This document shows, piece by piece, positions 1-64,000 of a stretch of DNA of 64,000 nucleotides. The position numbers and the translations under genes were made by a program. The stretch comes from Echinicola strongylocentroti. GTDB lineage: Bacteria; Bacteroidota; Bacteroidia; Cytophagales; Cyclobacteriaceae. The stretch is from contig NZ_CP030041.1 of assembly GCF_003260975.1 (NCBI RefSeq), forward strand, positions 186,001 to 250,000, in the 5' to 3' direction. Positions within the stretch are counted from its first letter, which is position 1, and each line of letters starts with the position of its first letter. The notes under the pieces were generated by a model. That model did not search any database. It had not been told where the DNA came from and was given only the letters and a program-made list of their open reading frames with translations.

Positions 1-1100
1 TACATGGGGCCTTCTCCCAAAACTTCCTCGCCGTTTTTAGTGGTCACACGGCCACGCGCATAGGCATGGTCATGGCCTTGGAGCACCATATCGACATCAT
101 ATTCCTCGAGCACTGGCTTGATATACTCGAGCATGTCTTCATTGATGCGGTTGGGTTTGGTAGAGTAAATCGGATAATGAAACGTAATGATCGTCCACTT
201 TTTGGGATTATTTTCCAGGATATCCCTTAGCCATTTCACTTGGGCCATCTTCTGGGCTGGAATCTCATCTATTTGCTCCGCATCCAATGAAATCACCTTT
301 AACTCGGGATAATTCACTTCATAAGCCATTTCTTCCAAGCCTTCAGGCCCATTTTCTGGCAAGTTAAATTGGGGTTTCCAGTGTTTGGAAAGGATCACTC
401 CTTTGGCATATTCATGGTTTCCGGGAGTCATCATGACCGGAACAGAAGCATGGACAAAACCTCCAGCTTCAAACCATCCGCCCCACTCAAAGTCGGCGTC
501 TTCGTGATTGATCAGGTCTCCCGCATACAGCATAAAATCTACCCGTGGGAATTGGAAACTGGCTTCTCGGATGACCCGGCTCCACTTGGAAGACACGTCG
601 TTTTGCGCATCTCCAAAATAGAACAAGCTAACGGGGCCTTCTTGCTTGGGCATCTTAAACTGAAACCATTCACTCCAAGCTTTATCTGATCCCACTCGGT
701 ACACATAAGTTTGACCTGGAGTCAAACCGGTCAAATCCACTTCGTGGTAATGGGCTTTGATCACAGGCTCATCGTCTTGTTGTGTTTCCAAAAAAGTGGT
801 CTTAGCAGTTACATTTTCAGCCTTTTCGCTAAATGCTGGCCCCGCCGTAGCCACGGCAAACTGCAGGTAAGAAGTGGATTCGGACGTAGCTGTCCGCCAG
901 TTGATGCCTACTTCCTCCAGTGGATTGGCAGCTAAATTCAGGATAATCCGGTCTGGCTTTGCTGTAGGCATCAAATGGGCTTTATCCGGAAAACGGACCG
1001 TATCCTGATCCCAGATGACCTTGCCAAATGACTCCTGTTGGAATCCACTTATAAGACACAACATTAAAGCGCTCAAAATCAGTGCTTTTGAGTTAATCAT
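1..1100 (-). CDS. Purple-acid-phosphatase-like metallophosphoesterase, C-terminus cut by left edge
   Basis: Reading from an ATG at 1100 down to base 1 gives 366 residues without a stop, so the gene continues past the left edge. Residues 1 to about 26 form a signal peptide. Residues about 45-150 look like the fibronectin-type N-terminal domain of purple acid phosphatases. The metallophosphoesterase motifs follow in order: GDAQ at 163, GDL at 194, GNHE at 227, a His at 308 (HYP) and GHDHAYAR at 342. These ligate a two-metal centre that hydrolyses phosphomonoesters or diesters. The GDL block lacks the Tyr (GDxxY) that gives true purple acid phosphatases their colour, so the exact class is open. 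The protein is probably periplasmic or secreted. It is divergent from the PqaA-like gene, with 127 bp between the two starts. Confidence 0.85.
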   Translation of the reverse strand, partial: MINSKALILSALMLCLISGFQQESFGKVIWDQDTVRFPDKAHLMPTAKPDRIILNLAANPLEEVGINWRTATSESTSYLQFAVATAGPAFSEKAENVTAKTTFLETQQDDEPVIKAHYHEVDLTGLTPGQTYVYRVGSDKAWSEWFQFKMPKQEGPVSLFYFGDAQNDVSSKWSRVIREASFQFPRVDFMLYAGDLINHEDADFEWGGWFEAGGFVHASVPVMMTPGNHEYAKGVILSKHWKPQFNLPENGPEGLEEMAYEVNYPELKVISLDAEQIDEIPAQKMAQVKWLRDILENNPKKWTIITFHYPIYSTKPNRINEDMLEYIKPVLEEYDVDMVLQGHDHAYARGRVTTKNGEEVLGEGPM

Positions 1101-1227
1101 ATTTTTAATTTTCACTTGTGGTTTATACTTTTTTACGTAATTTTAATCGTCTTCTTCTTTTTAAAGCTGTTACACTAATTAAACTTTGGATCGGCCCTTA
1201 TGGGCTATTGTTAGTTGTTAATTTTAT

Positions 1228-2571
1228 ATGAAGATGCATCAATTACGTCATAGCTTACTGGTCATGTTGATGACTGGAGCCTTCGTTGTTTCTGCCTTTG
1301 CTCAGGAAAAAAACGAACCCATCACCCATTTTCTATCCTCCCCTTCGCCGGAATTTACCGTGGAGTTAGTGGATAAAATCACCTCCGCCCACCAAACACA
1401 ATACGAGCTGTTGCTGACTTCCCAAAAATGGAAAGGCTATACCTGGAAACACCGTTTGGTGATGCTGGTGCCTGACCAAGTCAAGTACGACCAAGCCATG
1501 CTCTATATCGGTGGCGGACGACTGGAAGACAACCTACCAAAGCAACGGGACCGTGATGATGCCGTCGTTAAGGGTCTTGAAAATTTGGCAGTCGATAACG
1601 AAGCCATCGTAGCGGCTATCTTCCAAGTACCCAACCAACCGATTTTTGATGGAAAAGTAGAAGATGAAATCATCTCTTACACCCTTCACCAATACCAAGA
1701 AACGGGAGATGAAACGTGGCCGCTGCTATTTCCCATGGTAAAATCCGTCCAACGGGCCATGGATGCCGTCACGGTTTTTTCTAAAGATGAAATTGGCCAT
1801 ACCCTTAATCATTTTCTATTGACAGGTTTATCCAAAAGGGGCTGGACCACGTGGTTGACCGGAAGTCAGGATGACCGTGTCAATGCCATTGCACCGATGG
1901 TGATCGACGTGCTGAACATGCCCGTCAGCTTGCAGTATCAAATAGAGATGTGGCAGGATTATAGTCCAGAAATCCAAGACTATGTGGACTTGGGCATCCC
2001 ACAGACATCCAACACTCCGGAAGGGACCGCGACTATTTCCATGGTAGACCCCTATGCTTATCGTGAACAGTTGGATATGCCAAAGTTGGTTTTTATGGGC
2101 ACCAACGACCCTTACTGGCCTATCGATGCGGCAAAAAACTACTGGGCAGAAATCCCCGGAGACAATGATCTGGTGTACATTCCAAATGTGGAACATGGAC
2201 TGGGAAATGGGGAAATCGCCCTCCAAAACCTCAGCGCTTTCTTTGAATACCAATGCCTCCAGCAAGCGCTGCCACAGGTAAAAATGGATGTCAAAAAATC
2301 AGGGGATAAGCACTTGACCGTCTCGTGTAACTTCGATGACCAAAAGCCCGAAAAGATAGTGCTCTGGGAAGCATCCTCGCCAGAAGACATGGATTTCAGG
2401 GATGAAAAATGGAAATCAACCACCGTAAAGCACGACCAAGCTAAGTTGAAATTGCCGAAAAATGGCCAGAAAACCTTCTACCTTGCTTATCACTTTATCA
2501 GTCCTGGCGGAAAAAACTTTTATATTTCCAGTAAAGTTATTCGCTGTGATGCCGAAGGAATAGTCTGGTAA
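1228..2571 (+). CDS. PhoPQ-activated pathogenicity-related (PqaA-type) alpha/beta hydrolase
   Basis: 447 residues with a signal peptide ending at about residue 25 (SAFAQ). The body matches the PhoPQ-activated pathogenicity-related family (PqaA_A), a secreted alpha/beta hydrolase fold of unproven substrate. The expected triad is visible: Ser202 in the nucleophile elbow GLSKRGW, Asp294 in GTNDPYW, and His323 in NVEHGLGN. A C-terminal region of about 100 residues (345-447) is beta-rich, as in the family. The gene stands alone on the plus strand. A short hairpin (GCCC-TTAT-GGGC, 1195-1206) lies in its leader. The family call is firm; the reaction (esterase or peptidase) cannot be read from sequence. 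Confidence 0.85.
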   Translation: MKMHQLRHSLLVMLMTGAFVVSAFAQEKNEPITHFLSSPSPEFTVELVDKITSAHQTQYELLLTSQKWKGYTWKHRLVMLVPDQVKYDQAMLYIGGGRLEDNLPKQRDRDDAVVKGLENLAVDNEAIVAAIFQVPNQPIFDGKVEDEIISYTLHQYQETGDETWPLLFPMVKSVQRAMDAVTVFSKDEIGHTLNHFLLTGLSKRGWTTWLTGSQDDRVNAIAPMVIDVLNMPVSLQYQIEMWQDYSPEIQDYVDLGIPQTSNTPEGTATISMVDPYAYREQLDMPKLVFMGTNDPYWPIDAAKNYWAEIPGDNDLVYIPNVEHGLGNGEIALQNLSAFFEYQCLQQALPQVKMDVKKSGDKHLTVSCNFDDQKPEKIVLWEASSPEDMDFRDEKWKSTTVKHDQAKLKLPKNGQKTFYLAYHFISPGGKNFYISSKVIRCDAEGIVW

Positions 2572-2741
2572 TCAAGGGATAATCTTACACTCTAACCCGA
2601 ACGCTAAGACATCGAAAAATAGTAACGTTAAGTAGCTAACTTATTAGACCATTACATTAGCTACATCGGGCACAGTAGGAAAGTCTGCCACAATTTGGCT
2701 GCTTGTTTATAATTCCACAAAATCCGAAAAACTAAAAAAAC
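2572..2741. other. Gap after the PqaA-like gene
   Basis: The first part of the 550-bp gap between the PqaA-like gene and susD holds no open frame or clear site. Repeat family B starts at about 2742 and a terminator lies at 3001-3036. Confidence 0.5.
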
Positions 2742-2933
2742 TTAGCTGTTCGGGATTTGTAATTCCGAACCGGAATAATGGGGATTTTAAATCCCCCTTG
2801 GCCATTTGTGAAGAGTACCAACATCAATAAGGATATAGATTTTCAGCAACTTACAGGTGTTGGCCTGACGGCTATAGACCGCTAGACAGGTTCACCATCC
2901 ACCGCAGTGGATACCTCAATCTCCAAACCACCT
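2742..2933 (-). repeat. Dispersed repeat family B, copy 1
   Basis: About 190 bp that recur, inverted and only modestly diverged, at 38534-38717. Shared landmarks are two imperfect palindromes (CGGGATTTGTAATTCCG and GGGGATTTTAAATCCCC), the string GGCCATTTGTGAAGAGTAC, and AAGGATATAGATTTT. There is no coding potential. It looks like a structured non-coding repeat of the REP/MITE kind. Its mobiliser is not in the window. Confidence 0.8.
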
Positions 2934-3000
2934 GATCATCAGCGCCTCGGGCTGACCTGAGCACAACCAAGAACACTGGGAAAAAGCGCCGGGTAATCAA

Positions 3001-3036
3001 AAAAATAAAAAGGGACCGTCATCTGGACAGTCCCTT
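3001..3036 (-). terminator. Rho-independent terminator of the fecR-susC-susD unit
   Basis: On the minus strand AAGGGAC (3036-3030) pairs with GTCCCTT (3016-3010), with further pairing inside, and is followed by a T-rich run. It lies about 90 bp beyond the susD stop. Confidence 0.75.
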
Positions 3037-3122
3037 CTTTATGTTCCGGATTTAATCCCGCATCATGTATTGAGATTTTGATAGAAAATAGTCAAATGCA
3101 TATTGCAGGTTTAGGGTATTCC

Positions 3123-4763
3123 CTACCAAGGTTTTCCGGTTCCTTGGACGAGCCAGAATTTTGACCAAGCACTGTTCTTTCCTTCCTCTTGGGAATAAGG
3201 CGTGGATTCCAATCTTTCCAATGCTTCATTGGCATTGGCTTCATTGATGCTCAGCTCTTCCTGCATATAGTAAAAGCGTAAAGGCAAAACCGACCTTACG
3301 GCAGCAGGTCCAGCTTGGAGATCAGGTAATCCCGTCCTTCTGTAATCAAACCAAGCTTCCGTTGCGGCCGCCCAAGAAGCGATCCACTTCTGCTCCAGGA
3401 TCTGCTCCAAGGTGCCATCAAAAGCAGCTTCGCCTGCGATGTATGCATCGTAGCCACCTTCTTGGCTCCAGTCCATCAAGGATTGCCTCACTCCTTCATT
3501 GTAAAAGCTGGCTACATCTCCTGAGATCCATCCCTTTTGGGCAGCTTCTGCCAAGTCAAACTGCACTTCAGCAGCACTGACCAGTCTGGCCTTCAAAAGC
3601 TCTCCACTTGGCTCGGTGTACATATCACTGAGAAATGACACATGCGGGTTATAGGATTGTTGTCCCGGAGTAGGATTTAGGTTGTATTCACTGGGAAGGT
3701 TGGAAACTGACGGCGGCAACCCAACATATTCGGGATCCGTGTCCACCGGCTTTCCTTCTGCCACATCCGGCGCAATGTACCTCACACCGTCGATTACCTC
3801 ATCTGTGCCTGGAGCCAGATCAGAGTTGATTTCTATAGGGATCTCTATTTTCTTTGCCCACACGTCTAGCCGGCTATCTCCAAGCTCCTGAAGCTTATCC
3901 ACCAGCGTAGCACACATTTTTATCCTTCTATAATTACTGCCATTGCTACCATCGAAAGTGGTATTGGAAGGCCACGAAGTATTTGCCGAGGTACCTGGGT
4001 AGGACATGTAGGCGTTGTCACCACCATCCAAGATGAGTGGGTACTGACTCGGATTATTGACCATTTCCTGTATGCCTGACGAGGCCATATCCGGTGCCTT
4101 TTCCGAAATCCTCAGGTAATACCTTAATCGAAGGCTATTGGCAAATTTCCTCCATTGTAGTAGGTTTCCCTCATACAGCACATCTTGGGGCACTGCCGTC
4201 TCCTCGATTTCCGAAAAAAGCTGATTGGCTTCTTCCAGAAGACTGATCACACCTTCATAAACTGCCTGCTGGGTGTCAAATTTTGGCAGCAGGTATTGTT
4301 CACCACCTAGATCACCCTGAAGCGCATCGGTAAACGGAGCATCTCCCCATAAGTCCGCAATACGCCCAAAATTGTAGGCACTGATCACCTTCCCTACACC
4401 CACATAAAAAGGTAAATTCAAGTCGCTAGCCCGCTTCTCCATCAGCCGGGCATCTTCCAAAATGTTATAGTATCCCGACCAGCTTTGGTTTGACCACTCA
4501 TAATTATTATGGTCCTCAAACCAAGCATCTTTTTGGGTATGCTGCATCACTCCGGCGATATCCCCAAAACCTAGGTTCACTTCTCTGGTAGCAGTCTGGG
4601 TAATCACCGTAGTGATCAATAAATTTGGATGCACGGCATCTGGATCTATTCCATTGGGATTAACATTCAGTTCTGTCAGGTCCTTACAGGAAGTAAGGAG
4701 CACGATTCCTGTCAAGGTCGCTACTGTTAATGAACGGTAAAGTCTATTGATGGTATTTTTCAT
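3123..4763 (-). CDS. SusD/RagB-family outer membrane lipoprotein (SusD-like_2 type)
   Basis: Surface lipoprotein that caps the SusC-type transporter encoded just upstream and binds its ligand. I start at the ATG at 4763, which gives a proper lipoprotein signal with the lipid-modified Cys at residue 26 (VLLTSC); an in-frame ATG nine codons earlier would add a charged tail before the signal. The mature N-terminus, DLTELNVNPNGIDPDAVHPN, and the general pattern fit the SusD-like_2 (PF12771) branch. That branch often pairs with FecR-regulated SusC proteins that carry an STN domain, as here. The gene follows susC with 30 bp between stop and start. The ligand is unknown, because no glycan enzyme sits in the same operon. 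Confidence 0.88.
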   Translation of the reverse strand: MKNTINRLYRSLTVATLTGIVLLTSCKDLTELNVNPNGIDPDAVHPNLLITTVITQTATREVNLGFGDIAGVMQHTQKDAWFEDHNNYEWSNQSWSGYYNILEDARLMEKRASDLNLPFYVGVGKVISAYNFGRIADLWGDAPFTDALQGDLGGEQYLLPKFDTQQAVYEGVISLLEEANQLFSEIEETAVPQDVLYEGNLLQWRKFANSLRLRYYLRISEKAPDMASSGIQEMVNNPSQYPLILDGGDNAYMSYPGTSANTSWPSNTTFDGSNGSNYRRIKMCATLVDKLQELGDSRLDVWAKKIEIPIEINSDLAPGTDEVIDGVRYIAPDVAEGKPVDTDPEYVGLPPSVSNLPSEYNLNPTPGQQSYNPHVSFLSDMYTEPSGELLKARLVSAAEVQFDLAEAAQKGWISGDVASFYNEGVRQSLMDWSQEGGYDAYIAGEAAFDGTLEQILEQKWIASWAAATEAWFDYRRTGLPDLQAGPAAVRSVLPLRFYYMQEELSINEANANEALERLESTPYSQEEGKNSAWSKFWLVQGTGKPW

Positions 4764-4793
4764 GATTTGGTTTCTTTTCTGATCACACATGTC

Positions 4794-7700
4794 TTAGAAT
4801 TTAGCATTTAGTCTGAATCCTATAGGGATCACCCATGGGTTGACATTGTATCGTTCGATTCCTTGTTTAAAGGTTCCGTTGCTTTCAGGTTGGAAGGCAT
4901 TCTCTGGATCTATGCCCACTTTGGCCTTGGTCCACAGGATCACATTACTGGTGTACATGCCCACATTGATACTTTGCATGTTTAGTTTTTTTACCAATGA
5001 TAAAGGCAGGTCATAATTGATGGATGCATCTCTCAGTTTGAGATAGGAAGCATCAAACATCGCAGGCTTAAAGAAGCTCCAAGGGTAATTGTCCGCATAC
5101 GGTATGATTTTGGTTCCATCACCACCGAGGTTTTCTTGGTATCCGGTGATTTCTCCCTGATCATTATAGATGGCAATCACGCCAGGATTGAACACTCCGT
5201 CGTTAAGTGTGACAGCATACTCAAAGGGAAATCCTCCACTTTCTCCAGTAGGCCCACCGACGATATTCAAGCCGTCTTTGATGAAAGTCTCCTCATTAGC
5301 GACTAGCCAGTCTCTCAATTCTTCGCCACTCCTGCCGTTGGGATTGATCATTTCATCCAAAAATCGTTGGGTTTTTAAATCCGATTCTGAGTAACGGAAT
5401 GTCTGGGAAACAAAATCTCCTCCCATCCGCCAATCGAATGTCAAATTCAAGCTCCAGTTTTTATAGGAAAGACTTGTCTGCAAGCCTGCTATAAAATCCG
5501 GGTTGAAATTGCCGATTTTATTTTTGGCATTGGCTTGGTTGATGTCCTGCCAGCTTCCGTCCTCATCCAAAATGGGATAGCCGTAATAAGGGGATTCCTC
5601 ATCTTCTACGGTAACTAACTTGCGGTCATAGATACTTCCTATCTCATCTCCTACATAAGACCAAGCACCTCCACGGGAGTCGCTCCACAAGTAAAACACT
5701 TCCACTTCATCGGTCAGCTCTATAATCTTGCTCCTATAGCGGGAAATATTAAAGTTCAAATCCCAAGTAAAGTCCCCCTCTATCGGTGTCGCTCCAAGGA
5801 CCATTTCCCAACCTTTGCTATTGACCAAGCCGGCATTTACAAATTTACTGCTGAAGCCGGAAGAAGAAGGGAGGGTCACGGGCAGTATTTGGTTTTTATT
5901 ATCGGTATTGAAGTAGGTCAGGTCAAACCGCAACCTGTTTTTGAAAGCAGCAAGCTCTACCCCAAATTCATAGGATGTCGAAATCTCAGGCTTAAGGTCT
6001 GGGGTTTTTAATGCATCCGGCACAGATAAACGGGTATTTCCGCCCCACTCTTCGGTATTGGCGAGACTTTGGACCAAATTATAAGGGCTGGTATCATTTC
6101 CCACTTGGGCCCAACCTGCTCGCAGCTTAACCATGTCTATCCTATTTCCCATAGGGATAATATCACTGATGATCGCACTTAATGAAGCCGAAGGATAGAA
6201 ATAGGAACGGTTGGACGCTGGAAGGGTACTTGACCAGTCATTTCTGGCAGTGATATCCAAATACAGCAAATCCTTATATCCCAAATTGGCCAAGCCATAC
6301 ACACTATAAACTGCCTTTTCGGACATGGAGCTGCTGTAGTTTAAGTTATCCGATAGTGTGTTACTTAACGTATAAACCCCCGGTACGATCAAGCCTGATC
6401 CTTCTGCCTTGGTGGCATTTTGAGTGGTATGTCCTTGGTTGTAGCGAAAGTTACCGCCAGCAGAATAAGTCATGCTAAAATCGGTAAAATCCTTTTGGTA
6501 GGTGGCCAGAAACTCCAAATTACGTTCGTAGCGGTCCAAATTGACAATCCCATAGCCTCCGTTGACATCTTCGGTGTAGCTCATAGGGATTTTAGATTCA
6601 CGGCGCTCGGAATACATGTCCAGCATATATTTGCCCTGCACGGAAAAATTATCGGTGATCTGGTAGTTTAACCCCACATTACCAAAAATCCTATCTCGAT
6701 TAAAGCCATTATTCACCTCATAGGCCAAGAAATAAGGGTTATTATAATCGCCTATTGCTTGGGAACGCTGCTGAATTCCCTCTTGGCCCGGCATCCAGTA
6801 ATCCTTTAATTCATTAATATCGATATGTGGAGACACCTTATAGGCTGCTTCTAACGGATTGGTGCCTCTGTTGCCTGCCGGACGGTTGTCTGCCCCCGTC
6901 CTGTTGATGTTGACACTAGTAGTCAGCGTCACTTTGTCATTGACTTTTAGGTTACTGTTTATCGAAAGGTTGTTCCTGTTAAAGTCCGAATTGGGCACAA
7001 TTCCCCAGTTGTTCATATTGGTGTAGCCCACCCGGTAATTGATGCGTTCATTGTTGTTGGATACAGAAATGCCATTGGTCGTAGTCACTCCATTCCGCAC
7101 AAAATCCGCTACATTATTGGGATGTGAGACCAACGGCAAAGGAATCAGGTTGCCATTTTCGTCCCTTGGGCTGTTCCACTGAATGGCCTCGTAGCCCTTA
7201 TCCAGCTCAGGCCCTGCTCCTACCGATGAGCCTTCCTCGATGACCAAGGTACCCTCTGGATACGGGTTATTACCCGGAGTATAAGGCCTAACACCCGTGG
7301 CAAACCGACTGTGCATGGGCAAATACTTGAATGGCACGTCTACTTGGGTGTTGGAAGTGATGCTCACAGTCACCTCTTCTACGTTTTTTCCTGATTTGGT
7401 GGTAATCAGCACTACCCCGTTTCCTGCTCGTGATCCGTAAAGGGCAGCAGCACTCGGCCCCTTAAGCACGGATACACTTTCTATATCTGCAGGATTTATA
7501 TCGGATAGGGCATTTCCATAATCCACCTTATTGTCGTTGCCTATTTGGCTAACATTGTTCAGGGTATTGATCACTGGTACTCCGTCTACGACAAATAGTG
7601 GCTGGTTATCCCCACTCAGGGAATTGATGCCTCGAATGATCATGCTCACCGAAGACCCCGGCCCACCGGTGGAGTTGATGCTTACCCCTGGTACTCTTCC

Positions 7701-8414
7701 AGAAAGGGATTTCAACATGTTATCCTGTCCTCCCCGCTCAAAAGACTTTCCCGATACCTCAGAGACAGCATAGCCCAAAGACCGCTCCTCTCTTTTGATT
7801 CCCAAGGCCGTTACCACTGCTCCTTCCAAATTTTGGTACGCGGCTTTTAACGTCACTTTAATAAGGGTCCTATTGCCCACTACGACTTCCTTGGTATGAA
7901 AACCTACATAACTAATGACCAATATGGTCTCCTCATTGGGCACTTCTATGTTAAAAGCACCGTCAAGATCTGTCACTGTTCCACTCGAGGCTCCTTTTAC
8001 TTTTACGGTAGCCCCGGCCAGCGGAATCCCTTCGTCGTCATATACTTCACCCTTCACCTGTGCCACTCTGGCAGCTTGCCGCCGACGGATGAGGATATTA
8101 TCTCCCATGATCTTGAATTCAAGACCAGTGGTAGCATCCAAGGTCTCCAGCATCTCATCCAAGCTTATGTCTTTTGCAAACATCACATGCTTATCCAATG
8201 AACTGACCACTTGTTCATCGTATAAAAATGTCAACTCTGTTTGCTCTTCTACCGAAGAAATAAACTGACGGATACTCACCTCTTCCTGAGGCAGTTTAAT
8301 AAATCGTTTGTTTTTGGCAAAAGCTTCACTTCCGATAAAGAGTCCCATGGACAGTATCAGGATCCATTGAAGCCAAAAGCCAAAAAAATTTCCTTTTGTA
8401 ATTTTAATTTTCAT
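4794..8414 (-). CDS. SusC/RagA TonB-linked outer membrane transporter with STN signalling domain
   Basis: 1206 residues. A signal peptide (about 1-33) is followed by an STN (secretin/TonB short N-terminal) domain at about 40-115 with the typical LDEMLETLDATTGLEF pattern, a CarboxypepD_reg-like beta-sandwich at about 118-205, a plug domain at about 210-340 (GINSLSGDNQPLFVVDG), and then the long beta-barrel ending in FRLNAKF, with aromatic/hydrophobic C-terminal residues typical of outer membrane barrels. STN domains pass an occupancy signal across the periplasm to FecR, and a fecR gene lies directly upstream. The expected role is ligand-induced uptake with self-regulation by FecR and an ECF sigma factor. 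The substrate cannot be told from sequence. Confidence 0.92.
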   Translation of the reverse strand: MKIKITKGNFFGFWLQWILILSMGLFIGSEAFAKNKRFIKLPQEEVSIRQFISSVEEQTELTFLYDEQVVSSLDKHVMFAKDISLDEMLETLDATTGLEFKIMGDNILIRRRQAARVAQVKGEVYDDEGIPLAGATVKVKGASSGTVTDLDGAFNIEVPNEETILVISYVGFHTKEVVVGNRTLIKVTLKAAYQNLEGAVVTALGIKREERSLGYAVSEVSGKSFERGGQDNMLKSLSGRVPGVSINSTGGPGSSVSMIIRGINSLSGDNQPLFVVDGVPVINTLNNVSQIGNDNKVDYGNALSDINPADIESVSVLKGPSAAALYGSRAGNGVVLITTKSGKNVEEVTVSITSNTQVDVPFKYLPMHSRFATGVRPYTPGNNPYPEGTLVIEEGSSVGAGPELDKGYEAIQWNSPRDENGNLIPLPLVSHPNNVADFVRNGVTTTNGISVSNNNERINYRVGYTNMNNWGIVPNSDFNRNNLSINSNLKVNDKVTLTTSVNINRTGADNRPAGNRGTNPLEAAYKVSPHIDINELKDYWMPGQEGIQQRSQAIGDYNNPYFLAYEVNNGFNRDRIFGNVGLNYQITDNFSVQGKYMLDMYSERRESKIPMSYTEDVNGGYGIVNLDRYERNLEFLATYQKDFTDFSMTYSAGGNFRYNQGHTTQNATKAEGSGLIVPGVYTLSNTLSDNLNYSSSMSEKAVYSVYGLANLGYKDLLYLDITARNDWSSTLPASNRSYFYPSASLSAIISDIIPMGNRIDMVKLRAGWAQVGNDTSPYNLVQSLANTEEWGGNTRLSVPDALKTPDLKPEISTSYEFGVELAAFKNRLRFDLTYFNTDNKNQILPVTLPSSSGFSSKFVNAGLVNSKGWEMVLGATPIEGDFTWDLNFNISRYRSKIIELTDEVEVFYLWSDSRGGAWSYVGDEIGSIYDRKLVTVEDEESPYYGYPILDEDGSWQDINQANAKNKIGNFNPDFIAGLQTSLSYKNWSLNLTFDWRMGGDFVSQTFRYSESDLKTQRFLDEMINPNGRSGEELRDWLVANEETFIKDGLNIVGGPTGESGGFPFEYAVTLNDGVFNPGVIAIYNDQGEITGYQENLGGDGTKIIPYADNYPWSFFKPAMFDASYLKLRDASINYDLPLSLVKKLNMQSINVGMYTSNVILWTKAKVGIDPENAFQPESNGTFKQGIERYNVNPWVIPIGFRLNAKF

Positions 8415-8454
8415 ACTTTGCTAAAATTTTGTGGTTAACATCTACTTAATTTTG

Positions 8455-8490
8455 CGCACGGATTGCGCTCGCCAAAACCCATTCCGTGCG
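8455..8490 (-). promoter_or_regulatory. Strong hairpin between fecR and susC
   Basis: Perfect 8-bp arms CGCACGGA (8455-8462) and TCCGTGCG (8483-8490) with a 20-nt loop, in the 99-bp gap between the fecR stop and the susC start. On the plus strand it is followed by a T-rich stretch; on the minus strand it would form in the susC leader. It may be an mRNA processing or attenuation element. Confidence 0.5.
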
Positions 8491-8513
8491 TTTTTACTCT
8501 TTTTTCCAGGATT

Positions 8514-9446
8514 TTATTTCATAGGCATTGGATTGATCTTGATGAGGTGTTTGTTGTTTACAGTATCTTTATTGACCAGATAGGCAATGGCTCGGATCAT
8601 CTCATGAATATCTTTGTTCACAAATTGTCCGTTTAATTTGAGCGCTTTCAATTCTGGATCTACCACTTCCAAGTCAAGCCCATACCATCTCTCCAGCTTC
8701 CTGATCACCTGATCAAAAGGCGTGTTGTCAAATACCAAAACCTGTTCTTTCCACAGTACCGGCTTAGCTTCTTCTAAGTGGTATGTTCCGTTGGCTTTAT
8801 CAAACAAAATAGATTGACCTTTGGTCAAATACTCATGAAAAGCTCCTTCATCCTCTCCAAACCAAACCTTGACAGTTCCTTCGCTTACCGCTACCCTAAA
8901 AAAATCCTCGTCTGGATAGGCTTCCACATTGAACGCAGTACCTACCACACGGATATTGAGAGCATTACTTTGGATCAAAAATGGTTTAATGGAGTCTTTT
9001 GCTATTTGGAAGTAGGCTTCTCCTTTAAAGCTGACTTTTCTTTCATCCTGTTTTCCAAAAGGGACATAGGAAAGTTCACTACCGGCATTGAGGGTGATGG
9101 TACTGCTATCTTCTAAGGTGTAGGAGGATTGTTCGCCATAGGAGGTTTGGAAAGTGATATACGGACTGCTTATTTGATCACGGACCATCCAAAACCCAAA
9201 TCCCAAGACAAGAATGACAGAAGCAGCCACCGCCAGCCACGATGGATATAGGCTGATTTTGCGGGACTTGGAATCATCGCGATGGTAGTCTTCTAAAATC
9301 TCCCCAAAGTGATTTTCCAGTGTATCGTTGATCTCCGGGGAATCATCCGAAAATTTCTCCAAAAACGCTTCAAATTCGTCCCTACTGATCTGTCCGCTCA
9401 GAAATAGTTCGGTCAGCTTTGCTTTATCTTTTTCAGGTTGCTGCAT
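8514..9446 (-). CDS. FecR-family anti-sigma factor
   Basis: 310 residues. A cytoplasmic N-terminal part (1-68) is followed by one membrane segment (about 70-88), then a periplasmic FecR domain (about 105-200, with YTLEDSSTITLNAGSELSY and GEAYFQI) and a C-terminal DUF4974/STN-like domain (about 235-305, KLERWYGLDLEV). FecR proteins hold an ECF sigma factor at the membrane and release it when the partner SusC is occupied. The gene lies directly upstream of the STN-bearing susC. Unusually, no sigma gene lies next to it: the 526 bp upstream hold repeats only. The nearest ECF sigma gene in the window is at 15444-15986. Confidence 0.92.
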   Translation of the reverse strand: MQQPEKDKAKLTELFLSGQISRDEFEAFLEKFSDDSPEINDTLENHFGEILEDYHRDDSKSRKISLYPSWLAVAASVILVLGFGFWMVRDQISSPYITFQTSYGEQSSYTLEDSSTITLNAGSELSYVPFGKQDERKVSFKGEAYFQIAKDSIKPFLIQSNALNIRVVGTAFNVEAYPDEDFFRVAVSEGTVKVWFGEDEGAFHEYLTKGQSILFDKANGTYHLEEAKPVLWKEQVLVFDNTPFDQVIRKLERWYGLDLEVVDPELKALKLNGQFVNKDIHEMIRAIAYLVNKDTVNNKHLIKINPMPMK

Positions 9447-9972
9447 AAGTACAAAAGTCTACCGACCCCAAAACCAAAGGCTTTAGAGTACCTTTATTTT
9501 ATAAGAAGACTACAAAACCCTAAAACAGACTATCCATCGAAAGTTAATTTTATATTATTTGATTATACGCTTTCTTGCCAGTAGATTTTATTTCTCACCG
9601 AACGCACAGAACACTCCAAGGCAAACGCGTTAAGTGTTTTGAAGGGAGACAATTTTCGTGTAGGTTTAGGTTTGGCTTGATACTAGATTGCCGAATGGCG
9701 GGATAGGCTGAAAGAATGATTAGTTGATTTGGATCGTACAAGCCGTCCCAGCTATCTGCTCATGTATATGTGGTTGGCTTGGTTGAGGTTAAACCCAGAA
9801 TAGGCGTTAGCAACTGAGCATCCTGCTTCATCCGCCTTTGGCGGAGGGTCATATAGAAGGTGCAGGTGACAACAAAAAATGATTACACACAAAAGGGTAA
9901 GTTCCATAGGAACGGCAGATATAAATGCAAATAGGAACATTTTTTTAAAAGCCTTTGCCCTGCCGTTGATCA
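9447..9972. other. 526-bp gap without a gene upstream of fecR
   Basis: Holds repeat C at 9558-9615 and a decayed end of repeat family A at about 9792-9810 beside a small palindrome TCCGCCTTTGGCGGA (9831-9845). This is where a FecI-type sigma gene would be expected; no reading frame for one is present. Confidence 0.6.
9558..9615 (+). repeat. Dispersed repeat family C, copy 1
   Basis: About 58 bp that closely match 55551-55610 (core ATACGCTTTSTTGCCAGTAG followed by TTTTATTTCTCAC, then GCACAGAA). Non-coding. Confidence 0.7.
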
Positions 9973-12207
9973 CTACTGAGATCCGACCTGGGGGGCACCG
10001 ATCACACCAAGGTACCGCCCCATCCAATAAGGCAATAGCCAAATATCACCTGCACTATATTCGGATGTTCCAGACTTACCACCATCCAGTTCAAACCGAT
10101 TGGCGTTATGACGGCGGATCCGGAGCTCATCCGGTGGCAACACATTGGCGGTAGCCTGTTCTCTAAAATTAGGATCCAGGATTTCAATATCCTTTCTGTG
10201 GCTATTGACTGTGGCCCAATCAATCAAATCCAACGGATATTCCTTTAGGTACCAAATGGTCTCCTGCTGATCATATTGTTCAGGTGACACCATAGCTGCA
10301 AAAATATTCCATAGTCCGTCTTTTTCGGGCCTTTCTGCTTCCCAGTGGTCTATAATGGCTTCAGAATAGTGGTGTTGTAAACTGTCATTAAAAGCATATC
10401 GGTACAGTCCCCAGTAGCCCAAAAAGTACATTTCATCATCTGAATGGTTCCAGGATTGGGACAGCATTTCTGCCCACTCCCCTGCATCGTCGTCTGCTTG
10501 GCCAATACGGCCCATAGGCACCATCAGATTTTTTAGATAACCGTATTGCTCCATGAGTTCGAAAGCCTTTTGCCTGTACTGCTCCTTTCCCGTAAAATGA
10601 TAGGCAGTCTGTAGCATCCCGATGATATTTGAGGAATTTAACTTGCGGTCACCCACCATTGGCGGAAATCCATTGACATAGTCGGGGTTCCACTTTCCCC
10701 AAAGGGTAGGCTTGCCGTCATAGTCCACCAAATAATAATCATGGTCCACAATATGCTGCATCAAGCCATCCAATAGGCGAATTGCTTGGTCCCTTACCTG
10801 TTCATCTTCCACTACCTCCGCGATCACTCCAAAAGCAAACACATGCCCAATGGCTTCATCACTACTGGTGGTAGCCTTCCAGTCCCATTCAGGATCTGCC
10901 GCCCTCTGCCAACGCTCTGGATCAGAAAGGTGCTTTTCATATCCAGCTCTATGGAATGAGCGAGAAGGAAACCCCACTACTGGATTTATGGTATAGAGCC
11001 GCTCCATGGCGTCCAAGGATTCCCGGACATTTTGCAGTGCCACGTCAGACTTGGTCACCGCATAACGGAACGCTTGCCCACCCAAATACATGGCCGTCCA
11101 TAAGCCATCGTTATCAGAGTCCTTGAGCCTTCCCGAAGCTACATTTCCTCTTTCCATATCGCCCAGACTGGCATTGAACCCAAAGCGAATATGACGATCC
11201 CTGACTTGATTTTCATAAAACATGGCTTTGTCATATAAGCTGTATTCTTTAAAAACCAACTTCGAAAGCCCCTGATCGGTTAGCAAGAGTACTTCATCAG
11301 TACTTCCCTTGCTAATATCTTTTACGCTGTCGCCCACTAACCAGCGGTCTCCATAATAGTAATTAAATGTGTCGTCGGGCCTTAACATATAAGCCCCCTT
11401 CTCAGAACCAAACCAAATATCACCACCAATATTCTCCACACAGGTAATTTGAGGACAGGGTAATTGATCCTGAATCGCAGAGGGCTTCCCTGTGCCAAGG
11501 TCCAGCGAAAGGTAGCCCTTTAAGGTGCCAATGATCGCACGCCCCTCTTGTAGTGCAAAACTGGTGAATTGGTCCCCTTCCACTAGTGTACTTACTTTGC
11601 CAGTAAAAATATCCATTTGGTAAAAAGCCTTCTTTCCCAGGACATAAAACACCTTTTGGTCTTCAGAATACCTTATCTGGCGAATTGGGGAAGCGATATT
11701 GGCTTTCCACTTTACGTCTCCATTTTGAAGCAGTTTGACCTGTTGGTCCTGCGCTACCAAAAAAGAAAAATCCTCCCCTCCTGCTACCAAGTCGGGAGCC
11801 TGCATATCATGGGGCATGTTCAGTCTGCCCGCCCAGCCATTGGAAAGGACAGAACGATCATCCAGGTAAACAAACTGGTCCCGATACAATACGGCATCTC
11901 TCAGTGACTTGTCATTCAAGGTAAAGTACATTTGTGCCTTTTGGAGCTTTCCAGGATATAAAAACGCCCCGGCATACAGCCTATAAATCCCCTTGGTGGT
12001 CAATACCTCGACCACGCCATTCCGATCACTATTGACCTTAAGCACCTCCATGTCGGATTCAAATGAAAACTTCACCGCATATTCCTGACGGAAAGGCAGG
12101 TCCTTGTAACTGCTGATATCAGCCCTTCCATCCTGTGCAAAGCAGGCACAGCTCAACATCAATGTGGACAATAAAATGGTAAAAAGGAACAGGTTTCGGA
12201 ATCGCAT
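9973..12207 (-). CDS. Secreted protein: N-terminal propeller plus predicted alpha/alpha-toroid, function unknown
   Basis: 744 residues with a clear signal peptide (about 1-25, cleavage likely at CFA-QD). Residues about 35-330 show repeated short beta patterns of a propeller (for example GDIWFGSEKGAYML, similar to two-component-regulator propeller blades, and EVLLLTDQGLSKL). Residues about 345-740 are helix-rich, with DNDGLWTAMYLGGQAFRY and FPSRSFHRAGYE, and with many conserved-looking Trp, Asp, His and Glu as in (alpha/alpha)6 glycan-active enzymes. I do not recognise a defined glycoside hydrolase or lyase family. It may be a carbohydrate-active enzyme or a periplasmic sensor. It stands alone between gaps rich in repeats, 526 bp upstream of fecR in its own direction of transcription. 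Confidence 0.7.
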   Translation of the reverse strand: MRFRNLFLFTILLSTLMLSCACFAQDGRADISSYKDLPFRQEYAVKFSFESDMEVLKVNSDRNGVVEVLTTKGIYRLYAGAFLYPGKLQKAQMYFTLNDKSLRDAVLYRDQFVYLDDRSVLSNGWAGRLNMPHDMQAPDLVAGGEDFSFLVAQDQQVKLLQNGDVKWKANIASPIRQIRYSEDQKVFYVLGKKAFYQMDIFTGKVSTLVEGDQFTSFALQEGRAIIGTLKGYLSLDLGTGKPSAIQDQLPCPQITCVENIGGDIWFGSEKGAYMLRPDDTFNYYYGDRWLVGDSVKDISKGSTDEVLLLTDQGLSKLVFKEYSLYDKAMFYENQVRDRHIRFGFNASLGDMERGNVASGRLKDSDNDGLWTAMYLGGQAFRYAVTKSDVALQNVRESLDAMERLYTINPVVGFPSRSFHRAGYEKHLSDPERWQRAADPEWDWKATTSSDEAIGHVFAFGVIAEVVEDEQVRDQAIRLLDGLMQHIVDHDYYLVDYDGKPTLWGKWNPDYVNGFPPMVGDRKLNSSNIIGMLQTAYHFTGKEQYRQKAFELMEQYGYLKNLMVPMGRIGQADDDAGEWAEMLSQSWNHSDDEMYFLGYWGLYRYAFNDSLQHHYSEAIIDHWEAERPEKDGLWNIFAAMVSPEQYDQQETIWYLKEYPLDLIDWATVNSHRKDIEILDPNFREQATANVLPPDELRIRRHNANRFELDGGKSGTSEYSAGDIWLLPYWMGRYLGVIGAPQVGSQ

Positions 12208-12345
12208 CGTTTAGTTATTTTGTATCGTTTGTAATCCATAACTGAGGTGTCAGCAAGGGTAATCACATCCGGCAGACGGTCTAGGAAAAGGCTATTGGAA
12301 AGATCCTATCCTTAAGCCAGCATACTAGCCGGGTGAAGTCCCTTC

Positions 12346-12515
12346 AACCCGGAATATGCATTAGCCTATCTGTTGCGACCTGAAACTGCTTCAAAATCAG
12401 CCGTTTCACTTTAGTTTTCGGCATAACCGTAGCGGTGCTACGCTAATGCCTCCAAACTAACTGATTTTCTTGCAATTTCAGCTCTCACTACGATTCCTAA
12501 CGCATAATCCGGGTT
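12346..12515 (+). repeat. Repeat family A (terminal inverted repeat element), copy 1
   Basis: 170 bp bounded by AACCCGGAATATGCATTAG on the left and, inverted, AACCCGGATTATGCGTTAG on the right (17 of 19 match). The inner part carries a hairpin GTAGC-GGT-GCTAC. Compared with the copy at 46016 it lacks an 18-bp block near the left end. Non-coding. Confidence 0.85.
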
Positions 12516-12650
12516 CAATGTGCAGCTATGAAAGTCCAAGGTTAATTTTTGGTTTAAAAGAATACGCTAGGAATGTTCATTTGGGCTATTCCAAAACGCA
12601 AGAAAACCATTTTAAAGCCATCAGATCGTTTGGAGATATGAGCGTCAGTC

Positions 12651-12710
12651 GCGGCGGATCAGGCCGCAATACCTGTGCGCCGTGAGTGGAAAGGCCAATG
12701 CCTATTCCGA
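12651..12710 (-). repeat. Repeat family A, decayed inverted copy
   Basis: Read on the minus strand it starts with a worn terminal repeat (GGAATAGGCATTG), then CACGGCGCACAGGTATTGCG and CCTGATCCGC, matching the inner part of the copies at 46016 and 46205. A further terminal end, TTAGGCATATTCCGGGTTT, lies at 12848-12866, only 26 bp before the start of the next gene. Confidence 0.65.
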
Positions 12711-12892
12711 CTTTAAGACATCATTAACCGAACAACATCCAATTATCACTTTTCTTGCCCAGTAAAAAGTGCCAAAACTGCTAAAATGCCAATTGTCCTT
12801 ATTGGTATTATTACTTACTTTAGGTGAAATTTATGACAATTAGAGACTTAGGCATATTCCGGGTTTAATATACATTTCCCAACAAACAGACC

Positions 12893-14056
12893 ATGTACAA
12901 AGTTATTTTACTCTTGGACTTTGCAGAAGAATACAGTAAAAGCCTGCTGAAGGGGATTTCAAAATACAGTGCAGAAAATGGCCCATGGACATTTTGCAGG
13001 ATGCCGCTTTACTATAGAGAAACCGTTGGTATTAAAGGCATATTGGATTGGGCAAAGGATTGGGGAGCAGATGGTATCATAGGCCAGTTTTATAATAACA
13101 TGGACCTAGAAATGGTAATTGATTCAAGAATCCCCATCATCGCCCAAGATTTTAAGGAACGCTTTGAAGTACTTCCAAACATCACGGGAAATTACCATAA
13201 GATGGGTGCATTGGGTGCAGATTATTTTTTAAAGAAGGGGTTCAAGCACTTTGCTTTTTATGGTTTTAATAATATAGTTTGGTCCCGCGAAAGAGCTGAA
13301 GGATTCGAGAATCAGGTAAACAAACATGGTTATAAGGTACATTATTTTGAGCACCGTAAATCACCGAGTACGGACATTTGGCATTATAAAAGTAAATCAT
13401 TAAGCAACTGGTTATTAAAATTGCCCAAACCTATTGCTCTGATGACATGTGATGACAACCAAGCCCTGCATATCACTGAGGCCTGTAGGCAAAACAACAT
13501 CAGGATTCCGGAAGAGGTAGCGGTATTGGGAGTAGATAACGACGTAATGCTTTGCGAGCTCTCTGACCCTCCGCTGTCGAGCATAGCCATGGACATCGAA
13601 AAAGGAGGCTATGAAGCGGCCAAATTACTGGAGCACATGATCATACATGACCATGAGCCATCCTATGACATTATCGTAGAAGCTACCCAAATCATCACCA
13701 GACAGTCCACCGATATCTATGCCACTAATGATGAATACATCGCTTCCAGTCTTCGGTACATTCATCAGCATATAGAAAACAACCTCAATGTGGAAGACGT
13801 GGTCAAGCAGGTTCCCCTTTCCAGAAGGTCTTTGGAAAAACGCTTTTTGCAGATTACAGGCTATCCGATTTATAAATACATCTCCAACCTCCGGACAGAA
13901 AAATTCTCCCAAAAATTATTGGAAACGGACATGACCGTACTGGAAATCGCCATGGATCTTGGGCTAAATGACAGTAAGAACATCGCTAGGCAGTTTCGCC
14001 AGATAAAGGGCTGTAATCCGATCGAATACCGAAAAAAGTACCTCGCTGGGAAATAA
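12893..14056 (+). CDS. XylR-like AraC-family regulator with periplasmic-binding-protein-like sensor domain
   Basis: 387 residues. Residues 1 to about 275 resemble the LacI/periplasmic-binding fold used as a cytoplasmic sugar sensor (start VILLLDFAEEYSKSLLKGI; IPEEVAVLGVDND at about 203; ISSL-type hinge before the linker). Residues about 285-385 are an AraC two-helix-turn-helix unit, with VEDVVKQVPLSRRSLEKRF and then TVLEIAMDLGLNDSKNIARQFRQ. This is the architecture of E. coli XylR, which activates xylose genes. Here no xylose gene is adjacent, so the sugar is unknown. It stands alone, with the NagX-like gene convergent 38 bp downstream. Confidence 0.88.
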   Translation: MYKVILLLDFAEEYSKSLLKGISKYSAENGPWTFCRMPLYYRETVGIKGILDWAKDWGADGIIGQFYNNMDLEMVIDSRIPIIAQDFKERFEVLPNITGNYHKMGALGADYFLKKGFKHFAFYGFNNIVWSRERAEGFENQVNKHGYKVHYFEHRKSPSTDIWHYKSKSLSNWLLKLPKPIALMTCDDNQALHITEACRQNNIRIPEEVAVLGVDNDVMLCELSDPPLSSIAMDIEKGGYEAAKLLEHMIIHDHEPSYDIIVEATQIITRQSTDIYATNDEYIASSLRYIHQHIENNLNVEDVVKQVPLSRRSLEKRFLQITGYPIYKYISNLRTEKFSQKLLETDMTVLEIAMDLGLNDSKNIARQFRQIKGCNPIEYRKKYLAGK

Positions 14057-14094
14057 CCAACTGCCATTCCACTTCCTGAAATATACCTGCTTGC

Positions 14095-15195
14095 TCACAG
14101 TTTTATAAAAATCCGTCTTTGATAAAGGAGATAAGCTGGGACAAAATTAACCGCTACAAACATCGTGGCAAAAACCATACTGGCCAACTCCGGCATCATG
14201 CCAGCATCCGTCGCCACCTCCATAAAATGTGCACTCAAGCTGGCATCATCAAAAAGCCATACATAAAACAAAAGAGACAATACATCTGCCAATACATATA
14301 CCGTGATCGCATTGGAGCCGAATATAATCCAAGGTTTGGTACCCCAGCGATTTCCTTTGACATCTACCCAATAATAAAATGCCCCTAAAAAACCGAAGGC
14401 CACACCCGCTGTCACCAAGACATACGAACTGGTCCACAAGTTTTTGTTTAACGGAAAAAACAAGGACCAAAACAAGCCCAAAAGCGTCAGCGCAAAACCC
14501 ATAACCATCAAGTGAGCGGCCTTTTCTATCTTGTCCTTGTCAGACAGCAATAGCTTGCCTGCAAGCATCCCTAGTATTCCTGTGGCCACAGCTGGCAAAG
14601 TACTGTAGATACCCTCTGGGTCCCAATTGCCGTTCCACATTTTCCCGGGGAGAAGCCGTAGGTCGATCCATGCTGCTACATTATCACCAGGCTCCAACAT
14701 GACCTCTCCGGTAACGGGATCAGGAATGAGCACCATGGTCAGCCAATAACCTATCAAAATAAAAGTCATCACGAAAACTTGGCTCCTCCATCCGCTTTGG
14801 AGAAATAAAAAAGAGCACACTACAAATACAATAGATATACGCTGAAGGACCCCGGCCACCCTAATATCGGCAAAATCAAATTGAGGGATCATTCCCAATA
14901 CAACACCCAAAACGAAAATCTTAACTCCCCTGATGAGTGTTTTTTTGTAAAGGTCACGTTTAGGTAGGCCATTACTAAGGCTTTTTGAATATGCCAATGC
15001 TATCGACACCCCCACTATAAAAAGGAAAAACGGAAAAATAAAATCCGTCGGTGTGATACCGTTCCAGTGGGCATGCAAAAGAGGTGGAAAAACACTGTCC
15101 CAACTGCCCGGGAAATTCACTAAAATCATCGCTGCTATAGTAGCCCCTCTCAAGGCATCAAGAGAAATCAACCGTGTACCCTTTTCTTTCATCAT
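14095..15195 (-). CDS. NagX-like membrane acyltransferase (heparan-alpha-glucosaminide N-acetyltransferase family)
   Basis: 366 residues with about ten hydrophobic segments. The N-terminus RLISLDALRGATIAAMILVN followed by HWNGITPTDFIFPFFLFIVG is diagnostic of the DUF5009/NagX group related to eukaryotic HGSNAT, which transfers acetyl groups across a membrane to glucosamine residues. The family His (HAHWNG, about 42) is present. The start could be the first or second of two adjacent Met codons. The bacterial substrate is unproven. It converges on the XylR-like regulator, and a link to amino-sugar use is possible but not shown. Confidence 0.85.
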   Translation of the reverse strand: MMKEKGTRLISLDALRGATIAAMILVNFPGSWDSVFPPLLHAHWNGITPTDFIFPFFLFIVGVSIALAYSKSLSNGLPKRDLYKKTLIRGVKIFVLGVVLGMIPQFDFADIRVAGVLQRISIVFVVCSFLFLQSGWRSQVFVMTFILIGYWLTMVLIPDPVTGEVMLEPGDNVAAWIDLRLLPGKMWNGNWDPEGIYSTLPAVATGILGMLAGKLLLSDKDKIEKAAHLMVMGFALTLLGLFWSLFFPLNKNLWTSSYVLVTAGVAFGFLGAFYYWVDVKGNRWGTKPWIIFGSNAITVYVLADVLSLLFYVWLFDDASLSAHFMEVATDAGMMPELASMVFATMFVAVNFVPAYLLYQRRIFIKL

Positions 15196-15351
15196 TTACC
15201 TATTTACTTATTCTAAAACATAGATTAGTACTGTAAACTGTTCATATAGGCTACTATAACCACGCCCTAACGATGAAATAAACATAACATTGCCCTCAAA
15301 AATTAACACAAACTTAACCACCTATAAATCAGCAATTAAAACACCAAATAG

Positions 15352-15384
15352 TTTCGTAAAATGAGGGTTTTAATACGTATTTTG
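15352..15384 (+). promoter_or_regulatory. Candidate Bacteroidota-type promoter of the ECF sigma gene
   Basis: TTTCG (15352-15356) and TATTTTG (15378-15384) are 21 bp apart and resemble the TTTG / TAnnTTTG promoter of Bacteroidota with one mismatch each. The start codon is 59 bp further on. Confidence 0.35.
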
Positions 15385-15443
15385 CGAACAAATTCTTAAA
15401 CGAATAAGGGATATTTAGTCTGTGGAAGTAAAATTATTTGACC

Positions 15444-15986
15444 ATGGACCAACCTAACAAACAGATTTTAGAACTATTTATAAAAGGAGATCCCAAAGCC
15501 ACCGATGAGATTTATAGGTATTACAGGATTCCAATTATCCGTTTTGCAGTTTCGATCCTAAAGGATGAGATAGAAGCGGAGAACATTTTCCACGAGGTTT
15601 TTCTCAAAATGATCTCAAGAAGAGATAAGATAAACCCCAGCATGAACTTCAGCTCATATATAATCACTGCAGTAAAAAATGAGGTGTTTGATTATTTTAA
15701 CCGAGTCAAAAAAGACCAACAGCTAAAAGAGCAATTCTGGAACAATATCCAAAAACACAGCGTGGATGATCAAGTGGAAAAAGAGGCACATTTGGAACAA
15801 TTGGAAAAGCTCGTTGGCCAACTTTCACCAAAAAGAAAGCGAGTGTTGGAAATGAATATTTTCGAAAAGAAATCCTATCAGGAAATCGCCAATGAACTGG
15901 CCATCTCTATCAATACGGTTAAAAATCAATTGATCAAGGCCAAAGCATTGATCCGTCAAGAAATGGATAATTCACTGTCCAAATGA
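15444..15986 (+). CDS. ECF-type RNA polymerase sigma factor
   Basis: 180 residues from the ATG at 15444; a TTG two codons earlier is in frame but less likely. Sigma-70 region 2 spans about 8-75 (YRIPIIRFAVSILKDEIEAENIFHEVF) and region 4 about 120-170 (LSPKRKRVLEMNIFEKKSYQEIANELAISINTVKNQL, the helix-turn-helix). The form fits the FecI-like sigma factors expanded in Bacteroidota, which normally pair with FecR. No fecR is beside it; the only FecR in the window is 6 kb away at 8514-9446 on the other strand. It may be the partner of that FecR or an orphan. Confidence 0.9.
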   Translation: MDQPNKQILELFIKGDPKATDEIYRYYRIPIIRFAVSILKDEIEAENIFHEVFLKMISRRDKINPSMNFSSYIITAVKNEVFDYFNRVKKDQQLKEQFWNNIQKHSVDDQVEKEAHLEQLEKLVGQLSPKRKRVLEMNIFEKKSYQEIANELAISINTVKNQLIKAKALIRQEMDNSLSK

Positions 15987-16064
15987 ACTCGCATTCAATT
16001 CGATAATTCCCTAGGGAAATAAACCAATTACCTTCTTCTCACTCAGTTATTCAAGTATAAAAAA

Positions 16065-16092
16065 AGTACTACCAACATCAGCTGGTAGTACT
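16065..16092 (-). terminator. Terminator of katG
   Basis: Perfect 10-bp arms AGTACTACCA and TGGTAGTACT with an 8-nt loop; on the minus strand seven T follow. It lies 11 bp beyond the katG stop, between two convergent genes. Confidence 0.85.
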
Positions 16093-16102
16093 CTGAAAAA
16101 CC

Positions 16103-18780
<2,678 letters not shown>

Positions 18781-19524
18781 CTATAGATTTTTACGAACTA
18801 CCAGTTCGTAGAAAAAATCCCGATAGGATTCTCCAATAGTAATAAAGATATCTTTTTTATTGAGTTTTACCTTATTGCGACTGATGTTCTCAATTTGGTC
18901 AATAGAAACAATATAGGACTTATGAATGCGGATAAAGCCCTTCGAGAACAAGCTCATTTCATAATGCTTGATAGAATTTAGGGTTAGGATAGGCTTTGTT
19001 TGGCTGATCAAGTGGATTTTTACATAATCTTTAAATCCTTCAAAATAGGAAATGTCTTTTAGGTTAATTTTAACAGTGCTGTGCTCCACTTTGGCAAAAA
19101 TAAAACCATTATGGTCATTATGGGACAAGGACTCTTGGGGCTGCTTGCCAATGTTATCCATGCCCCGATCCGACTGGTTAAAGATTTTACTTACCGCTTG
19201 AAAAAAACGATCAAAACTTATAGGCTTGAGCAAATAATCAACTGCATTGATCTCGAATCCTTTAACAGCATATTCACTATATGCCGTTGTAAAGATCACT
19301 TTTGGTTTATGGGGCAAGCCTTCATAAAATTTGATCCCGTTGATGTCGGGCATGTTGATATCCAAAAAAATAAGGTCCACTTTATTGCGCATGATACAGT
19401 CCATGGCCTGAATGGCTGTATTGTATTTACCCTGTAAGTTTAGCATAGGGATCTTGGAAATATAATCTTCCAAAATATCGATGGCCAAGGTTTCGTCGTC
19501 AATTATGATGCAATTGATATTCAT
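18781..19524 (-). CDS. LytTR-family response regulator
   Basis: 247 residues. The receiver domain spans 1 to about 120, with the acidic pair Asp9/Asp10, the phosphoacceptor Asp55 in LDINMP, the Thr of FTTAYS and the Lys of LLKPI. The C-terminal LytTR DNA-binding domain spans about 145-245 (VKINLKDISYFEGFKDYVKIHL; FIRIHKSYIVSIDQI). Its start overlaps the end of the kinase gene by 4 bp, so the two are translated together and form one two-component system. Targets are unknown; the lipoprotein genes upstream in the same run are candidates. Confidence 0.93.
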   Translation of the reverse strand: MNINCIIIDDETLAIDILEDYISKIPMLNLQGKYNTAIQAMDCIMRNKVDLIFLDINMPDINGIKFYEGLPHKPKVIFTTAYSEYAVKGFEINAVDYLLKPISFDRFFQAVSKIFNQSDRGMDNIGKQPQESLSHNDHNGFIFAKVEHSTVKINLKDISYFEGFKDYVKIHLISQTKPILTLNSIKHYEMSLFSKGFIRIHKSYIVSIDQIENISRNKVKLNKKDIFITIGESYRDFFYELVVRKNL

Positions 19525-20579
19525 TTCCGGATGGTTAAAAAACTCTTAAAAGTACTGTTTTCATAGATTTGTTTGAAGCTATGTTTGTTTGGATAAAGCA
19601 ATTCCAACCGTTTTTTTAAATTCGTAATCCCCACTCCTTCCGTATTGGTATTGATAAAAACGCCGTCTTTTTGCTTTCCAACACTGTTGATGACAGAGAG
19701 CAAAATTTCCTTTTGGTTTTCTTTGATAGAAATCATGATAAAAGAGGGAGATAAATAGGTGATTCCATGTTTAAAGGCATTTTCTATCAGGGTAATAAAG
19801 AGCAAAGGCTCGATGGGGTACTGTTCATTTTCTATCAAGAATGAACAATTTATTTTAGGGGCCACTTCTGGGTGATATTTCAGTTTTTCCAAACTCACGT
19901 AATTCTTGATAAATGTGACTTCCTGCCCCAAGAATACTTTGTCCTTTCCGGACTCATAGAGCACGTACCGCAACATATCAGAAAGCAATAGGATCGCGGG
20001 GGTGGTTTCTTCTGATTTCTTCCTTGCAAGAGAATAAATATTGTTTAAAGCATTAAATAAAAAGTGCGGATTCAGCTGGTTTTTAAGAAAGTTTAACTCC
20101 TTGGTGATTTTTTGTTTCTCAAGCTCTTCATATTTCTTTTTCTCTTTTTCGAATTGTAATATCAATTCAATGCTCGTACCCAACCCCATGATCATCAAGA
20201 AGCGGATCAGCGAAGGCATGATAAAATGAAAGTCCATAAAAGACTTCTTAAACTCCCTCATTTTATTGGGCATATGTTTGGGCATCATTTCGGAAGGAGC
20301 TTCCCTTAGATAGTGGTGAAGCCATACGAAAACGACCATGAATACCAGTAAAAAAAGGGTATACTGAAGGTATTTACTCTTTAAAATGAAATTGGGTATA
20401 AGCCAAACGATATTGATCACATAAAAAAAAAGGAGGCTTATATTGGTAATGCTGAAATAAAACAGCGAAATGGGACGGATGGTATCAGTCAAAAGAGAAA
20501 GTGCTGGGGATATAATTATCCCCAGGACCAACAGGTGAATGATCACCTTCAATACATCTTTCTGTTTTATTTTCAGCAT
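19521..20579 (-). CDS. LytS/YehU-type sensor histidine kinase
   Basis: 352 residues. Four hydrophobic segments within residues 1-135 are followed by a coiled stretch rich in Glu and Lys (about 145-160), then the His_kinase (PF06580) motif LKNQLNPHFLFNALNNIYSLA with the phospho-His at about 171, and a compact HATPase domain (LITLIENAFKHGI; GVGITNLKKRLELLY). There is no separate periplasmic sensor domain, so it probably senses through its membrane part or a partner protein. Its start lies 15 bp after the Kelch gene, which suggests one transcript DUF4270-Kelch-kinase-regulator. Confidence 0.92.
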   Translation of the reverse strand: MLKIKQKDVLKVIIHLLVLGIIISPALSLLTDTIRPISLFYFSITNISLLFFYVINIVWLIPNFILKSKYLQYTLFLLVFMVVFVWLHHYLREAPSEMMPKHMPNKMREFKKSFMDFHFIMPSLIRFLMIMGLGTSIELILQFEKEKKKYEELEKQKITKELNFLKNQLNPHFLFNALNNIYSLARKKSEETTPAILLLSDMLRYVLYESGKDKVFLGQEVTFIKNYVSLEKLKYHPEVAPKINCSFLIENEQYPIEPLLFITLIENAFKHGITYLSPSFIMISIKENQKEILLSVINSVGKQKDGVFINTNTEGVGITNLKKRLELLYPNKHSFKQIYENSTFKSFLTIRK

Positions 20580-20594
20580 TTTTCTACATATGGA

Positions 20595-21584
20595 TTAATC
20601 CTCTTCATCGTAATCAACAAATGGTTCCAGCTCCCAAATATCATCAAACCTAAGGCTTGAGCTTTTTCCAAGCAGAACATAGGCCCTTTCTCCGTTGATG
20701 GAAAATGCAGAGGCACCAGTCCTAAACGTCCCCTCATAGTCGGTTTTTTCGGCCCAACTATCTGTGGAAGGACGATATTCCCAAGTGCTACCGATAATAG
20801 AGCCCCTGCTTCCGACAGTGATATACCCATATTCTCCTATGGTAAAGGCGCTGCCATTGGATCGATAAATCAAATAATCGTCGTCATAGTCCAAGTCTTC
20901 TTTTTGGGTCCACTCCAGGGTATTTCCATCCAATGCCCACAGGTCAAACTCATAGGATCCATTGTTGATACCTGTACAAACATACGCAATGTCATCGATA
21001 ACGAATGCCGCAGCTCCTTGTCTTTTTGCGCCTCCCATGCTGATGATCTGCTCCCATGTATCTGTGGAAGGGTCGTATTGCCAAAAATCCTTTTGTTCAC
21101 TACCATCGTAGCCTGTACCGATATACCCTTTGCCGGTTAACGAAAAACCTACAGCATCATAGCGTGCCGTGCCTCCAAAAGAAGCTACCTCTGTCCAAGA
21201 ATCGCTTACTGGGTCGTACTCCCAAAAATCCTTCAATTTGTCCGTACCGTCATATCCAGTTCCGATGTAGCCCTTACCGTCAACAGAAAAAGCAACGGCG
21301 TTGCTTCTGGCAGTTCCAGGGAAATCGCCTTTTCTTTCCCAGTAATCACCTGTTGGATTATATTCCCAAAAGTCGTTCAGGTACTCATCACCCGTATAGC
21401 CGCCCATGACAAAAGCCCGGTCACCAATGGAAAAAGCGGCGGCATTGGACCTGTTGTCTCCATCAAAGTAGGACCTCCTGACCCAATTCCCTTCTGAGGT
21501 TTCTTCTTCGTCACTGACACATGAAAAGGTGACCAGTAACCCTAGTATTGGTAGGATGTAGTTGAATAATTTCATTTTACGCAT
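20595..21584 (-). CDS. Kelch-repeat lipoprotein (six-bladed propeller)
   Basis: 329 residues with a lipoprotein signal (LGLLVTFSC, Cys at about 22) and an acidic linker. Six Kelch-type repeats of about 48 residues follow, each with a Gly-rich turn and a spaced Tyr/Trp pair (for example RSNAAAFSIGDRAFVMGGY ... FWEYNPTGDYWE). They should close into a beta-propeller on the outside of a membrane. No catalytic residues of galactose oxidase are recognisable, so this is more likely a binding protein. A second Met at 21575 is an alternative start. It is 6 bp downstream of the DUF4270 gene and 15 bp upstream of the kinase gene, so it may feed the two-component system. Confidence 0.85.
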   Translation of the reverse strand: MRKMKLFNYILPILGLLVTFSCVSDEEETSEGNWVRRSYFDGDNRSNAAAFSIGDRAFVMGGYTGDEYLNDFWEYNPTGDYWERKGDFPGTARSNAVAFSVDGKGYIGTGYDGTDKLKDFWEYDPVSDSWTEVASFGGTARYDAVGFSLTGKGYIGTGYDGSEQKDFWQYDPSTDTWEQIISMGGAKRQGAAAFVIDDIAYVCTGINNGSYEFDLWALDGNTLEWTQKEDLDYDDDYLIYRSNGSAFTIGEYGYITVGSRGSIIGSTWEYRPSTDSWAEKTDYEGTFRTGASAFSINGERAYVLLGKSSSLRFDDIWELEPFVDYDEED

Positions 21585-21590
21585 TGTTTT

Positions 21591-22868
21591 TCAATTTAAT
21601 GGAAGATATGTTATGTCTATTTTTATTTTTTGTTCGCCGGAAATATCCGAAAGGATAAGGCCACTGGTTTGGATAGTGGAAGTGGATGCCGGTATACTGA
21701 TCCAAAGCGCATCGTTATTGTTGATGCCTTTGGCAAGTTTATAGTCAAGGAAGGTCTTAATGGGCACCTCATAAAAGGTCTTTTCCTGAAATTGCTCGTC
21801 CCATGATGTAAGCGACGTACTTCCAATCTGCTGGATTACAAGGTTCTTTTTGTCCACTACACTGATATTGATGGTCGTAATCGGAGTATTAAAATACCGG
21901 TCATAGGTATCTGGCTTTAAAGGAAGCCTAAGACTGGCCGTGGTGATATAGTAATCATCAGCCAACTCCAATAGCTCATGGATATTGGGAAGCTCTATTC
22001 GAATGGATGCCCCCATAATAAGGTCTGCCATCACTACCCCACCCGAATGGGCCCTTGGTATGTTTTCGTAGGCATTGGGAGAAGAAAAAAAAGATGAACT
22101 ACGGTCGATATCCATATGCGTGAATCGCTGATTGCCCGCATTTACAGTAAGTTTTAAGGACTTGGCACCTTCATCGAGATCGCTTGGAATACGGTAATAA
22201 AATCCGATATATGAGTCATCAGAGAAACTTATCAGTGCACTGTTATCGTTCGTACTCAGCATAAGTCCTTTAAACAGTTCTTCGAGGTTTTCAGTGGAAG
22301 CAAAGACACCATCATTTTCCTTCCCCAGTTCAAAGAGCTCTTTACTGAAAGTAGCTGGTAAGGTAATGGTCAAGGAGTCTTTGTGCGGTACGATCCGTGA
22401 TGCCACCGATACCATTGGCAGGTCCTGGTGACCAAAAGACTGGTAGCTGTAGATGTCACCATCATCATTCTCCTCCAATTCTTCCGTCAATTCGTAAACG
22501 GATACATCAAACTCAGGAAGCGTATCATAATGGTAATTCTCATAAAACAACACCAAGACTGTTGAATCCAACTGGGCATCGTCATCTATCTCTATCCCAT
22601 ATTCCAATCCAAACTGGAGATAGGGAGCGGCGTGGATAATACCCCGATAAGCATCTTCATGATGACCAAGCATAAATGAACTAAGCGTATTGGTCACCAG
22701 AGAATCGTTGAAATAGGTGAACAGGTTCAAATCGGTGTATTCAATCAGCTGGAGTTCCAGCTCATCCCCATCCACGACCACTTGGGACTCTGTAAGGGTT
22801 TCATTTTCAAAACACCCGGTCAGTAGCAGCGTGGTTAGAAGTAAGAGAATTGGTGTTTTTCTTAACAT
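21591..22868 (-). CDS. DUF4270-like lipoprotein
   Basis: 425 residues from the ATG at 22868, which puts the lipoprotein signal (LLLLTTLLLTGC) right at the N-terminus; an in-frame ATG 17 codons earlier is unlikely. The mature protein is beta-rich and acidic, with features of the Bacteroidota DUF4270 group: VVDGDELELQLIEYTDLNLFTYFNDSLVTNTLSSFMLGHHED near the start, and SLRLPLKPDTYDRYFNTPITTINISV later. Function is unknown. It begins the four-gene minus-strand run with the Kelch protein, kinase and regulator. The family call is from pattern memory, so moderate. Confidence 0.7.
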   Translation of the reverse strand: MLRKTPILLLLTTLLLTGCFENETLTESQVVVDGDELELQLIEYTDLNLFTYFNDSLVTNTLSSFMLGHHEDAYRGIIHAAPYLQFGLEYGIEIDDDAQLDSTVLVLFYENYHYDTLPEFDVSVYELTEELEENDDGDIYSYQSFGHQDLPMVSVASRIVPHKDSLTITLPATFSKELFELGKENDGVFASTENLEELFKGLMLSTNDNSALISFSDDSYIGFYYRIPSDLDEGAKSLKLTVNAGNQRFTHMDIDRSSSFFSSPNAYENIPRAHSGGVVMADLIMGASIRIELPNIHELLELADDYYITTASLRLPLKPDTYDRYFNTPITTINISVVDKKNLVIQQIGSTSLTSWDEQFQEKTFYEVPIKTFLDYKLAKGINNNDALWISIPASTSTIQTSGLILSDISGEQKIKIDITYLPLN

Positions 22869-23138
22869 ATGGTAAAACGGTAGGAAGCTTGGTATCCAAT
22901 AATTTTTTCTTGAGAACAAAACAATGAAAAAAGAAAGGCCTGATTAAAAAAAATAGATTTACAAGCAATTTTTGCCGATGAAACGGACATGTCAACCGTT
23001 ATTTCCCCAAACTGGATTTTAGTCTATTTAGAGCAGTTTTTTACTTGGATTTCATCACTTGTCGTGAACATTTGCCCGTTCGTCTATAAATCCGAAGCCT
23101 CCTATTATAGCCAATTATCTTGCAAAAAATTTAAAATT
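22869..23138. promoter_or_regulatory. Divergent intergenic region between DUF4270 and beta-barrel genes
   Basis: 270 bp that must hold both promoters. A plausible plus-strand -7 element, TATCTTGC (one base short of TAnnTTTG), lies shortly before the start at 23139. No operator could be defined. Confidence 0.35.
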
Positions 23139-24377
23139 ATGCATGGCATTTTGAGGATACTTTGTTGTAGTGTTTGTTTTCTGATTTTTCAGGGTGAGCT
23201 GTTGGCCCAAAGGGGCGACGGCTCACTTTATTCTTCTTATGGAGTAGGCCTGTTATCGGAAAGTAACTTTGGACAAGCTGCCCGGTTATCAGGAACCGGT
23301 GTGGCTGCGAGATCAACCTATTTCCTGAATTACCTTAACCCCGCCAATGGTACGAGTGTTACCGCCTATAATTTCATGGCCGATGTCCAGGTCGATTATA
23401 GATTGATGAATATCCAGACTTCCTCGGAAGAAGTCACCATTAACAGGACAGACCTAAGTCTAATCTCCCTATGGTTTAGGACTTCCAGAAAATCTGCACT
23501 TAACATTGGGATCATGCCCATGAGCAGTGTTGACTATAGCTTTGTGGAGCAAACCTATTTTGCAGGTTCTGAAACACCTTTTGACAAATACATCAATGGA
23601 TACGGTAATATTAATAAGGTATTTGCCAATTATGCTTTTGACATCTCGCCAAGACTTTCTCTGGGTGTGAGGCCTTATTATGCTTTTGGCCATATCAACC
23701 ATGAGAAATATTACGACACTGATGAGGTGACTAGTGGGTCAATTACGGGCTTTACCATGAATGACCGGGATAATTACAGTGGCTATGGCCTCGATGCAGG
23801 ACTACAATATTTGGTCTATAAAAAAGCTGACAAACAAGTGAACATAGGATTTACTTACGAATCCCCGACTAGACTTAAGGCCACCACTACCTCCATGGCC
23901 TACCTCAATGGGTCTGATTCAGTCTTATACGAAACTTCAGGTGAAGAAAGCATCACCCATTTAGCGACATCTCTAAAAGGAGGTGTGGCCTACCAAAACA
24001 AGAAATGGTTGGTCGCGGCGGACTACAGCTATAAGATGTTTTCATCTACGTGGGAAAATTACTCCAATAGCCATAGGGTAAGTGTCGGGGCAGAACTAAT
24101 GCCCAATTTCTATAGCTATAAGTTTTTGGACAGGATGAATTTTTCTGCAGGATTATTTTATGACACTGGATATATCACATCAGAAAATACCCCCGTAGAT
24201 GTAAAAGGTGCCAGCATCGGTGTAGGCGTGCCCATTCAGGGATTTACCCGGGTCAATTTATCCTACCAATATCAACAACAGGGAACATCTTCCCTACTAT
24301 CCAAAGAAACCACCCATGGCATCACCCTCAATTTTAATATAGCAGACATCTGGTTTCAAAAATCAGCTTATAAATAA
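23139..24377 (+). CDS. Outer membrane beta-barrel protein, function unknown
   Basis: 412 residues from the ATG at 23139, which gives a standard signal peptide (cleavage near LLAQ-RG); the frame stays open for 50 codons upstream but that part does not look coding. The mature protein alternates hydrophobic and polar residues as in outer membrane barrels. Near the N-terminus it has YSSYGVGLLSE and LNPANGTSV, as in the OmpP1/FadL-related barrels of Bacteroidota that bind hydrophobic compounds. The terminal residue is not aromatic (ends WFQKSAYK). The DUF2141 gene follows 13 bp downstream, and the two-component/lipoprotein set is divergent. Confidence 0.75.
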   Translation: MHGILRILCCSVCFLIFQGELLAQRGDGSLYSSYGVGLLSESNFGQAARLSGTGVAARSTYFLNYLNPANGTSVTAYNFMADVQVDYRLMNIQTSSEEVTINRTDLSLISLWFRTSRKSALNIGIMPMSSVDYSFVEQTYFAGSETPFDKYINGYGNINKVFANYAFDISPRLSLGVRPYYAFGHINHEKYYDTDEVTSGSITGFTMNDRDNYSGYGLDAGLQYLVYKKADKQVNIGFTYESPTRLKATTTSMAYLNGSDSVLYETSGEESITHLATSLKGGVAYQNKKWLVAADYSYKMFSSTWENYSNSHRVSVGAELMPNFYSYKFLDRMNFSAGLFYDTGYITSENTPVDVKGASIGVGVPIQGFTRVNLSYQYQQQGTSSLLSKETTHGITLNFNIADIWFQKSAYK

Positions 24378-24390
24378 TTGATCATTACAT

Positions 24391-24813
24391 ATGAATTTAC
24401 TTTATCTCCTACTACTGTATTTAGTTCATCCCCACGGTGTCGAATACGCCAATACTGTTATATCTATTGACAACTTGGACCTGAAACTGGCTGGAAATGT
24501 GAAAGTCCAGGTATTTGATGAACATGCCCTCCATACAGGCATAATGGATCCTGTAATGGAAAAAACTATAACTGCCCATGAAAACCAACTGCCCGTAAAG
24601 TTGGACAAATTGCCCACGGGAAAGTACATGATAGCGGTATTACATGATGCTAATGGAAACGGAAAGTTGGACTATTCGTTCTTTGGGGTGCCCAAAGAGG
24701 GCTATGGTTTTTCCGGCCAATATTCCTGCAAGGTGAAATCCGCCGGACCATCCCAGCATATCATCCAGTTATCACCAGGACTACAGCACGTCACGATCCA
24801 TCTATGTTATTGA
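24391..24813 (+). CDS. DUF2141-family protein
   Basis: 140 residues, short for a gene of this type but with the family core: VKVQVFDEHALH, then LPTGKYMIAVLHDANGNGKLDY, and FFGVPKEGYGFSGQ. DUF2141 proteins are small secreted beta proteins of unknown role. The N-terminus (MNLLYLLLLYLVHPHG) is a short signal-like segment. It starts 13 bp after the beta-barrel gene, so the two are likely one transcript. Confidence 0.85.
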   Translation: MNLLYLLLLYLVHPHGVEYANTVISIDNLDLKLAGNVKVQVFDEHALHTGIMDPVMEKTITAHENQLPVKLDKLPTGKYMIAVLHDANGNGKLDYSFFGVPKEGYGFSGQYSCKVKSAGPSQHIIQLSPGLQHVTIHLCY

Positions 24814-24884
24814 CCGTCGCATAATAGCATCATCCCTGAATGCCTAGCAAAACACTTCCTTCTTGACCCTATCGATAAAAAAAA

Positions 24885-24923
24885 CGGGTTATTTGCACCA
24901 GCCCTGCTAGTACAAATAACCCG
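24885..24923 (-). terminator. Terminator at the end of the alginate operon
   Basis: Perfect 11-bp arms CGGGTTATTTG (24885-24895) and CAAATAACCCG (24913-24923). On the minus strand a run of T follows (the A run just before 24885). It lies 136 bp beyond the SDR stop, with a small repeat A element between. It could also stop plus-strand transcription from the DUF2141 gene. Confidence 0.8.
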
Positions 24924-24994
24924 AATCTTTAATGTAGTCTACAAACTAGGCCCAGGACATATTTTCTAAAGCTTTGGGAGTAGGTGAGTAAATA

Positions 24995-25049
24995 AACCCG
25001 GAATATGCATTAGCTTACCTATTAGGATTCCTAATGCATAAACCGGATT
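24995..25049 (+). repeat. Repeat family A, minimal copy
   Basis: 55 bp consisting of little more than the two terminal repeats: AACCCGGAATATGCATTAG on the left and, inverted, AATCCGGTTTATGCATTAG on the right. It lies between the SDR stop codon and the operon terminator. Confidence 0.8.
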
Positions 25050-25058
25050 AAGTTAGCC

Positions 25059-25811
25059 TTAAGAAAAGGCCAATCCACCATTGATATCTACATTATTACC
25101 AGTAAGGAAAGAAGACTCATCACTGACCAAATAGGCCACCAAATCAGCTACTTCTTCCGCTTTACCTTCTCTTCTCAAAGGAGTGCCGCCAGCCACTTTT
25201 TCCCTTACCTCATTTTTGGTAAAATCATCATGGAACTTGGTAGCAATCATGCCCGGATTCAAGGCATTTACCCTGATTCCCTGTGGGCCAAATTCCTTGG
25301 CCAAACCACGGGTAAGCGTAGAAACAGCACCTTTGGATGCAGCATATAAAAAGGCTCCAGGACCACCTCCATCACGTCCTGCTTGGGATGCGAAGTTAAC
25401 GATAGCACCGCCTTTACCCATCAATGGCTTGAACGCTTTGGTCACAAACACCGTTGATTTTAGGTTGACATTCATGATCAGGTCATAGAATTCCTCATCC
25501 ACCTCTTCGATGGTTTTTCTTGCAAACAATCCTCCAGCAACATTGACCAAAATATCTACTTTGTCACCAAAAGCTTCTTTGGTTTTGGCTACCATGTTGT
25601 CGATATCCTCTTGCTTGGTCATATCACCATGAACCGTCACCGCTTCACCCCCTACAGCTTTGATGGCTTCTAATGTCGCCTTGCTGTCTTCTTCACTTTC
25701 ATAGAAGTTTACAACTACTTTTGCTCCTTCACTTGCTAATTTTACACATACCGCGCGTCCGATGTCTCGGGCACCGCCAGTTACTACTGCTACTTTGCCT
25801 TTAAATTTCAT
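25059..25811 (-). CDS. SDR-family oxidoreductase, probable DEH reductase of the alginate pathway
   Basis: 250 residues with all classical short-chain dehydrogenase marks: the nucleotide motif TGGARDIGRA at about 10-19, NVAGG at about 88, the catalytic Ser at about 141 (NFASQAG), Tyr-xxx-Lys in YAASKGA at about 156-160, and NPGMIATKF. Sequence alone would allow a 3-oxoacyl-ACP-reductase-like enzyme. Its place as last gene of an alginate operon points to NAD(P)H-dependent reduction of 4-deoxy-L-erythro-5-hexoseulose uronate (DEH) to 2-keto-3-deoxygluconate. The gap to the transporter gene is 19 bp. The SDR class is certain; the substrate is inferred from context. Confidence 0.9.
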   Translation of the reverse strand: MKFKGKVAVVTGGARDIGRAVCVKLASEGAKVVVNFYESEEDSKATLEAIKAVGGEAVTVHGDMTKQEDIDNMVAKTKEAFGDKVDILVNVAGGLFARKTIEEVDEEFYDLIMNVNLKSTVFVTKAFKPLMGKGGAIVNFASQAGRDGGGPGAFLYAASKGAVSTLTRGLAKEFGPQGIRVNALNPGMIATKFHDDFTKNEVREKVAGGTPLRREGKAEEVADLVAYLVSDESSFLTGNNVDINGGLAFS

Positions 25812-25830
25812 ATTCTGATTAATTATTTGA

Positions 25831-27102
25831 TTAGTGATTTTTTATTTTTATTGGTTCTATTTTTTTGCATAAGACATATATGGCTATCACCCCTAGTGGA
25901 ACGAATAAGGCAATGGCCACAAATGCCGGCGTATAGGATTCTTGGGTGATTACTGGGATCAGGAAATTCATCAGTATGACAGACAAGACTCCCACAGTAC
26001 CGCCAAAACCTGCCAGGGTACCAACAGACTTGCCACTGAAAAGATCACTTGGCAAGGTCTGGACATTACTGATCGAAAACTGGAATCCAAACAGCACCAA
26101 TGCGACAATTCCCACAAACTTTTCAGGCGTATTGGCCATTAGTATGGTCGCCACCAATCCCAAAAACATAAGTACTGCACCGATGCTGATCGTGGTTTTT
26201 CTGGCCTTGTCCACACTTCCTGTTTTGGTAATCAACCTACCTGAAAACCAGCCTCCTGCAAGGCTCCCCAAACCGGCACCTACATAGGGTACCCAAGCGA
26301 AGAAACCTATTTCTTTCACGTCAAAACCATACTTATCTGCTAGGTAAATAGGCATCCATCCTACAAACAACCACCATATCGGTTCCAGAAAAAACCTAGA
26401 TACCAATACCGCCCAAGATTCCCTATGCGAAAGTATTTCTGAAAGGGACAGTACTTTTCCCTCTTCCTTTATATCTCTCTCTTGCCTTCCCTCAAGGATA
26501 TGGTCCCTTTCTTCATCACTTAGCCAAGGATGTTTGTTGGGTGTAGCCTTATTGATGATCAGCCAAGGGATCACCCATATCAAGACCAAACTTCCCACAA
26601 TAAAAAAGGTAACTCTCCATCCATAACCGACATACAGCATCGCGATCAACGGGGGAGCAATGACCGATCCCATCGAAGCACCTGCATTGAATATCCCTTG
26701 GGCGATGGCCCGTTCTTTTATGGGAAACCATTCTGCGTTGCTCTTCACCGCTCCTGGCCAATTCCCCGCTTCGGACAGTCCGAGCATGGCCCGAAAGATG
26801 GAAAAGGAAATCAACCCACGAGCTACGGAGTGAAGTGCAGTGGACGCTCCCCAGACCATAATGCTGACTACATACCCCATCCGGGTGCCGATCTTGTCAA
26901 ACATCCTGCCCGATAAAGACTGCCCCAAGGCATAAGCTACCATAAAGACATTAAGCATAATGGCATAATGGTACTTGGTAAACCCGAGCTCCTCGGAAAT
27001 ACCCGGCCACATGACACTGATTGCCGTGCGGTCAATATAGTTGATGACGGTGGCGAGGAATATCAGTCCGATAATCCACCACCTTAATCCTTTCATTTTC
27101 AT
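25831..27102 (-). CDS. MFS transporter, hexuronate/DEH type (ExuT-like)
   Basis: 423 residues with 12 predicted membrane segments. The N-terminus KGLRWWIIGLIFLATVINYIDRTAISVMWP and the loop motif GRMFDKIGTRMGY are typical of the anion:cation symporter branch (ExuT, GudP) that imports hexuronates with protons. In the alginate operon it should carry unsaturated uronate monomers across the inner membrane. The start at 27102 overlaps the annotated end of the cupin gene by 71 bp; if the cupin has a frameshift (see findings) the junction becomes a clean 2-bp gap. Confidence 0.92.
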   Translation of the reverse strand: MKMKGLRWWIIGLIFLATVINYIDRTAISVMWPGISEELGFTKYHYAIMLNVFMVAYALGQSLSGRMFDKIGTRMGYVVSIMVWGASTALHSVARGLISFSIFRAMLGLSEAGNWPGAVKSNAEWFPIKERAIAQGIFNAGASMGSVIAPPLIAMLYVGYGWRVTFFIVGSLVLIWVIPWLIINKATPNKHPWLSDEERDHILEGRQERDIKEEGKVLSLSEILSHRESWAVLVSRFFLEPIWWLFVGWMPIYLADKYGFDVKEIGFFAWVPYVGAGLGSLAGGWFSGRLITKTGSVDKARKTTISIGAVLMFLGLVATILMANTPEKFVGIVALVLFGFQFSISNVQTLPSDLFSGKSVGTLAGFGGTVGVLSVILMNFLIPVITQESYTPAFVAIALFVPLGVIAIYVLCKKIEPIKIKNH

Positions 27103-27478
27103 AATTACCCTTTATCTCCAAAATAGGACACTTCTCCCCTTCGAGGAAGTCTTCCCGCACGGGACTAAAAACATCTATCAGCATTCCTGCCTCTAGGCAT
27201 TTGGTCCCGTGAAGCAAATTTGGCTCGATGTACACACCATCGCCACCTTTGACGATTTGCTTTTCACCATCAATGGTAAATTCAAACTTCCCCTGTGCCA
27301 CATACGTGGACTGGGTATGGAAATGGGCGTGGGGCATTCCTTCTGCTCCTTCTTCAAACTTGACTTGGACCATCATGATTTGGTTATCATAGCCCAAAAA
27401 TTTGCGAGAAACTCCGCCTCCTAGGTTTTCCCATTCCATTTTGTCTGTTAGAATAAACTTTTCACTAAATCGCTTCAT
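27032..27478 (-). CDS. kdgF: KdgF-like cupin (unsaturated uronate linearisation), probable C-terminal frameshift
   Basis: 148 residues as read. A single cupin barrel lies at about 30-110, with the metal-binding motif MPHAHFHTQSTYVAQGKFEF (His 50, 52 and 54, with Gln56) and a later His in EPNLLHGT. The end LIDVFSPVREDF is typical of KdgF, the enzyme that opens the 4,5-unsaturated uronate released by exolyases to the linear ketone form (DEH). The last 30 or so residues are unlike the family and run 71 bp into the transporter gene in another frame. One base removed near 27127 would instead end the protein in SYFGDKG with a TAA at 27107-27105, just before the transporter ATG. I infer a single-base frameshift, real or from sequencing. 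Confidence 0.85.
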   Translation of the reverse strand: MKRFSEKFILTDKMEWENLGGGVSRKFLGYDNQIMMVQVKFEEGAEGMPHAHFHTQSTYVAQGKFEFTIDGEKQIVKGGDGVYIEPNLLHGTKCLEAGMLIDVFSPVREDFLEGEKCPILEIKGNYENERIKVVDYRTDIPRHRHQLY

Positions 27479-27484
27479 TGTTTC

Positions 27485-29746
27485 TTATTTTTTAATGTAA
27501 CTGTATGGACCTTTCCAGTCCCATAATTGATTTTCCACTTTTATCTCATGTGATGTCGTCTGGTCATTGCTCTGCTTGGCTATGGCCAACCGATACACCT
27601 GCCCCGTTTCATGTTTCCATTCTATAGCTATATAAGCTTCAGAGTCATGGACTATTTGGACTTCTTTCACTTCCGAAAAAGCTCCTTTAGAAAGTTCGCT
27701 TACCCGAGAGTATTCGCCGTGAGGTTCCAGTATGCTTACAAAAGTAGTCGTGGCAGCATCCCTGCTGATCATCAGAAGAGGATCTCTCCGCAGGTTAAAG
27801 TCAGGATCATTGGCACCTGTCCTGGCCAATGTCATTTGATCCCCTTTTTGACTAACGGACGTGATGGTATAGAATTGATCGTGATCCATCCATGTCATCG
27901 CGGCATTGCCCTCTTCCGTTTTTCCCTTTGCTTCGGCCCAAATGTGCTCATACCCATGCCCATCACCCATGGGCGTCAGGTTATTCTCGATATCATAGTC
28001 CCAGGAGGTAGATAACAACTGACCAAAGTAGTAATAGGGCAAATCGTAATGGTTTTGAGTAGCCGTAGATACACTCAATATATCCACCATCAAGGGCTTT
28101 TCGAATAGCCCATCACTGATCAAGGCGATCGTCCGGTGCTGTTCCACGCCGGGATAGGCATGTTGGTCTTTGGCACTCACTATTTTTATCTCTTCCTGAC
28201 TGGCATCAAAGAAATAGGGATCGCTGTGGTATTTGTTCCCCGTATCCGTATTGCCTTTAAAGTGGCTCTCCTTGTTGACTATCAAGGCATTGTGTGCCAC
28301 CGTTTGCTTGGCAAAAGTCTGGTTCTCTTTGAGGTAACCACCTCCGTCTTTTTGCTCGATATTAACAAAGCGGGCTACTCCATAATCTTGTAGGATTTCC
28401 CTTCCTTCTTCGTACAATGAAAGTGAGAGTTTATCAAAATGGCCATGCCCCATCCCCTGAGCAGTGTATTTTAACACAGCCGACAAGCTACTGGCTTTCC
28501 CATCCATTCTGAGGATACCTACTCCCCCGGTCTTTCCGTCAGCCCCATCGCGGAGCTCCATGGATTTGTGGACAAAGGGCTTACTTTTACCATTGGCGAT
28601 ATCAGCCGCCACATGCATACCGGAAGCATCGAGGAGGACGGTATTTTGCTTTTGTGCAATGGATAATAATTCTGGATTTTGCCCTCCAAAATGATAGGCA
28701 ATATCAATGGCAGAGACCAATTCCCTTGAATAGTAGGACATCCCTTTTTGGGCATCATTAATGGGAAAAAACTCTCCATCAGCATCACTCAGGTTGACCA
28801 ATGCATATACCGCTTTTCCTAAGATCCCCTCCCTATACTTGAATATTTCAAGTTCAGGCCGGGCATTTTGCAGACTCGCTGCAAATACCACAAACGGATA
28901 TATCGCATATCGCTGGTAATAGGGCCCTTCTGCATAAAATCCATCCGGGGAAAAAAGCAAATCCAACTGGGCCAAAAATCCTGCACGTTCTTCGCTTTTG
29001 ATCTTCCCCCCATCGTTATCTTTCATGTCTGCATCCAGTCCATCTTCTTCCAGTCCATACAGTGCACGGTGGACCAGTAAGGTATCACCCATCACCAAAC
29101 CAAGCATCCCTACACCGGCATTTGCCCAAGTACTGTGATTGTGGATTCGGTTAAAAAACTGCGGCGTCTCCACAGACAGGAAGTCTGCCTGCGGCCTAAG
29201 CAATTCCCTCTCCAGAAGCGTTCGTTCTCCCTCGCTTAACCAATCATAGATACAGTCATAAGCCTGACTTGTATAGACCAGCCAGTTGGCATCATTAAGG
29301 CATTGCCAAAAAAACTTGCCTGGTGAATAGGACTTTCTACTTGGATGACGGTCCAGGCTGGGATATAGCTCAGCGTACGTCATCAACATGTCTTTTACAA
29401 ACTGGGCATATTTCTCTTCTCCTGTCAGTACAAATACCTTCCCTGCCTGCTGCATGCTGAGGTAGTTCAACTTATGGCGCTCATGTGTATAGCCGCCTGC
29501 CAGGTCTTTTGGTATAGGTACATCGATTCCCAAGGCCATCTGTTCATCGACAAATTCCCTGGCATCCTCTAAGGATTGTCGAAACAATGGCCAGTCCATC
29601 GCCTCGTCCACTTGTGCTATCGTAGCATCATCAAACAAAATACTGTTGTGCTCCAGGGCTTCTTTCTCTTGACCTATAGCACTGATACTTAACAGCAAGG
29701 TCATGGCCGTAATGAGTAGGCTATATATAGTGATCGACTTGTTCAT
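27485..29746 (-). CDS. Alginate lyase, polysaccharide lyase family 17
   Basis: 753 residues with a signal peptide (cleavage near AIG-QE, about 25). The N-terminal half is an (alpha/alpha)6 toroid with an AlgLyase-like domain (about 60-340). The C-terminal half is a Heparinase_II/III-like beta-sheet domain (about 370-640). Family PL17 active-site features are visible: Asn203-His204 in NRIHNHSTW and the Tyr of GPYYQRYAIYP at about 276-283. PL17 enzymes are mostly exolytic and release unsaturated uronate monomers from alginate oligomers in the periplasm. Its start overlaps the end of the PL6 gene by 4 bp, and the cupin that takes its product follows 6 bp after it. Confidence 0.92.
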   Translation of the reverse strand: MNKSITIYSLLITAMTLLLSISAIGQEKEALEHNSILFDDATIAQVDEAMDWPLFRQSLEDAREFVDEQMALGIDVPIPKDLAGGYTHERHKLNYLSMQQAGKVFVLTGEEKYAQFVKDMLMTYAELYPSLDRHPSRKSYSPGKFFWQCLNDANWLVYTSQAYDCIYDWLSEGERTLLERELLRPQADFLSVETPQFFNRIHNHSTWANAGVGMLGLVMGDTLLVHRALYGLEEDGLDADMKDNDGGKIKSEERAGFLAQLDLLFSPDGFYAEGPYYQRYAIYPFVVFAASLQNARPELEIFKYREGILGKAVYALVNLSDADGEFFPINDAQKGMSYYSRELVSAIDIAYHFGGQNPELLSIAQKQNTVLLDASGMHVAADIANGKSKPFVHKSMELRDGADGKTGGVGILRMDGKASSLSAVLKYTAQGMGHGHFDKLSLSLYEEGREILQDYGVARFVNIEQKDGGGYLKENQTFAKQTVAHNALIVNKESHFKGNTDTGNKYHSDPYFFDASQEEIKIVSAKDQHAYPGVEQHRTIALISDGLFEKPLMVDILSVSTATQNHYDLPYYYFGQLLSTSWDYDIENNLTPMGDGHGYEHIWAEAKGKTEEGNAAMTWMDHDQFYTITSVSQKGDQMTLARTGANDPDFNLRRDPLLMISRDAATTTFVSILEPHGEYSRVSELSKGAFSEVKEVQIVHDSEAYIAIEWKHETGQVYRLAIAKQSNDQTTSHEIKVENQLWDWKGPYSYIKK

Positions 29747-31971
29747 TTTGCTTCCTTTAGGTTGTGGATCGTAGCTGTATTATCACTGATCTGGAGCAAT
29801 GACCTGTCATCGATAACTACTGATTCAATTACTGTAACCGGCTCACCTACTGTATGAAAGATATTCAGTTCTTTGGTATCTGAAAACGTCGTGTTCTCAA
29901 TATTGGCTTTCTGGACGCCGTGCAGCACCATTGCCTTATTACTGTCATTCTTTGGTCCGAAACCTACTTTTTCAAAATCACAATCAGCTATCGTCAGGAT
30001 GGGACCAAAGGTACTTTCATCACTTCCTCCACGATAAAGTTTCATTATCGGCTGTCCTATATTATTAAAAGTACTGTTTTCCAATACCACGTATTCTGCA
30101 TTGTAGATGCCACGATCTTCATTCTCTTTGTCCAATGCGAGGATACTCCCAGAAACATCCGTAAAGTTGGAGTCTTTTATCATGATGCTGTCAGCAAACG
30201 TGTTTTTATACACATCCAAGACATGGAAAGAGTGATTTACGTCCAGGTCTTTGAATTCGCAGTCTTCAATCCATAACTGGTAGTTTTTATTCATGGAATA
30301 CCGACTGGTACGAATGACTGCATTTCCTGCATAATCCGGTGCCTCAGCGCCATCGATCGTGATTCCTTTCAGCTTCAGCGATCCTCCGTTCTCAATGGCA
30401 AAAAGGTTCGATTTTTCAAACTTGATGGTAGCTCCACCTGACGAAACAATACTGATCGGGTGATCCAGCTCGATCACTTTGGTCAACAGGTAATCTCCCG
30501 GCTCTAGCACCAAAATATCACCTGCTTTTGAATGGGCAATTTCATCATATAGATCTGCTCCCTCCTTGACTACTTTTTCTTGGCCATAGTCAAACGCTTC
30601 TTTTTTTCCTGGCTTGAGATACCAAGAAGGTCCAGCCTTATCTTTACTGACTGCCTCAAAATCAGCCATAAGCCCTGCACCTTTTCCTCCGTCAAGTCGA
30701 TAGATATTTCCGTCTTTTTTCAATTCTCCTTTAATAGGACTAAATCCTCTGTCAATAATGTTTTTGATAGTGGGAGAGATATAATTGTTGGTAAATTCGA
30801 TTCCGGATATATCATCATAAACGGTAAAGACATCCTGCTTTTCAGTATTCCAAAACACATTGTCACGGATAACACTATTGATCGGAACTGCGCTTCTCTC
30901 TTCATCACTTCCTGCACATAACTGTACATAGTCACAGTCCACAAAAGTGTTGTTAAAAATCTCAGCCCCATCCACTTGATGGTACCGGTTTATGGGACTA
31001 TTGGGCACACCGTTCATTACCACCAGCGCTCCTCTAAACCAATGCCCTGTCAATCCATATCCATAATTATTGAATACCTTTTGCCTTTTGTTGATCACAC
31101 GAATACCTCCCGTATTGGGCATGCGGTTGCCATAGAAAGCGTTACTTTCTGCGATATTGTCATTGCCGTGCCGAAACGTCAGCGTTCCCACACATTCATA
31201 AAAAGTATTCCCTTTGAACAGGTTACCGCCGGATTTGTTGGAAATGATCTCATGCTCACCATTACACCGGTCAAAATAATTATTGACCACCTTTGTATTG
31301 GAGCTCGTTAGCGAATAATGACTTGTTCCGATCCTCAGGGTTTCGCCTCCATTGGACCCTAAGTTAGGTCTCGGGCCAAAATAGTTATGGTCGATAAGGT
31401 GGTGGTTGTCCTGACTTTCTTTATTGTTAAGGCGCACGGCCATCGTCACCCCTTTATTTCCTTTGCCTACTAGGGCATTATGGTCAAACCGGTTGTTTTT
31501 GCCGTACATTCCCACCCAGTAGTCGCTTTCATGTCGTTCTGGATTAGAATAATCCTCTATGGTACATTGGGTGATCCTGCAGTAATTGGCCAAGGTGTTT
31601 TTATCTTTTTTGAAACTGATCACTTCACTGGTAAGTGTATGGCCATCGCGAAAATAAAGCCCTGATACAACTAGGTATTCGCCCGCCACTCGAAGAGTGG
31701 AGTTTCCGGTCAATATGACTTTACCTGCCTCTTCGGCCATTACCACGATCATTGAATCTTTAGTACCTGTTCCTTCTACTAGTAAGTCGGCATCTTTCCA
31801 TTCTCCATTGGCCATTATGATCGTGTCTCCAGGCTGAGCTGTTGAAAGCGCGCCTGTCAGTTCCTCAGGATTGGAGGCGACCTTGTGCGATGGCTTTGTA
31901 GCACAACCATAGGCCGTAAGCATGATCATTACCAGGAGACTGTATGCGATACTGTTGATTTGAGTAGTCAT
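29743..31971 (-). CDS. Alginate lyase, polysaccharide lyase family 6 (two-domain)
   Basis: 742 residues from the ATG at 31971. This start gives a lipoprotein signal (MLTAYGC, Cys23); a Met eight codons earlier is less likely. The N-terminal right-handed beta-helix has the chondroitinase-B/PL6 pattern, with the catalytic Lys at about 246 (EIISNKSGGN) and Arg at about 267 (LTFRHGN), and calcium-site Asn/Glu around NGGETLR. A second, shorter beta-helix fills about 430-740, as in long PL6 members. PL6 lyases cut alginate by beta-elimination. As a lipoprotein it is probably on the outer membrane. It overlaps the PL17 gene by 4 bp. Confidence 0.92.
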   Translation of the reverse strand: MTTQINSIAYSLLVMIMLTAYGCATKPSHKVASNPEELTGALSTAQPGDTIIMANGEWKDADLLVEGTGTKDSMIVVMAEEAGKVILTGNSTLRVAGEYLVVSGLYFRDGHTLTSEVISFKKDKNTLANYCRITQCTIEDYSNPERHESDYWVGMYGKNNRFDHNALVGKGNKGVTMAVRLNNKESQDNHHLIDHNYFGPRPNLGSNGGETLRIGTSHYSLTSSNTKVVNNYFDRCNGEHEIISNKSGGNLFKGNTFYECVGTLTFRHGNDNIAESNAFYGNRMPNTGGIRVINKRQKVFNNYGYGLTGHWFRGALVVMNGVPNSPINRYHQVDGAEIFNNTFVDCDYVQLCAGSDEERSAVPINSVIRDNVFWNTEKQDVFTVYDDISGIEFTNNYISPTIKNIIDRGFSPIKGELKKDGNIYRLDGGKGAGLMADFEAVSKDKAGPSWYLKPGKKEAFDYGQEKVVKEGADLYDEIAHSKAGDILVLEPGDYLLTKVIELDHPISIVSSGGATIKFEKSNLFAIENGGSLKLKGITIDGAEAPDYAGNAVIRTSRYSMNKNYQLWIEDCEFKDLDVNHSFHVLDVYKNTFADSIMIKDSNFTDVSGSILALDKENEDRGIYNAEYVVLENSTFNNIGQPIMKLYRGGSDESTFGPILTIADCDFEKVGFGPKNDSNKAMVLHGVQKANIENTTFSDTKELNIFHTVGEPVTVIESVVIDDRSLLQISDNTATIHNLKEAK

Positions 31972-32309
31972 TTTTAAACTTTGGGTTCGGTACAATTGAC
32001 AATTTCTTTACTATCTGTAATGCTAATTATTGGGCGCTTTTGTAGTGACATTTTTGGACATAGCAATCCACTACAACCCTATGAAGAATTATTTAAAACA
32101 CTGTAAAACAACACATTAACACCCTTACTGATCGTCGTAAGGAAATGGATAAAAGACAAGGCCTGAAACCTACTTTTTCAGGTAATGGGAAGAATGAATA
32201 AAAACGCTATCTTTGCAATCTGTTATGGAATTTAGGTTCTTTTATTAGGACGCACGGCCAAATGTTCCTAATGATTGAACTTGATTCTTTTTTGCAAATG
32301 GATTGGCGT
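31972..32309. other. Gap between gntR and the PL6 gene
   Basis: 338 bp. It holds an imperfect hairpin downstream of gntR (CCTGAAA ... TTTCAGG, 32162-32182), a canonical plus-strand TATCTTTG (32208-32215) with no plus-strand gene after it, and near 31993 a TTGACAATT that resembles half of the gntR operator. The promoter for the lyase genes may be here or in front of gntR. Confidence 0.5.
32208..32215 (+). promoter_or_regulatory. Canonical -7 box facing an empty region
   Basis: TATCTTTG fits the Bacteroidota -7 consensus TAnnTTTG exactly. Downstream on the plus strand there is a stem (ATTAGGA ... TCCTAAT) followed by a T run near 32290, but no gene. It could drive a small RNA or be chance. Confidence 0.3.
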
Positions 32310-33092
32310 TTATGCTGATCCATTTTCTTCGCTAGCTCCCTTCTTCAATACATCTTTGTTTATTTTTGTCGAGATATTAAATCTTTCGATCCGAGTTTCG
32401 GCAAATTCTTGGATATTCTTAAGGTGATTGTTCATCATCAAGGCCACTGCTTCGGTATTTTGGTTTTTGATATGCTCGAAGATCACCTCATGCTCTTCCG
32501 CAGCGGCCAAGTACCTTCCTTCCCCACAGACATCATGCTGCTTAAAATAAGACAGAATATCTGGCGTAATGATCAACATCAGTGAAGTAAGCACCGAATT
32601 CTTACTGGCCTCAGCGATCTTCAGGTGAAACATCAAGTCTTCTTCCACGCCATGATGACCTTCTTTTACCTTTTTCATATGGGTTTTCATGGCCCGTTCT
32701 ATCTCCTTTAGGTCTTCATCGGATCTGCGTTCTGCAGCAAGTGAAGCGCTCTGGGTCTCCAGGATCACTCGTGTCTCCACCAGCGATTTAAAATCACTCC
32801 CTTCCAGCCTCAACACGTCTGATATTAATCCCTCCAATGCCGTAATTCCCATTCCGGCGACTACAGTGCCGCTTTGTGGCAAGGTTTTAAGGATTCCATA
32901 AAACTCCAGCTTCTTAATGGCATCCCTTAAATGGGTCCGCCCTACTCCCAGCTTCTCACATAATTTCCGTTCTGGAGGAAGTCGATCACCAGGCTGCAGT
33001 TGCCCGGAAGTGATCAAATTCTTTATTTGATTGATAATTTTATCAACCGGGGTCTCTATTTCTATTTGACTAAAATTGCTGAGTAATTCCAT
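32310..33092 (-). CDS. GntR-family (FadR/FCD-type) regulator of the alginate locus
   Basis: 260 residues. The N-terminal GntR winged helix spans about 12-80, with PVDKIINQIKNLITSGQLQPGDRLPPERKLCEKLGVGRTHLRDAIKKLE as the classic signature. The C-terminal all-helical FCD ligand domain spans about 95-225, with metal-site residues Asp, His and His of the family (DLMFHLKIAEAS; EHEVIFEHIKNQN). Members of this group often sense uronate-pathway intermediates and repress until ligand binds. It lies between susD and the lyases, and the same 16-bp palindrome occurs 22 bp upstream of its own start and upstream of susC, which suggests control of both itself and the transporter. Confidence 0.93.
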   Translation of the reverse strand: MELLSNFSQIEIETPVDKIINQIKNLITSGQLQPGDRLPPERKLCEKLGVGRTHLRDAIKKLEFYGILKTLPQSGTVVAGMGITALEGLISDVLRLEGSDFKSLVETRVILETQSASLAAERRSDEDLKEIERAMKTHMKKVKEGHHGVEEDLMFHLKIAEASKNSVLTSLMLIITPDILSYFKQHDVCGEGRYLAAAEEHEVIFEHIKNQNTEAVALMMNNHLKNIQEFAETRIERFNISTKINKDVLKKGASEENGSA

Positions 33093-33097
33093 AATTG

Positions 33098-33114
33098 TAT
33101 TGATTTAATCAATA
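33098..33114. promoter_or_regulatory. AT-rich palindrome in the gntR leader
   Basis: TATTGATTTAATCAATA: 8-bp perfect arms around one T, 6 bp upstream of the gntR start codon and touching the operator at 33114-33129. Confidence 0.45.
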
Positions 33115-33129
33115 ATTGGTCAACCAATT
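33114..33129. promoter_or_regulatory. Candidate GntR operator upstream of gntR
   Basis: AATTGGTCAACCAATT: 7-bp inverted arms (AATTGGT / ACCAATT) around a 2-bp centre. The GGT...ACC form fits FadR-subfamily operators. It is the exact reverse complement of the site at 38223-38238. Confidence 0.75.
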
Positions 33130-33492
33130 TAAAGTTATCCAATTACAGTTCCAAGCTTTTAATAAACATATTTAACAAATCGTAGGATAAAGGTTCAAGT
33201 ACACTACCTCATCATTGGTTTTCTGATGACCACTGTATGTTTACTTTCTTCCATACTATTACTAATTAACGGACAATAATTTCCTTAATAATAGTTAATA
33301 GTTATCTATTTTCTAGTCTTTGCTGTACTGGCCGTTAGTTTTGATACTTCATGTTTACTAAGGAGATTGCCGGGATTTCCATAATTTGAAAATCCCAGCG
33401 CTCTCATTCCCAATTCCAAATTAACTATTTACACGGCTGTATTTAGACTTAGAATCGACACTATTCACAAAGCTTCCGTTACAATTATGTTA
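33130..33492. other. Gap between susD and gntR
   Basis: About 360 bp with no gene. A stem GGGATTT ... AAATCCC (33372-33396) may be a weak terminator behind susD or a worn piece of repeat family B; it has no T run. Confidence 0.4.
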
Positions 33493-35106
33493 TTACAGTC
33501 CTTCATACCCCGTGTTTTGGGAAAGGCCCGGCAATAGATCTACATCTACATAATACTTGGGCCATAAATAATCCACTGCTGGATCAAAGTCCCTGTCTTC
33601 CAAAGCTGGAGCTGCACCGGTAAAGACATTACCCATTTGCCTACGTGCAATATCATACCAACGAACTCCCTCGAAAGCCAATTCCAATCGACGTTCTTCC
33701 ATTATTTCGGCTATAGTGATTCCGCCCGCATGGTCAGCAGGTATTGGACTTGGTGGATATTTGGCATCTCCAGCGCCAGCAGCATTTCTGGCACGTGCTC
33801 TTACCCTATTGACATATTGTACTGCCAGGTCATTATTGCCCAACTCTACTGCCGCTTCCGCAGCGATCAAAAGCACTTCTGCATATCGCAAAATAATAGG
33901 CTTAACATTAGAATCCCTCAAACTGGCCCCTTGGGCAGTGCCCGTTCTCAGTCCAGCTTCCCCCACTGCTCTGAAATACTTGGCAATAGCGGGTCTAGCT
34001 ACGTTTTGGGAGATATTGTCCCATTCGGTAAACGGATAGTCCGGTATTCCCTGATAGGTGATGGCTGTATCCAGGCTGACTGCTTTTCTGTAGTCCCTTC
34101 CGTCCCATTTTTCATAAACACTCAATTCGGGAACAATGGCACTCCAGCCTGCAGCTGCTGCATTTAACGCTTCGAACCTTTCATCTCCTCTGGGACCCGT
34201 TATGGAGGTCATCTGATCCGTACCTGCATTGGAACCTCCAAGCTCCCCTGGAGTGATGTTATGGTTGTCATTAGCTATCATATTTAATTTGAACAATACC
34301 TCTGAAGAAGTATAGTCGGGAGCAAAGATATCATAGTAGTCATTGTCCAATGCCACACCGTATTGCCCTTCATTGTCGATGACATGTTTGGCATTATCAA
34401 ATGCACTCTGCCAATCTCCTCCTTCTGCTGCTTCGGAAGTAGCCTTGGTCATGTAGACCGACGCCAACATACCATAAGCTGCAGCCTTACCTGGGTGGGA
34501 CCGATCTGCTGGCACGTCGACCAGCCATGTCTTGGCAAATTCCAAATCGGAAATTATCCCTGCATAAATCTCAGGTACGGAAGACTGGGAAACGGCATAC
34601 GGATCCTCCAAAGGCTCCCCGTTCATATAGATAATCTCTCCAAATAACCTGACATAAACATAATGGACGTAAGCGCGTAAAAAATACGCTTCTGCTACTA
34701 CCGGGTTTATTTCCTCTTCAGTCCCTGACACCACATCCTTGGCATTGATTACCGTATTGGCTGCAGCCAGGATTTTATAGCCCATTGGCCAAAAAGCATT
34801 TACCAGTCCATTATCCTGCTCCATCTGCATAAGGTCACAGGCATGTCTCCTAGTGGCGGTGCCGGGGTCACCTATGCCACACATGTCTGAGCGTACCAAT
34901 AGTGCCAACGACAGCTTACGGCCATAAAATTCCTCACGGGCAAGGAGGTAATAGCCCCCATTTACTCCTGATTGTAATTCCGATACGGTTTGAAACAAAC
35001 CTTCAGGAGCCAAGACACCAACAGGTCTCTCTTCCAAATCCTCGCATGACATGGAAAAAACCATGATTAGAGCGAATAGTATTGAGGTTATATATGAATT
35101 TTTCAT
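33493..35106 (-). CDS. SusD/RagB-family lipoprotein of the alginate locus
   Basis: 537 residues from the ATG at 35106 (Met ten of the longest frame). The lipoprotein signal ends in FSMSC with Cys21, followed by EDLEERP. TPR-like helices and the C-terminal SusD region are present, with ILRYAEVLLIAAEAAVELGN and a late EIMEERRLELAFEGVRWYDIAR, which is the RagB/SusD hallmark. It forms the lid of the SusC transporter encoded 46 bp upstream and should bind alginate oligomers, as inferred from the lyase genes beside it. Confidence 0.93.
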   Translation of the reverse strand: MKNSYITSILFALIMVFSMSCEDLEERPVGVLAPEGLFQTVSELQSGVNGGYYLLAREEFYGRKLSLALLVRSDMCGIGDPGTATRRHACDLMQMEQDNGLVNAFWPMGYKILAAANTVINAKDVVSGTEEEINPVVAEAYFLRAYVHYVYVRLFGEIIYMNGEPLEDPYAVSQSSVPEIYAGIISDLEFAKTWLVDVPADRSHPGKAAAYGMLASVYMTKATSEAAEGGDWQSAFDNAKHVIDNEGQYGVALDNDYYDIFAPDYTSSEVLFKLNMIANDNHNITPGELGGSNAGTDQMTSITGPRGDERFEALNAAAAGWSAIVPELSVYEKWDGRDYRKAVSLDTAITYQGIPDYPFTEWDNISQNVARPAIAKYFRAVGEAGLRTGTAQGASLRDSNVKPIILRYAEVLLIAAEAAVELGNNDLAVQYVNRVRARARNAAGAGDAKYPPSPIPADHAGGITIAEIMEERRLELAFEGVRWYDIARRQMGNVFTGAAPALEDRDFDPAVDYLWPKYYVDVDLLPGLSQNTGYEGL

Positions 35107-35152
35107 GATTTCCTTATTGTTAATTATTGACAATTTAAAGATCGAGCTTTGA

Positions 35153-38100
35153 TTAAAATCCTAGATTTAGTCCGACAGTAAATGTCTTCACATTCGGATA
35201 ACTACCATAGTCCAGTCCTAAATTACGGTTGGAGTCCGCATTATCGGTACCTTCACCTTCATTTTGGTAAGCCGCTTCAGGATCAAGCCCCGAATAATTC
35301 GTAAAAGTCAACAGGTTTTGGGCACTTACATACACCCTTAAGGAACGTATTTTTATTCTGTCCAAGATGGTATTGGGAACAGTGTAGCCCAATGCCAGGT
35401 TTTTAAGACGTACATAACTTCCATCTTCTACCCATCGGGATGATATTTTGAACGTCCTGTCTGTATCAGCTGAAGGAATACTTCCTCCTGGGTTGTTTAC
35501 TGGATGATATCTATCCAGTGCAGCAGTGGATACATTGTTGGTTCCCCTGAAGGATTCCAGTTCCATCCTGGTCAAATTAAGCATTTCGTTTCCGTGGACA
35601 CCTTGGATAAAAATATTCAAGTCGAAATTTTTATAGGTAAAGTCGTTATTGAACGACCAAGTAAAGTCCGGATGTGGGTTGCCTATGATCTTACGGTCAG
35701 CGTCGGTAAGCCTACCGTCTCCATCCAAGTCTGCGAATTGCTCTCCCCCTACTTTCTCATCTGAGCCCTCTAGCAAAACGTCTTCCGGCTGGGTAACCCC
35801 TTCGTAAACATATCCATAATAGACACCCATTGGCTGGCCTTCTTGAAGCAACATGAAACCGGTGGAAATATTAAAGTGTCCAGGCGCATTTTCATATTGG
35901 ATGGTAGAATCCGGTAATGAAAGCACTTCGTTTTTGTTCATGGCAAATACCAAGTCGGAATCCCAAGTGAATTCGCCTACTAAGTTTCTCGTGCTTAGCA
36001 TCGCTTCTATACCAGAGTTTCTAATTTCACCTGCATTCTGAAGCTGGGTAGCTGGATCTTCGTCCACTCCCAAAAATGATGGAATGGGGCGATTAAACAA
36101 TAAATCAGAGGTTCTTTTGTCGTAATAATCGAAGCTCAGATTGATCCTATTTTCTAATAATCCAAGGTCCACACCTACGTTCAACTGGGAAGTGGTTTCC
36201 CAAGTCAAGTTAGGATTGGCCAAACTACCCAATATCAAAGAACCCTCACCAGGTCTATTGGAGTATTGGGCCACCAAGGTAGCCAAGGATTCGTATGCTC
36301 CGATGCCCTGATTGCCGGTTAGACCATAACTGGTACGTATTTTCATTTCGGAAATCGGCTCTACAGACTGCAAAAAGGCTTCGTCACCAATATTCCATGC
36401 TATCGCACCTGAAGGGAAATAAGCCCATTTGTTATTCTCTGCAAAATTGGAAGCTCCATCATATCGGATGGTACCAGTAAATACGTACTTATCCATCAGC
36501 GTATAGTTTGCCCTGGAATAGTAGGATTTCAGGATCCGTGTAGAAGTCCCTGAAGTAGGTGGAGTATAATCTGCACCACTTCCTAAGTTCCAGTAACTTA
36601 CCGCCTCGGAAGGGAACAAGCTGGATCCAGCTGTCATATTCTCTCCTACCATCTTCTGATAAGAGTAACCATTGACCCAATTGATCCTGTGTATTCCAAA
36701 TTCCTTATTGATGGTGAAGTAATTTTCAGTAAGCAAGTTGGTGGATTTATCAAATTCCAACAGCGCAATACCTCCATCGCCACCTCGTATCAATTGGGAA
36801 GACCTGAATTCACCTTCTCTAAAAGAGGTCACGCCAGCGCCTAGGGTAGACTTAAAGGTTAACCAATCCAAAATTTTGAATTCTGCAAAAGCATTGGTCT
36901 GAAACCTGTCCGAAATCCGTTCTCTATCAATTCCATTGGCGATACCTACTGGGTTATCGATATTATCACCTAGCCTAGACTGGGTAAAATCTCCGTTCTC
37001 ATCTCGCACTGGAGTATCAGGCTCCAATCGTGCAGCTGCACCTATTACACCTGTTTCACTAGATCCACCTGACTGCTCTTGGGTCAACACCCCTTCGTCA
37101 GTACTTCTTCTTCCGTAAAGGTTCACGCCTAATTTCACTCGATCCGATACGTCAAAGGTCAAGTTACTGGTAATGGAATACCGCTGATATTTGGAATTGT
37201 CTACCACACCCTCCTGCTCAAAATGTGTTCCTGACACATAGTATTTTACGGCTTCACTTCCTCCACTGACGGATACCTGATTGTTCCAGATATGTCCAGA
37301 CCTAAAGATTTCATCCTGCCAATCGGTGTTGACATTTGGATTATAATCGTAAGCAGGTAAAACCTCCAATATATAATCCCTAAAATCATCGCCTGAAAGA
37401 AGATCAAGACGGTCACTGGTGTTTTGGAAGGAATAGGAGCTGTTTACATCTACTTTTGTCTTGCCCACTCCGCCAGATTTGGTCGTAATCAATATTACTC
37501 CATTGGCAGCACGTGAACCATAAATGGCTGTAGCGGAGGCATCCTTTAAGATCTCCATGGACGCTATATCCTGAGGAGGTGGCATCTCTCCTCCTACAAA
37601 CCCATCCACTACAACAAGTGGCTGACTACTGGCATTAATCGAACTCCCTCCTCGGATCTTCATGCTCATCTCAGCTCCTGGCTGACCACCATTGGTAGAT
37701 TGGATCTGTACCCCCGGTGCGCGACCTTGAAGGCCTTGAACAGCATTCAATGTAGGGTAGGCATTTAACTCCTCAGACTTGACAGAGGATAAAGCTCCCG
37801 TATTGTCACTTTTCTTTACAGAACCATACCCTACCACTACTACTTCTTCGAGGTCTTGGAGATTGCCTTCCAAGGAGACGTTGATGACAGACTTACCTGA
37901 CACCTGCACCTCTTGGCTTTCAAATCCCACAAAACTGATTTTCAAAATAGCTGAAGACGGATCTGAAAGTGTGATGGAATACTGACCATCTATATCCGTA
38001 GTGGTACCGTTAGAGGTTCCTTTTTCAATAATAGTGGCTCCTGGAATACTCTCGCCACTCTCCGCAGACTCAACTACGCCCGTCACTATACTTTGTGCAG

Positions 38101-38173
38101 ACGCTACATACGACATCAAGCACATGGCAATTATTGCCACATACCTACTTCTTAACAGTAATTGTCTTTTCAT
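35153..38173 (-). CDS. SusC/RagA TonB-linked transporter of the alginate locus
   Basis: 1006 residues. A signal peptide (about 1-26, VASAQ) is followed by a CarboxypepD_reg-like domain (about 30-105), a plug (about 110-230, with LEEVVVVGYGSVKKSDNTGALSSV and SQPLVVVDG) and a barrel ending in FTVGLNLGF with a terminal Phe. It lacks the STN domain seen in the SusC at 4794-8414, so it should be controlled by a one-component regulator; the palindromic GntR site lies 50 bp upstream of its start. It is the expected importer of alginate oligosaccharides into the periplasm. Confidence 0.93.
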   Translation of the reverse strand: MKRQLLLRSRYVAIIAMCLMSYVASAQSIVTGVVESAESGESIPGATIIEKGTSNGTTTDIDGQYSITLSDPSSAILKISFVGFESQEVQVSGKSVINVSLEGNLQDLEEVVVVGYGSVKKSDNTGALSSVKSEELNAYPTLNAVQGLQGRAPGVQIQSTNGGQPGAEMSMKIRGGSSINASSQPLVVVDGFVGGEMPPPQDIASMEILKDASATAIYGSRAANGVILITTKSGGVGKTKVDVNSSYSFQNTSDRLDLLSGDDFRDYILEVLPAYDYNPNVNTDWQDEIFRSGHIWNNQVSVSGGSEAVKYYVSGTHFEQEGVVDNSKYQRYSITSNLTFDVSDRVKLGVNLYGRRSTDEGVLTQEQSGGSSETGVIGAAARLEPDTPVRDENGDFTQSRLGDNIDNPVGIANGIDRERISDRFQTNAFAEFKILDWLTFKSTLGAGVTSFREGEFRSSQLIRGGDGGIALLEFDKSTNLLTENYFTINKEFGIHRINWVNGYSYQKMVGENMTAGSSLFPSEAVSYWNLGSGADYTPPTSGTSTRILKSYYSRANYTLMDKYVFTGTIRYDGASNFAENNKWAYFPSGAIAWNIGDEAFLQSVEPISEMKIRTSYGLTGNQGIGAYESLATLVAQYSNRPGEGSLILGSLANPNLTWETTSQLNVGVDLGLLENRINLSFDYYDKRTSDLLFNRPIPSFLGVDEDPATQLQNAGEIRNSGIEAMLSTRNLVGEFTWDSDLVFAMNKNEVLSLPDSTIQYENAPGHFNISTGFMLLQEGQPMGVYYGYVYEGVTQPEDVLLEGSDEKVGGEQFADLDGDGRLTDADRKIIGNPHPDFTWSFNNDFTYKNFDLNIFIQGVHGNEMLNLTRMELESFRGTNNVSTAALDRYHPVNNPGGSIPSADTDRTFKISSRWVEDGSYVRLKNLALGYTVPNTILDRIKIRSLRVYVSAQNLLTFTNYSGLDPEAAYQNEGEGTDNADSNRNLGLDYGSYPNVKTFTVGLNLGF

Positions 38174-38222
38174 GATTAAAATAACTGGTTATTAGGTTGT
38201 ATTCTTGATTGACCGTCCAATT

Positions 38223-38238
38223 AATTGGTTGACCAATT
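38223..38238. promoter_or_regulatory. Candidate GntR operator upstream of the alginate susC
   Basis: AATTGGTTGACCAATT, part of a longer 20-bp inverted repeat (38221-38240, 9-bp arms). It overlaps a second palindrome CCAATTAATTGG (38217-38228), and a further half-site TTGACC lies at 38209-38214. It is the reverse complement of 33114-33129. Confidence 0.75.
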
Positions 38239-38533
38239 AATGGATGATCAATATAAAGGATAAAAATCAGGAATAGCAAGAATATAGGAAGGAAAATTTT
38301 ATGCAATGGTCTATCATAAAGAGACAAAGCTGGTTATAATAACCAATGACCAAATTAAAAATGATGGTGTATCGCCATCTGATTGAAATATGGCTAATTT
38401 TGATAAAATCTGATCAAGTGAAAAGTTAGGGGCAATTTTTTTACATCCAATTATGATAAGGTTAATCCAGTTTATGCAGTAGGAATCGTTATCGCCTGTC
38501 CCGACAGCGAAAAGAGTTGAAAGTGCAAAAAAA

Positions 38534-38717
38534 TGAGGTTGTTTGGAGATTGAGGCGACGGATGGTGAACCTGTCTAGCGGCCCATAGCCGTCAGGCTAA
38601 CGCATGTAAGTTGCTAAAAATCTATATCCTTATTGATGTATGTACTCTTCACAAATGGCCTATGGGGATTTCAAATCCCCATTATTCCGGTTCCGGGATT
38701 ACAAAACCCGAACCGCT
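38534..38717 (+). repeat. Dispersed repeat family B, copy 2
   Basis: Inverted relative to the copy at 2742-2933, with the same two palindromes (GGGGATTTCAAATCCCC; a CCGGGATTAC...AACCCG pair) and the same connecting blocks. Non-coding. Confidence 0.8.
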
Positions 38718-38749
38718 AATTGTCGGACTCATCGATCCCGGTGAGCGCC

Positions 38750-38966
38750 CATGGTAAACATTCGGTAATTGAAGATGGATAAAGAATCTCAAATGTGATG
38801 TACCTATGGCACATTACAGAGGATTGATGCCCGTGGCTGTTACCAAGCTTTCATACCTACGGCATGATGCTTCCCTTTCTTGCGAAACAGTGTACCGTCC
38901 ATATGGGCAAACACATAGCGCTGTCCATGGCTATGGATGTTACGCCCTTTCAGGGCTTTTTTTTGC
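38750..38966 (+). repeat. Probable further non-coding repeat module ending in a hairpin
   Basis: No coding potential. It contains CATACCTACGGCATGATGC and ends in GCCCT-TTC-AGGGC (38944-38956) followed by eight T. From memory, this kind of unit is dispersed in many Bacteroidota genomes; there is no second copy in the window to prove it. Confidence 0.45.
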
Positions 38967-39054
38967 TACTTGACTTTTCCAATTTAAGAAAAAAAATCAG
39001 GGCAAATCATAATCATTTGTGTCACCTGTCTCGCCGAGGTAAATCAGCGTTACA

Positions 39055-42000
39055 TCATCCCCCCAACTTTTCCGCTTGATCCAGAATACTCTCTTCATCA
39101 ACAGGTTCGTTGGTTTTGCTTAACTCTAGGTAACAAGGTATTCCGTCTACACATTCGAGCTGAACGCTTGTCGTATTTTCACTTCCTGAAATTTCTGATC
39201 GCATAACCCCATCACCTATTACCTTCCATTTGCCCTCTAGGCTTATGGTTAAAGTCACCGGCTTACTATAGTTATCAAATCCATTTTTCTTCTTGGGGTT
39301 GTCCGGAAAATTAAGATCAGGATTTACTGCACTTATTTTCAATGTTCCTCCTTGGGCCTTCTTGACCATTACCAAGCTAGGTGCAGAAATGGCACTAATC
39401 AAACTGTCCCCTGTAAATTTCGTGGCATCGAAGATCACATACGCTCGAGTAGATGATGTATGGTCTTCCACTATGTGTGCATATTCATCAGCTTTCAATA
39501 TATCAAAGTCATTTGGGGCTTTTCTTCCAAAACCCTGTACCTTCTTGTGCTCCATAAATGGATAGATGACATACTGATAACTTTCTGCCTTGGGAACTTT
39601 GCCATGATCTATCCAAGCTGTAGCAAAATTCCCTTGAGTTGTTTTATTTCCATCTCCAAGTGGGTGCATGTTACCTGTATTCACCGAATATTTGTTATGA
39701 TAGGAATCTTGTTTTGCCATGGAAAAGATGACATTGCTGCTATCCAATAGATAATAGCCGTTACCATAATTATCGATAATCCACTTTGTGGTTACTCCCG
39801 AATTGGGAAATCCCTTCACAGTGCCTTGGGCAGCAGTAGTGATGGTTTGATGCTGAGGCCGTAATTCAGATTGGAATAGATTTGTTTGTACTGGGTGCAT
39901 TAAATCATCACTGCTAATTCCCGTACCTATACAGATGAGTTTATTTCCAAAAGAGAAAACGGACTTTTTAGCTTTTAGGTTACCCGGCAACTCCACTGTT
40001 CTGTCTTCTGCCAATCCATCGGCATTTTTTCCAACACCGGCATTTAGCACCATTCCAAAAACGCCGTTTCCTTCCAGCTGCGTGGCCCCTGCAAACGTCT
40101 CTTCTGACAGGAACATCAACAAGGCCATTTCAGTCTCCAGCTCTTCAAAAGGCATAGGAAGTACAGTAGTGCCCGGAAAGCGATTCCAATCCCAGCCTGC
40201 CTCCACGACTCCACTGGCTTCTTGACCTCCTGACGATAATAATTGTACGCTTCCATTGGCAGGGTACCTTCCGTAGCGATTACTGGCGGGGTATATTTCG
40301 GATGACCATACATATTTACTGTAGCCTTTTATGATGGCTGCCCAGTCTCCATTTCTATGAATGGCCGTAGCCCCATAAGGCAAGGATTTGTAAGAGGGCA
40401 AGTTAGATTTTTGGATACCCAATGCACGGAATTCCTGTGCTTTTCCCGGGTCTTCTTTCCCCCATAGGTACAGGAAATCGCCCGCTACTGCTGGGTCCAC
40501 ATTCTGATCACCACTAGGACTTCCAGAAAGTGCCATCAAATAAAAGGCGTCTTTTAAACCACTTATACTGTTCTGGCCAAATGGATGGCGCCCTGCGTTG
40601 CCAAATCCCCAATCGTAGGTGTGGCTATATCTAGTGGTGGTCAGTAGCGCCCGTCGGAAATTATAGTGCCCAGTTTCTTTAATATTGAAGGTGGTGCCTG
40701 ACAAACAATAAAAAAGTTTTGGAACCTCATAGAACGCTCCCATTCCATAAGCAGGATAATGCCCGCTGTGATGCCAAGTAGTACCATCTGCTTTGAAGCC
40801 CCACTCTTTATCTTCCTGTGCTAAAATCACACTTAAATAATTGGAAAATGCAGTCAATAAAGTTCCCTTCTTATTCTCCCCTTCGGTCAAAAACACACTG
40901 GCCAAATGATTAAATGACTGGGTGTTGAGGTAATCGATATTGACATTAAACGCCTCCTCATCATCCAATATCATCCCAAAATTACCTAGCCATTTGATGC
41001 TATTACCCACTTCTGTCAATAAGCCAGCTTCAGCAAGTGGCTCGCTCATAAGGTAAAAAGCTTCCGTCAACTCCCTCGTCTGATAGCCTATATGGTGTCT
41101 AGTACCTCCCGAACTTCCTTTTTGCCATCCTTGGTCCAAGTAATACCTGGCTGCCAAAATAAATTTCTCCTTGATAGATTGCTGGTCTTTATCATCAGGA
41201 ACTGCAAAATACGTAGCTGCCATGTTCTTGATGATCACACCGAAATCCCGTATTTTGTTATGAACCATCGGTCCTTGTTGGAGACTATCATAGTACACTT
41301 CTTGGAGGTTAAACGTCAATGGAGGCCCCTTCACTGTTCCCTTATCTTCCGTAATGCCCAATGAACCAAACGCTTCCACGACCTCGGCCATTCCTCGCTG
41401 CTCCATTCCAGAAAGCAACATACTGTCTAGCCTCATTTTAACCAGTCTCATATCTTCCTTTTGAGCCTTGGTGACAGGATTTATTTCCATATTCTGCAAA
41501 AGCTCCCAGTTGTAGATTAGGGGCATCCAATGGTCTATACTATGGTCTTGGTCCTTTTTCAGAAAAGGGACGATTTGGTCTGGATACTGATGCCTGTCAT
41601 CTTGATATTGGGAAAAAACTATATCATCAACAAACAAACAACCCTCCGAAGCAGTCCCGGTCAATCTTAACCTATCGAAATCTACCGCTTCGGTCTTGGA
41701 CGGCACATCCCCTTGCATTTCATAAAATGGCACCCTGATCGTGCGCCAACCATAAAAGTTTACCGGGATGGTGAACCAATAGACTTCTTTACGATCACGA
41801 TAAAAAGCTACTTTTATAGTTCCAGATTGTGGGGACTCACTATAGATCGACAGATTAAACGTAGGACTTGCCGGAAATAGCTTGGTAAATTCCTTTTTCG
41901 TAGGATCAGGACCTAGTAGTGACAAATGACTGGTTTCTATAAAACTGTTTGTACTATCCCATTCCCATCGGAGAGATGTATTCCCAAATCGTTGATGATC

Positions 42001-42159
42001 ACTACTTAATCTTATGTAGGAATCTCCAGAAACTTCATACCTACCTAGTATCCCACTACTTTCAAACGACGTTACATAGGGTTTCTTTTCTTGGGCCATC
42101 GTATGAGCAATGCCTCCTAATAGAGTAAATAGGACCAATAAAACTAAGCTGTTTTTCAT
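39055..42159 (-). CDS. PL8 chondroitin-sulfate-ABC-lyase-like enzyme
   Basis: 1034 residues with a signal peptide (about 1-22, HTMAQ). The N-terminal jelly-roll Lyase_N domain (about 28-190) starts FESSGILGRYEVSGDSYIRL and is followed by the (alpha/alpha) toroid catalytic domain (about 205-590) and beta-sandwich domains. The active-site block TWHHSGHYPAYGMG carries His464 and Tyr471, with the same 7-residue spacing as His501/Tyr508 of Proteus chondroitinase ABC I, and Arg524 (NAGRHPFGQ) fits Arg560. These enzymes cut chondroitin/dermatan sulfate and sometimes hyaluronan by beta-elimination. The GH88 and sulfatase genes just upstream support a glycosaminoglycan substrate. Confidence 0.9.
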   Translation of the reverse strand: MKNSLVLLVLFTLLGGIAHTMAQEKKPYVTSFESSGILGRYEVSGDSYIRLSSDHQRFGNTSLRWEWDSTNSFIETSHLSLLGPDPTKKEFTKLFPASPTFNLSIYSESPQSGTIKVAFYRDRKEVYWFTIPVNFYGWRTIRVPFYEMQGDVPSKTEAVDFDRLRLTGTASEGCLFVDDIVFSQYQDDRHQYPDQIVPFLKKDQDHSIDHWMPLIYNWELLQNMEINPVTKAQKEDMRLVKMRLDSMLLSGMEQRGMAEVVEAFGSLGITEDKGTVKGPPLTFNLQEVYYDSLQQGPMVHNKIRDFGVIIKNMAATYFAVPDDKDQQSIKEKFILAARYYLDQGWQKGSSGGTRHHIGYQTRELTEAFYLMSEPLAEAGLLTEVGNSIKWLGNFGMILDDEEAFNVNIDYLNTQSFNHLASVFLTEGENKKGTLLTAFSNYLSVILAQEDKEWGFKADGTTWHHSGHYPAYGMGAFYEVPKLFYCLSGTTFNIKETGHYNFRRALLTTTRYSHTYDWGFGNAGRHPFGQNSISGLKDAFYLMALSGSPSGDQNVDPAVAGDFLYLWGKEDPGKAQEFRALGIQKSNLPSYKSLPYGATAIHRNGDWAAIIKGYSKYVWSSEIYPASNRYGRYPANGSVQLLSSGGQEASGVVEAGWDWNRFPGTTVLPMPFEELETEMALLMFLSEETFAGATQLEGNGVFGMVLNAGVGKNADGLAEDRTVELPGNLKAKKSVFSFGNKLICIGTGISSDDLMHPVQTNLFQSELRPQHQTITTAAQGTVKGFPNSGVTTKWIIDNYGNGYYLLDSSNVIFSMAKQDSYHNKYSVNTGNMHPLGDGNKTTQGNFATAWIDHGKVPKAESYQYVIYPFMEHKKVQGFGRKAPNDFDILKADEYAHIVEDHTSSTRAYVIFDATKFTGDSLISAISAPSLVMVKKAQGGTLKISAVNPDLNFPDNPKKKNGFDNYSKPVTLTISLEGKWKVIGDGVMRSEISGSENTTSVQLECVDGIPCYLELSKTNEPVDEESILDQAEKLGG

Positions 42160-42219
42160 CTAAATTAATTTGTAGAAATTCTATAATAATTGGGAAAATA
42201 AACCTCCTTCACCTTATTT

Positions 42220-42374
42220 AACCCGGAATATGCATTAGCCTATCTACGCCACGGCGCACAGGTGTTGCGACCTGAAACTGCTTCAAAATCAGTCGTTTCA
42301 CTTTAGTTTTCGGCATAACCGTAGCGGTGCTACGCTAATGCCTCCAAACTAACTGATAATGCATAAACCGGGTT
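42220..42374 (+). repeat. Repeat family A, copy between the PL8 and lipoprotein genes
   Basis: 155 bp with terminal repeats AACCCGGAATATGCATTAG and, inverted, AACCCGGTTTATGCATTAT. It contains the 18-bp block absent from 12346-12515 but lacks the right-hand third of the full copy at 46016. Its right end supplies two bases of the TAA stop codon of the neighbouring lipoprotein gene. Confidence 0.85.
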
Positions 42375-43122
42375 AATTCTTGTTCAGGTTACCTCGGGAT
42401 ATTTCCCAATAGGTAAAATATGCACTTTTCTTGTTTGCCCTTTCTTCGCTGGACTTAAAGTCACTTACCAAACCAACCATACCTTTCAAGGTCTTGGAAG
42501 AAATCTTTTTCTTGGAAATATGGGCAAGGACATTCCCTGTCCCCGCTTGTAATACTTTTAAATTTATGGCATTATGGGAGCTCTTGGATGATATTTCCAT
42601 CTCTAGCTCCAGCTCTCCATCCAACGCCTTTCCCAGTGGGTTATCGATATGGCCTATGTTCGGGTCACCGATAAATAACGAACCATTGGTTCCTATACCC
42701 GCCTTTAGACCAATGGGATTAGCCGGGCTATCACCTATACGATTACAGCCAATACAAAACCCCACCCAATTGACTCCTCTTGTCTCTACGTGGTCGTTAT
42801 AAAACCCTAATCTGGTTCTGATCGAAAGAGTCCCTTTGTCGCGGGCTATACTATCGTTTTTTAGCATCAAATATTGGTTTTTATTGCTGACCATACATGC
42901 TAATTTGCCTTCTTCCACTTTCCAACTAGCAGGATCATTTGCGAGCAGCAAATCACCTGAATCATTCACACTGTAATGATCAAAATCAATTCTGATGACG
43001 GCCTCATCCCTTCCCATCGAGGAGCAACTTAACAAGAGCAATTGAACTACTATCCAAAAACTAGCGTGTAAAGTAGACCTGTTATTCTTCTTAGTACTGA
43101 TCACAATAGTCATTGGTAGCAT
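42373..43122 (-). CDS. Lipoprotein of unknown function in the glycosaminoglycan locus
   Basis: 249 residues. A hydrophobic stretch ends in LLLLSC (Cys at about 34), so it is probably a lipoprotein; a Met four codons in is an alternative start. The mature part alternates beta strands with many Gly and Asn (GTLSIRTRLGFYNDHVETRGVNWVGFCIG; LDGELELEMEIS), which suggests a concanavalin-like beta-sandwich of the kind that binds or cleaves glycans. I recognise no catalytic motif. It starts 6 bp after the sulfatase stop and precedes the PL8 gene, so it is likely cotranscribed and may be a surface glycan-binding protein. The stop codon is formed at the edge of a repeat A element, so the true C-terminus may have been changed. 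Confidence 0.65.
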   Translation of the reverse strand: MLPMTIVISTKKNNRSTLHASFWIVVQLLLLSCSSMGRDEAVIRIDFDHYSVNDSGDLLLANDPASWKVEEGKLACMVSNKNQYLMLKNDSIARDKGTLSIRTRLGFYNDHVETRGVNWVGFCIGCNRIGDSPANPIGLKAGIGTNGSLFIGDPNIGHIDNPLGKALDGELELEMEISSKSSHNAINLKVLQAGTGNVLAHISKKKISSKTLKGMVGLVSDFKSSEERANKKSAYFTYWEISRGNLNKN

Positions 43123-43128
43123 ATATGA

Positions 43129-44625
43129 TCACAAACTTAATTGATGTTTTCTTAACCATGGATCCTTTTTTTCTTCCAAAGCCTTCAGCAGTTTCTCATG
43201 GAGCAATTTGGCCAAATCCGGGTCATCTGCTGCAATGTTATGCATTTGGAAAGGATCATTGACATTGTCGTACAAGAAGTGGTGCTTTTTGCCACTCTTG
43301 TCATAGGTGATTACATAAGTGGCTTTACTGGTCTTGATACCACGGTGTCCAGAGGCTGGTTGCCCTGCTTCGATATAATAGTACAAAGCATAATCCGGCA
43401 ACTGAGGTGAATTTTCAAGAATTTGGGTGGAGAGATCACTCCCATCCAGATCCCTTGGGATTCCGTCGGTGGCTCCCATCAAGTTCAATAAAGTGGGCAT
43501 TACATCAGGAACACTTATAAAGGCGTCACTTTCTTGGTTTGCCTTGATCTTTGCTGGCCAACGAATAATAAAGGGAATATTGATTGCTTCATCAAACCAC
43601 ACATTTTTCGACATTAAACCATGGCTACCCATCATTTCTCCATGGTCAGAAGTAACCACTACGATTGTATTTTCAGACAATCCTTCTTCTTCCAGTGCGG
43701 CCAACACACGGCCTATTTGTGCATCCACTCCTGTCACCATGGCAAAATAATCCTTGGCATGTTCCTTGGCCAAATCTGTTCTTCCCCGGGTACCTCCTGG
43801 ATGACGTGCCAACTCCTCTGTAGTGTTTCCAAACCGAACATTCTCCCTTACCAATAACTCCTCATTACTTTTGTTTTCATAGGGTTTCAGGTATTTGGCA
43901 GGTACTAGTGGATAGGGAGGATGGGGAGGATTAACCGACCAAAAAAGGGCAAATGGCTTATCCTTGTTTCTATTTTCATCGTTTTTGATGTAGTCAATGA
44001 TCACTTCTGCTTCATGTTTTGCTGACCACTCCTGCACTTCTTTAAGTTCATCTTTCGGGGCATTATTGACCCAATAGTGAGGCGAATGGTGTTGGTCAAA
44101 AGTGCCATAGGAATACCAGAAGTTAAACCCATGCCGATCCTCTGGGGGTGTATATGCATCCCAAATAACAGAATCTATTCCCGGGATTGGGGCTGGAGAA
44201 GTCAGGTGCAACTTCCCCACATAGCCTGCATCATACCCATTCCTTCTCAATATATCGGAAAAACTTACATCTTCCTTTTGCCAAGAATTATTGTACCGGT
44301 ACCGAGCTGAGTTGCAATTACTCAATACTGAATTATGGTAGGGTAATTTGCCGGTCATCAACATGGCCCTATAAGGACTGCAAAGAGGAATATTGCTGAT
44401 GGCATTATTAATAACCATTCCTTCTTTGGCCAACTGGTCCATATAAGGGGTGTGTACAGGGTCTTCGTTGTTAACCCCTATGGCGGCATTCCTAAGCTGG
44501 TCAGGAAAAATAAAAAGTAGATTGGGGCGCTTTCCGGCCTCATCCTCCTGTGCATGGCAGGAGAAACATACGATCAGCACAATCCCAGCTAGCAGCTGAA
44601 AGACAGGTTTACTCCTCGGCTTCAT
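43129..44625 (-). CDS. Sulfatase, Cys-type, glycosaminoglycan locus
   Basis: 498 residues with an N-terminal signal (a Cys at about 23 gives a possible lipoprotein). The alkaline-phosphatase-fold sulfatase pattern is clear: RPNLLFIFPDQLRN with the metal Asp at about 42, the formylglycine motif Cys82-Ser-Pro-Tyr-Arg86 followed by AMLMTGK, GKLHL near 155, and VVVTSDHGEMMGSHG for the second metal site. The Cys needs an anaerobic or FGE-type maturase, which is not in the window. It should remove sulfate from chondroitin/dermatan fragments; the position cannot be told. It sits 1 bp after the GH88 gene. Confidence 0.93.
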   Translation of the reverse strand: MKPRSKPVFQLLAGIVLIVCFSCHAQEDEAGKRPNLLFIFPDQLRNAAIGVNNEDPVHTPYMDQLAKEGMVINNAISNIPLCSPYRAMLMTGKLPYHNSVLSNCNSARYRYNNSWQKEDVSFSDILRRNGYDAGYVGKLHLTSPAPIPGIDSVIWDAYTPPEDRHGFNFWYSYGTFDQHHSPHYWVNNAPKDELKEVQEWSAKHEAEVIIDYIKNDENRNKDKPFALFWSVNPPHPPYPLVPAKYLKPYENKSNEELLVRENVRFGNTTEELARHPGGTRGRTDLAKEHAKDYFAMVTGVDAQIGRVLAALEEEGLSENTIVVVTSDHGEMMGSHGLMSKNVWFDEAINIPFIIRWPAKIKANQESDAFISVPDVMPTLLNLMGATDGIPRDLDGSDLSTQILENSPQLPDYALYYYIEAGQPASGHRGIKTSKATYVITYDKSGKKHHFLYDNVNDPFQMHNIAADDPDLAKLLHEKLLKALEEKKDPWLRKHQLSL

Positions 44626-44626
44626 C

Positions 44627-45886
44627 TTATCGGCTGGTTGTTAGTTTTGATAACCTATCCAATGCTTCGATGTAATAATAATCTGCATAGATCAACGCTA
44701 CATCTATCTCATGTCCCAAAGGTTTGGCCCCAGTTGAGTGCAATAAAAAGGAATCGGATTTTCCATTTCCCGAGTATTTCTCCGAACTCAGGGATTGTAG
44801 CATGGCAACTGCTGCCTCCATGTATTTTTGTTGTACATTCTGGTCATCTACCAATGTGCTCAGCTCTATTAGCCCAGAAGCTACAATAGCTGCTGCAGAG
44901 GCATCTCGCTCCTGCTGTGGCAAGTTGGGCGCATCAAAATCCCAATAAGGTACCATGTCATCAGGTAGCAGGGACAAGTACTTATCTGTGATCTTTATCG
45001 CAAAATCCAAAAATTGTTTATCTCCTGTCTCTCTATACACCATGCTGTAACCATAAATCCCCCATGCCAAGCCTCTGGCCCACCTGCTATCATCTCCATA
45101 GCCTTGCTTGGTATGTCTGTGGAGCACTTCACCAGTCAGGGAGTCATATTCCAAAACATGCCAAGATGTATAGTCTTCCCTAAAGTGGTTTTTCATGGTG
45201 GTCTCTGCATGATTGACCGCTATTTCATAAAACCTAGCATCCCCACCATGTTTTGCTGCCCAAAACAACAGCTCCAAATTAAGCATATTATCTATTATGG
45301 TAATATGTTGTTTCCACCGCGGATGCATTTCATTTGACCATGATTTAATCGTCCCCACTTCGGGATTATACCTACTGGCCAATGAAGCTGCCGAAGTCAG
45401 TAAGATGTCCTTGTATTCCTTCTTGCCTCCTAGTTCATACCCATTTCCATACGCAGGAAACATCATAAACCCAATATCATGGTGCGCTGTGATCGTTTTG
45501 AATGATTCGAATACCTCCGTCCTCTTTATCGCTTCATTTTTCCACTTTTCTTTTCCACTCAGATCATACATGTACCAAAGAATACCTGGATAAAACCCTG
45601 ATGTCCATACCAATCTACCATTGGGCACTTGCTTCCACTCCTGCTGGTCTGTTTCTATTAACCTAGGATGTTTGGATAGATCTGTTACTTTTTGGATGGT
45701 TTTCTCCAATTGCATTTCACACACCTTCACGGCTTCAGCTATATCAAACGCTTCATTTGGACTGTTATCACTTATATTGTGACTATTCTTTTCCTCCTTT
45801 GATGGAGAGCTGCAGCTGATCGATGCCACCGTACATGCCACTAAAAGTAGCTGAAGAATGTCTCTATTTTTGATGGGTTGATTCAT
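44627..45886 (-). CDS. GH88 unsaturated glucuronyl hydrolase
   Basis: 419 residues from the ATG at 45886, which brings the lipoprotein signal (ACTVASISC) to the N-terminus. The (alpha/alpha)6 GH88 fold is supported by LVWTSGFYPGILWYMYD, the catalytic Asp137 in HHDIGFM and Asp199 in IIDNMLN (equivalents of Asp88 and Asp149 of Bacillus UGL), DDSRWARGLAWG, and DASAAAI near the end. The enzyme removes the 4,5-unsaturated uronate from the non-reducing end of disaccharides made by PL8 lyases. Its position between susD and the sulfatase fits this. Confidence 0.93.
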   Translation of the reverse strand: MNQPIKNRDILQLLLVACTVASISCSSPSKEEKNSHNISDNSPNEAFDIAEAVKVCEMQLEKTIQKVTDLSKHPRLIETDQQEWKQVPNGRLVWTSGFYPGILWYMYDLSGKEKWKNEAIKRTEVFESFKTITAHHDIGFMMFPAYGNGYELGGKKEYKDILLTSAASLASRYNPEVGTIKSWSNEMHPRWKQHITIIDNMLNLELLFWAAKHGGDARFYEIAVNHAETTMKNHFREDYTSWHVLEYDSLTGEVLHRHTKQGYGDDSRWARGLAWGIYGYSMVYRETGDKQFLDFAIKITDKYLSLLPDDMVPYWDFDAPNLPQQERDASAAAIVASGLIELSTLVDDQNVQQKYMEAAVAMLQSLSSEKYSGNGKSDSFLLHSTGAKPLGHEIDVALIYADYYYIEALDRLSKLTTSR

Positions 45887-46015
45887 TATTTTCTTTAATA
45901 GGTTCACTTTTATTATTATATCCTATTGCCGGCATTCCAAGCCGTCCTACCTCCTTCACTTTTACTTCTGAAATAGGGGAAGAAATTGGAAGAGGAAACC
46001 ATTTCCCCTTCCTTC

Positions 46016-46203
46016 AACCCGAAATATGCATTAGCCTATCTACGCCACGGCGCACAGGTGTTGCGACCTGAAACTGCTTCAAAATCAGCCGTTTCACTTT
46101 AGTTTTCGGCATAACCGTAGCGGTGCTACGCTAATGCCTCCAAACTAACTGATTTTCTTGCAATTTCAGCTCTCACTACGATTCCTAACGCATAGTCCGG
46201 GTT
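46016..46203 (+). repeat. Repeat family A, longest copy
   Basis: 188 bp with all blocks: terminal repeat, the ACGCCACGGCGCACAGGT block that pairs with ACCTG nearby, the GTAGC/GCTAC hairpin, and the right-hand third (TTTCTTGCAATTTCAGC) that the 42220 copy lacks. Right end inverted: AACCCGGACTATGCGTTAG. Confidence 0.85.
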
Positions 46204-46204
46204 C

Positions 46205-46287
46205 AACCCGAAATATGCATTAGGCTGTCTACGCCACGGCACACAGGCATTGCGACCTGATCCGCTGTGGCGGACAAAAATCGGGTT
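46205..46287 (+). repeat. Repeat family A, shortened tandem copy
   Basis: 83 bp starting one base after the preceding copy. It keeps the left terminal repeat and the CACGGC-CACAGG block, then jumps through a small TCCGC-TGTG-GCGGA hairpin to the right end CGGGTT. Confidence 0.75.
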
Positions 46288-46421
46288 CAACTTCCCTCAG
46301 GTTAGAAGTGCACAGATTACCATTACCTAACGGGTGACAACATAAACTTTTAGTCAATTAAATTGACTTTAATTCAATATGTAGACAATTGTCATTTATT
46401 ACCCCAGGAATGGCTCCGTGC

Positions 46422-47933
46422 TTACTCATCGAGTTGAGGTGCCACAGTGATTTCTGCTTCAGGGATTTTGGCGAAGTAGTTTGCTGGACTAGTATCACCG
46501 GTAACAGGACCTACCAGCTCTTCAGAGGAGCGGTTTGCAAGTGCATCAGCCACTCTTTCCATTCTGGTCAAATCATCCCATCGTTTAAACTCCCCGGCCA
46601 ATTCCCATTTTCTTTCGGTATAGGCCATTTCGGCGAGGTCACCGGTAGTAATATCCACTGTAGCATTGGCTTCGTCCACAGGAAGCTCATTAGCTCTTCT
46701 TCTTACCATGTTCAATGCTTCCCAAGCGGCAGGGCTACTGCCTCCTGAGCGGCCTTCTGCCTCTGCATATAAGAGTAGGAGGTCCGCATAGCGCATACAG
46801 TAGGTGGTCATCATAGTTACGGAGTTATTCGTGGCTATCTCATCCTGATAGCCTGTGACCTTGAGGAACATAGGATGTCTTTCGTCTGTAAAATCTTCCC
46901 AATAAATGGTTTCTCCATTAAACTCAACTTCTGTCCTATAGGTATTTTCCTTTCTAGGTCCTTCCGGAAAATCATTGAAAAAGGCTATCTCTGCAAAGAT
47001 CTCCGCCCAGCCTTGGACATCACCCGGATACCCCGGCCGGCCGGTATGCCGATTGGAATAAGGGCCCTGATTGATGTTGGCGGCATGGCCTAGTCCAAAC
47101 ACAATTTCCGTATTGAACCTGTTTTCGTCTTGGATCGACCATAATGTCCCCATATCTGGCACCAGGGCAAACCCATGTCCTTCGGCATTATCGATGACCT
47201 GCTTGGCGCTGCTGGCGGCCATGGCGTATTTTGAAGAATCCTTCAATGGCCATCCCGCCCAGTGCATGTACAGCTTGGCCAAGAATGCCCTAGCGGACCC
47301 ACTGTTAGGTCGAATGGCTGCCGGCACGCCTGGGTAGATAGCTGGCAACATACTTTCTGCCATTAGGAAATCACTTTCGATCTGTTCATAGATAGTCTGA
47401 AGATCAGTCCTTTCCATGTCCACACTTCCAGTAATGTCAGTAGTGATGACCAATGGCACTTCTCCAAATGTCCGTACCAAATGGAAATAGGAAAACGCCC
47501 GCAGAAAATAGGCCTCTCCTATCAAGGCGTCTATGCTTGCTTGATCTCCTGAACTGATGTTTTCAGCATTGGCAATAATGTTATTGGCCTCTTTGATGGT
47601 GGCATAGGGCAAATTATAACCAAGCTCCACACCACTGGTCAAGGAGCTCATTTCCATTTTGTCGGCATCTCTAAAACCCTGCTTGTTCTTTCCACTGTGT
47701 GTGGTGACATCATCCCCTCCGTAAGACCTCATCCAAGTATGGGCCCACTGCATACTAGCCGTGAATTTCCTGTACATTCCCACCACGGCCGCTTCCAATG
47801 CTTCCTCAGAGTTTAATGAGGATGGATCCAGTCTTGCTTCCGATGGATCTTCTTCCAAAGTACATGCTGGAATCATCACGATACTTGCGAAAAGTACCAA
47901 GAGTGCGGAAAATTTGATCTTTATATTTATCAT
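46422..47933 (-). CDS. SusD/RagB-family lipoprotein of the glycosaminoglycan locus
   Basis: 503 residues with a lipoprotein signal (SIVMIPAC, Cys at about 24) followed by TLEEDPSE. It has the SusD pattern: IDALIGEAYFLRAFSYFHLVRTFGEVPLV, then MRYADLLLLYAEAEGRSGG, and ERKWELAGEFKRWDDLTRM near the end. It caps the SusC transporter encoded 16 bp upstream and should bind glycosaminoglycan oligosaccharides, judged by the PL8, GH88 and sulfatase genes downstream. Confidence 0.93.
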   Translation of the reverse strand: MINIKIKFSALLVLFASIVMIPACTLEEDPSEARLDPSSLNSEEALEAAVVGMYRKFTASMQWAHTWMRSYGGDDVTTHSGKNKQGFRDADKMEMSSLTSGVELGYNLPYATIKEANNIIANAENISSGDQASIDALIGEAYFLRAFSYFHLVRTFGEVPLVITTDITGSVDMERTDLQTIYEQIESDFLMAESMLPAIYPGVPAAIRPNSGSARAFLAKLYMHWAGWPLKDSSKYAMAASSAKQVIDNAEGHGFALVPDMGTLWSIQDENRFNTEIVFGLGHAANINQGPYSNRHTGRPGYPGDVQGWAEIFAEIAFFNDFPEGPRKENTYRTEVEFNGETIYWEDFTDERHPMFLKVTGYQDEIATNNSVTMMTTYCMRYADLLLLYAEAEGRSGGSSPAAWEALNMVRRRANELPVDEANATVDITTGDLAEMAYTERKWELAGEFKRWDDLTRMERVADALANRSSEELVGPVTGDTSPANYFAKIPEAEITVAPQLDE

Positions 47934-47949
47934 GATTCAATGCGTTTAT

Positions 47950-50943
47950 TTAAAATCCAATATTTACACCAAAAGTATAGGTCCTCGAGTTGGGATTAGC
48001 GCCATAATCAATGGATGACGCAGCGCCATTTCCGGCTCCAAGGGAACTCGCTTCGGGGTCAAATCCTGTGTAAGAAGTCAACGTGAAGAGGTTCTGGGCA
48101 CTGGCATAGACCCTAAAACTACTGAAGGGGCCTTTATCACCAAGGTTATACCCCAATGCCAAGTTACTTAACCGAACAAAGTCACCTTTTTCTACAAACC
48201 TTGTTGAGTTGATAAACAAGTCTCCAGATGCAGGTATTTCTGTTTGATTTTCGGGTGTCCAGTGATTCCGATATTCCCCGTAAGTGGGCAATGATTGCAC
48301 TCCTCCAGCCATGGATATTTTTGCCCTGGTAAAGTTCATCACATCAAATCCATGCACTCCTCTGATCAAGAAATTTAAGTCGAAATTACCCCACGTCATC
48401 GTATTATTGATAGCCCACGTATGCTCAGGTGTGCCGTTGCCAATGACATCCAAGGCCACATCACCGTCACTATCAGTGAGGTATTTTGCACTACCTGGAG
48501 TACCTCCCGTTTCACCTGTTTTATAGGTTCCCATAAATGTTGCTCCATAAAATTGTCCCATTGGCATGCCTTCTTTTAGCAGGACATAAGCACCAGTGGA
48601 GTTGGCCACCCCTCCTACAGGGCTGATCAAGATCTCATTTTGACCTTCAGTCAAACTTTTGACTTCATTTTGGTTATAAGAATAATTCGCATTGACATCC
48701 CATTGAAAACTGTTGTTATTGATCAGGTGCGTCTGGAGGCTCATTTCCCATCCACTATTGGAGACTTCCCCGACATTACGGGTGACTGCACCACCTCCCA
48801 CAAAATAAGGTAATGGTACATTGAGCAATAGATCGACCGTATTCTTCCAATACTTGTTGATACTAAGATTGAACTTTCCGTACAAGAATGTCAGGTCAGC
48901 ACCGATATTGGTTTGCTTGGTTGTTTCCCAAGTGAGATCAGGATTGGCAATATCTCCCAAAATCAATCCCCTAGCTTCGGTAGTGCCATTGATTGGATAG
49001 TCTTGTCCTGTCTGTAACGTATTATAGGTAGAATAGGGAGTAATGGCCTGGTTGCCTGTTTCTCCATATCCGGCCCTTAGTTTCAGGGTTTCGATCACGT
49101 CCCCCATGACATTTTCAAATTGATAAGCTGCGGATGCAGATGGAAATACCCCTACTTGGTTTTCTGGTCTAAAACGTGATGAAATATCCGTTCTTAGTGT
49201 AGCGGTCAAGAACAATTTCCTATCAAAATTATACTCCCCTCTCCCCATATAAGAAACTATTTTACTTTTGCTCAGGGAGGCATTTACTGAGGGAGTTGTT
49301 CCCAAGTTCAGCGAGTAAAAATTGGCTGGGATGGTATACTGTCCAGAGCCAGCCGAAAAACCTTTATTGACAAACTGCTGAATTTCAAATAAACCGGTTA
49401 CTTTAAGGTGATGAAGGTCGTTAAAACTTCTATCCCAAGTAAGGATATTGCTGTTTTGGAGTGTCGTGGACTGGCTGGTGGCCCCTGATCCTACTGGATC
49501 GCTCAATACGGTACCTGCAGGAATTCCCCTGTAGGATTCATTTAACACATTCCGATGAATCAATCCACCAATAACGGTCAATTTTAAGTGGTCTGTAAAA
49601 TCATAGCTCACATTAAAATTGGAGTTTATGATGCCCGTGGTAGCATTGAGTTCTGACTCTAACCTTTCCGCTACCGGATTGATCAACCCGGAGCCATTGG
49701 AAGAAAGGAGGTTATAATTTCCGTTTTCATCCATGATGGGCAATGTAGGATCCCATCCCAAAACGGCAATAATCCCTGCTCTGGTATCTGATGAGGATGA
49801 ACTACCACCGGAAACCAAGTTTAGGGTCTTTTCGCTGCTACCATACATATTAAGCTGAACAGATAGCTTATCTGTTATATCTGAATCGATATTGGCCCTT
49901 AAAGAGTAGCGTTTATAATCTGAGTTTAGCGCTATTCCGGACTGGTCCAAGACATTTCCTGAAATGAAGTAACCTACATTGTCACTTTTTCCACTGACAG
50001 ACAACTGTACATTATTGGCATAGCCATTTTGAAAATACTCATCTTGATAATCAGTCCCCCCATCTATCACCGGCAAATCGAACATGTTACCAAATTCTTG
50101 TGGTGACAATACATCGATGCGATTGGTAACGGATGATATAGAAGTAAAGGCACTAAGACTGACGTTGGCTTTGCCGCTTCCTCTTTTGGTCGTCACCAAA
50201 ATCACTCCATTGGCTCCTCTTGAGCCATATATCGCTGTAGCTGAAGCATCTTTGAGAACTTCCATGGATTCCACGTCATTGGTATTGATCGATCTTAGGT
50301 CGGCTCCGATGACACCGTCGATGACCACCAGTGGTTGGTTGTTGCCATTGATTGAGTTGGCACCGCGAATTCTGATCTGAACATCCGCCCCGGGCACACC
50401 GGAACTTTTGAGTACCTGTACACCAGCTGCCCTACCCTGCAAGGCATCTTCTACTCTGGTGACCGGTTGCTTCTCAAAGTCCTTGGCGGACACACTGGAC
50501 ACCGCTCCAGTAAGGTCGCTTTTTTTGGTAGTGCCATATCCTATTACCACCTGCTCTTCAATCGAGAAAATATCTTCTTCCAAAACGACCTCGATCTTTG
50601 CAGCATTGGAGATATCTACCTCTTGGGTTTTCATACCAATAAAAGAAACGATCAATGTACTCGCATCATCCGGAACGTTGCTGATCGCAAAATTTCCGTC
50701 CATATCAGTAACCACTCCGATACTGGTTCCTTTTACTAAAACGGCCACACCTACTAGCGGCGCACCTTGTTCATCCCTTACATTACCTGTCACTTCCTTG
50801 GCGACCATGTAAGTACCTTTTTCTGATAACGTCGAACCAGCCAAAGCTTGTGGGTGAAAAGCAATGCATAAGTTCAACATCGCACTTAGCCCTATATAAT
50901 ACCAGGGCTTGGCGTTGTTTAATATTTTTAGAATTCTTGCCAT
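47950..50943 (-). CDS. SusC/RagA TonB-linked transporter of the glycosaminoglycan locus
   Basis: 997 residues. A signal region (about 1-36, PQALAG) is followed by a CarboxypepD_reg-like domain (about 50-125), a plug (about 130-245, EEQVVIGYGTTKKSDLTGAVSSV and NQPLVVIDG) and a barrel ending in YTFGVNIGF. There is no STN domain, in line with control by the hybrid two-component system encoded immediately upstream. It should import chondroitin/hyaluronan-type fragments with TonB energy. Confidence 0.93.
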   Translation of the reverse strand: MARILKILNNAKPWYYIGLSAMLNLCIAFHPQALAGSTLSEKGTYMVAKEVTGNVRDEQGAPLVGVAVLVKGTSIGVVTDMDGNFAISNVPDDASTLIVSFIGMKTQEVDISNAAKIEVVLEEDIFSIEEQVVIGYGTTKKSDLTGAVSSVSAKDFEKQPVTRVEDALQGRAAGVQVLKSSGVPGADVQIRIRGANSINGNNQPLVVIDGVIGADLRSINTNDVESMEVLKDASATAIYGSRGANGVILVTTKRGSGKANVSLSAFTSISSVTNRIDVLSPQEFGNMFDLPVIDGGTDYQDEYFQNGYANNVQLSVSGKSDNVGYFISGNVLDQSGIALNSDYKRYSLRANIDSDITDKLSVQLNMYGSSEKTLNLVSGGSSSSSDTRAGIIAVLGWDPTLPIMDENGNYNLLSSNGSGLINPVAERLESELNATTGIINSNFNVSYDFTDHLKLTVIGGLIHRNVLNESYRGIPAGTVLSDPVGSGATSQSTTLQNSNILTWDRSFNDLHHLKVTGLFEIQQFVNKGFSAGSGQYTIPANFYSLNLGTTPSVNASLSKSKIVSYMGRGEYNFDRKLFLTATLRTDISSRFRPENQVGVFPSASAAYQFENVMGDVIETLKLRAGYGETGNQAITPYSTYNTLQTGQDYPINGTTEARGLILGDIANPDLTWETTKQTNIGADLTFLYGKFNLSINKYWKNTVDLLLNVPLPYFVGGGAVTRNVGEVSNSGWEMSLQTHLINNNSFQWDVNANYSYNQNEVKSLTEGQNEILISPVGGVANSTGAYVLLKEGMPMGQFYGATFMGTYKTGETGGTPGSAKYLTDSDGDVALDVIGNGTPEHTWAINNTMTWGNFDLNFLIRGVHGFDVMNFTRAKISMAGGVQSLPTYGEYRNHWTPENQTEIPASGDLFINSTRFVEKGDFVRLSNLALGYNLGDKGPFSSFRVYASAQNLFTLTSYTGFDPEASSLGAGNGAASSIDYGANPNSRTYTFGVNIGF

Positions 50944-50972
50944 AAGACGTTGTTTAGATTGGTTAACTATGA

Positions 50973-51002
50973 CAAATCTTGGTAATTGGCCTTAATAACC
51001 AA
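50973..51002 (-). promoter_or_regulatory. Candidate promoter of the glycosaminoglycan susC
   Basis: On the minus strand TTGG (51002-50999) and AAGATTTG (50980-50973) are 18 bp apart, close to the TTTG / TAnnTTTG promoter. The start codon lies about 30 bp further on. Confidence 0.4.
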
Positions 51003-51069
51003 GGGGGATAATTGCTCATTTTGGAGGGACAAATCGGTCAAAACAGGCCTGTATCGTCAAATTGGCCTT
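50984..51069. promoter_or_regulatory. Direct repeat around the susC promoter, possible site for the hybrid regulator
   Basis: AATTGGCCTT occurs at 50984-50993, inside the promoter spacer, and again at 51060-51069 in the same direction, 76 bp apart (about seven helix turns); the match continues as WAT. A palindrome ACAGGCCTGT (51043-51052) lies between them. Confidence 0.4.
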
Positions 51070-51170
51070 TATCCCTATTTTACTTATTGATTAATTGTTC
51101 ATTAAGTCTATAAAAAGAAACCATTAAGCCCAGGATAAAAGATAAGAGAGAACTGATGGGGCACATACAA

Positions 51171-51197
51171 AAAGCCGGTACCTATGGCACCGGCTTT
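51171..51197 (-). terminator. Terminator downstream of the hybrid regulator and the sorting-domain remnant
   Basis: Arms AAAGCCGGT (51171-51179) and ACCGGCTTT (51189-51197) with a 9-nt loop; on the minus strand the stem is followed by a run of T. Confidence 0.8.
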
Positions 51198-51224
51198 GTA
51201 AGTATAAATTCCCCAGCCTTTGTC

Positions 51225-51317
51225 CTATTCCTTCAGCATTAGTTGGGTCGAAGAGTCTCCGAATTGGTCAGTGACCATAAGTACGTATACTCCTTTTTTT
51301 AGGTGTGAGAAAGAAAG
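51225..51317 (-). pseudogene. Orphan type IX secretion C-terminal sorting-domain remnant
   Basis: Thirty codons ending in TAG, open only back to an in-frame TAA at 51320-51318. The peptide includes SHLKKGVYVLMVTDQFG and ends QLMLKE. This is the pattern of the last strands of a type A (Por) C-terminal sorting domain: L-x-x-G-x-Y, then hydrophobic strand, turn, and a short strand ending in a Lys-rich tail. No start codon or passenger domain remains. It begins 10 bp beyond the stop of the hybrid regulator and is followed by a good terminator, so a secreted-protein gene was probably removed by deletion. Confidence 0.65.
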
Positions 51318-51326
51318 TTACTATCC

Positions 51327-54300
51327 TCATTGTTTCAAACCACCTGCTTTTTCATTTTGATGATCAAGGCCGTTACGGTAGACAGAGGGGAGGCAATTAA
51401 ACAGTGCTTTAAAGGAATCCCTAAAGTATTTTTTATCATTAAATCCCAACTCAAATGATATCTCCGATATGGTCATATCTGACTGTTTTAGCAATTGGGC
51501 GGCGCGTTTTAGTTTTATAGTACGGATAAATTCGGAGATAGACTGATCCGTAAGGTCCTTTAATTTCCTGTATACTACCGATCTGCTCATAGCCATTTCG
51601 GAAACCAAAAAAGCCGCATTGAATGCTTCGTTTTTCAGGTGCTTTTCCACGATGGTAATGGCCTTGTCCAAAAACTCTTCGTCCGCTGAACTCACAGTGA
51701 CCTCTTTGGGCTGAAGAATAATGTCCTTCTTGAATTTTTCTATCAGCAACCTCCTGGAAGTAATCAAATGATCAATCCTTATACATAAAATTTCTGCATC
51801 AAAGGGCTTGGTAATATAAGCATCTGCTCCTTTTTTGTACCCTGATTTTTGAAAGTCTTCTGAGGTTTTGGCTGTCAGCAACACGATGGGGATATGGGAA
51901 GTCCTGATATTTGATTTTAGAAGGTCACATAACTCCATTCCATCCATCCTGGGCATCATTACATCACTCAAGATCAAATCGACAGGGCGGGACAAGGCAA
52001 TCTTCAATCCGGTTTGACCATTGCTTGCTTCATATACATTGTATTTTTCATGAAGAATGCTGCAAAGGTGCGCTCTCAGTTCTCCATTATCTTCCGTTAC
52101 CAAGATAGATGGTTTATGGGGGTCGCTGTTTGGTGACTCCGTTAGACCTTCTTCCTCCTCCAGCAATTCATTCTTTCGGATCACTGTACTATCCATACCC
52201 AACATCACTTCTTGTTCCTCTTCTTTGACCAGTTGATCAGCCCGAATATGTGCATTGCCTAGCGGGAGCTTTACTGTAAATGTGGTTCCTTTACCTTCTT
52301 CACTCTCTACTTCCACAGTACCTTGATGAAGCGCTATGATGCTTTTGCTAAGTGCCAAACCTATACCAGACCCCGTTCTTTCACCCTGCTGATAAAACCT
52401 ATCGAAAACGTAGGGCAGGCTTTCTTTGGAGATCCCTTTTCCATTGTCAGCTATGGTTATCACCGCATACCCTTCTTCTTTTTCCTTTTTCCTGGCCTTG
52501 GCAATGGACAGGGAAATATGGCCATGATTTGGTGTATACTTGAAGGCATTTGACAGCAAGTTAAAGAGGACTTTCTGAAGCTTCATTCTGTCATACCAAA
52601 GCTCCATAAATTCAATTTCCGAATCAAAATCCATTTGGATATTTTTAATATTGGCTATTTCTTCAAAAGCCAATTTGACCTCTTTTACCAGGGCGACGAG
52701 GTCATGTTTATTCGCCTGTAATTGTAGTTTCCCTGCTTCATTTTTCCTAAAATCCAGTAGCTCATTGATCAGCTGCATCAGGACACTTGCATTTCTGAAC
52801 ATTACTTTATGTTGCTGCTGAATAAATGCATCTCCTTTGTTTCCTTGCATCATCCGTTGCAACGGCCCCACAATCAGGGTCAGGGGAGTCCTAAAATCAT
52901 GTGAGATATTGGTAAATAGCTGCAATTTCAACCTATTTACCTCTTCGATGCGTTCTTTGGCCAACCTCTCTTCCCTCAGTTCATTCTTTTCTCTACTTCT
53001 GATCAACCAATAACGCCTTCCCTGATGGGTAATCAATAGTACTATCAAAACATACAAACTATAGGCCCACCATGTTGCCCATGGTGCTGGCTGAATGGAA
53101 ATAGGCAATACAGCTCCTTTTTCGTTCCACAACCCATCATTGTTGGAGGCCTTGACCTTAAACACATAGTCTCCGGCATCCAAGTTAGTGTAAGTAGCAG
53201 AGTGCTTATTTCCTATATAGTTCCATTCCTTATCAAAACCTTCCAGCATATAGGCGTATTGGTTTTTGTCAGGCTGAGAATAACTTAAAGCCACAAAGTC
53301 GATATTGATCACATCTTGGTCATAGTTCAGATCGATTCCTGATACGTCTTCAGTAATATTCAGAAAGGGTTTATTGTGCACGTCAATGCCTGTAATGGCT
53401 ATTGGGGGGATAAAGGTATTTTCCTGAATAGCTGCAGGGTCAAAAAGATTTAACCCATTGGCTCCTCCAAAAAGCAGCTCACCCTTCGCATTCTTTAGAA
53501 CGGCTCCATAGTTAAACTCATTGCTTTGTAGTCCATCCGAATCCTCGAAATTCTTGATCGTTTCCGTATAGGTGTTCATCCTTGAAAGCCCCCTATTGGT
53601 ACTAAACCATAAGTTATTCCTATCGTCAGGTAAAATCCCGTATATAATGGCACTTGGCAACCCTTCATTGACACCATACTGAACGCTGGATTTTTTATCT
53701 TGATCATAACAAAAAACTCCCTCTCCCTCCGTTCCGACCCATAATTTATTCTCCTCATCCAAAAATAGCGATAGCACCCATTTCCTTTCAACTTCATGAC
53801 GTTGGCTGGAATATTCAACTTGCTCCACCTCTTTTGTTTTGGTGTTGATTTTAGCAATGCCTTTATCTCCTCCTACTATGATATAATCCCCATTGTCGGA
53901 TGATATAATGGTGAATATTATTTTACTGATTTGCCCATTAGGGTCGGGAAAACGCCGGACCACCCCATCCTTAGCATCCAAAACATTGAGTCCTCCGCCT
54001 GAAGTACCGATCCAAATTTTAGCTTTGCTATCTTCATGAAGTGCTATCACCCTATTATCCGCTAACCCACTATCGCGTCCAGGAATATGTTGATAATGCT
54101 CAAATTTGAAAGGTTTATTTTTCGGATTAAGGTAATTTAGCCCTCCTTCATGGGTGCCAATCCAGAACCCTCCTCTATAATCCTGAATGATCGCCTTCAC
54201 ATTGTTGTTGCTCAGGCTATGCGGGTCACTTTTATCATGGGTAAAATAGGTGAATTTACCCGTTTGTTGATCATAGAAGTTGATGCCACCACCTTCTGTT

Positions 54301-55448
54301 CCCACCCACAAGTTGCCTTGTTTATCCTCTACGATAGAGCTGACTACTTTATAATTGAGCTTTGTATTATTGGTCCCTGCGGTAAAATGCTTAAACAAAT
54401 CAAAACTCCGGTCATAATGATTAACCCCTCCGGCATAGGTCCCTATCCATATATCCCCTTTGCTGTCCTCACAAATATCGTAGACTGAATTTTGGCTTAA
54501 GCTATTGGGATTGTTTTCATCATGCACCAAGTGCGTCATTTTAGTAAGTGATCTATCCAATTGATAAAGTCCCTTGTAGGTGCCTATCCACAAATTACCC
54601 ATATGATCTTCTTTGATGGCCCTTACCTCACTTGATATGGATTGGTTGCCCACCTTGAACGCTTTGAATCCGCCTTCCTCCTCATCTAACTTGGCAAGTC
54701 CACTTCGAATCCCCAACCAAATCCGCCCATTACTATCCTCATAAATAGTACTCAGCTGATTTTCATTTTGCTCCCTAGCCAAACCCGTTGGGTAATCATA
54801 CTCTTGTAAAGCCTCATTTACTGGGTCATATAAAAAAATATGGTGAACAGTTTTGATCCATAGCTGACCGTCCTGTGACTTAAAGATAGACCTGATGATA
54901 GCGCTTCCCAGCTGTTCTTTTATTTTCCTGTTGGAGGAAATATCTACGTAACTTCCTGATGCTATATCAAATTTTGCAAGCCCATAATTTGTCCCCACCC
55001 ATAAGCGTTCCTGGTCAACAGGGAGGATATTGGACACATTATAATCACTGGTGTTTTTCCTTGGAATATGAGGAACGATCCTTTCAAAGGCCTTCTCTTC
55101 AGGAATAAACTTGTTCAATCCATTCTGGGTACCTACCCATAAGGTACCTAAGCTGTCCTGAAAGAGAGATTTTATAATTCCACTGCTGAGACTATGCTCG
55201 TCCTCATGGTCATATCGATAGGTCAAAAACTGATCACCATCGTATTTATTTAACCCATCTCTGGTGCCAAACCACAAAAAGCCCTTATCGTCCTGTAAAA
55301 CACATAACACAGAACTTTGGGACAGCCCTTCTTTGAGCGAAATATTCTTGAATTTGACCGTATTGGAATTCTTAGGAATTGATTGGGTGAATCCTTCATT
55401 TGATACCTGCACCAACAACAAAAACAATATGAAAGATCTGAAAACCAT
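51327..55448 (-). CDS. Hybrid two-component system (HTCS) regulator of the glycosaminoglycan locus
   Basis: 1373 residues. A signal peptide is followed by two seven-bladed propellers built from repeats such as LWVGTQNGLNKF and IWIGTSGGGLNVL (about 30-690), a Y_Y_Y domain (about 705-785), one membrane segment (about 790-812), and HisKA with the phospho-His in LFTNISHDFRTPLTLI (about 850). A HATPase domain (NLLSNAFKYTP; GSGIGLALSK), a receiver with Asp in LILSDVMMPRMDG (about 1180) and a C-terminal AraC helix-turn-helix (ISEISFELGFNDKKYFRDSFKA, about 1325) complete it. All kinase and receiver residues needed are present. HTCS proteins sense an oligosaccharide in the periplasm and activate the neighbouring susCD operon; here that is the PL8/GH88 locus. 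Confidence 0.95.
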   Translation of the reverse strand: MVFRSFILFLLLVQVSNEGFTQSIPKNSNTVKFKNISLKEGLSQSSVLCVLQDDKGFLWFGTRDGLNKYDGDQFLTYRYDHEDEHSLSSGIIKSLFQDSLGTLWVGTQNGLNKFIPEEKAFERIVPHIPRKNTSDYNVSNILPVDQERLWVGTNYGLAKFDIASGSYVDISSNRKIKEQLGSAIIRSIFKSQDGQLWIKTVHHIFLYDPVNEALQEYDYPTGLAREQNENQLSTIYEDSNGRIWLGIRSGLAKLDEEEGGFKAFKVGNQSISSEVRAIKEDHMGNLWIGTYKGLYQLDRSLTKMTHLVHDENNPNSLSQNSVYDICEDSKGDIWIGTYAGGVNHYDRSFDLFKHFTAGTNNTKLNYKVVSSIVEDKQGNLWVGTEGGGINFYDQQTGKFTYFTHDKSDPHSLSNNNVKAIIQDYRGGFWIGTHEGGLNYLNPKNKPFKFEHYQHIPGRDSGLADNRVIALHEDSKAKIWIGTSGGGLNVLDAKDGVVRRFPDPNGQISKIIFTIISSDNGDYIIVGGDKGIAKINTKTKEVEQVEYSSQRHEVERKWVLSLFLDEENKLWVGTEGEGVFCYDQDKKSSVQYGVNEGLPSAIIYGILPDDRNNLWFSTNRGLSRMNTYTETIKNFEDSDGLQSNEFNYGAVLKNAKGELLFGGANGLNLFDPAAIQENTFIPPIAITGIDVHNKPFLNITEDVSGIDLNYDQDVINIDFVALSYSQPDKNQYAYMLEGFDKEWNYIGNKHSATYTNLDAGDYVFKVKASNNDGLWNEKGAVLPISIQPAPWATWWAYSLYVLIVLLITHQGRRYWLIRSREKNELREERLAKERIEEVNRLKLQLFTNISHDFRTPLTLIVGPLQRMMQGNKGDAFIQQQHKVMFRNASVLMQLINELLDFRKNEAGKLQLQANKHDLVALVKEVKLAFEEIANIKNIQMDFDSEIEFMELWYDRMKLQKVLFNLLSNAFKYTPNHGHISLSIAKARKKEKEEGYAVITIADNGKGISKESLPYVFDRFYQQGERTGSGIGLALSKSIIALHQGTVEVESEEGKGTTFTVKLPLGNAHIRADQLVKEEEQEVMLGMDSTVIRKNELLEEEEGLTESPNSDPHKPSILVTEDNGELRAHLCSILHEKYNVYEASNGQTGLKIALSRPVDLILSDVMMPRMDGMELCDLLKSNIRTSHIPIVLLTAKTSEDFQKSGYKKGADAYITKPFDAEILCIRIDHLITSRRLLIEKFKKDIILQPKEVTVSSADEEFLDKAITIVEKHLKNEAFNAAFLVSEMAMSRSVVYRKLKDLTDQSISEFIRTIKLKRAAQLLKQSDMTISEISFELGFNDKKYFRDSFKALFNCLPSVYRNGLDHQNEKAGGLKQ

Positions 55449-55772
55449 TTAGAAACCTGCTAACCTTTAAATTATTATTATTTGAAAGTTAAAAAACTCA
55501 CAAATTAATAACAAGATATCTATTGAAAGTAGCAAAAGATAGTTGAGGTCTTTTGATAATACGCTTTGTTGCCAGTAGGTTTTATTTCTCACGGAATGCA
55601 CAGAAAACCCAGAATGAAACAACGCTTTTCTGAGATTTTCGTGGTTTCTGTGAGGACCTATTTCATATCTCTGTGATTACTGGTATCATTGCGGATATAC
55701 ATATAAGGTCTTTGCAGGGATTCTAATTGTTTCAATGGATTTTTGGAAGTGTAAGAGGTCAATTTATTATCG
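55449..55772. other. Gap between trmB and the hybrid regulator
   Basis: 324 bp; holds repeat C at 55551-55610, followed by an inverted partner (CACAGAAA ... TTTCTGTG). No gene. Confidence 0.5.
55551..55610 (+). repeat. Dispersed repeat family C, copy 2
   Basis: About 60 bp closely matching 9558-9615, starting TTTTGATAATACGCTTTGTT and running through TTTTATTTCTCAC to GCACAGAA. Confidence 0.7.
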
Positions 55773-56438
55773 TTAAGATGATATAAACCTAAACTTCAAA
55801 TATTTTATTTTCTCTCCTTTGGCGCTGAACATGGCTTCGTAGCGGGTTTTGATGCCATGGTGATCGTCCCGGAATTCCGATGCGTAAAAATCATGCGTAA
55901 AGACCAAGTCACAGATATCATCCCGGCTTTGGAGCAATTCGACAGTATATTCAAACAAAGCGGTATTATCCGTCTTAAAATGAATCCAGCCATCCTTCTG
56001 GAGCATTGGTTTGTACATTTCCAAAAATCTAGGAGATGTCAACCGCTTTTTCTCATCACCGTCGCGAGGGCGGGGATCAGGAAAAGTGATCCACAGTTCA
56101 CTGATTTCTTTTTCTGCAAAAAAACGGTCCAGCAGTTCAATTTGCGTGCGCAAAAAAGCCACATTCTCTAGCCCCTCTTGGATGGCTATCGTGCTGCCTT
56201 TCCAGATTCTGGCACCTTTTATGTCCACCCCGATGAAGTTCTGCTCAGGATACTCCCTCGCCAGTCCTACGGTAAACTCCCCTCTGCCACAGGCCAATTC
56301 AACCACTATCGGCTGTTCATTCTTAAATTGATCTGTTCTCCAATTTCCCTTTATGTGTTCAAAAATTTCCTTACCTTCCTGAACAACATTGCGGTTTTCT
56401 TCGTTGGCCTTAAATCTCGCCAGCTTATTTCTGCCCAT
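55773..56438 (-). CDS. trmB: tRNA (guanine-N7-)-methyltransferase TrmB
   Basis: 221 residues from the ATG at 56438, which starts MGRNKLARF as in Bacteroidota homologues and follows the folC stop by one base; an in-frame Met ten codons upstream would overlap folC. The Rossmann methyltransferase core is visible: VVELACGRGEFTVGLA for SAM binding, FIGVDIKGARIWKG, and WITFPDPRPRDGDEKKRLTS, the Bacteroidota form of the family FPDPW-K block. The enzyme methylates G46 in the variable loop of tRNAs. It is cotranscribed with folC. Confidence 0.93.
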   Translation of the reverse strand: MGRNKLARFKANEENRNVVQEGKEIFEHIKGNWRTDQFKNEQPIVVELACGRGEFTVGLAREYPEQNFIGVDIKGARIWKGSTIAIQEGLENVAFLRTQIELLDRFFAEKEISELWITFPDPRPRDGDEKKRLTSPRFLEMYKPMLQKDGWIHFKTDNTALFEYTVELLQSRDDICDLVFTHDFYASEFRDDHHGIKTRYEAMFSAKGEKIKYLKFRFISS

Positions 56439-56439
56439 T

Positions 56440-57732
56440 TTATAAGTTTTCGATTTCAGCGACCACAAAGGTACTGCCTCCGATAAAAATAAGGTCGTTT
56501 TTTGATGCTTTTTTTCGGGTCTCGGTCAAGGCTTCATTGACATTCCGGATGACTTCACCTTCGATGCCCTGTGCAGCGGCTTTTTCCTTAAGCTGATCAG
56601 CAGGTAGTGCCCTTGGAATATTCGCCTCACAAAAAATGTATTTTGCCTCCTTTGGCAAAAGGCTGAGCACCTTGCTCAGGTCCTTATCGTTGACCATCCC
56701 AAGGATAATATAGAGTTGATCATAGGCCATGGCTTGGAGCTGCTCCATCAGCAGACCAATACCGTCTTCGTTATGGCCAGTATCACAATAGACCAATGGC
56801 CTCTCATCTAATTTTTGGAACCTCCCCTTCAACCCGGAAATCTCCGCTGCATGTGCCAATCCAGACTGTATGGTTTCCGGTCTGATCACCAGCCCTTTTT
56901 CCTTTAATACTTCCAACACCATAAGGACTCCAGGGAGATTCTTTTCTTGATACTTCCCGAAAAGGTCTAATGAGTATATTGATTCGATATTGTTTTTAAA
57001 AACCTGATAATCACAGTTTTTATATTCCTTATTTAAACCAATTTGATGCACTTTGAAAAATTGATCTGCAAAGAAAACAGGTGATGACTTTTCCATTGCC
57101 TTGGCCTTAAAAACCTCAAGAGTCTCTGGCTGGTTTTGGCTGATCACTACTGGAACTTTTTCCTTTATAATGCCCGCTTTTTCTCCTGCTATTTCACCCA
57201 AGGTATTTCCCAAAAACTGGGTATGGTCCAGTCCAATATTGGTGATCAGACATACTTCAGGAATTATCACATTGGTACTGTCCAATCTTCCTCCCATCCC
57301 CACTTCTACCACAGCAAAATCTACCTCCCCCGCTGCAAAATGCGCAAAAGCAAGTCCTACCGTCATTTCAAAGAAACTGGGCTTTAGGCTATCGAGAAAA
57401 TCCCGGTGTTGGGCTACAAAATCAACCACTTTCTCTTGTGGTATCTCTTGGCCATTTATCTTTATTCTTTCGGTAAAGGACTTTAAGTGCGGGGAAGTGT
57501 ACAGCCCTACCTTATAGCCAGCTTCTTGGAGCACGGCAGCGATCATATGGGAAGAACTGCCCTTGCCATTAGTCCCCGCAACATGGATCGATTTGAATTT
57601 TCTTTGAGGTTGCCCGAGGTGCTCGCAGAGCTGAAGGGTATTGCTAAGGTCTTTCTTAAATGCCGCTGCGCCAATGCGCTGGAACATCGGCAATGCATTG
57701 AACAAGTAGTCCAACGTCTCTTGGTACGTCAT
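56440..57732 (-). CDS. folC: Bifunctional folylpolyglutamate synthase / dihydrofolate synthase
   Basis: 430 residues. The Mur-ligase-type ATP loop GTNGKGSSS lies at about 53-61, followed by GLYTSPHL and FTERI, the FAHF...DFAVVEVGMGGRLDSTNVI block at about 130-155 and GLDHTQFLG (catalytic His). The C-terminal domain has LVYCDTGHNEDGI. The protein adds glutamate to dihydropteroate and to folates. Length is normal. It ends one base before trmB and starts 7 bp after the TonB-like gene, so it lies at the end of an envelope gene run. Confidence 0.94.
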   Translation of the reverse strand: MTYQETLDYLFNALPMFQRIGAAAFKKDLSNTLQLCEHLGQPQRKFKSIHVAGTNGKGSSSHMIAAVLQEAGYKVGLYTSPHLKSFTERIKINGQEIPQEKVVDFVAQHRDFLDSLKPSFFEMTVGLAFAHFAAGEVDFAVVEVGMGGRLDSTNVIIPEVCLITNIGLDHTQFLGNTLGEIAGEKAGIIKEKVPVVISQNQPETLEVFKAKAMEKSSPVFFADQFFKVHQIGLNKEYKNCDYQVFKNNIESIYSLDLFGKYQEKNLPGVLMVLEVLKEKGLVIRPETIQSGLAHAAEISGLKGRFQKLDERPLVYCDTGHNEDGIGLLMEQLQAMAYDQLYIILGMVNDKDLSKVLSLLPKEAKYIFCEANIPRALPADQLKEKAAAQGIEGEVIRNVNEALTETRKKASKNDLIFIGGSTFVVAEIENL

Positions 57733-57739
57733 CTTATGA

Positions 57740-58690
57740 TTAGTCTACTTTGATGATGAAGGTGATTTTTCCTTCGGAATAGTCGGCCGCAGGATTTCCG
57801 CCTTTTCGCTTAAAAGTAAGCCCATTGACTACTCCACGGTAATAGGAAAGCACTTCATTGGTCACATTATAAGTTTGTGGAATGGCCCTGACCACCTTAC
57901 CATTATCATCCACGGTGATCTTAAAAACGATTTTGCCATTTCTATTGGAAATCCTGTCCTGGATATTGGGTTTGCTAGCAAAATCCCATCCGGCGAGATC
58001 CAAGTTATACCCTGCGCCATTTCCGGCATTGCCTTGTCCAGACTGCATCAATGACCTCCCATCAATGGTACCTTCAGGATTACCTTGGTCGCCTTTCTGC
58101 GTAGATGTTCCCTCATTACTGCCCGCTGAAGATTGACTACTCGTCCCCGTATTGCCCCCAGCACCAAAAATAGCCCGTTGGTCAATTTTGGGCTTTTCTT
58201 CCACCTTCTCTTCTACTTTCTTTTCCTCCTTTTCAGCAGGTTTGGTCACCGGATTGGCTTCCTCTTTGGGCTGCTCAGGCTCTTTTACGGCTTCCTTACT
58301 TTTCTCACTGCCTTCCAGTGGACTGGCCACATTCGATTGTGTCTCAAAACTGCTTTTGGATTCTGTGGGTTGTGGTTGCGCCTCAGGTTGGGCTACAGGT
58401 TGTACTTCCTGCTGGACAGGATCCGGAGACTCCACGGGGGTACCAGGAGCAGGTGATTCGTTATTGATCTGTTCACTTTCGGAGGGAGGGGTTTCTGTTT
58501 GTTCACTACCGCTTCCCACATCTGTAAAACCGAGGTTTAGCTCTAGGCCAAACTGTGCCATCGGCGGCACAGGAGGTCTCCATACCACAATAAAATAGAT
58601 CCCCACCAATACCAACACATTTACAATGATGGTAATGATGGTTGCTTTCTTTCTACTATCCAGCTCCGTACTATGTGCGGTTCCTTCCAC
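57740..58690 (-). CDS. TonB-like energy transducer
   Basis: 316 residues. The start is GTG at 58690, chosen because a textbook Shine-Dalgarno AGGAG (58701-58697) sits six bases before it, which is rare in this window. One membrane segment (about 17-36) is followed by a long Pro/Glu/Gln/Ser-rich periplasmic linker (about 45-205) and a C-terminal TonB-type domain (about 225-316, IQDRISNRNGKIVFKITVDDNGKV ... VNGLTFKR). It would link the ExbB/ExbD motor encoded upstream to outer membrane transporters. The domain is a loose match, so a TolA-like role is also possible. Confidence 0.85.
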   Translation of the reverse strand: MEGTAHSTELDSRKKATIITIIVNVLVLVGIYFIVVWRPPVPPMAQFGLELNLGFTDVGSGSEQTETPPSESEQINNESPAPGTPVESPDPVQQEVQPVAQPEAQPQPTESKSSFETQSNVASPLEGSEKSKEAVKEPEQPKEEANPVTKPAEKEEKKVEEKVEEKPKIDQRAIFGAGGNTGTSSQSSAGSNEGTSTQKGDQGNPEGTIDGRSLMQSGQGNAGNGAGYNLDLAGWDFASKPNIQDRISNRNGKIVFKITVDDNGKVVRAIPQTYNVTNEVLSYYRGVVNGLTFKRKGGNPAADYSEGKITFIIKVD

Positions 58691-58696
58691 TCTTAA

Positions 58697-58701
58697 CTCC
58701 T
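58697..58701 (-). promoter_or_regulatory. Shine-Dalgarno site that sets a GTG start
   Basis: AGGAG six bases before the GTG at 58690; most other genes in the window lack such a site. Confidence 0.6.
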
Positions 58702-58803
58702 GCTTTATGTTTTTTCCTTGTTATTACTTCCTTCTACCATTTCACTACCTGATAATCAACCTGGTCTTTTCACCTTTCGTATTGATTTTTGGCTTTATAA
58801 TTA

Positions 58804-59196
58804 CTACTTAAATGGCTTTGTGGCGATGGACACATTGGCTTCGAGCTTGGCGGCAATACCGCCAATTTCTACCAAGTATTCCACCGGTACTTCCTTGTCG
58901 ATATGGAGCACCACCTGTCCATCCTTACCTTTTAGTAACGTTGTCAGCTCTTTTTTGATTCCCTCCCGCTCCACGATCTTATCATTCACGGAATATTTCA
59001 GGTCTTTGGTCACTGTTACTGTCACTTCTTGCATCACGATGTCAGCGGTTTCGCTGCTGGGCAAGTTTACCGGTAATCCAGAAGGCGTGATGAAGGAAGA
59101 GGTCAGCATAAAAAAAATCAACAACAGGAATATAATATCTGTCATCGATGACATGCTGAATGCCGCTTCTACTTTATGTTTTGATTGTAGTGCCAT
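58804..59196 (-). CDS. ExbD/TolR-family motor protein
   Basis: 130 residues. A cytoplasmic start (MALQSKHKVEAAFSMSSMTD) is followed by one membrane segment (about 20-40) with the proton-path Asp just inside it (SMTDIIFLLLIFFMLTS), then a periplasmic domain ending in ANVSIATKPFK. It works with ExbB to energise TonB-type proteins by proton flow. Its start is 57 bp after the ExbB gene. Confidence 0.93.
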   Translation of the reverse strand: MALQSKHKVEAAFSMSSMTDIIFLLLIFFMLTSSFITPSGLPVNLPSSETADIVMQEVTVTVTKDLKYSVNDKIVEREGIKKELTTLLKGKDGQVVLHIDKEVPVEYLVEIGGIAAKLEANVSIATKPFK

Positions 59197-59253
59197 ATGC
59201 TTGTTTCTTGTAAAAAAGACCCACTGCTCACTGTTAAATGACCGCTGTAGTCC

Positions 59254-59949
59254 TTATTTTTTGTCCTGTAGCAGATCCATAAACTCCACAGTGGTATACT
59301 CCATATTGTGGATCAGCTTGGATACGCGGGCCACGAGGTAATTATATCCCAAGTAAGCGATAATCCCCACCACAAGTCCAGAAGCCGTAGTAATCATTGC
59401 TTCATAAATCCCTGTGGACAGCAATTTTGGTGAAACCATTCCTTCTTCTTGGGCCACACCAATAAACGCCCGGATCATCCCTGCCACAGTACCCAAAAAC
59501 CCAATCATGGGCGCTGCACCAGAAACGGTCGCCAATAGGCTCAGGTTTTTTTCCAGTTTGTAGATTTCTATTTTACCTACATTTTCGATCGCCACTTCAA
59601 TGTTTTTTAATGGGCTACCGATTCTTTCCAGCCCTTTTGAGATCATATTTGCCACAGGGGTATCCTCCTCTTGACATATCATTTTGGCACCGCCAATATC
59701 CCCTGTCTGCACCATCATTTTCACTTGGTCCATCATGCCCTTTGGCGTTTGGGCTGCTTTTTTCAAGGTAATGATGCGTTCCACGAAAATATAAATCGCC
59801 AAAATGAACAGCGCATAAAGCGGGATCATCATGTATCCACCCTTGATCAATAGATCAAAAAGCCCAATGCTTTGGGTGGTATTTTCAATGGCAGTAAGCG
59901 AATCGGCAACCGCTTGGTTATCAGTTGATAAAGTCTGTAGTAAGATCAT
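59254..59949 (-). CDS. ExbB/TolQ/MotA-family proton channel protein
   Basis: 231 residues with three membrane segments (about 33-55, 140-165 and 180-205). The family core SLLATVSGAAPMIGFLGTVAGMIRAF and the downstream segment ISTGIYEAMITTASGLVVGIIAYLGYN are clear. It forms the proton channel with ExbD. It begins one base after the stop of the SPOR gene, so translation is probably coupled. Confidence 0.94.
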   Translation of the reverse strand: MILLQTLSTDNQAVADSLTAIENTTQSIGLFDLLIKGGYMMIPLYALFILAIYIFVERIITLKKAAQTPKGMMDQVKMMVQTGDIGGAKMICQEEDTPVANMISKGLERIGSPLKNIEVAIENVGKIEIYKLEKNLSLLATVSGAAPMIGFLGTVAGMIRAFIGVAQEEGMVSPKLLSTGIYEAMITTASGLVVGIIAYLGYNYLVARVSKLIHNMEYTTVEFMDLLQDKK

Positions 59950-59950
59950 A

Positions 59951-60697
59951 TTAAAATTTAAAAACCCATAAAGTTTCTTCGAAATTCTCCTGTTCTTGAT
60001 CGATCATCACCAATGCATCATCTACATTATCAAAATCTGCAATGGCCAATTTATAGAACGACGATCCATGACCAGGTAGTACAATGTAGGTGCTATATCC
60101 TTTTTTTATTAAACGATCAGAAAAGTCCTTGGCCAAGTCACCATCAATAAAGGCACCTACTGTCACCAAATATCTTGGCGCACTACCTTTCTCACTAATT
60201 TCAGTAAGCGATGGTGCGGCAGGTTCTTCAGCCACTGGCGGCGCAGGAGCTTCTTCTACCACTGGAGCTGGTTCCTCTTCTGCTGGCTCCACGGTGACTT
60301 TTTCAGGAATTTCGGGACTAACAGGAGTGCGTAACACAAAGTGATAAACGCCAAATCCAATTAACCCCAATAACAATAGCACAAGAATAATCCATCCGGC
60401 TTTGTTGTTCTTTTCCTCCTTTTCATCATCATCAGGAGGAACAGGAGCAGCCGGTGCCGCCTCAGGAATCGGAGCTGTAGCCACTTTCGTAGAGGCCTCT
60501 TTTTCTTCCTTTTCCTGTTTTCTAGAAGTGGCTTTAGGGGTTTTCTTTTCTCCACCGGTAGGCACAGGCACTACGGCAGGCGTTGGATCAGACTTGTCTT
60601 CCTCACTGGAAATGGGTGTGATTTCGATTTCTGGTAAGCCAAAATCCTTATCCTCGTCTTTTCTTTTCGATTTTTTTCCCTGATCCTTGTCTGTCAT
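59951..60697 (-). CDS. SPOR-domain membrane protein
   Basis: 248 residues. A highly charged cytoplasmic part (about 1-98) is followed by one membrane segment (about 99-118, AGWIILVLLLLGLIGFGVYHF), a Pro/Glu/Ala linker (about 120-165) and a C-terminal SPOR fold (about 172-248, PRYLVTVGAFIDGDLAKDFSDRL). SPOR domains bind denuded glycan strands of peptidoglycan, often at the division site. It precedes the ExbB gene by one base. Confidence 0.88.
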   Translation of the reverse strand: MTDKDQGKKSKRKDEDKDFGLPEIEITPISSEEDKSDPTPAVVPVPTGGEKKTPKATSRKQEKEEKEASTKVATAPIPEAAPAAPVPPDDDEKEEKNNKAGWIILVLLLLGLIGFGVYHFVLRTPVSPEIPEKVTVEPAEEEPAPVVEEAPAPPVAEEPAAPSLTEISEKGSAPRYLVTVGAFIDGDLAKDFSDRLIKKGYSTYIVLPGHGSSFYKLAIADFDNVDDALVMIDQEQENFEETLWVFKF

Positions 60698-60803
60698 TCT
60701 TCTGCTTTCTTGGTGGTTTAAATTGCTAAACTAAGATAAAACCCTCAATTACTCAATATGGCACTAATGAATAATTACGCAAAATCATTACATCTCACCA
60801 AAA

Positions 60804-62486
60804 CTAAAATTTAAAGGTCACCCCACCAATCCCCTGAATTCCACGGGATTGATAATTCCAAAAACGCTCATTTTTTTGGTTCAACAAATTATTTCCCTGC
60901 GCAAACACTGAAAACCTTTCAGTAATCTTATAATCAATTTTTGCATTAAGATCTATAATCGGGCTCAGCGTATCTTCAGCGCCGGTTTCTAGGTTCTTTG
61001 CATATATTCCTCCCATCATGTCCAAGCCCGCCTGTATCAACCATTTTTCATCAGGAGTGAACGTATTGTGAACGTTTATTTCCCACTCCGGACGTTGCCA
61101 AGGGCTTTCGGCTGCAGCAGGATCTTGGCTATCATCCAAGGTGTAGTGGTAGTAATTGGCTGCTGCTGTAAGTTGGTATTTATCACTTACACTATACCCC
61201 AGTGAACCAGTGTAGCTGAGAACAGTGGCGTCATTGTACAATAACTCAAACCGAGTACTATCGGATGCGCCATTTGCGTAGAAATACATGTTGTCATAAT
61301 CTCCATACGCCACGCCTAGCTTATAAGTAAAGGCATCATTAACACTACCCTTGATGCCTCCTTCTGCCCTAAACTTCTGGACAGTGTTTAAAAGCTGGTC
61401 ACTAGGACCAAGATAAGGATTTTCCATCGCAAAACCGTAATAAGTATTTCGCTGAACGTCACCGACATACTCTCCATACACTGCAAAAGCTTCATGCACG
61501 TAATAGGACGCATCAATTTTTGGGAAAATATGAAAATCACTGCTTTTGTCCGTATACATATCATTTTCACTGACGAAATTCAACCCTGCATTCACCTCAA
61601 ACATCGTGGTCTTATACCTCACATACGGTGATAGTTTGGCATAATTCCTATTCATATCCGTATAGGTAATATCTGACGGAGAAGTCAAAAATGCGGAAAT
61701 ATCTAATCCAGCACTTAATCCTTCATTAAAATTATAGTAGCCCATACCCGCAAAACTGGCTTCGTGCTCCCGAGCGGAATAATCATCATTAAAGAGGCGC
61801 AGTCCTATTTTGGCTTCATAATTAAAGGGATCGTCCTTTTCAATATTCCGAATACCTCCCTGCCCATATATCGTACTGAACAATTGCTGGATGCTGTCCG
61901 CCAGCACTTCAGTTCCCGGCGTATAGCCATAAAAATGGTATCGGTCACGGTCATATCCTACCTCACCAAAAATCTCCACAAACTCAGTAAAGTAGCTGGC
62001 ATTCAGCCGAATATTCGTATGGTCTTCAGCGGAATTCTTCTGATCCACAGGGCCTTCATAAAATCCCTGATGCCGAAGCATCACGCCATAGTTCAGATAG
62101 TCACTTTCCAGGTTATTGATATGTAGCTCCGCCAGAGGGGATTGATAGTTCCCATATCCCAGCCTTACCAAACTATGGTACAGCTCAGTGCTGCCAGAAG
62201 AAAACTGCTTCTCAAAAGGCTTGACATCCGATTGACTTGGTGGCAGGGTAAAAAAGAAATCCCTCGCATCATACGTAAAGCTGCTGTTGGTCTGCGGCTG
62301 TGGCAAAGCTGGCACGCTCTCAAAGTTTCTTGACCTAGTAGGCAAGCTCAGCACCCTGTCTTTTCGGATGACAAACTCTGCATCTGTTACTTGGCCACGC
62401 TCATTTCCCTTTTGGTCCTGTGCATGTACATTCATGACCGGAACAAGCAGGGATAAACATATGACTTTTACTATTTTATTCATCAT
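60804..62486 (-). CDS. Outer membrane beta-barrel protein (TonB-dependent-receptor-like), function unknown
   Basis: 560 residues with a signal peptide (about 1-23, VHAQ; a double Met allows a start three bases later). The mature part alternates strands with turns rich in Asp/Asn and Tyr. The C-terminus (KIDYKITERFSVFAQGNNLLNQKNERFWNYQSRGIQGIGGVTFKF) ends in Phe and resembles the last strands of TonB-dependent receptors. It lacks an obvious plug domain and is short for a full receptor. It lies 26 bp after the TPR gene and ahead of the SPOR/ExbBD/TonB genes, with which it may be cotranscribed. Confidence 0.8.
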   Translation of the reverse strand: MMNKIVKVICLSLLVPVMNVHAQDQKGNERGQVTDAEFVIRKDRVLSLPTRSRNFESVPALPQPQTNSSFTYDARDFFFTLPPSQSDVKPFEKQFSSGSTELYHSLVRLGYGNYQSPLAELHINNLESDYLNYGVMLRHQGFYEGPVDQKNSAEDHTNIRLNASYFTEFVEIFGEVGYDRDRYHFYGYTPGTEVLADSIQQLFSTIYGQGGIRNIEKDDPFNYEAKIGLRLFNDDYSAREHEASFAGMGYYNFNEGLSAGLDISAFLTSPSDITYTDMNRNYAKLSPYVRYKTTMFEVNAGLNFVSENDMYTDKSSDFHIFPKIDASYYVHEAFAVYGEYVGDVQRNTYYGFAMENPYLGPSDQLLNTVQKFRAEGGIKGSVNDAFTYKLGVAYGDYDNMYFYANGASDSTRFELLYNDATVLSYTGSLGYSVSDKYQLTAAANYYHYTLDDSQDPAAAESPWQRPEWEINVHNTFTPDEKWLIQAGLDMMGGIYAKNLETGAEDTLSPIIDLNAKIDYKITERFSVFAQGNNLLNQKNERFWNYQSRGIQGIGGVTFKF

Positions 62487-62512
62487 TTCTTTATTCAGTA
62501 CATCAACAAAGT

Positions 62513-64000
62513 TTATTGAATATTTTCCAGCTCTGCTTGGGCTTCTGTCAGGACTTGCTCATTTTCTGAGTTCTCTATGACAGATTCTAATGTTGCTTTG
62601 GCCTGAAAATTTTCATTGAGCGATTTATAGTTTTTGGCCAACAGCACGAAGCTCCTTCCATACCAATAATCATACACCGCATATTTTTCCGAAAAGCTAA
62701 AGATGGTTTCATTGGACTGTGTGAAATTCCCCGCCTGCCTGAACGAGTCGGCAAGGACAAACAGCGCTTCTGCACCTTGGATACTGCCGCTTTCATTGAC
62801 CAAAGCCATCAGTTCATCCTGTGCATCGGCCGTTTTCCCGGTTTGGAGCAAAGACTTTGCCTTGATGAGCTGGGCATTGGCCTTGGCATCGGCGGTTACA
62901 TCCCCGAGTTCGATTACCTTATCGGCATAAAAATCTGCCGAATCGTAATTGGCCGTTTCATAATAGGCCATCATCAAGCCCTTATTGGCTTCATATTGCT
63001 CTACCCTATCCCTAGCGACTTGAGTACTGGTGATGAAGTACGGAATGGCTTTCTCATAGTTTTTATTCTCAAATTCAATTTCCGCAATCCGCTGTATGGC
63101 CTTGGCCCGCTGACTGGAGGCTCCCATCTCTTCCAAGCGATAAAATGTCTGGAGCGCTTGCTCTTTTTGCTGCATCCTCAAATAAGCATCCCCAATGAAA
63201 TAAGTCGCCTCATGCTTCTGCGCCGCATTGGGATAATTGCTCAGGTAGGATTGGAAGGCCTCGATGGACTGCTGGTATGACTGCCCAAAAAACAGGTTTT
63301 TGGCAGCTTCATATTCTACGCTTTGCACACTCTGGTTGCCAGGGTTGGATTGCTTATAATCTGATAGATAATTCGAAAACTCTCCCGATCGCCCTTGCAG
63401 TGTTAGCGCCTCTTGGAGGCCTACCAACGCAGCATTGGCATTTTCTGCATTTGGATAGCGGTCCAATATGGTTTTATAGTCATTGATCGTCTGGTCATAT
63501 TTTTTGAGTGAATAACTCGCTATGGCCCTTCCTTCCAGCGCAAATGGCACAAATGGACTGTTAGGACTTTGGTCGATCAGCTCACTATACCCCTTGCTGG
63601 CAGCTGCGTAGCTGGATTCTTCCATATTGATCTGCGCTTTTTGGAAGATGATATCGTCTCTAAAACGACTATTTGGATAGCGGCTGATGGCCCTGTCCAG
63701 TTCAGCCACCGCTTCCCTATTTCTGTTTTGGAAGTTCAGTACCACACCTGCCATATAATGAGCATAATCAGCAGAAGGATTACGGTCATTGATAGCAGAA
63801 CGGAATGTTGCTAATGCCTGATCAAATTTCTTTTGGATATAATAGCAGTCCCCCAAACGGATCAAGGCATCATCGTAATAGCTTTGGACATTGGATACCT
63901 TCTTTATTTTGTTGGTATAGGACTTGAATTGGCCTTCTGCTTTGGCGTAATCCTTGGTATTAAAATACGCATAGCCCAAGCCATAATGGCTCTTGATCAA
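62513..64000 (-). CDS. Tetratricopeptide-repeat protein, N-terminus cut by right edge
   Basis: At least 495 residues with no start inside the window; the frame runs off base 64000. The whole visible part is helical TPR-type repeats of about 34-37 residues (for example KSHYGLGYAYFNTKDYAKAEGQF; QSYYDDALIRLGDCYYIQKKFDQAL; HEATYFIGDAYLRMQQKEQALQTFYRL). In Bacteroidota such long TPR proteins act in the periplasm as scaffolds of envelope complexes. It is followed by the barrel gene 26 bp on. Confidence 0.85.
   Translation of the reverse strand: MIKSHYGLGYAYFNTKDYAKAEGQFKSYTNKIKKVSNVQSYYDDALIRLGDCYYIQKKFDQALATFRSAINDRNPSADYAHYMAGVVLNFQNRNREAVAELDRAISRYPNSRFRDDIIFQKAQINMEESSYAAASKGYSELIDQSPNSPFVPFALEGRAIASYSLKKYDQTINDYKTILDRYPNAENANAALVGLQEALTLQGRSGEFSNYLSDYKQSNPGNQSVQSVEYEAAKNLFFGQSYQQSIEAFQSYLSNYPNAAQKHEATYFIGDAYLRMQQKEQALQTFYRLEEMGASSQRAKAIQRIAEIEFENKNYEKAIPYFITSTQVARDRVEQYEANKGLMMAYYETANYDSADFYADKVIELGDVTADAKANAQLIKAKSLLQTGKTADAQDELMALVNESGSIQGAEALFVLADSFRQAGNFTQSNETIFSFSEKYAVYDYWYGRSFVLLAKNYKSLNENFQAKATLESVIENSENEQVLTEAQAELENIQ

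Follow-up and report, generated by a model that had tools for sequence, protein, structure and literature searches.

Predicted operators of an AusR-type GntR regulator in an alginate locus of Echinicola strongylocentroti, and the spacing of doubled operators in related Bacteroidota

Results

Organization of the alginate locus

The window, meaning the whole 64,000-nucleotide stretch of contig NZ_CP030041.1 analyzed here (positions 186,001 to 250,000), was shown to carry on its minus strand susC, susD, gntR, genes for a PL6-type and a PL17-type lyase, a KdgF-type cupin, an MFS transporter, and an SDR oxidoreductase, in this order (Table 1). The names PL6, PL17, and KdgF represent our reading of the domain matches; the PL17-type lyase, for instance, scored 706 bits against the NCBIfam oligoalginate lyase model NF042990, under its cut-off of 1400. 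A search for PL7 alginate lyases gave no match in the genome of E. strongylocentroti, and the same search was positive in all three related genomes, with 3 to 5 matches each. The operator before susC began 10 bp downstream of a promoter-like pair, and no such pair was seen before the gntR gene of the window, except for one overlapping the operator itself.

Table 1. Coordinates of genes and sites at the alginate locus (window positions)
Feature	Coordinates	Strand	Basis or remark
susC	35153-38173	minus	TIGR04056
susD	33493-35106	minus	SusD_RagB, SusD-like_3; ATG start taken, mechanical ORF starts at 35133
gntR, AusR-type regulator (P0001)	32310-33092	minus	GntR + FCD domains
PL6-type lyase	29743-31971	minus	Pfam Chondroitinas_B; ATG start taken, mechanical ORF starts at 31995
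PL17-type oligoalginate lyase	27485-29746	minus	Pfam Hepar_II_III_C + Alginate_lyase
Cupin of KdgF kind	27032-27478	minus	Cupin_2
MFS transporter	25831-27102	minus	MFS_1
SDR oxidoreductase, probable DEH reductase	25059-25811	minus	adh_short_C2; presumed substrate
Promoter-like pair TTG - 21 bp - TATATTG before susC	38249-38279	minus	pattern match alone
Predicted operator before gntR, AATTGGTCAACCAATT	33114-33129	no strand assigned	exact; 1 of only 2 exact genome copies
Predicted operator before susC, AATTGGTTGACCAATT	38223-38238	no strand assigned	exact; within 38221-38240 inverted repeat
Weak second core TGATCATCCA	38241-38250	minus	15 bp upstream of susC operator; 2/8 mismatches
Weak second core TGGATAACTT	33132-33141	minus	15 bp upstream of gntR operator; 3/8 mismatches

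Two 16-bp palindromes unique to the locus

The first-pass annotation had described the sites AATTGGTCAACCAATT and AATTGGTTGACCAATT as exact reverse complements, one lying 22 bp ahead of gntR and the other 50 bp ahead of susC, and the letters at both places agreed with this description, as did the distances measured from the two ATGs at 33092 and 38173, both on the minus strand. The longer 20-bp inverted repeat noted at susC was located at 38221-38240, with 9-bp arms around a 2-nt centre, and the extra half-sites were recovered as weak second cores 15 bp upstream of both operators, 15 bp being the usual spacing of operator copies in relatives.

The sequence AATTGGTNNACCAATT matched exactly at two places in the window and at the same number in the whole genome of 6,252,144 bp, where 0.045 (independent bases) or 0.11 copies (first-order Markov) were expected from the base composition of the window. 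The presence of unrelated exact copies across the genome, which would have spoken against a common operator, was thereby checked, and both copies lay within one alginate locus. When up to two mismatches were allowed, 43 places were found versus 35 for a reversed-pattern control, and the weaker matches were thus regarded as background. The exact core TTGGTNNACCAA occurred in 13 copies versus 7 for its reversed-pattern control; 11 of the 13 lay outside the locus, and each of these fell within a mechanical ORF (minimum length 60 aa); two were additionally situated 125 and 242 bp before another ORF. Among the 41 further places with one or two mismatches, the four inspected (L003, L007, L010, and L013) were inside ORFs as well. 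No further regulon members were found among these 11 outside cores and four weaker places, and the visible regulon of the organism thus comprised the two sites.

Properties of the regulator

The gntR product (P0001) contained the Pfam domains GntR (PF00392) and FCD (PF07729), both over cut-off. Its scores against NCBIfam equivalog models were far under every cut-off (UxuR, 70.3 of 442 bits; ExuR, 56.3 of 396; LldR, 99.3 of 311; NanR, 104.4 of 260; PdhR, 85.6 of 330), and an assignment to any of these regulators was rejected. Residues invariant in 20 orthologues comprised R42, R52, and R56 in the HTH, arginines of the kind that contact DNA in FadR, and R108, D152, H156, H201, and H223 in the FCD domain, a D/H set of the kind that binds metal in FCD proteins. 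A structure model of the protein (mean pLDDT 75, pTM 0.56, weak linker at 82-99) retrieved FadR-type GntR structures with a best E value of 6.8e-10, which added little to the sequence search.

Among the best 80 of 327 listed loci, the closest named relative was found in Echinicola pacifica (86% identical). Relatives in family f7 (probably Flavobacteriaceae) were 44-49% identical. The genome of E. strongylocentroti encoded at least one more protein of FadR type, with 29% identity to P0001. Within the genus, G047, G111, and G146 gave weak matches alone (28-31% identity) versus a regulator of 61% identity accompanied by a 15-bp doubled operator in G740; the distribution of the locus in the genus was patchy.

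AusR, a regulator of Zobellia galactanivorans Dsij, was reportedly described by Dudek et al. in 2020 (Nucleic Acids Res 48:7786). P0001 was encoded together with alginate lyases and susCD, and one strong operator copy, each with a weak second core, preceded both gntR and susC; on the strength of published descriptions of the Zobellia regulator, we assign P0001 to the AusR kind. The FadR-type reading made earlier was upheld by the GntR and FCD domains together with a GT-N2-AC core, as it occurs in some FadR-subfamily regulators according to the available portion of PMC4494728. In the form GGT-N2-ACC, both sites fit the palindrome of this subfamily, in which GT and AC of the TKGT/ACMA boxes are separated by 2 or 3 nt.

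Conservation of the operator in relatives

An orthologue search of P0001 over 148 genomes of the host family yielded 28 orthologues besides its own gene (48-70% identity, E ≤ 3.5e-69), clearly set off from the next matches at E ≥ 8.6e-19. Of these 28 genes, 24 had a site differing from ATTGGTNNACCAAT at one position at most in their 150-bp upstream region; the four lacking it were the second copy of G088, one copy of G072, and the genes of G113 and G049. For the best 80 of 327 named loci, the site before gntR showed no mismatch in 42 cases, one in 34, two in 2, and four in 2; accordingly, 76 of 80 had at most one mismatch versus 0 of 4000 mononucleotide shuffles with fewer than two, and the proportion was 68 of 72 when eight loci that appear to repeat genomes of the family set were removed. 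Twelve orthologues outside the host family, obtained from a phylum-wide draw of 395 genomes, showed 0 to 4 mismatches (at most one in 6 and at most two in 10), while the best upstream match had at least three mismatches in all 17 fetched paralogues. E. pacifica kept a site before gntR and a second one 5209 bp away, the two sites of the window being 5109 bp apart, and carried a third match, with one mismatch, 211 bp upstream of its gntR site.

The conservation in related loci that was looked for was thus found, in company with the regulator and alginate genes, and the earlier proposal of autoregulation plus susCD control by the GntR of the locus, as a prediction from sequence, is strongly supported by it.

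Regulon content and the link to the lyases

The site also preceded the susC related to that of the window in G124 and G088, with 57 and 62 bp between site centre and ATG (57 bp in the window), and another susC in G072 (162 bp). The susCD pairs of G088 and G124 were 68-80% identical to that of the window (33493-38173). Most AusR loci carried another susC, about 30% identical to the one in the window; different susCD pairs would therefore have come under the same operator. Of the further site-bearing genes in the 22 related genomes, ten were scanned and encoded six PL7 lyases (PF08787) and four PKD-domain proteins, lipoprotein-like in our reading; this count leaves out orf465 of G124, orf106 of G088, orf234 of G072, orf166 of G042, and orf422 of G002. 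Operator matches that fell within genes, for example in the PL6 gene of G035, are likely to be due to chance. A different susC (30-33% identical to that of the window) lay directly 3' of gntR in 17 of the 22 genomes, so that one gntR site can serve a run of genes. In the relatives, the lyases do belong to the predicted regulon, either via full sites before PL7 genes or by their position downstream of gntR.

For the window itself, a near half-site ahead of the PL6 gene had been proposed to extend the operator to the lyases. The letters TTGACAATT were indeed present, on the other strand, but they did not amount to an operator, and the proposed extension was abandoned, the best match in the gntR-PL6 gap having 5 of 12 mismatches. 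The corresponding gap of E. pacifica was likewise without a conserved site. Given that no operator was seen in this gap, control of the lyases, encoded 3' of gntR in the same orientation, would rest on readthrough from gntR as the likeliest link. Apart from this, about 60 bp directly 3' of the gntR stop (32244-32310) were well conserved in E. pacifica, above the rest of the gap.

Spacing of doubled operators

In the window the operators were present in a single-site form, with weak second cores alone at -15, whereas doubled and tripled copies occurred in relatives. Over 41 family sites, including the two of the window, second cores (no more than 2 of 8 mismatches) were situated 15 bp downstream in 19 cases and 15 bp upstream in 6, and no other offset was represented more than twice. 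Similarly, for 51 of 68 further named gntR sites a second core lay at a distance of 15 or 16 bp in one direction or the other, compared with a mean of 0.25 second cores for each of the remaining offsets.

Whole genomes were then searched for pairs of exact cores with a centre-to-centre distance of 10-30 bp, in comparison with the reversed pattern. Family f7 (199 genomes) gave 139 such places versus 12, and among the 75 matches listed 66 were spaced at 13 bp and none at 15-16 bp. Family f8 (150 genomes; probably the Lewinella/Saprospiraceae group) gave 67 versus 17, with 57 at 15-16 bp, one at 14 bp, and two at 13 bp. The host family (196 genomes) gave 11 versus 9, a count that by itself equals background, so that the evidence there lies in the crowding near 15 bp (7 of 11 at 15-16 bp, none at 13 bp) and in the neighbouring genes. 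By a loose test, for which a match within about 1.5 kb to any of eight proteins of the window or four from relatives was sufficient, a neighbour of alginate kind was found at 21 of 24 fetched 13-bp loci of f7, at 27 of 32 fetched 15/16-bp loci of the host family and f8, at the one 13-bp locus of f8 that was fetched, and at 3 of 14 fetched loci of other spacings.

A tree was built from 67 AusR proteins, namely the window protein and 66 whose own stretch included an exact doubled site, rows without such a site having been excluded beforehand (131 distinct rows in all). As a result, the proteins split into two clades with a branch support of 100 (SH-aLRT, quick method): all 13 rows of clade one had a 13-bp spacing, and all 53 rows of clade two, to which the window protein also belonged, had a spacing of 14 (3), 15 (34), or 16 bp (16). 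The f8 genomes G866 (L292) and G879 (L293) each possessed a 13-bp alginate locus whose AusR was closer to the f7 type, being 67-78% and 59-64% identical, respectively, to five f7 references and 46% and 48% identical to the window regulator; G879 additionally possessed a 15-bp locus with the other AusR type (L308). These 13-bp loci may reflect transfer between families or stray contigs. It is the regulator type, and not the family of the host, that the spacing split follows. In the 13-bp clade AA/TT accounted for 26 of 42 counts of operator centre bases, and in the other clade CA/TG for 84 of 128, with middle copies of triples counted twice. The residues separating the two clades included positions 30, 158, and 169 of the window protein.

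Discussion

Proposed mode of control

Taking the exact sites, their uniqueness in the genome, and their conservation together, we consider it very likely that they are operators of the AusR-kind, GntR/FadR-type regulator encoded between them, which would repress the gntR and susCD transcripts. From this we infer binding, repression, effector, and readthrough as follows. Without alginate, regulator dimers would occupy two sites, one before gntR and one immediately 3' of the susC promoter, holding down both transcripts, and the genes for the lyases and DEH processing further downstream would be controlled likewise by readthrough from gntR. Upon alginate breakdown, a sugar-acid intermediate would bind the FCD domain and cause release of the DNA; this is probably KDG, which we take to be the effector of AusR-type regulators. 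The promoter-like pair ending 10 bp before the susC operator suits repression.

Some GntR regulators are activators, and the sign of control is not given by conservation alone; the local regulator might therefore use the same sites to activate susC and gntR. This appears unlikely, since the susC site lies downstream, not upstream, of the promoter-like pair, and since TTTG was richer on the upstream side of 93 gntR sites (59 occurrences over 23 offsets) than on the downstream side (10 over 44), most strongly at -26 (19 of 93), although adjacent operator copies contain TTTG too. The published AusR is, moreover, a repressor in the available portions of PMC7874173, PMC8286568, and PMC8073546. It is still less probable that the adjacent gntR is a bystander and that another FadR-type regulator binds the sites: such a protein is encoded in the genome, and the subfamily commonly uses GGT/ACC half-sites according to the available portion of PMC4494728, but the site travels with orthologues of the window gntR, was missing at up to two mismatches before every one of the 17 paralogues, and, where doubled, takes a spacing that tracks the clade of this very regulator even in hosts of another family. 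As for chance palindromes in AT-rich intergenic DNA, the near-background number of places with up to two mismatches is what this explanation would predict; nevertheless, two exact copies exceed the expectation per genome, and conservation at the same place in family orthologues and named loci, with both sites kept in E. pacifica, in practice refutes it, leaving it a negligible probability.

Relation to known systems

The predicted repression by the AusR-kind regulator of the locus represents a system already known in kind. Zobellia AusR is a GntR-family repressor, so called in the accessible part of PMC8073546, that recognizes operators in one, two, or three copies (PMC7874173, as far as available) and is released by breakdown products (PMC7874173 and PMC8286568, likewise in part). 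The window resembles it in having a GntR-family regulator in an alginate locus with operators before the promoters of the locus, and breakdown products, which lift repression in Zobellia, would bring about release here as well. Unlike AusR with multiple operators, the operators of the window are essentially single, and the clade of its regulator keeps 14-16 bp between doubled operators, as opposed to 13 bp in the other, probably flavobacterial clade.

In the available portion of PMC4494728, a 2-nt distance from GT to AC is given for the FadR-subfamily regulators GntR, HpxS, HypR, MdcY, PrpR, and UxuR, and none of the subfamily members covered came from Bacteroidetes. The sites of the window share with the subfamily an AT-rich palindrome having TGGT/ACCA boxes and a 2-nt centre, as well as weaker extra boxes near the main site; unlike UxuR, P0001 reached 70 bits against the UxuR cut-off of 442. 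As in the window, a FadR-family GntR of Bacteroides eggerthii is encoded in a locus with PL6, PL17, KdgF, MFS, and SusCD (PMC11381880, in part). No operator was found for this regulator in the available text of PMC11381880, nor for the Vibrio GntR regulators of alginate loci in that of PMC13390454, nor in the portions of the Flagellimonas alginate literature searched.

Implications

We regard it as probable that the AusR proteins of Bacteroidota form two clades that differ in the helical phase at which doubled operators are read, 13 bp versus 14-16 bp (mostly 15). The split was not found in the portions of the literature searched, outside of which lay the original AusR description, which may give the flavobacterial spacing. 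If true, evolution would have remodelled the contact between adjacent AusR dimers and, along with it, the phase of the operators, and cooperativity of a polysaccharide repressor would become testable by shifting one operator copy by two bases. The two spacing types would offer a natural pair for the joint change of a repressor and its doubled sites. The operator, readable in unannotated genomes, would mark alginate genes, and the predicted control of alginate use by AusR would extend from the flavobacterium of first description to Cytophagales and Saprospiraceae.
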